In this document: positions 1-20,058 of the stretch, one piece after another | Layout: each line of letters opens with the position of its first letter | Numbering within the stretch: the first letter of the stretch is position 1 | DNA from: a virus | Length of the DNA: 20,058 bases | Virus record (IMG/VR): IMGVR_UViG_3300020200_000237 | Location: 1-20,058 of that record | Direction: 5' to 3' (one strand) | Made by a program: the position numbers and the translations under genes | Notes under the pieces: generated by a model | The model's input: the letters and a program-made list of their open reading frames with translations, nothing else | The model's database searches: none | What the model was told of the DNA's origin: nothing

Positions 1-174
1 TTACCAACGGTCGGGTGTACTTAGGTCTTCCACATATGCATCACACTTCTCTGCAGGTTCCAACTTGAATAACTTCTCCCAGTCAATCTGGTGTGGGTCG
101 AAGTCACCGAACACTGATAGATCTAGAGTGACCCTATAACGCTGCTTCTGTGCTTGTTGATATGCAACTGACAT
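1..174 (-). CDS. small hypothetical phage protein, 57 aa
   Basis: The complete reading frame runs from ATG (172-174) to TAA (1-3). It is charged and soluble, with no signal or membrane segment, ending in Thr-Pro-Asp-Arg-Trp. An AGGAG Shine-Dalgarno lies 7 nt before the start, unusually good for this window. A T4-like late promoter (242-250, minus) lies about 70 nt upstream, so it may be expressed late, unlike the block to its right. Family not recognised. Confidence 0.75.
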   Translation of the reverse strand: MSVAYQQAQKQRYRVTLDLSVFGDFDPHQIDWEKLFKLEPAEKCDAYVEDLSTPDRW

Positions 175-241
175 AAGTTCGCTCCTGTGTGTTATGAGAG
201 TACTCTAAGTCTTGTGTGCAAAAATGTCAAGGTCCTGGGGA

Positions 242-250
242 GTATTTATG
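242..250 (-). promoter_or_regulatory. T4-type late promoter (CATAAATAC on minus strand)
   Basis: The minus strand reads CATAAATAC, seven of eight bases of the T4 late consensus TATAAATA. Transcription would start near 236 and reach the gene at 174 after a leader of about 60 nt containing its AGGAG site. Short motif, supported by its position and direction. Confidence 0.5.
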
Positions 251-301
251 GGCGGGTGTGGATTTTTGTGCGGGGATTGTGAGGATTTTATGACCTTGGA
301 G

Positions 302-331
302 TTGACAAAAGTGCGGTCCTTATGTTATGCT
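302..331 (+). promoter_or_regulatory. sigma70-like promoter, TTGACA-18-TATGCT, plus strand
   Basis: A perfect -35 (TTGACA, 302-307) is followed after 18 nt by TATGCT (326-331), preceded by TG one base upstream as in extended -10 promoters. The predicted start is near 338, just before the 33-bp repeats, so the RNA would carry the whole array ahead of the endonuclease gene at 614. The -10 is imperfect. Confidence 0.45.
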
Positions 332-350
332 CGGTAAGACCACAAGCACC

Positions 351-471
351 CAGCACATTTATAACGACATAAGCAAAAGGCATCAGCACATTTATAACGA
401 CATAAGCAAAAGGCATCAGCACATTATAAAGGTTTTAGCACACATACCTCAGCACATTATAAAGGTTTTAG
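351..471. repeat. 33-bp tandem array, three and two-thirds units
   Basis: Units begin at 351, 384, 417 and 450, exactly 33 bp apart. Units 1 and 2 are identical. Units 3 and 4 share CAGCACATT at the left but have a different right part, with unit 4 identical to unit 3 for 22 bp and then diverging. All begin CAGCACATTWATAA. On the minus strand the constant part reads TTATAAATG (units 1-2) or TTTATAATG (units 3-4), so each unit also carries a -10-like or late-like word. The 33-bp period is about three helical turns, suggesting same-face binding. Confidence 0.9.
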
Positions 472-505
472 AGACGATTAGAAGGACAATATATCACTCA
501 TAAAC

Positions 506-541
506 CATACTTTTCCACAGTTTCAACATACTTTTCCACAG
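506..541 (+). other. two 15-bp direct repeats with cyanobacterial-type DnaA boxes
   Basis: CATACTTTTCCACAG occurs at 506-520 and 527-541, start to start 21 bp (two helical turns). Each contains TTTTCCACA, which matches the general DnaA-box consensus TTWTNCACA and is the form favoured in cyanobacteria. The pair sits between the 33-bp array and an AT-rich tract (542-613). The repeats are certain; DnaA binding is inferred. Confidence 0.6.
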
Positions 542-579
542 GGTTGTTAATAACTATTATCATTTAATCTATTCTTAAA

Positions 580-587
580 TATAAATA
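580..587 (+). promoter_or_regulatory. T4-type late promoter TATAAATA upstream of homing endonuclease
   Basis: A perfect TATAAATA octamer lies 26 nt before the ATG at 614. The expected start near 593 would leave a leader of about 20 nt. T4 homing endonuclease genes such as I-TevI are likewise driven by late promoters, so placement and family fit. The leader has no clear Shine-Dalgarno. Confidence 0.7.
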
Positions 588-613
588 ACGCAAGTATATT
601 TTTCATCAATTTA

Positions 614-1642
614 ATGGCATACATCTATACGATTACCAACCTTGAGAATAGCAAACTCTACGTGGGAAAGACTACACAACCCAACCCATATGATAGATGG
701 AAGCAACACCTACAAAACGCAAGAAGTAAGGATAATTTAGAAGAGGACAATTCGGTTCACTCTATGCCTATTGTTCGTGCCATATGTAAATACGGAGCAG
801 ACAACTTTAAGTTTAGAGTATTGGAAGAATGTAACGATGATGATGTTAATGAACGTGAAACCTTTTGGATAAACAAACTTGATACTTGTGGTAAGAATGG
901 ATATAACATTACGTTAGGTGGTGATGGTGTAAAGAAACCAAAAAAGTATTGGGCAAATCATCCACATTCTAAACCTGTGAGTTGTTATACATTAGAAGGT
1001 GAATGGGTTAGAGACTATGAAAGCGTAGGAATTGCTGCTGATAGTTGTGGCAATAAAAAGGGAAAATCGCCAATTATATTTTGTATCAAAGGCAAAACAT
1101 TTCAAGCACTTGGATATAGATGGGCATGGAAAGGTGAGCAACCAAAAGTAGTAGAAAACAGAGTGAATGTTCGTGGTGTTGTATATGGTATCAATCCAAC
1201 ATTAGGACGTAAAAAGATGTGGAAGTCACAAGCAGATGCAGCAGAAGAAATATCTGGAAATCGCAAAAGAAATGCTAATCTTTTACTTTCAATACGCAGT
1301 CCTGACAATAACAAATTACAAGCATCTGGATGGTATTTGTTTAGATCAAAACCAACAGATTGGACACCAGCAACAAAAGCACATTCAATAGAACACTATA
1401 AAAAAATTGCTGCAATTAGCAACGAAAAAAGAAAGAAACCCGTCTATGGTGTAAGTATTAAAACTAACGAAATCGTGGAGTTTAGTAGTATGAGTGAGGC
1501 ATCATTCTTTATCAAAGGTAATGGTAACTATAGTGGCGTTGCTAACATCAAAAATAACATTCAACGTATAAAAAATGGACAAACTTGGTGTAATGCTTAT
1601 GGTTACAAATGGTACGAAAAGACAATAAAAAAGACCCTGTAG
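614..1642 (+). CDS. free-standing GIY-YIG homing endonuclease with NUMOD-like repeats, 342 aa
   Basis: Cuts DNA at a specific site to spread its own gene. The N-terminal catalytic domain (about residues 1-105) shows YIY (3-5) and YVG (16-18), the split GIY-YIG signature, then the active-site Arg in YDRW (R28), a candidate metal-binding Glu (E82 in RETFW) and the closing GYNIT-LGGDG. The remainder looks like three tandem NUMOD1-type DNA-binding units (about 120-166, 187-244, 273-336), each with a variant of the VYG/CYTLEGE strand and an aromatic GYRW or GYKW end. It resembles T4 Seg proteins in domain order. It is the only plus-strand gene, interrupts no visible host gene, has its own late promoter, and its last codons lie in the terminator of the convergent gene. 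Confidence 0.9.
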   Translation: MAYIYTITNLENSKLYVGKTTQPNPYDRWKQHLQNARSKDNLEEDNSVHSMPIVRAICKYGADNFKFRVLEECNDDDVNERETFWINKLDTCGKNGYNITLGGDGVKKPKKYWANHPHSKPVSCYTLEGEWVRDYESVGIAADSCGNKKGKSPIIFCIKGKTFQALGYRWAWKGEQPKVVENRVNVRGVVYGINPTLGRKKMWKSQADAAEEISGNRKRNANLLLSIRSPDNNKLQASGWYLFRSKPTDWTPATKAHSIEHYKKIAAISNEKRKKPVYGVSIKTNEIVEFSSMSEASFFIKGNGNYSGVANIKNNIQRIKNGQTWCNAYGYKWYEKTIKKTL

Positions 1643-1651
1643 ATAGAGTCT
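1627..1651 (-). terminator. intrinsic terminator of the minus-strand block
   Basis: On the minus strand a 7-bp stem (AGACTCT with GGGTCT-side partner AGGGTCT, one G-U pair) and 6-nt loop are followed by six T. It lies 11 nt past the stop of the gene ending at 1662, so it would end the minus-strand transcript. It overlaps the last codons and stop of the endonuclease gene; read in the plus direction there is no T run. Confidence 0.7.
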
Positions 1652-1661
1652 CTATGTGTAT

Positions 1662-1898
1662 TCAGTCTAGTGCTAATCTGTACCGAGCATAATCCTCTGC
1701 ATCCTTTCTTTTCTTGAAACGTGCTTCTTCTCCTTCAAACTTAAGAGGCAGATACCTATACTTCTTACCTTCCCTAGTGATAACAGTTCTGGAGAATAGG
1801 TGCAGTGAGTAACTACCTTCTTCTGTTCTTTCTGCTTCTTTCTTTACAATAAAAGGCAGAACTTTGTTATCGTTGAATGACTGTTTAGAGAGTAACAT
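1662..1898 (-). CDS. small basic hypothetical protein, 78 aa
   Basis: ATG at 1896-1898 and TGA at 1662-1664. The protein is rich in Lys, Arg and Glu, with a central strand-like part (SYSLHLFSRTVI) and a charged C-terminal helix (EARFKKRKDAEDYARYRLAL). It lies 14 nt after the previous gene and just before the terminator at 1627-1651, so it is the last gene of the leftward transcript. Function unknown. Confidence 0.75.
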   Translation of the reverse strand: MLLSKQSFNDNKVLPFIVKKEAERTEEGSYSLHLFSRTVITREGKKYRYLPLKFEGEEARFKKRKDAEDYARYRLALD

Positions 1899-1912
1899 GA
1901 CGGAATTGATTA

Positions 1913-2101
1913 TCAGAAACGAATGATAGGATGATCTACATTAAGAACTGATTGTGCATCAGTCGCAAACACTAACTCAACACCGTGTTGAATATACCCA
2001 TATTCATCAGGATCGTCATCTACAGAACAAATAGAAACGACCGAATTGAGTTGTTCTTCAGTGAGAGATTGCAGTTGTGAGAGAAGTTCTTTGTAAGTCA
2101 T
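1913..2101 (-). CDS. small acidic hypothetical protein, 62 aa
   Basis: I take the ATG at 2099-2101 (MTYKELLSQLQSLTEEQL) because the helix that starts there is a common opening of small cyanophage proteins; an in-frame codon further upstream would overlap the preceding gene. The C-terminal half (VDDDPDEYGYIQHGVELVF) looks like a compact alpha/beta fold. Product unknown. Confidence 0.7.
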   Translation of the reverse strand: MTYKELLSQLQSLTEEQLNSVVSICSVDDDPDEYGYIQHGVELVFATDAQSVLNVDHPIIRF

Positions 2102-2120
2102 TTGTTGTTTTTTGTTGGTA

Positions 2121-2255
2121 TTAGTTGTTAATGAGTTCAGCAGGACTACCACATGATTTATAGAACTCAATCATACGATTTGCTTCCTCTAGTGTAGAGA
2201 ATGATTGAGTCCTCCACTGTTGTTGATAAGGCGTAAAGTAACGGATGGTGAACAT
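2121..2255 (-). CDS. mini-protein, 44 aa
   Basis: ATG at 2253-2255, TAA at 2121-2123. It starts MFTIRYFTPYQQQW and continues with STLEEANRMIEFYK. The strand-turn-strand then helix pattern, with an 'EEA' helix start, recurs in the 59-aa and 56-aa proteins at 5200-5379 and 5723-5893, suggesting distant relatives. Length and spacing to both neighbours are typical of this block. No Shine-Dalgarno. Confidence 0.65.
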   Translation of the reverse strand: MFTIRYFTPYQQQWRTQSFSTLEEANRMIEFYKSCGSPAELINN

Positions 2256-2294
2256 TTAAGGAATGAAGAGTTGTGATTAGTTAAGAGGAAAGAT

Positions 2295-2474
2295 TCAGTT
2301 ATACCAATGCGCTAAGTTCGCAAGTTCAGATGCAATCTCTTCTACATTATCTTCAGTGAGTTGAGATAACAGTTGATCTACATCTTCATCAGGAACATAG
2401 AACAAATTACCATTGATTTCATCAGCGATTTGTTCTGCAAGGGAGAGGCAATCTTGTTGAAGTTGAGTTCTCAT
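2295..2474 (-). CDS. small acidic hypothetical protein, 59 aa
   Basis: I start it at ATG 2472-2474, which forms the end of a copy of the 42-bp element; a longer frame to the right would run into the preceding gene. The protein (MRTQLQQDCLSLAEQIADE...LANLAHWYN) looks all-helical with about twice as many acidic as basic residues over most of its length. Unknown function. Confidence 0.7.
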   Translation of the reverse strand: MRTQLQQDCLSLAEQIADEINGNLFYVPDEDVDQLLSQLTEDNVEEIASELANLAHWYN

Positions 2475-2513
2475 ACTACTAGGACACTTTGAAGGTGAGT
2501 AACTTTTATTCAG
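2472..2513 (-). repeat. 42-bp start-codon element, copy 1 (type b, degenerate)
   Basis: The start-proximal 19 bp match type b exactly and the distal TAACTTT-ATTCA is kept, but the central nine bases that hold GATC in the other copies are replaced by GAAGGTGAG. The last three bases on the minus strand are the ATG of the gene ending at 2295. The distal end overlaps the stop of the preceding gene (2510-2512). Confidence 0.75.
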
Positions 2514-2824
2514 TTCAAACGCATACCTGAGAAGAAGGGAATTGGAGCACCTTCGTATTGAATGAACCACTGACCATTCTTCTGAAAGACATACTCACCA
2601 TCGCAACCATGCACTTTCAGAATAGCATTAAGGCGCGACTTTGTGGTGTTTGATTGATAACCACCATCGAACAATTCAATCCAGGTTTCGCCTATACGAG
2701 CGATGAGATTGTTGTAGAGGTAGACATCAGAAACATTAGAATAAGTGATGACTTCAGTGTTATCCTTTTTCCAATCTTGTGATGCAGTGATTGCATCATT
2801 CATTTGGCGTTCGATGACTCGCAT
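2510..2824 (-). CDS. conserved cyanophage hypothetical protein, 104 aa
   Basis: ATG at 2822-2824, TGA at 2510-2512. An N-terminal charged helix (to about 22) precedes a segment reading YSNVSDVYLYNNLIARIGE and WIELFDGGYQSNTTKSRLNAIL, a pattern I associate with cyanophage hypothetical proteins, then a strand-rich end (GEYVFQKNGQWFIQYEG). Probably a small cytosolic alpha/beta protein. A 42-bp element lies about 30 nt upstream, but here its last triplet is ATA rather than ATG. Confidence 0.8.
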   Translation of the reverse strand: MRVIERQMNDAITASQDWKKDNTEVITYSNVSDVYLYNNLIARIGETWIELFDGGYQSNTTKSRLNAILKVHGCDGEYVFQKNGQWFIQYEGAPIPFFSGMRLN

Positions 2825-2852
2825 GGTTAGAGGTTTGGAGGTTTGTTGTGCT

Positions 2853-2890
2853 TATACTACTAGGACACTTTAGACGATCCTAACTTTAAT
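2853..2890 (-). repeat. 42-bp element, copy 2 (type b) with lost start codon
   Basis: It matches type b through the central GATC part to the AATTAAAG end, but a single C-to-T change at 2853 turns the terminal ATG into ATA. The downstream gene instead starts at 2824, in another frame. Its distal end overlaps the TAA of the gene at 2886-3026. Confidence 0.85.
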
Positions 2891-3026
2891 AGGAACTGAT
2901 TAGCGGTCCTTGAACATCACAAAACTCTAACAAAAAGTGGTCTAAAGTAATACCAAGACTCTTTGCTTCAGTGTTAAGTTGGTCGTATTGTTCCTGTGAA
3001 AGAATGTAAAAATCAGTCTCAATCAT
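2886..3026 (-). CDS. mini-protein, 46 aa
   Basis: ATG at 3024-3026, TAA at 2886-2888. It opens MIETDFYILSQEQYDQL and has a Leu-Phe-rich middle (LGITLDHFLLEFCDV). The start overlaps the end of the membrane protein before it by 8 nt, a coupling pattern that supports it being real. Function unknown. Confidence 0.7.
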   Translation of the reverse strand: MIETDFYILSQEQYDQLNTEAKSLGITLDHFLLEFCDVQGPLISSY

Positions 3027-3174
3027 GGGGTGTGATAATGTCTGCTACAGTGTGTAATGTGCTTGAGGTTGTGTTGCGAACTCCAGGTGAGAGTATAAAC
3101 GCAACGATGAAAATGAGGAGGATTGTCTTCACTTTATCAGGTGACTTGAAAGTAAGTCTTTTGGTTGATGCCAC
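3019..3174 (-). CDS. small membrane protein, 51 aa, GTG start
   Basis: The frame has no ATG; GTG at 3172-3174 is the natural start because an in-frame TAA, the stop of the previous gene, lies just 6 nt upstream. A basic N-terminus (KRLTFKSPDKVK) leads to one membrane helix (about residues 17-29, TILLIFIVAFILS), then SPGVRN and a polar C-terminus with ITPHD. I recognise the helix-SPGVR-then-polar-tail plan from small cyanophage membrane proteins. Probably in the host inner or thylakoid membrane; role unknown. GGTGGT upstream is a weak Shine-Dalgarno. Confidence 0.7.
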   Translation of the reverse strand: MASTKRLTFKSPDKVKTILLIFIVAFILSPGVRNTTSSTLHTVADIITPHD

Positions 3175-3177
3175 TAA

Positions 3178-3393
3178 TTAACCACCACCGTACACATATT
3201 CAACAATACCTGCTTCATCAAGTCCTACAGATTCGATGACAGTAAACCTGGCACAATTATCGAACTCATCAGCATGATATTCGCCAAACTCTTTGATAAA
3301 CAATTCGCGGCACTGTTCTTTAGTCTCAGCAGCAATCACTGCCATGCCAGAGGTATAATCAGAGAGGACGTTGTTGATGATAAACAGTTTCAT
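3178..3393 (-). CDS. conserved cyanophage hypothetical protein, 71 aa
   Basis: ATG at 3391-3393, TAA at 3178-3180. It begins MKLFIINNVLSDYTSGMAVI and ends VEYVYGGG, a small family I recognise from other marine cyanophages, of unknown role. It likely forms a beta-alpha-beta unit with the helix KEQCRELFIKEFG. The start is 3 nt after the stop of the gene before it and the next start is 6 nt after its stop. Confidence 0.8.
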   Translation of the reverse strand: MKLFIINNVLSDYTSGMAVIAAETKEQCRELFIKEFGEYHADEFDNCARFTVIESVGLDEAGIVEYVYGGG

Positions 3394-3396
3394 GAT

Positions 3397-3627
3397 TCAG
3401 TCGAAGCGAGAAGATACATCAGGACCAGGATTTTCAAGATGTGCTACACTTTCAGCAACACCTTCAGCAGTTAATGCAAACTGAACTTTTTTACCTTCGT
3501 GATAGATGTAAAACACAGATTGCACATAAGGTGTTAGATTGCCTTGCGAATCCCAGGCATTTCGTGTATGTGAAGTCTCAACGATTTCGTAGACTTTAGA
3601 GGTGAGAGGTGAAGTGTAAGTGCTCAT
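3397..3627 (-). CDS. hypothetical protein, 76 aa
   Basis: ATG at 3625-3627 is the last triplet of a 42-bp element; TGA at 3397-3399. The protein (MSTYTSPLTSKVYEIVE...) looks like a small beta-rich fold with strands around VYEIVE, VFYIYHEG and VQFALT, then a helix and a proline-containing tail. Nothing identifies an activity. Confidence 0.75.
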   Translation of the reverse strand: MSTYTSPLTSKVYEIVETSHTRNAWDSQGNLTPYVQSVFYIYHEGKKVQFALTAEGVAESVAHLENPGPDVSSRFD

Positions 3628-3666
3628 ACTATAGGTACAGTTTCGACGATCCTAACTTTAATTCAA
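3625..3666 (-). repeat. 42-bp start-codon element, copy 3 (type a)
   Basis: Full length, with one substitution (T to G on the minus strand) in the CTAAACTG part. It begins inside the last codons of the gene at 3658-3858 (its TAA is in the element) and ends with the ATG of the next gene, so it fills the entire junction. Confidence 0.9.
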
Positions 3667-3858
3667 AGTGATGTTCCAATCAATATCTGCATTAAGATTC
3701 ACCCAAAAGTGATTCTTACCGTTAGCAGAGGTTAGAAACACTTTGTTCCCTTGATGTTGCTCCACAATACATTCATTATTGCGATTCATTAAGTTACAGA
3801 AACGATTGTGTGCTTTCTTGCTTTTGGGTGTTACAAATGCAGTCAATTTAGAGTCCAT
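3658..3858 (-). CDS. hypothetical protein, 66 aa, paralogue of 16109-16312
   Basis: I start it at ATG 3856-3858 because this overlaps the previous stop by 11 nt, as elsewhere here, and because the paralogue starts at the same place. Shared features are the opening F-x-x-PKS-x-KA-x-NRF, a central Cys-x-VEQ and a closing FWV. It is basic in the first half and strand-rich in the second. No known domain; a small nucleic-acid-binding protein is possible but unproven. Confidence 0.75.
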   Translation of the reverse strand: MDSKLTAFVTPKSKKAHNRFCNLMNRNNECIVEQHQGNKVFLTSANGKNHFWVNLNADIDWNITLN

Positions 3859-4030
3859 TGATAAAGTCAGCAAGTGCTTCTTTGTATTCTGCTTCAGTCT
3901 CAAAGATGCGACCGTGAATGTTACGCGGATAGGTTACATTCTGCTTTCCAGCATCAGCAACCATGCGACAGTCAGATTCATCATAACCCATCTCAATCAG
4001 GTTTTGAACGTAAGGATTGTAGTGTGTCAT
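3848..4030 (-). CDS. hypothetical protein, 60 aa
   Basis: ATG at 4028-4030, TAA at 3848-3850. It reads as two helices joined by a polar loop (MTHYNPYVQNLIEMGYDESDC; then FETEAEYKEALADFINGL). Five nucleotides separate it from the stop before it and its end overlaps the next start by 11 nt. Product not recognised. Confidence 0.75.
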   Translation of the reverse strand: MTHYNPYVQNLIEMGYDESDCRMVADAGKQNVTYPRNIHGRIFETEAEYKEALADFINGL

Positions 4031-4035
4031 TTGTA

Positions 4036-4218
4036 TCAGTTACCGAAGAAAGCATCAAACTCATCAGCAACAAAATCAATCAATTCATCAGTTGCATCAA
4101 GGTCAAAAACGTTGCAGACAAAATCTACACAATCATTCAAATCTGTGTGATTGTTGCACATGAACTCCAGAAGTGCAGGAGTGATGTCGGTTTGGAAGTC
4201 AGGAGAAGTGTTGTTCAT
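4036..4218 (-). CDS. extremely acidic mini-protein with no Lys or Arg, 60 aa
   Basis: ATG at 4216-4218 ends a 42-bp element; TGA at 4036-4038. Eleven Asp and three Glu against no Lys and no Arg in 60 residues make this one of the most acidic proteins in the window. The middle and end (CVDFVCNVFDLDATDELIDF...) look helical with Phe and Val spaced for a core. Small, strongly acidic phage proteins sometimes mimic DNA and block host nucleases; that is only a hypothesis here. Its neighbour is a MutH-like nuclease. Confidence 0.8.
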   Translation of the reverse strand: MNNTSPDFQTDITPALLEFMCNNHTDLNDCVDFVCNVFDLDATDELIDFVADEFDAFFGN

Positions 4219-4257
4219 ACTACTAGGACACTTTAGACGATCCTAACTTTAATTCAA
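4216..4257 (-). repeat. 42-bp start-codon element, copy 4 (type b)
   Basis: Full-length copy with the central GATC. It begins at the end of the MutH-like gene (TAA at 4254-4256) and ends with the ATG of the acidic 60-aa protein. Confidence 0.9.
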
Positions 4258-4901
4258 AAGAGATTGCGACCGAATTGACCACACAAATAAAATGCCATTC
4301 CTTTGTTGTTGAATGTCACATCTGCAAAGGTCAAAGGTGTATAATCGTTACGCTTGGTTTTAGATGCTTTGGTGCGAATCTGAAGCAATTTGTTTGGACC
4401 TGTAATCGTGTGCGATGCTTTACCCTTACGATTCACAAATCCTAGTTGGTCAAGTTCAACACCTCGCTCAAATGCAGTGCGAATCTGTTCACAAATGAAC
4501 TCATAATCCTCACGCAATTCTTGATAATGTTCGGGATGAGTTTCTTCATTCAGAATCTCAGTTCCCACATAATCGTTGTTGCGACTAAAAGCAACATACA
4601 CAGTTTGCTTCAGTTTCTGTCCAACTTTGCTCTCATCAAATGATACTTGATCCTCGATGATTTCAGACAAACAGTGCTTCAACTGTGTGGCAGCAATAGA
4701 TTGTCCAACTGTAAAAGTCTTGATCTCTCCATCCTCCAAATCTTTGAGGTCGGAAGAGTTAGGAACTCCCAGCGCAAGTTCTAGTAACTGTCCGCGAGCA
4801 CCTTTGTTCTTGCCAGGTTTCTCATATACACTGAAATCAGTTACTTTCAGTTTGCCATAAACATCAAGCGTAGTCAGTTTCTGCATCGTGGTTGTGCTCA
4901 T
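4254..4901 (-). CDS. MutH/Sau3AI-family DNA endonuclease, 215 aa
   Basis: Likely nicks or cuts DNA; the family classically recognises GATC. It matches E. coli MutH block by block: KG-x2-GQLLE-LALG (33-45, catalytic Glu E41), D51/D54 then GEIK (58-61, with the E-x-K metal site E59/K61), KLKQTVYV, LREDYEFI, LLQIRTKA and a closing MAFYL-x3-F. Length fits MutH (229 aa). The D to E-x-K spacing is one residue off the classic D-x6-E-x-K, so the first Asp is uncertain. No MutS or MutL gene is in view, so it probably acts alone, for example on host DNA, in restriction of rival phage or in phage repair. The start codon is the last triplet of a 42-bp element which itself contains GATC. Confidence 0.8.
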   Translation of the reverse strand: MSTTTMQKLTTLDVYGKLKVTDFSVYEKPGKNKGARGQLLELALGVPNSSDLKDLEDGEIKTFTVGQSIAATQLKHCLSEIIEDQVSFDESKVGQKLKQTVYVAFSRNNDYVGTEILNEETHPEHYQELREDYEFICEQIRTAFERGVELDQLGFVNRKGKASHTITGPNKLLQIRTKASKTKRNDYTPLTFADVTFNNKGMAFYLCGQFGRNLF

Positions 4902-4940
4902 ACTATAGGTACAGTTTAGACGATCCTAACTTTAATTCAA
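4899..4940 (-). repeat. 42-bp start-codon element, copy 5 (type a)
   Basis: Full-length consensus copy, lying between the stop at 4946-4948 and the start of the MutH-like gene, whose ATG it supplies. Includes GATC. Confidence 0.9.
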
Positions 4941-4945
4941 ATGAA

Positions 4946-5164
4946 TTAGGACTCTTGTGTTACACTTTCAAGCAAATCATTCAACACCTCTTCATCATAC
5001 AATTCTTCAATCTCAGATAGAAGTTCTGCCTCCGTGTATTTGTTATACTCTGCAACTAGAGATTCGATGGCAAATGTGACAAGATCATCCATGTCCATAC
5101 CATCAATAACCATCTCTGCATAAGATTCAGTCAGAGCACAAAGTTGTTCGTTAGTAAGTGTCAT
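4946..5164 (-). CDS. acidic conserved cyanophage hypothetical protein, 72 aa
   Basis: ATG at 5162-5164 is chosen because cyanophage relatives I recall open MTLTxEQLxALxESYAEMVxDGMDM; a second in-frame ATG at 5192-5194 would add ten residues. About 20 acidic residues face a single Lys. The sequence is predicted all-helical, with a repeated E/D-L-L-E pattern in the second half. Function unknown. Confidence 0.8.
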   Translation of the reverse strand: MTLTNEQLCALTESYAEMVIDGMDMDDLVTFAIESLVAEYNKYTEAELLSEIEELYDEEVLNDLLESVTQES

Positions 5165-5199
5165 TTTGCTTGTGGGATTAGGAAGGGAAATCATTAGTT

Positions 5200-5379
5200 T
5201 TACTGAACTTTGAGTTGATGAACTTGAACGTCGCAGTATTCAGGAGATTTATAGTCTTCGTTGTATTCTAGTTTCATCTCCTCTGCGCGACGATTTGCGT
5301 CTTCTTCGTTAGCATACAAACCATAAAGTTCAGATGGTTCGTATTCATCAAGACGGGCAAAGATTCCGTAGACAATCAT
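5200..5379 (-). CDS. hypothetical protein, 59 aa
   Basis: ATG at 5377-5379, TAA at 5200-5202. It opens MIVYGIFARLDEYEPSELYGLY and has a helix ANEEDANRRAEEMKLEY, then a C-terminal strand (YCDVQVHQLKV). I recognise the strand-DEYE-LYG-helix plan from small cyanophage proteins of unknown role. The ATGA overlap with the gene before it supports both. Confidence 0.75.
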   Translation of the reverse strand: MIVYGIFARLDEYEPSELYGLYANEEDANRRAEEMKLEYNEDYKSPEYCDVQVHQLKVQ

Positions 5380-5585
5380 TTCAAAACAAGGCGATAATCA
5401 AGTGATTTGATACACCAACCGTAGGCAGTTGTAATCTCTTCGACTAGATCTTCTTCATCAGATGCTTCCCAGATTTGACCAAAGACTTCCTCATAAATCT
5501 CATCTTGTGACTCTACATCAAGTGCTTCATCATCAAGATCATCAGTGAAATCAAACTCAATTTGTAGAACTTGAAATTGCATCAT
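5376..5585 (-). CDS. very acidic hypothetical protein, 69 aa
   Basis: Two ATG codons in a row (5583-5585 and 5580-5582); the first makes an ATGA overlap with the gene before it. About 21 acidic residues against three basic, mostly in a central tract (FDFTDDLDDEALDVES and ASDEEDLVEEI). The edges look like strands (MQFQVLQIEF, SLDYRLVLK). Unknown; grouped here with the other acidic small proteins. Confidence 0.75.
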   Translation of the reverse strand: MMQFQVLQIEFDFTDDLDDEALDVESQDEIYEEVFGQIWEASDEEDLVEEITTAYGWCIKSLDYRLVLK

Positions 5586-5716
5586 TTGCAGTAGTTAGGG
5601 TCAATTTGGCAGAAGCGATCTGCTTGTTGTTCTTGATACTCATTCACAGTAGCATGAGCAGCAAGACCAACGCGAAGACCGAGGGCAAGTGTAGCAATCA
5701 AAAAAGCAATTCGCAT
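5582..5716 (-). CDS. small exported or membrane-anchored protein, 44 aa
   Basis: ATG at 5714-5716, TGA at 5582-5584. Residues 1-22 (MRIAFLIATLALGLRVGLAAHA) form a signal-peptide-like hydrophobic segment with small residues at the end; the mature part is about 22 polar residues with two Cys (DRFCQIDPNYCK). It could be a tiny periplasmic peptide or an uncleaved membrane peptide. ATGA coupling to the next gene. Confidence 0.7.
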   Translation of the reverse strand: MRIAFLIATLALGLRVGLAAHATVNEYQEQQADRFCQIDPNYCK

Positions 5717-5722
5717 TTCTAA

Positions 5723-5893
5723 TCAATCAACAACAGAGTAACAAGCAACCCAGGAAGGAATCCCAGAGAGTGATAATGAACCATTGCGGGCATCGCAATA
5801 GTCTTGTGCCTCATCTTCAGAGTAGAAAGGTCCAATATACTCTGGAGATTCCAGAGATTCAGACCAGAATCGGACGGTGAAAGTGTTGCTCAT
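5723..5893 (-). CDS. hypothetical protein, 56 aa
   Basis: The ATG (5891-5893) is the last triplet of a 42-bp element; TGA at 5723-5725. It begins MSNTFTVRFWSESLESPEY followed by a helix start (YSEDEAQDYCDARNG) and a strand-like end (SWVACYSVVD). The plan resembles the mini-protein at 2121-2255. No function assigned. Confidence 0.75.
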   Translation of the reverse strand: MSNTFTVRFWSESLESPEYIGPFYSEDEAQDYCDARNGSLSLSGIPSWVACYSVVD

Positions 5894-5929
5894 ACTATAG
5901 GTACAGTTTAGACGATCCTAACTTTAATT
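5891..5929 (-). repeat. 42-bp start-codon element, copy 6 (type a, 39 bp kept)
   Basis: Consensus through CTTTAATT, then diverging; the TAA of the gene at 5928-6071 touches its distal end. It supplies the ATG of the next gene and contains GATC. Confidence 0.9.
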
Positions 5930-6071
5930 ACTTGAAACTTACGTTGACTCCAACAACTTTTGCGGTAGGATTGCGAGCGAGTGCAGTTTCACGCGCATCT
6001 TTTGGGTTGGTTGCTTGTACTTCTTCTTTAAAGACTTTGCCGCCAACGTATAACTCAACGATGTACTTCAT
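5928..6071 (-). CDS. mini-protein, 47 aa
   Basis: ATG at 6069-6071, TAA at 5928-5930. MKYIVELYVGGKVFKEEV, then a helix (NPKDARETALAR) and a C-terminal strand (AKVVGVNVSF): a complete beta-alpha-beta mini-domain. Basic, unlike most neighbours. A large hairpin lies 30 nt upstream. Confidence 0.75.
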   Translation of the reverse strand: MKYIVELYVGGKVFKEEVQATNPKDARETALARNPTAKVVGVNVSFK

Positions 6072-6089
6072 GTGTTTGTTTGTATTTTG

Positions 6090-6146
6090 AAAAAAATTGA
6101 TAATTTCACTGCAGTGGATGACCTTTGCCCCGTGTGCAGTGAAATT
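6090..6146 (-). terminator. 12-bp perfect inverted repeat followed by T run (likely terminator)
   Basis: AATTTCACTGCA (6102-6113) and TGCAGTGAAATT (6135-6146) are exact inverted copies with a 21-nt loop. On the minus strand a run of seven T (6090-6096) follows after five bases, as in an intrinsic terminator, though stem-to-T spacing and loop are long. The left arm also makes the 10-bp palindrome CACTGCAGTG. It sits in a 137-nt gap after the gene ending at 6209. A protein operator is an alternative. Confidence 0.55.
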
Positions 6147-6208
6147 GCAGAAAAATCGGGTTTTTGATTGAGTGGTGGACAGGGTTCTCAGTGAGACTCA
6201 AGTGAGAA

Positions 6209-6403
6209 TCACAGGGTCTGCCAGTCTTGTGCCTCTTTGATGTTAGAATCAAAGAACTTTTGAATGATAGAATCAATCACAGGATACCATTCTTCGTTTG
6301 CACTTGGGTATCCACATTCTCGTGCTTGATTGAGAAACTTAAGGATGCAAGTTTCTTCATTAGCAGTGAACTTAACACGATTGAAAGTGTAACCGTCAGT
6401 CAT
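6209..6403 (-). CDS. hypothetical protein, 64 aa
   Basis: ATG at 6401-6403 shares one base with the stop before it (TGATG). The protein (MTDGYTFNRVKFTANEETCILKFL...) has a central helix pair and ends KEAQDWQTL. Function unknown. It is the last gene before the hairpin at 6102-6146. Confidence 0.7.
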   Translation of the reverse strand: MTDGYTFNRVKFTANEETCILKFLNQARECGYPSANEEWYPVIDSIIQKFFDSNIKEAQDWQTL

Positions 6404-6564
6404 CAATCATCTCCAAAGTTGTTTACAAGGAAGTCTTCAAGTTCGCAAAGTTCCACCTCATCCAAGGAGGAAATGTAGTTGTGCAAAGTATCTACTAAGA
6501 CACCATTATTCTTTTGGCAGGTTTCATACAGAAACTCAAAAAGTTGTGTTTTGTTAGTCATCAT
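6403..6564 (-). CDS. acidic hypothetical protein, 53 aa
   Basis: Two adjacent ATG codons (6562-6564, 6559-6561); the first gives a TGATG junction with the previous stop. Predicted all helix, with an acidic Leu-rich run (SSLDEVELCELEDFLVNNFGDD) and only two Lys. TGATG again joins it to the next gene. Not recognised. Confidence 0.7.
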   Translation of the reverse strand: MMTNKTQLFEFLYETCQKNNGVLVDTLHNYISSLDEVELCELEDFLVNNFGDD

Positions 6565-6839
6565 CAGTTCACCGATTCTTGGTAGATTGACATACCCTTA
6601 CGCATAGAAATGTAATCACCAATCATCTCACCAACCTGTTCGTAAATGTAGGAAGAACCACCTACATCACAGAGCACATCTTCGGTGAGTTGTTTAGAAA
6701 AATGCACTTCATTATCGTTAGCATCGAACTCAAAAACATCCTCTCCAGTGTATATAAACGCAGCACAAGCAGCGTTCTCACCTTGACTCTCAATCAGTTG
6801 GTCGATTGAATCACGAAGTTCGGAAAGTGTGCGGAACAT
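6564..6839 (-). CDS. acidic hypothetical protein, 91 aa
   Basis: ATG at 6837-6839 (MFRTLSELRDSIDQLIESQG) is two bases after the previous stop in the recurring TGATTATG junction, so the TTG further upstream is not needed. A helix comes first, then strand-like FIYTGEDVFEF and EVHFSK, then an acidic helix with DVLCDVGGSSYIYEQVGE. Unknown function. Confidence 0.75.
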   Translation of the reverse strand: MFRTLSELRDSIDQLIESQGENAACAAFIYTGEDVFEFDANDNEVHFSKQLTEDVLCDVGGSSYIYEQVGEMIGDYISMRKGMSIYQESVN

Positions 6840-6841
6840 AA

Positions 6842-7009
6842 TCAAACAGGGGTAACTTCTACAGAACGGATAAGATTGGTGCGGTCTTGTGCTAGGTAAT
6901 CATCAGCGATTTTGCCACAAGATGAACGAGACTGAATGAACTTTTCTTCATATAGGTTCTCATCTTCGTCAGGAACCCAATACTCAATCAGAAGGCGATA
7001 GTTGTTCAT
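6842..7009 (-). CDS. small hypothetical protein, 55 aa
   Basis: ATG at 7007-7009 in a TGATTATG junction. MNNYRLLIEYWVPDEDE shares its YWVP block with the 76-aa protein at 11415-11645 (VDYWVPFPSSE); both continue with an acidic stretch and a V-rich C-terminal strand, so they are probably distant paralogues. A longer frame upstream would read through the preceding gene. Confidence 0.7.
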   Translation of the reverse strand: MNNYRLLIEYWVPDEDENLYEEKFIQSRSSCGKIADDYLAQDRTNLIRSVEVTPV

Positions 7010-7011
7010 AA

Positions 7012-7179
7012 TCAGCAACCGAAATCGACAGGAATAGATAACCAAATGGCACGATCCGTACCGATTGTAAATTGATTGTCCCAGATAAAATGCGTTGCTT
7101 CCTGATTACTCAGATTGCAATGATCCATCAGGTGATTGACTGCTTCCTTGAAAGATGTAAAGCGGAGAGTGTTGTTCAT
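7012..7179 (-). CDS. small hypothetical protein, 55 aa
   Basis: ATG at 7177-7179, again two bases past a stop (TGATTATG), and the first codons spell MNN as in the next gene. It has a helical N-terminal half (FTSFKEAVNHLMDHCNLSNQEATHFIW) and a strand-like end (RAIWLSIPVDF). Function unknown. Confidence 0.7.
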   Translation of the reverse strand: MNNTLRFTSFKEAVNHLMDHCNLSNQEATHFIWDNQFTIGTDRAIWLSIPVDFGC

Positions 7180-7181
7180 AA

Positions 7182-7421
7182 TCAGTACAGGGGGCAGAAA
7201 GAACCACAGAAACGACGAACCCATTGCAAAGTTTCATAATGAGAACGAGGGTGAGACATTACCATGCTTTTGTTAGTTTCAGGGTTGAGAGCAATAGCAA
7301 CGTATTTGTGGTCACATTCTTGCCATTCAGGTGTAACTTGCTGAATGAACATTTGACGCACAATACCTTCTTTCCAGTTGGTAGTGTAGTGAAAGACTTG
7401 ATCCATGGTAGTGTTGCTCAT
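7182..7421 (-). CDS. hypothetical protein, 79 aa
   Basis: Starts at the ATG (7419-7421) that ends a 42-bp element; TGA at 7182-7184. The sequence reads as a strand-rich fold (VFHYTTNW, IVRQMFIQQV, KYVAIALN) with many aromatic residues and a C-terminal WVRRFCGSFC containing two Cys. Not recognised. Confidence 0.75.
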   Translation of the reverse strand: MSNTTMDQVFHYTTNWKEGIVRQMFIQQVTPEWQECDHKYVAIALNPETNKSMVMSHPRSHYETLQWVRRFCGSFCPLY

Positions 7422-7460
7422 ACTATAGGTACAGTTTAGACGATCCTAACTTTAATTCAA
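7419..7460 (-). repeat. 42-bp start-codon element, copy 7 (type a)
   Basis: Full consensus copy, identical to that at 4899-4940 over all 42 bp. It supplies the ATG of the 79-aa protein and contains GATC; 10 nt separate it from the preceding stop. Confidence 0.9.
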
Positions 7461-7470
7461 AAGGATTGAC

Positions 7471-7725
7471 TTACCAAATACCTCTTTGAATGTAGATTTT
7501 GCGGACTTCCTGATGCAGAAAATGTCGAAGTTTAGGGTCGGTAGTGTTATCAAAAGCAAGATACAATCGTTTCAGGTATTCATCTTGTGTGGCACCTATG
7601 TTACCATCACCACCGATGTCATTGAGTGATGAACCTGCGACAACTTTGCTCTTGCCGAAGTTACCAGACACACGCCCAGTTGTTCTCAGTTTAGGACGAA
7701 TCTTTGAGAGGTTAGAGTAAGTCAT
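7471..7725 (-). CDS. basic hypothetical protein, 84 aa
   Basis: ATG at 7723-7725, TAA at 7471-7473. The first half is basic, Gly-Ser-rich and probably unstructured (SKIRPKLRTTGRVSGNFGKS); the second half is helical (EYLKRLYLAFDN, LRHFLHQEVRKIYIQRG). Its pI contrasts with the acidic neighbours, so nucleic-acid contact is possible. ATGA overlap with the zinc-ribbon gene. Confidence 0.75.
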   Translation of the reverse strand: MTYSNLSKIRPKLRTTGRVSGNFGKSKVVAGSSLNDIGGDGNIGATQDEYLKRLYLAFDNTTDPKLRHFLHQEVRKIYIQRGIW

Positions 7726-7922
7726 CGGGGAAACTTGTGGTTACAATCAGGGCACACCCAATGATTGATACGATCTTCACCAAGCAATTCAATACCAATC
7801 ACACGACTATAAAAATAGGGTGGAGAATAGTTTTCCCAGTATTCTTGTGGAATCAGTTTTTCAACCCAATTTGCACCACATTCGGGACAATTTTCAAGTT
7901 TTGTGATGTCAGTGTAAGTCAT
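7722..7922 (-). CDS. zinc-ribbon protein, 66 aa
   Basis: ATG at 7920-7922 (MTYTDITKLENCPEC); in-frame sequence further right has no usable ATG or GTG before the previous gene. Two CxxC knuckles (C12/C15 and C57/C60) 41 residues apart make a zinc-ribbon, with an aromatic, Pro-rich insert (YWENYSPPYFYS) between. Such small phage proteins often bind nucleic acid or RNA polymerase, but no partner can be named. A 62-nt gap upstream holds only a 12-codon frame ending in an ATGA overlap with this start. Confidence 0.75.
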   Translation of the reverse strand: MTYTDITKLENCPECGANWVEKLIPQEYWENYSPPYFYSRVIGIELLGEDRINHWVCPDCNHKFPR

Positions 7923-7984
7923 CGTGCAATAATGTCCAGAGTTTCCAATAGCATCATAGAAAGTTCCAACTGACTGAGAGTGAG

Positions 7985-8422
7985 TTATTTGTATAAATAC
8001 CCCCCGCTCCAATCTGCATGTTCCAGCAGGTATTCACGATCAGCAATCAATCGCAGGTCATAACGAACACCTTTGGCAGGAGACTTCCATGATGCAGTTT
8101 TATACACTTCGCCAGTGTTCTTGTCAATGAAAGCATGAGCAGAGCGTTGTCCACCACCATCAACAAAAATGATTTTGTGATACTTTTTACCAGTCTCGAT
8201 GGTATAATCAATGTCGCACTTACCAGACTTGAGTTCATCAATCTTGCGCTGATGATAACCAGGAACTGCATCAAATCGCTCAACAGAACGCTGATGAGAA
8301 CGAATCGAGTGTTGACGATAGTTGTCTTTCAATGCTTCAATCAGCAGCAGAGTATTCTTGAGAACATTCTCTGCGATGGTTTGTTGTGCTTGTGCTTGCA
8401 TGGTAGGAGTGCTCATCGGCAT
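7985..8422 (-). CDS. conserved phage protein of unknown function, 145 aa
   Basis: ATG at 8420-8422; an alternative ATG two codons on (MSTPTMQAQAQQ) is plausible. An N-terminal helical part (to about 60) precedes a conserved C-terminal block reading RSAHAFIDKNTGEVYKTASW then KSPAKGVRYDL and the end ADWSGGYLYK. I recognise this block from many tailed-phage hypothetical proteins. Likely a small beta fold that contacts nucleic acid or a partner protein. Driven by the promoter at 8440-8445, giving a leader of only about 11 nt. Confidence 0.8.
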   Translation of the reverse strand: MPMSTPTMQAQAQQTIAENVLKNTLLLIEALKDNYRQHSIRSHQRSVERFDAVPGYHQRKIDELKSGKCDIDYTIETGKKYHKIIFVDGGGQRSAHAFIDKNTGEVYKTASWKSPAKGVRYDLRLIADREYLLEHADWSGGYLYK

Positions 8423-8439
8423 CTGTTGCGTATGTAAGT

Positions 8440-8485
8440 ATTATAGGGGAAGCACTGCCTCGCTACGGGTCCGTTGTGCCAGTTT
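8440..8485 (-). promoter_or_regulatory. TATAAT promoter with upstream AAACTGGCACAA box
   Basis: TATAAT (8440-8445, minus) has no good -35, but 28 nt upstream lies AAACTGGCACAA (8474-8485), shared with three other promoters here. The box also forms the 3' arm of a GTGCCA/TGGCAC inverted repeat with a 10-nt loop. The whole element lies inside the last codons of the methyltransferase gene, and the -10 includes its stop codon. Confidence 0.65.
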
Positions 8486-9013
8486 GGAAGGTGGCACACT
8501 CAACTCCTCCATAATGATTTGTTTTGGTAGAAAGTTCCAGCAATAGTAACTGCTGCTGAATGTAATCTTGTCGTTTGGTCTACCATCAGGGCTATGAAAC
8601 TTCATCCGCTTATCAAACATTAGTAGTTGCAGATCCTTATCCTTGAACAACTGCTTAGGAGCACTATCATTCAACCAAGTGTTAGTCATAATGAGAGCAA
8701 ATGGTTTCTCAAATGATAATGCTCGCTCGAAGAACTTGCGCTTGTTTGTAAATGGTGGATTAGATACGATTACATCCCAGTTGTCAGGTTCATAGGTGAG
8801 AAAGTCTTGATTATAATTGATATGAGTAAAGACTACCTCATTCTGCTTACTAATCTGTTTGACAAACTCACTATCAATCGTATCAAATGGACACCAAACA
8901 ACTGCATCTTTAGGGATGTATTTGAGAATTGGAGTTACACCGTAAAACGGAGTGTAACATTCGTCATTGTTACCCTCAGAAAACATCAGTTTTCCACTAT
9001 CAAGTTGTTTCAT
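8441..9013 (-). CDS. phage-type adenine DNA methyltransferase-like protein, 190 aa
   Basis: Predicted to transfer a methyl group from SAM, most likely to adenine N6 in DNA. Visible motifs are the opening CYTPFYGVTPIL (substrate/SAM entry), VVWCPFD (40-44, SAM-binding-loop region) and NPPF (85-88), the catalytic motif IV of amino-methyltransferases. The layout matches a phage family with the CPFDT and ISNPPF motifs. Start ATG 9011-9013 overlaps the deformylase stop by 14 nt. The last 15 or so residues overlap a promoter and may not be conserved. The target sequence cannot be read; GATC is a hypothesis. A non-DNA substrate remains possible. Confidence 0.7.
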   Translation of the reverse strand: MKQLDSGKLMFSEGNNDECYTPFYGVTPILKYIPKDAVVWCPFDTIDSEFVKQISKQNEVVFTHINYNQDFLTYEPDNWDVIVSNPPFTNKRKFFERALSFEKPFALIMTNTWLNDSAPKQLFKDKDLQLLMFDKRMKFHSPDGRPNDKITFSSSYYCWNFLPKQIIMEELSVPPSKLAQRTRSEAVLPL

Positions 9014-9431
9014 CAGTCATTAATATCCCATCAAGATGATCAATTTCGTGTTGTATAATCCTTGCGGTCAAGCCTCTGTGTGTCTCTAAATGTGGATGTC
9101 CAGCAAGGTTGCGATATTTAATTGTGATTGAACTATACCTATTCTTTTTGATGAATGTCTCAGGGATACTCAAACATCCCTCTTCATCCATTTCAGTTTC
9201 TTCAGAATGAAATATAATTTCTGGATTGATAAGAACTTTGATTGATTGATTATCGGTGATTACAATGATACGCTTGTTAATACCACATTGTGGAGCAGAA
9301 AGTCCTACACCATTGTTTTTAACCATTAGGTCAACAAGTGCTGCACAAGTGGTACGAACAGTATCGTCTATTTTATCAATCCGCTTGCTCTTTACTCTTA
9401 GAGCTTTGTGTCCCTCCGTCAGTATTTCCAT
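9000..9431 (-). CDS. def: peptide deformylase, 143 aa
   Basis: Removes the formyl group from the N-terminal Met of new proteins; a metal hydrolase in the cytosol. All three family motifs are present: GVGLSAPQ (41-48, motif 1), EGCLSIP (84-90, metal ligand C86) and HEIDHLDG (128-135, ligands H128 and H132, catalytic E129). At 143 aa it is shorter than bacterial enzymes (about 170), lacking the C-terminal helix, as is usual for cyanophage versions. Phage deformylases of this type are known in marine cyanophages and are thought to favour photosystem D1-like N-termini, helping keep photosynthesis running. The first 56 nt overlap the preceding gene; the end overlaps the methyltransferase by 14 nt. 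Confidence 0.95.
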   Translation of the reverse strand: MEILTEGHKALRVKSKRIDKIDDTVRTTCAALVDLMVKNNGVGLSAPQCGINKRIIVITDNQSIKVLINPEIIFHSEETEMDEEGCLSIPETFIKKNRYSSITIKYRNLAGHPHLETHRGLTARIIQHEIDHLDGILMTDETT

Positions 9432-9528
9432 AGGAGTTGTGCAGATTCTTTATATAGTTGGCAATTTGTTGAGTTTCATCCCATTCCCAAATTGTACCAT
9501 CTTTTTGTGTGTAAGTTCTTACAGTCAT
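9376..9528 (-). CDS. mini-protein, 50 aa, overlapping deformylase
   Basis: ATG at 9526-9528 forms an ATGA overlap with the previous stop, the main support for this gene; TGA at 9376-9378. MTVRTYTQKDGTIWEWDET begins with a strand and is followed by a short helix (QQIANYIKNLHNSYG). The C-terminal 18 residues lie over the deformylase N-terminus in another frame, an overlap of 56 nt that is long for this window. Function unknown. Confidence 0.55.
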   Translation of the reverse strand: MTVRTYTQKDGTIWEWDETQQIANYIKNLHNSYGNTDGGTQSSKSKEQAD

Positions 9529-9737
9529 ACTTTTTCAAAATGTACAGAATTAAATCTACCAGATATACCTTGAAGTGTCAACTTTGTATGCCAGGTATGC
9601 ACATCGACACGTTCTACAATGTAATGAGTGTTTAAAGTAAGAATGTCCCTAGGATCGTTGTTACCAGCACCCCAGTGAACTTGTTCATCTATTGCACCAA
9701 TGTATGCAACAGTATCTCCTACTCTAAAACGTTCCAT
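9525..9737 (-). CDS. small beta-barrel-like hypothetical protein, 70 aa
   Basis: ATG at 9735-9737. MERFRVGDTVAYIGAIDEQ, then DPRDILTLNTHYIVERV and KLTLQGISGRFNSVHFEKV: the order 'F-x-GD-x-V', 'Y-x-V-x-x-V', 'L-x-G' and final 'F' is typical of KOW/SH3-like small barrels found as phage hypothetical proteins. Such folds often bind nucleic acid. No catalytic residues. Confidence 0.75.
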   Translation of the reverse strand: MERFRVGDTVAYIGAIDEQVHWGAGNNDPRDILTLNTHYIVERVDVHTWHTKLTLQGISGRFNSVHFEKV

Positions 9738-9751
9738 TTTTTTTAAATTAG

Positions 9752-10009
9752 TTAGAGTTTATAGTTATCCTTTGTAGAATAAGTTTTAGAGTCAGGCCAT
9801 CCTTCCTGCTGTCCTTTCAAATAGAACCTTGTTGCTCGTACACATTCTTCCTCATTCAGTGCTGTAATGATGCACTTACCATCTTTATCGTATGAATCCC
9901 ACAACCCATACTTTTTCTCTTCAACATAGAAACAATCGTCAATCATTTCTCGGTTTTGTTTTGTATTTTTTGATTCCAATTGCTGTTGTTCCTTTAAGTT
10001 TTTTGACAT
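9752..10009 (-). CDS. hypothetical protein, 85 aa
   Basis: ATG at 10007-10009 chosen because farther in-frame starts lie deep in the gene before it. The N-terminus is polar and unstructured (MSKNLKEQQQLESKNTKQN); from about 25 a compact domain follows (CFYVEEKKYGLWDSYDKDG and EECVRATRFYLKGQQEGW) that I associate with cyanophage hypothetical proteins. The first 71 nt overlap the end of 9939-10154. Confidence 0.65.
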   Translation of the reverse strand: MSKNLKEQQQLESKNTKQNREMIDDCFYVEEKKYGLWDSYDKDGKCIITALNEEECVRATRFYLKGQQEGWPDSKTYSTKDNYKL

Positions 10010-10154
10010 AGTTTTCTCTGTAATCATCATATGGAAAGTATGCATTATGCTGTAGTTTTCTTTTACCATCCTTTACGAACCATTCTAATGCAAAAGGAAA
10101 TACTTTATGAAATGGTTGTACTTCTGGTTGTGGATCAATTCTTTTTGAAATCAT
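9939..10154 (-). CDS. basic hypothetical protein, 71 aa
   Basis: ATG at 10152-10154 makes an ATGA overlap with the stop before it. MISKRIDPQPEVQPF leads to an aromatic stretch (FPFALEWFVKDGKRK and YFPYDDYRENYVKK) and a Lys-rich tail. The last 24 codons are also read as the start of the next gene, so the tail may be a recent read-through extension. Unrecognised. Confidence 0.6.
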   Translation of the reverse strand: MISKRIDPQPEVQPFHKVFPFALEWFVKDGKRKLQHNAYFPYDDYRENYVKKLKGTTAIGIKKYKTKPRND

Positions 10155-10360
10155 TTGACTCTTTCAACATTTGAGTAGTCTATGTCATTCCAATGTCTAA
10201 TTACACCCGCAACAATAAAACAGTTTGTAATCAGATAGGTTGCAAAGATGATAGTTCTTACAATTGAAATGATGTCTGCTTCTTTATCATTCTTCCCGTG
10301 TTTTTCACCAAGCGAATAAGACCAGAGTCTCCATATTGTCCTGTGTTTTTTATTCTTCAT
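10151..10360 (-). CDS. small integral membrane protein, 69 aa
   Basis: ATG at 10358-10360. A conserved cytosolic-type N-terminus (MKNKKHRTIWRLWSYSLGEK) and charged KNDKEAD precede one membrane helix at about 36-54 (TIIFATYLITNCFIVAGVI), then a polar tail. The RTIWRLW-ALGEK-then-helix plan is one I recognise from T4-like cyanophages; role unknown. Its start overlaps the zinc-finger gene by 11 nt. Confidence 0.8.
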   Translation of the reverse strand: MKNKKHRTIWRLWSYSLGEKHGKNDKEADIISIVRTIIFATYLITNCFIVAGVIRHWNDIDYSNVERVK

Positions 10361-10535
10361 CCTTTTTCTTGAAGACTTTTTTGTCGCATTCATTACAATA
10401 TGTAGAGTATCCGTATTTGAAGTTCTTGACTGCTTGAAAATACTCAGAAGTCAAAGGTTTTACTTCATCACACGCTTGGCACTGGTATTCACTTGGGCGT
10501 GACAATGATTTCTTTTGCCCCAACACTCTTGACAT
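10350..10535 (-). CDS. small zinc-finger protein, 61 aa
   Basis: ATG at 10533-10535. Two CxxC pairs (C19/C22 and C47/C50) frame KPLTSEYF and a GYSTYC turn, the layout of small treble-clef-like fingers also found at the front of HNH-type proteins; no HNH catalytic residues follow. The end is Lys-rich. Could bind DNA. It overlaps the preceding gene by 47 nt, and no Met lies nearer the finger. Confidence 0.7.
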   Translation of the reverse strand: MSRVLGQKKSLSRPSEYQCQACDEVKPLTSEYFQAVKNFKYGYSTYCNECDKKVFKKKDEE

Positions 10536-10635
10536 AAGACTGCCAGGCAAATGCATCATCAAGTTTGAAAAAGACCGCAGACTGTTTAGCATAACCTCTT
10601 TGCTTTGGCTTTAGATATGATACTTCATATTTCAT
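10489..10635 (-). CDS. mini-protein, 48 aa
   Basis: ATG at 10633-10635 in an ATGA overlap; TGA at 10489-10491. MKYEVSYLKPKQRGYAKQSAVFF, a helix (LDDAFAWQSYVKSVG) and a closing strand (AKEIIVTPK) form a beta-beta-alpha-beta pattern resembling the mini-protein at 5928-6071. Basic. Function unknown. Confidence 0.7.
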   Translation of the reverse strand: MKYEVSYLKPKQRGYAKQSAVFFKLDDAFAWQSYVKSVGAKEIIVTPK

Positions 10636-10808
10636 TTTTCTTCAAGCGATGTGATCAGATGAAACTCAAAGGTAGGAACAACAACACGTACATCTTTTGA
10701 TCTGTGTTTACCTTTATGCACAAGAATTGAAATTGATTGTTCACTTACAAAGGCAATTGCGCCAGTAACGTGCTTGTAAGACACTGTAGTTCCTTCAACA
10801 AATACCAC
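10632..10808 (-). CDS. conserved cyanophage hypothetical protein, 58 aa, GTG start
   Basis: The GTG at 10806-10808 must be the start: an in-frame TGA is immediately upstream, and a strong GGAGG Shine-Dalgarno (10815-10819) sits 6 nt before it. MVFVEGTTVSYKHVTGAIAFV, then EQSISILVHKG and KDVRVVVPTFEF: a small all-beta fold with the 'G-x-I-x-F-V' strand I recall from cyanophage hypothetical proteins. Overlaps the previous gene by 14 nt. Confidence 0.8.
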   Translation of the reverse strand: MVFVEGTTVSYKHVTGAIAFVSEQSISILVHKGKHRSKDVRVVVPTFEFHLITSLEEK

Positions 10809-10986
10809 TCAGATCCTCCATAAAAATGTATTCTTCAGGTTCTTCACCATCTACAACAAACTCAAGATATAGCGCATCAGAGTCGTCAATACGATCATCA
10901 GACACTAAAACACACATTCTCTCACTCCAATAAGCATCAAGCTCATCAAGTGATTGCTCTCGGATTTCGTTAATAAAGTCATTCAT
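10795..10986 (-). CDS. very acidic hypothetical protein, 63 aa
   Basis: ATG at 10984-10986 (MNDFINEIREQSLDELDAYW) overlaps the previous stop as ATGA, so the TTG three codons upstream is not needed. About 20 acidic against three basic residues. Helix, then strands (MCVLVSD, LYLEFVVDG) and EEPEEYIFMEDL. Its last codons hold the Shine-Dalgarno for the next gene. Unknown role. Confidence 0.75.
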   Translation of the reverse strand: MNDFINEIREQSLDELDAYWSERMCVLVSDDRIDDSDALYLEFVVDGEEPEEYIFMEDLSGIC

Positions 10987-11276
10987 TGGAAACAAGCCTC
11001 AAGTGGTGTCAATTTGGGTTTCATTGATGAGTATGGTGTAGTGTCTCTAATGTCTACTACACTACCAACTGTCTTTGCATTGATTGGAGCGTGGTAGGAT
11101 TTTGTTTTTGTATTCCAGAATCCCCAGATAGAACGTACAGGAGACCCGTTGTTATAATCAAAACGGTAATGATTGCGGATCCATATTCCAACAACATTCC
11201 GTTTGAATTCTTCAAATTCATAACTGTATCCTTTAGGAGCAGTGTGAGGAAACTCAAAGGTCGTCAAGGCGTTCAT
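10983..11276 (-). CDS. conserved cyanophage protein of unknown function, 97 aa
   Basis: ATG at 11274-11276. The sequence PHTAPKGYSYEFEEFKRNV, then VGIWIRNHYRFDYNNG, VRSIWGFWNTKTK and APINAKTVGSVVDI is a block I recognise from several marine T4-like cyanophages. Beta-rich, aromatic, no catalytic motif. Length is typical of the family. It overlaps its upstream neighbour by 23 nt and the next by ATGA. Confidence 0.85.
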   Translation of the reverse strand: MNALTTFEFPHTAPKGYSYEFEEFKRNVVGIWIRNHYRFDYNNGSPVRSIWGFWNTKTKSYHAPINAKTVGSVVDIRDTTPYSSMKPKLTPLEACFQ

Positions 11277-11412
11277 CGAATTCTTTAATAATTCTAATCT
11301 CTTCTTGGAGAGACTCAATCATTCGATACAATTCTTCAATTTTATCTTGATGCATTTTTTTGAGATTTGTCAGCATATTGCCAGCGTGTTGAACGTTAGG
11401 TTGAGAACTCAT
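11254..11412 (-). CDS. small coiled-coil protein, 52 aa
   Basis: ATG at 11410-11412 in a TGATTATG junction; TGA at 11254-11256. From about residue 14 to 48 the heptad pattern LTNLKKMHQDKIEELY and MIESLQEEIRIIKEFD is that of a single coiled coil. Probably oligomeric or a partner-binding peptide. Confidence 0.7.
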   Translation of the reverse strand: MSSQPNVQHAGNMLTNLKKMHQDKIEELYRMIESLQEEIRIIKEFDERLDDL

Positions 11413-11414
11413 AA

Positions 11415-11645
11415 TCAGGTCGTAAAAGATTCAACAATACGGGATTCTTCTTCATCCACAAGAGCAAAGCGAGGGGCAGCAACTACGCGCTCCATAATTT
11501 TACTCTCATATCGGTCATCATAGTCATCTGAGTCTCTCAAAATATCGTGACACTCAACATCATTTTCAGAAATGACATTGATTACGCCACCATACTCAGA
11601 AGAGGGAAAAGGAACCCAGTAGTCAACGATGTACAGATATTTCAT
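11415..11645 (-). CDS. conserved cyanophage hypothetical protein, 76 aa
   Basis: ATG at 11643-11645. MKYLYIVDYWVPFPSSEYGG, then GVINVISENDVEC and a C-terminal ALVDEEESRIVESFTT: I recognise the YWVPFPSSEYGG family from cyanophages, of unknown function. The 55-aa protein at 6842-7009 shares the YWVP block. Confidence 0.8.
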   Translation of the reverse strand: MKYLYIVDYWVPFPSSEYGGVINVISENDVECHDILRDSDDYDDRYESKIMERVVAAPRFALVDEEESRIVESFTT

Positions 11646-11658
11646 TTGTTTTTGTAAA

Positions 11659-11829
11659 TTACTCCTTGATTTTAGCAGTGTATTGGAAATTGGTCAACTG
11701 TCTTTGAAGTTCGCAACGAACTGAAATGAGGCGTCCATAAAGAAACTTTTGATACTCATTGTCCTCCAACAAGTTGGTAAGGTTGTCAACTTGCATCAGT
11801 GCAAAGATTAGTTTGGTTTGTTGGTCCAT
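11659..11829 (-). CDS. helical hypothetical protein, 56 aa
   Basis: ATG at 11827-11829, TAA at 11659-11661. MDQQTKLIFALMQVDNLTNLL, then NEYQKFLYGRLI and CELQRQLTNFQY: nearly all helical, amphipathic, a small family I recall from cyanophages. Overlaps the preceding gene by 22 nt. Confidence 0.75.
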   Translation of the reverse strand: MDQQTKLIFALMQVDNLTNLLEDNEYQKFLYGRLISVRCELQRQLTNFQYTAKIKE

Positions 11830-11933
11830 TTTGCCTCATCTCTTGGATGAATAACTTTGTAATAATATGTAAGTAGCAGAGAAACAAGTGCTACCAACAT
11901 AAGGTAGATAAAGATTCCGACTGCTAATGTCAT
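11808..11933 (-). CDS. small membrane protein, 41 aa
   Basis: ATG at 11931-11933 in an ATGA overlap. Residues about 3-23 (LAVGIFIYLMLVALVSLLLTY) are a single membrane helix, followed by a short polar tail (KVIHPRDEAKW). Function unknown. Confidence 0.65.
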   Translation of the reverse strand: MTLAVGIFIYLMLVALVSLLLTYYYKVIHPRDEAKWTNKPN

Positions 11934-12088
11934 TTGATTTCAATACTTGGAGGTTTCTTTAGGTTCTCCATTGCTTGTTGACGATAGTGTGCTTTATACA
12001 TTGCATCATCACGCTGGATTAGAAAGACATTCCATCCAAGAATTGCAATAAGAGCGAAAAAGATGTAAGAAATGTGCCTACTGTTCAC
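11930..12088 (-). CDS. small membrane protein, 52 aa, GTG start
   Basis: GTG at 12086-12088 with a GAGG site 7 nt before it. Residues about 7-24 (SYIFFALIAILGWNVFLI) form one membrane helix, then a basic-polar tail (QRDDAMYKAHYRQQAM). I recall the 'ILGWN-FLIQRD' block from cyanophages. It overlaps the previous gene by 11 nt and couples to the next membrane protein. Confidence 0.75.
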   Translation of the reverse strand: MNSRHISYIFFALIAILGWNVFLIQRDDAMYKAHYRQQAMENLKKPPSIEIK

Positions 12089-12233
12089 GGATTACCCTCA
12101 GGCGATTTGGATTGTAACCTTCATTGATAAGAGATTCAATACGCTCAGTTGCTTGCGGCTTTGTCAGTTTAGATGCAATAGGAGTCCATCCAACGGTGCA
12201 AAATTCTTCAATTGTGTAAAGATCTTCTGTCAT
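12078..12233 (-). CDS. conserved cyanophage hypothetical protein, 51 aa
   Basis: ATG at 12231-12233, TAG at 12078-12080, a rare amber stop here. MTEDLYTIEEFCTVGWTPI, then KLTKPQATERIESLINEG and YNPNRLRVIRE. The end resembles a small helix-turn-helix-like unit. I recognise this short family in cyanophages; its role is unknown. Confidence 0.75.
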   Translation of the reverse strand: MTEDLYTIEEFCTVGWTPIASKLTKPQATERIESLINEGYNPNRLRVIREQ

Positions 12234-12643
12234 ACTGCAAGTGCTCCAGAGGGAATTTCAACAATTTTGGGAAGTTCGAGACCAAGTGAATTGATTTCAT
12301 AGCAAACCCACTTACCATTACGGAAGAGATAGTGATACTCTTCGGCATTGATGGAAAGCAGATACTCACAAAGGTCAGCATCAAGACGCGGAGGACAATC
12401 TTCACCACGCTGAGAATAATACTCAGGTCCATAAACACCCTTAACTGCACTATCATCCCAGCGAGAATCAGTCCAGCAAGAACTCATATCGCCACCATCA
12501 ATCAGTTCTTCAGCAAGAGAACGTGCATTGTAATGAGTCTTCAGGATGCGACCCAACCACTCAGGATAACCGTCCCAGTGGTGATAGACAGACAGAATAG
12601 AACCATCTTTGAGTTCAAGACCGATGCGAGCACGAGTTGCCAT
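12230..12643 (-). CDS. conserved phage protein of unknown function, 137 aa
   Basis: ATG at 12641-12643. MATRARIGLELKDGSILSVY, HHWDGYPEWLG and ELIDGGDMSSCW form a block I recognise in many phage hypothetical proteins. The HHWDG-x2-EWLG stretch holds potentially catalytic His, Asp and Glu, but no activity is established. First gene of a transcript that starts about 20 nt upstream at the 12669-12674 promoter. Confidence 0.85.
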   Translation of the reverse strand: MATRARIGLELKDGSILSVYHHWDGYPEWLGRILKTHYNARSLAEELIDGGDMSSCWTDSRWDDSAVKGVYGPEYYSQRGEDCPPRLDADLCEYLLSINAEEYHYLFRNGKWVCYEINSLGLELPKIVEIPSGALAV

Positions 12644-12668
12644 TGGGGCGTCTGTCGATTACTCATAT

Positions 12669-12723
12669 ATTATAAGGGGTCCCCAGTGCCCTGAGATCCC
12701 CCCGTGTGCCAGTTTGAGAACTG
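12669..12723 (-). promoter_or_regulatory. TATAAT promoter with upstream AAACTGGCACAC box and palindrome
   Basis: TATAAT at 12669-12674 (minus), box AAACTGGCACAC at 12704-12715, 29 nt apart. The box overlaps the inverted repeat CAGTT-TGAG-AACTG (12710-12723). Between box and -10 is a G/C-rich stretch with GGGG and CCCC runs. No consensus -35. Drives the 12230-12643 gene. Confidence 0.65.
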
Positions 12724-12725
12724 TC

Positions 12726-13163
12726 TCAGCAACTATACATAAGTGCTCCGAGCCCAGCACCAAATAAAGTCCAACCGCTAGTATTTTTATAAGAGTTAGA
12801 CCAACTTCCAGATGAACTGTTTCGGTTATATTTACGATTCCAACTGCCACTATTTTGCCATCCAGAACCACCAGATAGAGCACTTGCAAGACCAGCACCC
12901 ATAGCTGCACCAGCGGCAGGATTACAAATCCTACGATTATAAGTTGGTTGTTGATATGTTACAGGACCTCCAGAACCACAAGAGGTAGTATAACTAACAC
13001 GATTTACATAACCAGGAATATAATTTCCATACTGGTCATAATAACCAGGAACGTAATTTTCTTGATATGTCTTACAAACTTGATAGTAATTTGTTTGCTG
13101 TGCAACTGCTGAAGTAGGAACAAGAATTCCTGCAGCAATTATAGCGGTGATGACTGCTTTCAT
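12726..13163 (-). CDS. exported Tyr/Gly-rich protein, 145 aa
   Basis: Residues 1-21 are a clear signal peptide ending Ala-Val-Ala before Gln-Gln, so the protein probably reaches the periplasm or envelope. The mature part has a Tyr-rich segment with two PGY motifs (39-52), a Gly/Ala stretch GAAMGAGLASAL (85-96), a Ser/Asn/Trp-rich linker and a second Gly-rich hydrophobic end (WTLFGAGLGALMY). The two Gly-rich segments look like glycine-zipper membrane-associated helices. Four Cys (30, 62, 80, 145). Similar exported Tyr-rich proteins occur in cyanophages. It could modify the host envelope or affect entry of other phage. Confidence 0.8.
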   Translation of the reverse strand: MKAVITAIIAAGILVPTSAVAQQTNYYQVCKTYQENYVPGYYDQYGNYIPGYVNRVSYTTSCGSGGPVTYQQPTYNRRICNPAAGAAMGAGLASALSGGSGWQNSGSWNRKYNRNSSSGSWSNSYKNTSGWTLFGAGLGALMYSC

Positions 13164-13184
13164 TTTGTGTGAGACTATTTTTAT

Positions 13185-13213
13185 AATATAGCAAAAAGGA
13201 GAAATCTGTGCAA
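13185..13213 (-). promoter_or_regulatory. possible promoter within terminator, TTGCAC-17-TATATT
   Basis: On the minus strand TTGCAC (13208-13213) and TATATT (13185-13190) are 17 nt apart. The -35-like word lies in the terminator loop. Predicted start near 13178, 15 nt from the signal-peptide gene. Weak match, supported by the same arrangement at 15084-15117. Confidence 0.4.
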
Positions 13214-13221
13214 CTTCTCCT
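13193..13221 (-). terminator. intrinsic terminator
   Basis: A 7-bp perfect stem AGGAGAA/TTCTCCT with an 11-nt loop, followed by a further run of four T on the minus strand. It lies 8 nt past the stop of the gene at 13229-13408. Confidence 0.8.
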
Positions 13222-13228
13222 GTGCCAC

Positions 13229-13408
13229 TTATTTAACTGGAGTAGGATCTCCTTTACCTTCAAGAGATCTTACCATAAGATCAGTAAACCTTTCCATCTT
13301 TTCAAAATGAACTGATGCTGGATCATATTTAATTGCTTCTTTGAGGGCAATCAGTTCATCCCATTCTTCTTGTGTTAGATTAGGACCGCCTGATCTTGCT
13401 TGTGTCAT
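13229..13408 (-). CDS. conserved cyanophage hypothetical protein, 59 aa
   Basis: ATG at 13406-13408, TAA at 13229-13231. MTQARSGGPNLTQEEWDELI, then ALKEAI and VHFEKMERFTDLMVRSL, ending GKGDPTPVK. I recognise the RSGGPNLTxEEW-VRSLxGKGDP plan from T4-like cyanophages. Two helices, unknown function. Appears monocistronic: promoter upstream at 13433-13438, terminator right after. Confidence 0.8.
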   Translation of the reverse strand: MTQARSGGPNLTQEEWDELIALKEAIKYDPASVHFEKMERFTDLMVRSLEGKGDPTPVK

Positions 13409-13432
13409 AGATTTCTCATTGAATATAAGTTA

Positions 13433-13441
13433 ATTATACCA
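13433..13441 (-). promoter_or_regulatory. extended -10 promoter (TGGTATAAT)
   Basis: TATAAT at 13433-13438 on the minus strand is preceded by TGG, an extended -10, with no -35 at the expected place. It lies 25 nt from the start at 13408 in a 91-nt gene gap. GGTATA occurs twice, 12 nt apart. Confidence 0.5.
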
Positions 13442-13499
13442 CTATGTATACCTATGTGATGGTTCCTTAACATTGTTTTCGGAGTGTTGTTACAGTTCT

Positions 13500-13724
13500 T
13501 TATGAATTAAAAAATGTATCAAATCCACCAGAATCACCGTGAATACGATTCTCAAGTTTATCCATTAAACTATCGAGACTTTGAAGTGCTTCGATCTCTT
13601 GAATGACTTTAGAAATTGTTGTGCAAACTACTGGTCGTTCTTGACGAGCTGCGAATGCCAAAGCATTTCTTAGACTTTGTTCTGCTTCCTTTAGACTTTC
13701 TTCTACAGATTTACTTAGAGCCAT
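13500..13724 (-). CDS. conserved cyanophage hypothetical protein, 74 aa
   Basis: ATG at 13722-13724. MALSKSVEESLKEAEQSLR, then NALAFAARQERPVVC and a second helix (VIQEIEALQSLDSLMDKLEN). A helical hairpin family that I recognise in cyanophages, unknown role. Overlaps the AbrB-like gene end by 14 nt. Confidence 0.85.
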   Translation of the reverse strand: MALSKSVEESLKEAEQSLRNALAFAARQERPVVCTTISKVIQEIEALQSLDSLMDKLENRIHGDSGGFDTFFNS

Positions 13725-14205
13725 TTACTTTCCTCATTTCAAAACTACCATCATTGCGATCAATCCATTCTACAGTATCACCCTCTTTAAGTCCGGCAAT
13801 TTGAAGTAAATCATCAGGCAACTCAATATAACAATCTCCAGTCAATCCATCAACTTGAGTAGAAAGTTGCCACTTTACAACTTTGTCATTGTTAACTCTC
13901 AAATATTCTTCGTGACTTGATTCCCAAAAGTCACTCCAAGCATCTTGGCATTCGGGTGAAGAATTATTCGCATCACAACTCAAGATTTTATTTAAATAAT
14001 CATCATACTTGTTATTGTCAACACCACTATTCAAAAGTCCAAGAAGTTCATTTGCACGACTTGCTTGATCTTTATGATAATAATAACTTTCTTTTACCAC
14101 ACCAACAATTACATCATAAATCTCCTGCGGTGTTGCTCCACTCGCAGACATTGCATCGTTTAGCCAATTCTCAAGATTTTCAAGCGAATATTTTTTGTAG
14201 TCCAT
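13711..14205 (-). CDS. protein with C-terminal AbrB/SpoVT-like domain, 164 aa
   Basis: ATG at 14203-14205 (MDYKKYSLENLENWLNDAMS) chosen over an upstream TTG with a poly-Lys lead. Residues about 1-75 are helical. Residues about 110-160 (VKWQLSTQVDGLTGDCYIEL, DDLLQIAGLKEGDTVEWID and GSFEMRKV) match the swapped-hairpin pattern 'x-L-P-x-x-L-L-x-x-x-G-x-x-x-G-D-x-V' of AbrB/MazE-like DNA-binding folds, a version seen in cyanophages. It could act as a small transcriptional regulator; DNA binding is inferred. Two Cys (77, 86) in the linker. Confidence 0.75.
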   Translation of the reverse strand: MDYKKYSLENLENWLNDAMSASGATPQEIYDVIVGVVKESYYYHKDQASRANELLGLLNSGVDNNKYDDYLNKILSCDANNSSPECQDAWSDFWESSHEEYLRVNNDKVVKWQLSTQVDGLTGDCYIELPDDLLQIAGLKEGDTVEWIDRNDGSFEMRKVNGSK

Positions 14206-14249
14206 TGATGTTGATGAATTTTTTTTTAATTTTACCAATGAAATTTCAA

Positions 14250-14483
14250 TTAGTCAATAGTTTTATTGATATGATTCTCTATTACAAGCATATCAACACG
14301 AGCATCTAAAGAGTTTTCGAGACGATAAAGTTCATTAGTTAATGAAATATTTTCATCCTCAAGTTTAAGTATTCTTTCTTCAAGTTCTTCAATTTTTTCA
14401 GCAACAGATTTAGTCACCCAGTTATCATCAAAGCAAGTAATTGTAGAACTAAAGTTAAAGATACTATCCAACCATTTTTTCAT
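14250..14483 (-). CDS. coiled-coil protein, 77 aa
   Basis: ATG at 14481-14483 has a GGGAG site 7 nt before it. MKKWLDSIFNFSSTITCFDDNW leads into a heptad helix (about 28-66, AEKIEELEERILKLEDENIS and so on). I recognise this plan, NFSSTIT-x-FDDNWVTKSVAEKIEELE, from T4-like cyanophages. Likely an oligomer; function unknown. Confidence 0.8.
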   Translation of the reverse strand: MKKWLDSIFNFSSTITCFDDNWVTKSVAEKIEELEERILKLEDENISLTNELYRLENSLDARVDMLVIENHINKTID

Positions 14484-14613
14484 CCATAATCTCCCTAAAA
14501 TATCTTTGATACGCCATAAATCTTTGAAGTGATGGTTTAACCTCAAGGCTTTCACAGCACCTTATGTATGAGATAAATTCATACCGAGGTGCTGTAGGAT
14601 CAGTGTCACTCAT
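14464..14613 (-). CDS. mini-protein, 49 aa
   Basis: ATG at 14611-14613, TAG at 14464-14466. MSDTDPTAPRYEFISYIRCC, then LEVKPSLQRFMAYQRYFREI. Mostly helical with two adjacent Cys. The start overlaps the 151-aa gene's stop by 8 nt and its end overlaps the coiled-coil gene by 20 nt, whose Shine-Dalgarno it contains. Confidence 0.7.
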   Translation of the reverse strand: MSDTDPTAPRYEFISYIRCCESLEVKPSLQRFMAYQRYFREIMDEKMVG

Positions 14614-15061
14614 TCAGATTTTCTTCCTCCGCAGTCATTGCTTCAATCTCTTCATCAAGATACTGTTCAGCATCAGGATTCTCACATCGTGCAAGTTTTG
14701 CTTTCAGGTCACGAACTTGCTTTTCCAGTTCATAATTCTTATTCTCCAGAGGAATGACTTTGCTTCTATATTCTTCTGCAAGAAACAAGTCATACTCATC
14801 AGCAACTTTCTTCATATCCTCAAAACTACGCATATCATTAAATGCAAGAGCACAAGCACCTTTCATAATACCTTGCTCACAATGTCCCATCGTGCGAGCA
14901 ATCGTTCCAAAGAAGCGGAACAATTGAATACTGTTGAGGTCTTCAGTAGGAATTTCAAAGGTATAATGCTCTTCCGGAAGTGTCTCATCATCATAAACAC
15001 CATACCCATTAGAGGTCCATTCGGTGTCAAAAGAAACTTTGAGTCGTGCTTTGTAGGTCAT
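14606..15061 (-). CDS. hypothetical protein with C-terminal coiled coil, 151 aa
   Basis: ATG at 15059-15061. The N-terminal part has strands (ARLKVSFDTEW, HYTFEIP), then a helix (LNSIQLFRFFGTIARTMG) and GACALAFNDM; from about 105 on, a charged heptad coil (PLENKNYELEKQVRDLKAKL) and an acidic tail. First gene after the strong promoter at 15084-15112. Function unknown. Confidence 0.8.
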   Translation of the reverse strand: MTYKARLKVSFDTEWTSNGYGVYDDETLPEEHYTFEIPTEDLNSIQLFRFFGTIARTMGHCEQGIMKGACALAFNDMRSFEDMKKVADEYDLFLAEEYRSKVIPLENKNYELEKQVRDLKAKLARCENPDAEQYLDEEIEAMTAEEENLNE

Positions 15062-15083
15062 TGGTATGAATTTATATGTACCT

Positions 15084-15112
15084 ACTATAAAACCTCCTGA
15101 CTACAAAGTCAA
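15084..15112 (-). promoter_or_regulatory. strong sigma70-type promoter TTGACT-17-TATAGT
   Basis: On the minus strand TTGACT (15107-15112) and TATAGT (15084-15089) have the ideal 17-nt spacer. The -35 and spacer are the stem and loop of the terminator at 15088-15117. The start near 15077 gives a leader of about 15 nt to the gene at 15061. Confidence 0.7.
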
Positions 15113-15117
15113 GAGGT
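15088..15117 (-). terminator. intrinsic terminator, 11-bp stem
   Basis: ACCTCTTGACT pairs with AGTCAGGAGGT (one G-U) around a TTGT loop on the minus strand, followed by three further T and then A. It lies 11 nt past the stop at 15128 and overlaps the next promoter. Confidence 0.85.
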
Positions 15118-15127
15118 AGTGGACAGT

Positions 15128-15364
15128 TTACTTTTTGTCTTTTAGTTCTTTCATCAGTTCTTCTGCCATCCTCATAGATTTTCTTTTCATTCGATATGCT
15201 ACGATTGGATTTGCAGGATTATTTTTTAACCACCAATAAAAAATTGCCCACTTGATCTGCAACTGTTTACCAAGAATTATAATGTACTTGGCGAAACTTT
15301 GATCAGTAACAATAAAATATGCAAGAATACAAAATATAGTCAGATATGTATAATATGAGGTCAT
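15128..15364 (-). CDS. membrane protein, 78 aa
   Basis: ATG at 15362-15364 in an ATGA overlap. A membrane helix at about 4-20 (YYTYLTIFCILAYFIVT), a short loop, a second hydrophobic-amphipathic stretch with WAIFYWWL, then NNPANPIV and a basic C-terminal helix. I recognise the 'LTIFCILAYFIVTD' opening in cyanophages. Role unknown. Confidence 0.8.
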   Translation of the reverse strand: MTSYYTYLTIFCILAYFIVTDQSFAKYIIILGKQLQIKWAIFYWWLKNNPANPIVAYRMKRKSMRMAEELMKELKDKK

Positions 15365-15522
15365 TGAATAGGCCTCTTAGTGTATAGGTATTCTATAAGA
15401 TCAAGTTTGATCTCATCAAGTTCTTTTTCACATCCAAGATGTTTTGCCAATTCTCTAATGTCGCTGTGATGTTTTTGGAGATCTTCCAGCATTAAATCGA
15501 TTGCTGATCTATATACACTCAT
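15361..15522 (-). CDS. small helical protein, 53 aa
   Basis: ATG at 15520-15522 (MSVYRSAIDLMLEDLQKHH) overlaps the previous stop as ATGA. Two amphipathic helices separated by HLGCEKEL. Unknown function. Lies between two membrane or exported proteins with both junctions ATGA. Confidence 0.7.
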   Translation of the reverse strand: MSVYRSAIDLMLEDLQKHHSDIRELAKHLGCEKELDEIKLDLIEYLYTKRPIQ

Positions 15523-15689
15523 TTCTTTTTCTCCTGAACAACAATTACTGGACATCTAGGGATAACATTGCGAATTTCTTGTACGATTTCGGTTTTTTGA
15601 ACCTCAGTCAGTCCAATAACCCTATGTATTTTGTTTATTATCGCAAAGGCTTGCGAACAAGAAATCACGGTTGAAAGTAAAACAACCAT
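15519..15689 (-). CDS. small exported protein or lipoprotein, 56 aa
   Basis: ATG at 15687-15689 with GGAA upstream. Residues 1-16 (MVVLLSTVISCSQAFA) are a signal peptide. VISC at 8-11 fits a lipobox, while AFA at 14-16 fits ordinary cleavage, so lipid anchoring is uncertain. The mature part (IINKIHRVIGLTEVQKTEIV and IPRCPVIVV) is a short helix-turn-helix with one Cys, a block I recall from cyanophages. Confidence 0.7.
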   Translation of the reverse strand: MVVLLSTVISCSQAFAIINKIHRVIGLTEVQKTEIVQEIRNVIPRCPVIVVQEKKK

Positions 15690-15740
15690 AACTTTCCTTT
15701 ATTCTATTACTATTTAATACAGTTTATAAAATTTTAATAA

Positions 15741-16112
15741 TTAGTCCCAACTTACATTTTGTACTAGGAATCCAGGCATTACATATGTCCAGACACCAAG
15801 TTCCTGAACACCACCAACTTTATAATCCCACTTATATTCAAATTGATTATGACTATCCCAAGTCATATAACCTTTCTCTTTATCAAATCGTCCTTTGATT
15901 GTTAGTCGATGTTTATTGGAATAAATGTTACGAGTTCGAAGTGCTCCACCTTTTTCACGGGTTTCAACTACTACACAAGTATCAGGATAAGTTTGAATAC
16001 CTTGCTCTAGAATACAAGGAGTTTCATAACGAAATGGACGATATGTTTTAACTTCCTGTGCAAATACAGGAGAAGAGAACAAAAGTGCAGTAAGAAGAAT
16101 CAGTTTTTTCAT
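15741..16112 (-). CDS. exported protein, 123 aa
   Basis: ATG at 16110-16112 (ATGA overlap). A signal peptide MKKLILLTALLFSSPVFA (1-18) is followed by QE and a beta-rich mature domain of about 105 residues with two Cys (33, 46), a likely disulphide, and many Tyr/Trp strands (GYMTWDSHNQFEYKWDYKV). Probably periplasmic. Second clear signal-peptide protein in this region. No family recognised. Confidence 0.8.
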   Translation of the reverse strand: MKKLILLTALLFSSPVFAQEVKTYRPFRYETPCILEQGIQTYPDTCVVVETREKGGALRTRNIYSNKHRLTIKGRFDKEKGYMTWDSHNQFEYKWDYKVGGVQELGVWTYVMPGFLVQNVSWD

Positions 16113-16312
16113 TTTACAATACTCCAATGTTCGTTACCAGTTTTTTGAACCCAAAAGCAATACTGCCTATTCAGAGAAACAAGAAACATCATATCGTCAA
16201 TTTCTTGCTCTACAAGGCAAGCGTGAAATGAATTCATAATGTTCACAAAGCGATTCTTTGCCTTAGAACTCTTAGGAATTACATTTACAAATTTTTGTTT
16301 GGTTTTAATCAT
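16109..16312 (-). CDS. hypothetical protein, 67 aa, paralogue of 3658-3858
   Basis: ATG at 16310-16312. MIKTKQKFVNVIPKSSKAKN shares with the 3658-3858 protein the PKS-x-KA-x-NRF block, a C-x-VEQ and a terminal FWV, with a strand-rich second half. The two copies are 12 kb apart in different promoter contexts. Driven by the promoter at 16333-16386. Confidence 0.8.
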   Translation of the reverse strand: MIKTKQKFVNVIPKSSKAKNRFVNIMNSFHACLVEQEIDDMMFLVSLNRQYCFWVQKTGNEHWSIVK

Positions 16313-16332
16313 TGTGATTTGATTGAAACTGT

Positions 16333-16386
16333 ATTATAAGTGATAAAGGGGTCAATTGACAAACACTGTACCAGTTTGAGGACTGG
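16333..16386 (-). promoter_or_regulatory. promoter TTGTCA-18-TATAAT with upstream box
   Basis: TATAAT (16333-16338), TTGTCA (16357-16362), spacer 18, and 27 nt upstream of the -10 the box AAACTGGTACAG (16366-16377). The box overlaps the inverted repeat CCAGT-TTGAGG-ACTGG (16371-16386). It is the only one of the four with a fair -35. Most of it lies inside the end of the 57-aa gene. Confidence 0.7.
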
Positions 16387-16525
16387 ATCTATGTATTTTA
16401 ATAAACTTCTGTGCTTGATTTACGGTGCTCACATCAGTCAATTGTTCTCCGTTGTAGATAATAACCAACCGTTTCCCCCAGGGTACAGCAGCGTATCCAT
16501 CTTTGGTTTCAAATCCTTCTTTCAT
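16352..16525 (-). CDS. hypothetical protein, 57 aa
   Basis: ATG at 16523-16525 in an ATGA overlap; TGA at 16352-16354. MKEGFETKDGYAAVPWGKRL, VIIYNGEQLTDV and NQAQKFIKIH: beta strands then a helix. The last 12 residues are encoded by the promoter box and -35 of the next transcript. Function unknown. Confidence 0.75.
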   Translation of the reverse strand: MKEGFETKDGYAAVPWGKRLVIIYNGEQLTDVSTVNQAQKFIKIHRSSPQTGTVFVN

Positions 16526-17061
16526 ACTAGGAATTTCTCCTCATAATTCAATAGTTCTTGTGGTACGTCCAGTATATTAGACTGGACTTCTTCTGCAAGG
16601 TTCCAACGTGTTTTACCTTCAGGTCTCTGATACAATTTGATTCCCAAATAATTGTACTTCAAATTAGTGGGAACTTTGACCTGATAAGTGTTACCATCAT
16701 TGGAAGTTAGTGCCGAAAGAGCTTCATTTTCCTCCTGAGTGACCACGATGGTGCGGGTGGAGTACCAGTAGACCCTCTGGAATGCCTCAAGCGAAGAAAG
16801 ATGGGTTTCTGGGTTGTCCAGTATCATTCTGCAGATAAATTGGGGTGATAAGCAGTGATCTAAGACCGTTTTCCCCCTTTTTTCTTTGTTTTTAAGTGCA
16901 TTCTCCGTGATAAACCCCGTTGGATTCGGGTTCCCCGCGTCAAAAACGCCAAAATAGTAGATGCGGGTGATGGGTCGGGCGAACTCGGGTTTCCCCCAGT
17001 TCCCCAGGTTGCAGCGGAGACCGTGATAGGCAGTCTCACAGTAGGGTTTCCAATCTTTCAT
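16522..17061 (-). CDS. conserved cyanophage-like protein, 179 aa, unknown
   Basis: ATG at 17059-17061 (ATGA overlap); a GTG two codons upstream is possible but not needed. The middle has TVLDHCLSPQFICRMILDNP, a block I associate with T4-like cyanophage hypothetical proteins, then TIVVTQEENEALSALTS and YQVKVPTNLKY. The D-H-C and surrounding pattern could be a metal or active site, but I cannot name a family. Last in the helicase-oxygenase-this-gene run. Confidence 0.7.
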   Translation of the reverse strand: MKDWKPYCETAYHGLRCNLGNWGKPEFARPITRIYYFGVFDAGNPNPTGFITENALKNKEKRGKTVLDHCLSPQFICRMILDNPETHLSSLEAFQRVYWYSTRTIVVTQEENEALSALTSNDGNTYQVKVPTNLKYNYLGIKLYQRPEGKTRWNLAEEVQSNILDVPQELLNYEEKFLV

Positions 17062-17621
17062 TGCCACTTAGGTCCCTCAAACCAGCAGGTTAGACTATGG
17101 CGAACACCAGAGGTAACTGGATTCACCTGATGATACTTGAACGACGGAAAGCAGATAACAGTTCCCTGAGAACGTAGAGCGTTCTGATCAGGAATCACAT
17201 CACAGTCAAAGAGTTCCAACTCTCCTCCAGTGTATTGGGTGGGATCTGTCAATTGTAGCACACACGTCAGTTTACGATGGTAGGGCGTTGGATTGACCCA
17301 GAATACATCTTGATGCTTACTGTACTTACCTTTATATTCGGAGTTGTACTCTGCAAGTTGCATCAGTTTGAGAACCTTAAGGTCAAATCCAAACCAGTAA
17401 TCATTGGCCTTCTTCGCAATTTTCCACATTTCAGCGAATACATCTTGAAATTGTTCGACCTCCAACCATTTAACTTTGCTTTTTCTGATCTTTTCGTTTG
17501 CAGGAATGCCATCTACTCCCAGAGCACCGTCACTCAGGGGTAGATTTTTAGACCTTTCTAGAATAATCTGACAATCAGATGCACTGAAGTGATTCTCAAA
17601 GCAACACCATTCACCCCTCAT
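17058..17621 (-). CDS. 2-oxoglutarate/Fe(II)-dependent oxygenase, 187 aa
   Basis: Uses 2-oxoglutarate, oxygen and iron to hydroxylate a substrate, probably a prolyl-4-hydroxylase-type (PKHD) enzyme of the cytosol. The facial triad H103-x-D105 (KHQDVF) and H164 (KYHQV) with R174 (GVRHSL), the 2-oxoglutarate-binding Arg, are in the right order; YTGGELELF (130-138) is typical of this family. ATG at 17619-17621 has GGAGG five nt before, inside the helicase's last codons, in a TGATTATG junction. Common in T4-like cyanophages; the substrate is unknown. Confidence 0.9.
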   Translation of the reverse strand: MRGEWCCFENHFSASDCQIILERSKNLPLSDGALGVDGIPANEKIRKSKVKWLEVEQFQDVFAEMWKIAKKANDYWFGFDLKVLKLMQLAEYNSEYKGKYSKHQDVFWVNPTPYHRKLTCVLQLTDPTQYTGGELELFDCDVIPDQNALRSQGTVICFPSFKYHQVNPVTSGVRHSLTCWFEGPKWQ

Positions 17622-17623
17622 AA

Positions 17624-18883
17624 TCACCTCCGAATGGTAGAAACAGCAACATCGCCCTGCTCAAAGATAATGTCCACAACATTCTGGATCTTCTTTGCAG
17701 CGTTGGCAGTAGACTTGGAGAACACAGGGCAGATCACCAGACCATAAGATTTGGTGTATTCCTGCAGGTTACCAGCAGCAATCTGACCGTTACTAATACC
17801 AGCAGCATCATCAGGATGCAGACGAAGAGTACGGCCAACAGTCTGACCGATACCAACAATGTCCATATCGCGCATAAAGACCACTGCCTCCAGTGCAGCG
17901 ATGTTGATACCCTCAGCAAGAATGCTGTGATGAAGAACCACAAACTTCTTGTCAGGATTGCGACCCCAGGCATTCAGAGTGTCAAAGAACACCTCACGGT
18001 TCACTTTGTTACCGTCGATGAATGCACCGTGCTTAGAAGTAATGTGCATCACAGAATAACCTTGCAGAGCAAGAACGTGAGCAAAGTCAGTCTCAGACAG
18101 CAGATTGATGATGTGCTTGGTTGCCTTGGCACAAATCAGAATCTTGTTGACAGGATTCTCCTCCAGAACTTCCAGAAGATTGTCACGGTCACGCTGAGCG
18201 ATGTTGTCACCTTTCTGAACCATCTGCAGTTGCTTAGCAACAACCTTAGGAGGAATGATGTAACCACCATTCACAAGTTCAGGAGCAGGAACTTTGGCAA
18301 TGATCTGACCATAGACTTCGGTCAGATTCATACCAGGCTTGGAGATGGTGGCAGAATACTTAGGAGTTGCAGTGAAGAAGTAGCAACGCTTTGCTTCCTG
18401 ACTGAAATACTCAACAGCAGGAAAGAAGTGGCGTTGAACGCTGTTGTGTGCCTCATCGAAGTAAATCGTATCTACATCAATTCCTGCCTTGGCAAGTTGA
18501 CCAAGAGAGTTGTAAGTGGTGAAGATCAGTTTGTGTTTGGGAGCATCAGGATTGAATGCACAAGTCACAATTTGATTCCAGTGCTGAATCTCAGAGGGTT
18601 TCGTGGTGCTGAAGTGATGAGTCTCACCACTGTGAACGTGCAGAACAGCAACGTTAGTGATAAACTCAAGGTACTCAGAAGACAGCTGCTCAGCAAGCAG
18701 AATGCGAGGAGCAACAACTACAACAGTCTTAGGAGTTTCAGATTGAAACACACGCATTGCATCAAAGATACCCACATTGGTCTTACCACCACCAGTGGGA
18801 AACACACAGATACCTTTCAGATACTTAGCAAGAGCGTCAAGTGCTTTTTGTTGGTGAGGACGCAGTTGGAACACAGGTCTCAT
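17624..18883 (-). CDS. SF2 DEAH-box helicase, 419 aa
   Basis: Uses ATP to unwind or translocate on nucleic acid. Motifs in order: LRPHQQKAL (7-15), Walker A PTGGGKT (29-35), motif Ib-like TTYNSLGQL (122-130), DEAH (143-146), TATP (171-174), ILAEGIN (321-327) and QTVGRTLRL (347-355) with the arginine finger. The two RecA-like domains alone fill the protein, so no extra nuclease domain is fused. Related in layout to type III restriction/UvsW-like helicases and to cyanophage DEAD/DEAH proteins; UvsW itself seems not to be this gene, though that is uncertain. First gene after the 18901-18954 promoter, upstream of the oxygenase. Confidence 0.9.
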   Translation of the reverse strand: MRPVFQLRPHQQKALDALAKYLKGICVFPTGGGKTNVGIFDAMRVFQSETPKTVVVVAPRILLAEQLSSEYLEFITNVAVLHVHSGETHHFSTTKPSEIQHWNQIVTCAFNPDAPKHKLIFTTYNSLGQLAKAGIDVDTIYFDEAHNSVQRHFFPAVEYFSQEAKRCYFFTATPKYSATISKPGMNLTEVYGQIIAKVPAPELVNGGYIIPPKVVAKQLQMVQKGDNIAQRDRDNLLEVLEENPVNKILICAKATKHIINLLSETDFAHVLALQGYSVMHITSKHGAFIDGNKVNREVFFDTLNAWGRNPDKKFVVLHHSILAEGINIAALEAVVFMRDMDIVGIGQTVGRTLRLHPDDAAGISNGQIAAGNLQEYTKSYGLVICPVFSKSTANAAKKIQNVVDIIFEQGDVAVSTIRR

Positions 18884-18900
18884 CAGTTGAATATGGGAAT

Positions 18901-18954
18901 ATTATAACGGAAAAAGGACCCCCGCAGGAGTCCAGTGTGACAGTTTAGAAACTG
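18901..18954 (-). promoter_or_regulatory. TATAAT promoter with upstream AAACTGTCACAC box
   Basis: TATAAT at 18901-18906 and box AAACTGTCACAC at 18935-18946, 28 nt apart, with the palindrome CAGTTTAGAAACTG (18941-18954) over the box. The intrinsic terminator at 18911-18933 fits between box and -10. The start near 18894 gives a leader of about 11 nt to the helicase. Confidence 0.65.
18911..18933 (-). terminator. intrinsic terminator, 7-bp stem
   Basis: GGACTCC pairs with GGGGTCC (one G-U pair) around a TGCG loop on the minus strand, followed by five T. It ends the transcript of the gene to its right, 24 nt past that gene's stop. Confidence 0.85.
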
Positions 18955-18956
18955 GT

Positions 18957-20058
18957 TCAGAAAGAATCGCAGCGAGCGACAATTTGACCTTTGATTTCCT
19001 TTTCAGGAGTCAGATTACCTTTTTTACGATTAGAATTGCAAAGATTAGTGATTGCATTCACAAAGTCCTTGTTTTTGGAAGTAAAGAAAGCTTCCTCAAC
19101 AATTCCTTCACAAGTCATATAATTGTTGACACGATTGCATACTTGAAGAACTTGAAGCCAAGCACCCTTAGTATCTTTAGTGCTGCCAATCACCATAGAC
19201 TGTTTACGAACCTTGTTCTTGAAGTAACCTACGATAAAGTCACAAGTATCAAAGGTTTTACCAGTCTTTTCCTCATAGATAGGTACAACGACCTTATCAA
19301 AGTTGTAAAGTGCCTTGATCAGGTATGCAGAGATTTCTTTAGAATCAGACTCTTTATCCCAATTGATTTCTTCGGAAAGAGTTTTTACAATCTTCGTAAG
19401 AACATTCGGACGATCGTCGTTGTTTGCCCATCCTACAAGGCGTTCGATCTCACGAACCTTCGTGATGCAGCATTTTGCACCAGAAACAAGAGGAAATTCG
19501 TGCGAAACGGGTTGCCAAGTAAGATAAGGAATACTCAGATAGAAAGCACGAGTATTCAGAGCACTTTGCTCACCAAGTTGACAACGGTGCTCCAACTTTT
19601 CCCAATCTTTGGTAGTGTTAATCGACTTAACTTCCCGATAGAAAATATTAGAAGCTTCCAGTTCACGAGTTTTTTTAGGAACGTTCGAGTTAAAAGCAAC
19701 CACACGACCTCTAATAGTCATAGTAAGGTCAGTTGAAGCGGCAATAGCCAATGCCTGCATCGTAGTGTGCTGCTTTTTGGTTACTTGAAACTTACCAGTT
19801 CTTTCGTCAAAGATAAAAACAGGAGTTTCGGATTCTTGAAAATTAACTTTAAACTTATAGTTTTTGAAGTTTTCTTCACAAAAATCAGGTTGAATCAAAC
19901 GAATCTGTCCCTGTGCATACTCAATAAGGTTGGCAGGAACTGCAACAGAGAAAGTTTTCTTTTCTTCAGTCTGTTCTTTTTGTTTCTGAACAAAATCTTC
20001 TACAGAAAGAGCACATTCTCCTTCGGGATAGATTACTGCAACTTGGTCTTTATTATCT
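18957..20058 (-). CDS. unrecognised phage protein, 5' end beyond window, at least 366 codons
   Basis: TGA at 18957-18959. The frame is open to the right edge, so the gene is incomplete at its N-terminus; a TTG at 19896-19898 is not the start, because about 53 good codons precede it and continue off the window. The visible N-terminal part is charged (EDFVQKQKEQTEEKKTF), then SVAVPANLIEYAQGQIRLI, an aromatic mid-part (RAFYLSIPYLTWQPVSHEF) and a Lys/Cys-rich end. No enzyme motif seen. It may be a nucleic-acid or complex subunit, but that is open. Confidence 0.8.
   Translation of the reverse strand, partial: DNKDQVAVIYPEGECALSVEDFVQKQKEQTEEKKTFSVAVPANLIEYAQGQIRLIQPDFCEENFKNYKFKVNFQESETPVFIFDERTGKFQVTKKQHTTMQALAIAASTDLTMTIRGRVVAFNSNVPKKTRELEASNIFYREVKSINTTKDWEKLEHRCQLGEQSALNTRAFYLSIPYLTWQPVSHEFPLVSGAKCCITKVREIERLVGWANNDDRPNVLTKIVKTLSEEINWDKESDSKEISAYLIKALYNFDKVVVPIYEEKTGKTFDTCDFIVGYFKNKVRKQSMVIGSTKDTKGAWLQVLQVCNRVNNYMTCEGIVEEAFFTSKNKDFVNAITNLCNSNRKKGNLTPEKEIKGQIVARCDSF

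Follow-up and report, generated by a model that had tools for sequence, protein, structure and literature searches.

What is the function of a short repeat that recurs between unrelated phage genes and that, in six of seven copies, ends exactly in the start codon of the next gene? The question is raised by a cyanophage (Kyanoviridae-like) record, IMGVR_UViG_3300020200_000237, which holds seven copies of a 42-bp repeat, all on the minus strand, spanning positions 2471-7459 of the window (the whole stretch of 20,058 nucleotides analysed here). Related copies in other phages provide a broad comparison, and two issues are central to the answer: (i) whether the ATG at the end of the element is a genuine start codon; and (ii) where the RNA begins relative to that ATG.

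Seven copies and their genes

The number of copies agrees with the preliminary description of this DNA, and none would be expected by chance. The window contains the 19-mer AAACTGTACCTATAGTATG 4 times, where 100 shuffles give 0.00, and GTTAGGATCGTCTAAA, with at most 3 mismatches allowed, 6 times, where 0.25 is expected. Positions within the element are numbered so that its last three bases, RTR, are +1 to +3. Next to the ATG there are two sub-types, AGTAGT or TATAGT, as had been claimed, with ACCTATAGT in 4 of the 7 copies and CCTAGTAGT in 3. No Shine-Dalgarno sequence was found in any of the seven, and the genes that follow them encode unrelated proteins; both points had been made previously and hold.

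The ATG of the next gene forms the exact end of six copies, at 7421, 5893, 4901, 4218, 3627 and 2474. All features are on the minus strand. Two TATAGT-type copies are followed by a second in-frame ATG at offset 15. One of them (7418-7459; -31 to +3 at 7419..7452) starts an ORF of 79 aa (MSNTTMDQVFHY..., 7182..7421) from a family, family 3, in which the native start is M2 in some phages and ATG1 is the only start in others; the other (4898-4939; -31 to +3 at 4899..4932) starts an ORF of 215 aa (MSTTTMQKLTTLDV..., phrog_15364, 4254..4901). Four copies are without a second start: a TATAGT-type copy at 5890-5931 (-31 to +3 at 5891..5924), which begins an ORF of 56 aa (MSNTFTVRFW..., phrog_28075, family 8, 5723..5893); an AGTAGT-type copy at 4215-4256 (4216..4249), with an ORF of 60 aa (MNNTSPDFQTDITP..., phrog_10297, family 14, 4036..4218); a TATAGT-type copy at 3624-3665 (3625..3658), with an ORF of 76 aa (MSTYTSPLTSKVYE..., 3397..3627); and an AGTAGT-type copy at 2471-2512 (2472..2505), with an ORF of 59 aa (MRTQLQQDCLSL..., 2295..2474). 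The remaining copy, of the AGTAGT sub-type at 2852-2893 (2853..2886), has ATA for ATG. Its gene, an ORF of 104 aa matching Kyano_Gp96 (PF23790, 2510..2824), starts 31 nt downstream at 2824, and thus has a leader and no start-codon overlap with the element.

Spread and anatomy of the element

The preliminary description had named the absence of copies from other phages as a check to be made; when the check was run, copies proved abundant there. About 1,040 to 1,220 related copies were collected, nearly all from IMG/VR viral contigs, and the cultured phages S-SM2 and SynMITS9220M01 also carry the element. One genome can carry as many as 14 copies of the core, on a single strand and in a single block (~18 kb in 5 of the searched records), where controls give 0-1 matches. 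When a 16-base-equivalent pattern was searched against 257 Gb of bacterial and archaeal genomes, 25 scattered single matches were obtained, with none in the cyanobacterial genomes among them; a host promoter was rejected on this ground.

The element is built of a genome-specific half (-31 to -17), a universal core, AAASYGTNNNNNTAGT, and RTR, which is ATG, GTA or ATA. In a leave-one-position-out profile over 1,220 copies, the nearly invariant positions are C at -21, AAA at -16 to -14, TGT at -12 to -10, TAGT at -4 to -1, R at +1 and T at +2, and the core is conserved alike in ATG and non-ATG copies. The hexamer before RTR is TATAGT in 683 copies, AGTAGT in 146 and TATAAT in 29, and its second position is G in ~20% of copies. 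The profile also contains a CA step at +6/+7, and its core is devoid of a Shine-Dalgarno sequence. The elements closely follow the stop codon of the upstream gene.

The variable half tracks the genome, not the gene: copies on one contig differ in it by 0.134, and copies at the same gene on different contigs by 0.530, which is close to the random value of 0.540. The earlier claim that the distal half is common to all seven window copies needs correction: six of them share GTTAGGATCGTC(T/G), but the copy at 2471-2512 carries GTTACTCACCTTC instead, a foreign class typical of other phages. To judge from this copy, elements can be imported. Its foreign half, the unrelated genes joined by the copies and the precedent of PeSL cassettes in T4-type phages (PMC4503421) would all suit repeats that are mainly recombination sites for swapping gene cassettes between phages, a role suggested in the preliminary description. 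However, the conservation of neighbours is 0.232 across an element and 0.234 without one, which lends that role no support, and recombination needs neither per-position constraint nor ATG frame dependence nor fixed core spacing. We consider a homology module to be highly improbable.

The donated start codon and the start of the RNA

ATG is present in 466 of 1,039 copies, more than half being without it, and none of 14 GTG copies is a clear start, although the RTR consensus permits GTG. Where the gene's own start is in frame with the element, ATG is found in 242 of 409 copies (59%), whereas it is found in 12 of 244 (5%) where that start is out of frame (p = 4e-50); collapsed to gene families, the frame dependence has an odds ratio of 9.8 (p = 1e-12). 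An in-frame stop ahead of the gene's own ATG occurs in 0 of 251 ATG copies versus 30 of 200 non-ATG copies. The element's ATG is the sole start in 172 copies, and 25 gene families (111 loci) include ATG-only copies. In 19 families the offset of the element is 0 in one set of phages and at least 14 in another, and gene-start offsets in general are 0 or at least 14, rarely in between. Codon-position periodicity was counted as weak support, because the pairs are not independent. In outline, the ATG appears to act as a real, ribosome-exposed start codon.

A second line of evidence comes from leader hairpins, which concern non-ATG copies only and a few dozen sequences. Strong hairpins pairing +1/+2 were found in 10 cases versus 0.35 expected, and at a weaker cut-off hairpins pairing +5/+6 in 25 versus 2.5; at a loose cut-off, hairpins merely pairing +1/+2 are not enriched (20 versus 19). 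One ortholog pair has a double change at +2, with T.A in L256 and G.C in L119, and in one hairpin family a single pair varies with 0 double changes, which is too small to count as covariation. Position +1 and the bases beyond it appear to be transcribed. Taken together, the frame dependence, the lack of stops, the ATG-only copies, the offsets and the hairpins argue that the ATG very probably lies inside the element's own transcript.

The reading that we favour, with a probability of about 0.55, is that the element is a phage-specific, probably early-class promoter whose RNA starts at or near RTR and is leaderless or nearly so where RTR is ATG. The sequences themselves show the anatomy, the genome-specificity, the use of the start codon and the hairpins that take in +1; that the element is a promoter, when it acts, where exactly its RNA begins and that a trans-acting factor takes part we infer from them. 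Such a promoter would be deployed many times within one genome block, each time occupying the gap from one gene's stop codon to the next start. The half at -31 to -17 would probably be read by a phage factor, and the RNA would most likely begin at RTR or a few bases away. Where RTR is ATG, it would double as the start codon, and the mRNA would therefore be leaderless or nearly so; where it is GTA or ATA, translation would begin at the gene's own ATG, at least 14 nt downstream. For some genes both ATGs, at offsets 0 and 15, may serve as starts; others may have lost their original ATG and now depend on the donated one.

A different start is expected if the element is a host sigma-70-type promoter with TATAGT (or TAGTRT) as its -10, the variable half being a phage activator site that replaces the -35. 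RNA would then begin ~7 nt past TATAGT, inside codon 3, and the upstream ATG would be used only on read-through transcripts. TATAGT differs by one base from TATAAT, which some copies carry outright; the spacing to the CA step is that of textbooks; the elements sit so close behind the upstream stop that read-through is likely; and an out-of-frame ATG at -2 is tolerated in the related element of P-TIM68. On the other hand, the 172 ATG-only genes would be untranslatable from the promoter that touches them, the pairing of +1/+2 and +5/+6 in leader hairpins greatly exceeds chance, no more than ~8 nt would be left for the shortest leaders, and ~20% of copies have G at the second hexamer position. 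We judge this alternative unlikely.

Some observations weigh against the favoured reading. With an ordinary -10 at TATAGT, given its TATAAT variants and the CA step, RNA would be expected to begin at +7; a later RNA start in P-TIM68 would agree with its tolerance of the out-of-frame ATG; and read-through from upstream promoters is another way in which the ATG could become exposed to ribosomes. A -10 at NAAAGT, with RNA starting at -5, would fit the data, and was not adopted because S-SM2 copies carry C in place of the last T. The preliminary description had combined a leaderless RNA with a -10 at TATAGT. The promoter and the leaderless RNA stand in outline, in that the ATG acts as a real start and +1 appears transcribed, but an ordinary -10 at TATAGT would put the RNA start ~7 nt later, beyond the ATG, and the two parts of the proposal are therefore incompatible.

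SP6 promoters have the sequence GTGACACTATAG and T7 promoters GACTCACTATAG, and the similarity of the core GTGTCCCTATAG to both could point to a phage RNA polymerase of the single-subunit (T7/SP6-like) kind that initiates at the G of TATAG, as could the extension of leader-hairpin pairing to -1, not -2. However, that G is missing from the TATAAT variants, and a PF00940 polymerase was found in 0 of 9 records, among them S-SM2, SynMITS9220M01 and five large contigs. Because no such polymerase was found while the positive control worked (P-SSP7, 2.7e-69), this promoter type was rejected, and we give it almost no credence.

It is also conceivable that the element acts at the RNA level only, not as a promoter but as a sequence-specific site for translation initiation or RNA processing, e.g., an RNase site or an operator for RegA, the T4-type translational repressor. 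T4 RegA binds the start region of early mRNA, RegA is encoded in 4 of 4 element-bearing genomes tested, and in ATG copies the position relative to the ATG is strict. Against this, the copies without ATG lie at least 14 nt upstream of the gene at variable distance with identical core conservation, the genome-specific half behaves in a DNA-like manner, and the window copies have no RNA fold. Their folds are no more stable than those of shuffles (z = -0.46 to 1.80) and Rfam has 0 matches in the window; RNA secondary structure as the common signal was rejected accordingly. An RNA-level signal seems improbable to us, and the pure translation-start signal of the preliminary description is disfavoured because more than half of the copies have no ATG, lie at least 14 nt upstream of the gene and yet retain the same core and genome-specific half.

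Known phage elements and implications

The element shares properties with two general classes: it has the AUG start and lack of a Shine-Dalgarno sequence that mark leaderless mRNAs, and the TATAAT-like hexamer of sigma-70 promoters. Among cyanophages, an early-gene regulatory element conserved in the T4-like group was reportedly described in phage Syn9 by Doron and coworkers in 2016. Like the present element, it is a repeated phage-specific signal upstream of variable-region genes; however, the whole Syn9 genome has 0 matches to the core described here, and its comparable repeats, GTGTATTCTATAAGAGTCAAAGG, are followed by a leader with a Shine-Dalgarno sequence and then the ATG, with no start-codon donation seen. 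The intergenic repeat of P-TIM68, GTTAGTTACCTCTAAATTGAYNTANTAATG (12-13 copies), has the same layout and region and a similar upstream half, and its gene starts are often 15 nt past TAAT. It differs in having another core, a leader that is always present and, in several copies, a Shine-Dalgarno sequence, and the start codon is donated in 0 of 13 copies seen.

More distant parallels exist. T4 middle promoters (MotA box plus -10) likewise have a TATAAT-like hexamer preceded by a phage-specific box, whereas the box of this element varies from phage to phage; MotA had 0 matches in four element-bearing records, in a search without a working positive control. The PeSL (promoter-early stem-loop) cassettes of T4-type phages are also regulatory cassettes that recur between the small genes of variable regions (PMC4503421), but the window copies of this element are without a stem-loop, and shuffling is not in excess at the elements. 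In cluster K mycobacteriophages, the Start-Associated Sequences (SAS/ESAS) are 13-bp GGGATAGGAGCCC-like repeats that contain AGGAG and precede the start codon by 3-7 bp; they too stand at the starts of unrelated non-structural genes, mostly ATG, in one orientation and absent from the host, and their extended upstream part varies by subcluster (PMC3203893). The present element has another sequence, no AGGAG or Shine-Dalgarno sequence, and zero spacing, as it ends in the ATG itself.

As a broader and more tentative proposal, a clade of T4-like cyanophages might express dozens of small takeover genes on leaderless mRNAs, from a non-sigma-70-like promoter with RNA starting at or just before the final three promoter bases, which would be the start codon, and with a phage-specific upstream half that co-evolves with a putative phage factor.

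Finally, we note what the favoured reading would mean. If it is true, there is a natural set of >100 phage genes whose sole start codon is supplied by the promoter, and leaderless messages, a class known mostly from single cases, would be a route that phage genes take regularly in Gram-negative-type hosts. Such promoters, and corrected start codons with them, could be predicted straight from metagenomic cyanophage genomes. The genome-specific half is a pointer to a phage transcription factor yet to be discovered, and the element suggests a route by which a gene, after capturing the start codon of a promoter, can lose its own.

The element and its copies in the window

The window, a 20,058-base IMG/VR virus record, belongs to a T4-like cyanophage, judging from its Kyanoviridae-type gene set (the Kyanoviridae-specific PF23790, peptide deformylase, a 2OG-Fe(II) oxygenase and a phage helicase) and from its blastn relatives, nearly all of which are Synechococcus and Prochlorococcus myoviruses. 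The seven repeat copies reported in the preliminary description are present on the minus strand within 2471-7459, where none is expected by chance; the majority copy reads AAGTTAGGATCGTCT-AAACTGTACCTATAGT-ATGAGC on the gene strand. In six copies the 3′ end of the element is the ATG of an ORF, as had been claimed, and the seventh (2852-2893, minus strand) has ATA, its gene starting 31 nt downstream. There are two sub-types, ACCTATAGT in four copies and CCTAGTAGT in three, in which a CCTA block is displaced by one base with the total spacing unchanged. The distal half, however, is not common to all copies as first described: the copy at 2471-2512 (minus strand) is the only one in the window to carry GTTACTCACCTTC instead, and this foreign upstream half suggests that the copy was imported from another phage lineage along with its gene.

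Two other window features are as follows. The gene at 7985-8422 has extra N-terminal codons, ATGAGCACTCCTACC, ahead of its native ATG, as in element-bearing relatives; it lacks the element and has, upstream in its stead, a TATAAT-like site with a leader. A plus-strand gene for a GIY-YIG homing endonuclease (614-1642) is closely preceded, at 351-471, by repeats: two tandem 33-bp CAGCACATTTATAACGACATAAGCAAAAGGCAT copies and then two 23-bp TCAGCACATTATAAAGGTTTTAG copies, also spaced at 33 bp.

Beyond the window, the exact core GTACCTATAGTATGAG occurs in 62 stretches of IMG/VR contigs, a few being chance matches without the flanking motif, and broader patterns give at least 120 matches each. A regular-expression set comprises 1,039 unique copies, and a position-weight scan of 5.4 Mb found 1,220 clear matches, with signal and background almost fully separated. 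With the A of ATG as +1, and conservation scored leave-one-position-out, the conserved positions are C-21 (99%), AAA at -16 to -14 (100%), T-12 (96%), G-11 (100%) and T-10 (97%), then T-4 (98%), A-3 (95%), G-2 (89%) and T-1 (99%), and finally a purine at +1 (100%), T+2 (95%) and A+4 (85%). The upstream gene's stop codon lies mostly at -39 to -30, so that the element takes up all of the intergenic space. The core also provides stop codons in two frames (-4 to -2 and +2 to +4): all copies have TAG or TAA at -4, which the search pattern imposes, and 84-98% of them have TAA, TAG or TGA at +2; these may be a mere by-product of a promoter consensus.

The element ATG as a start codon

In a first set of 750 copies, the triplet following TATAGT was ATG in 356, GTA in 218 and ATA in 139. 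Four observations show that the element ATG is seen by ribosomes. Where a gene has its own ATG 13-30 nt further on, the element triplet is ATG in 242/409 copies (59%) if the two are in frame versus 12/244 (4.9%) if they are out of frame (p = 4e-50; after collapsing by gene family, odds ratio 9.8, p = 1e-12). An in-frame gene ATG is separated from the element by a stop in 0/251 ATG copies versus 30/200 non-ATG copies. For 172 copies the element ATG is the only available start, and these genes belong to intact families (e.g., MKNTHLEHPED and FTVRF); in other phages their relatives start at a native ATG at least 15 nt from the element, and both layouts occur in 19 families. Across codons 2-5 behind the ATG, third positions are the most variable in ATG copies and not in non-ATG copies, which is weak evidence because the pairs are not independent. 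GTG, although allowed by the RTR consensus of the final triplet, almost never serves as a start; this is expected if initiation is leaderless, because leaderless initiation requires AUG.

Where the RNA would start

The preliminary description had offered, as one possibility, TATAGT as a -10 giving leaderless or nearly leaderless RNA. The leaderless part agrees in outline with the sequence evidence, and an ordinary -10 is disfavoured. A canonical -10 here would put the RNA start near +7, and three indirect arguments speak against this: a transcript begun there would not include the start codon of the adjacent genes that have the element ATG as sole start; gene starts are offset from the element ATG by 0 or at least 14 nt, with hardly any in between; and strong leader hairpins with a 5′ arm starting at +1 occur in a minority of the non-ATG copies. 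The offset gap would be explained by an RNA start near position 0 together with intolerance of leaders under ~14 nt.

Record L256 has the hairpin GTGAGGA-CACA-TCCTCAC; its ortholog in L119 has GGGAGGA-CACTGC-TCCTCCC, with a double change from T.A to G.C at +2; and L322 has GTGAGAG-GA-CTCTCAC. There are 10 strong hairpins that pair +1 and +2, versus 0.35 in shuffles, and 25 versus 2.5 that pair +5 and +6 at a weaker cut-off; at a loose energy cut-off hairpins are not enriched (20 versus 19). Pairing extends to -1 in 16/20 hairpins and is at background level at -2, a hint that RNA begins in this vicinity. Strong flush hairpins from +1 are seen in non-ATG leaders of L256, L119, L322, L148 and L191; they may stabilise the mRNA and could be a separate regulatory feature.

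A proposed phage promoter cassette

The simplest account of these sequences is a phage-specific promoter that starts RNA at its final three bases or slightly upstream of them, in which case the promoter itself could donate the start codon. The variable half (-31 to -17) exists in versions GGATCGTC, GGATCCTC, CTCACCTC, GGGGCCTT, GGGCCCCT, GGGACGT and others, and differs by 0.134 between copies before different genes of one contig versus 0.530 between copies before the same gene in different contigs (random pairs, 0.540). Because this half is genome-specific, it suggests that the factor reading it would be phage-encoded or virion-borne and would differ from phage to phage; gene conversion or recombination via the shared core could be another way of keeping copies alike. 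No single-subunit polymerase was found in the element-bearing phages searched, and MotA had no match in element-bearing records in a search run without a positive control. A host promoter was rejected, since scanning 84,980 species of bacteria and archaea with the pattern yielded 25 single, scattered matches, of which none lay in a cyanobacterium.

Cultured phages with the element are S-SM2 and SynMITS9220M01, and one single-cell marine virus also has it. In whole records every copy is on one strand in one block; in the two cultured phages this block starts upstream of the helicase gene and ends a little short of the one encoding baseplate wedge protein gp25. The position among the small unknown genes of the variable region is consistent with a putative early class.

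A 2016 study of Syn9 reportedly described a new element of early genes in T4-like cyanophages. The whole Syn9 genome has no copy of the present core; it has its own, different repeat with a Shine-Dalgarno leader. P-TIM68 has one core match, with a mismatch, and a related but different intergenic repeat (12-13 copies in L073, 7407-16377), several copies of which have the Shine-Dalgarno leader AAGGA. In the equivalent region of S-RIM8, DSL-LC02 and Syn9 (L071, L072 and L075) the intergenic repeat is of a third type, in which GTGTATTCTATAAGAGTCAAAGG precedes ATG. Unlike PeSL cassettes, the window copies lack a stem-loop, and a comparison of gene neighbours gave no sign of excess shuffling at the element; in contrast to the mycobacteriophage SAS (PMC3203893), it lacks AGGAG and lies at zero distance from the start codon. 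In view of these differences, we file the element with the already known repeated phage promoter cassettes, as a variant whose new features are start-codon donation and a probable leaderless output.
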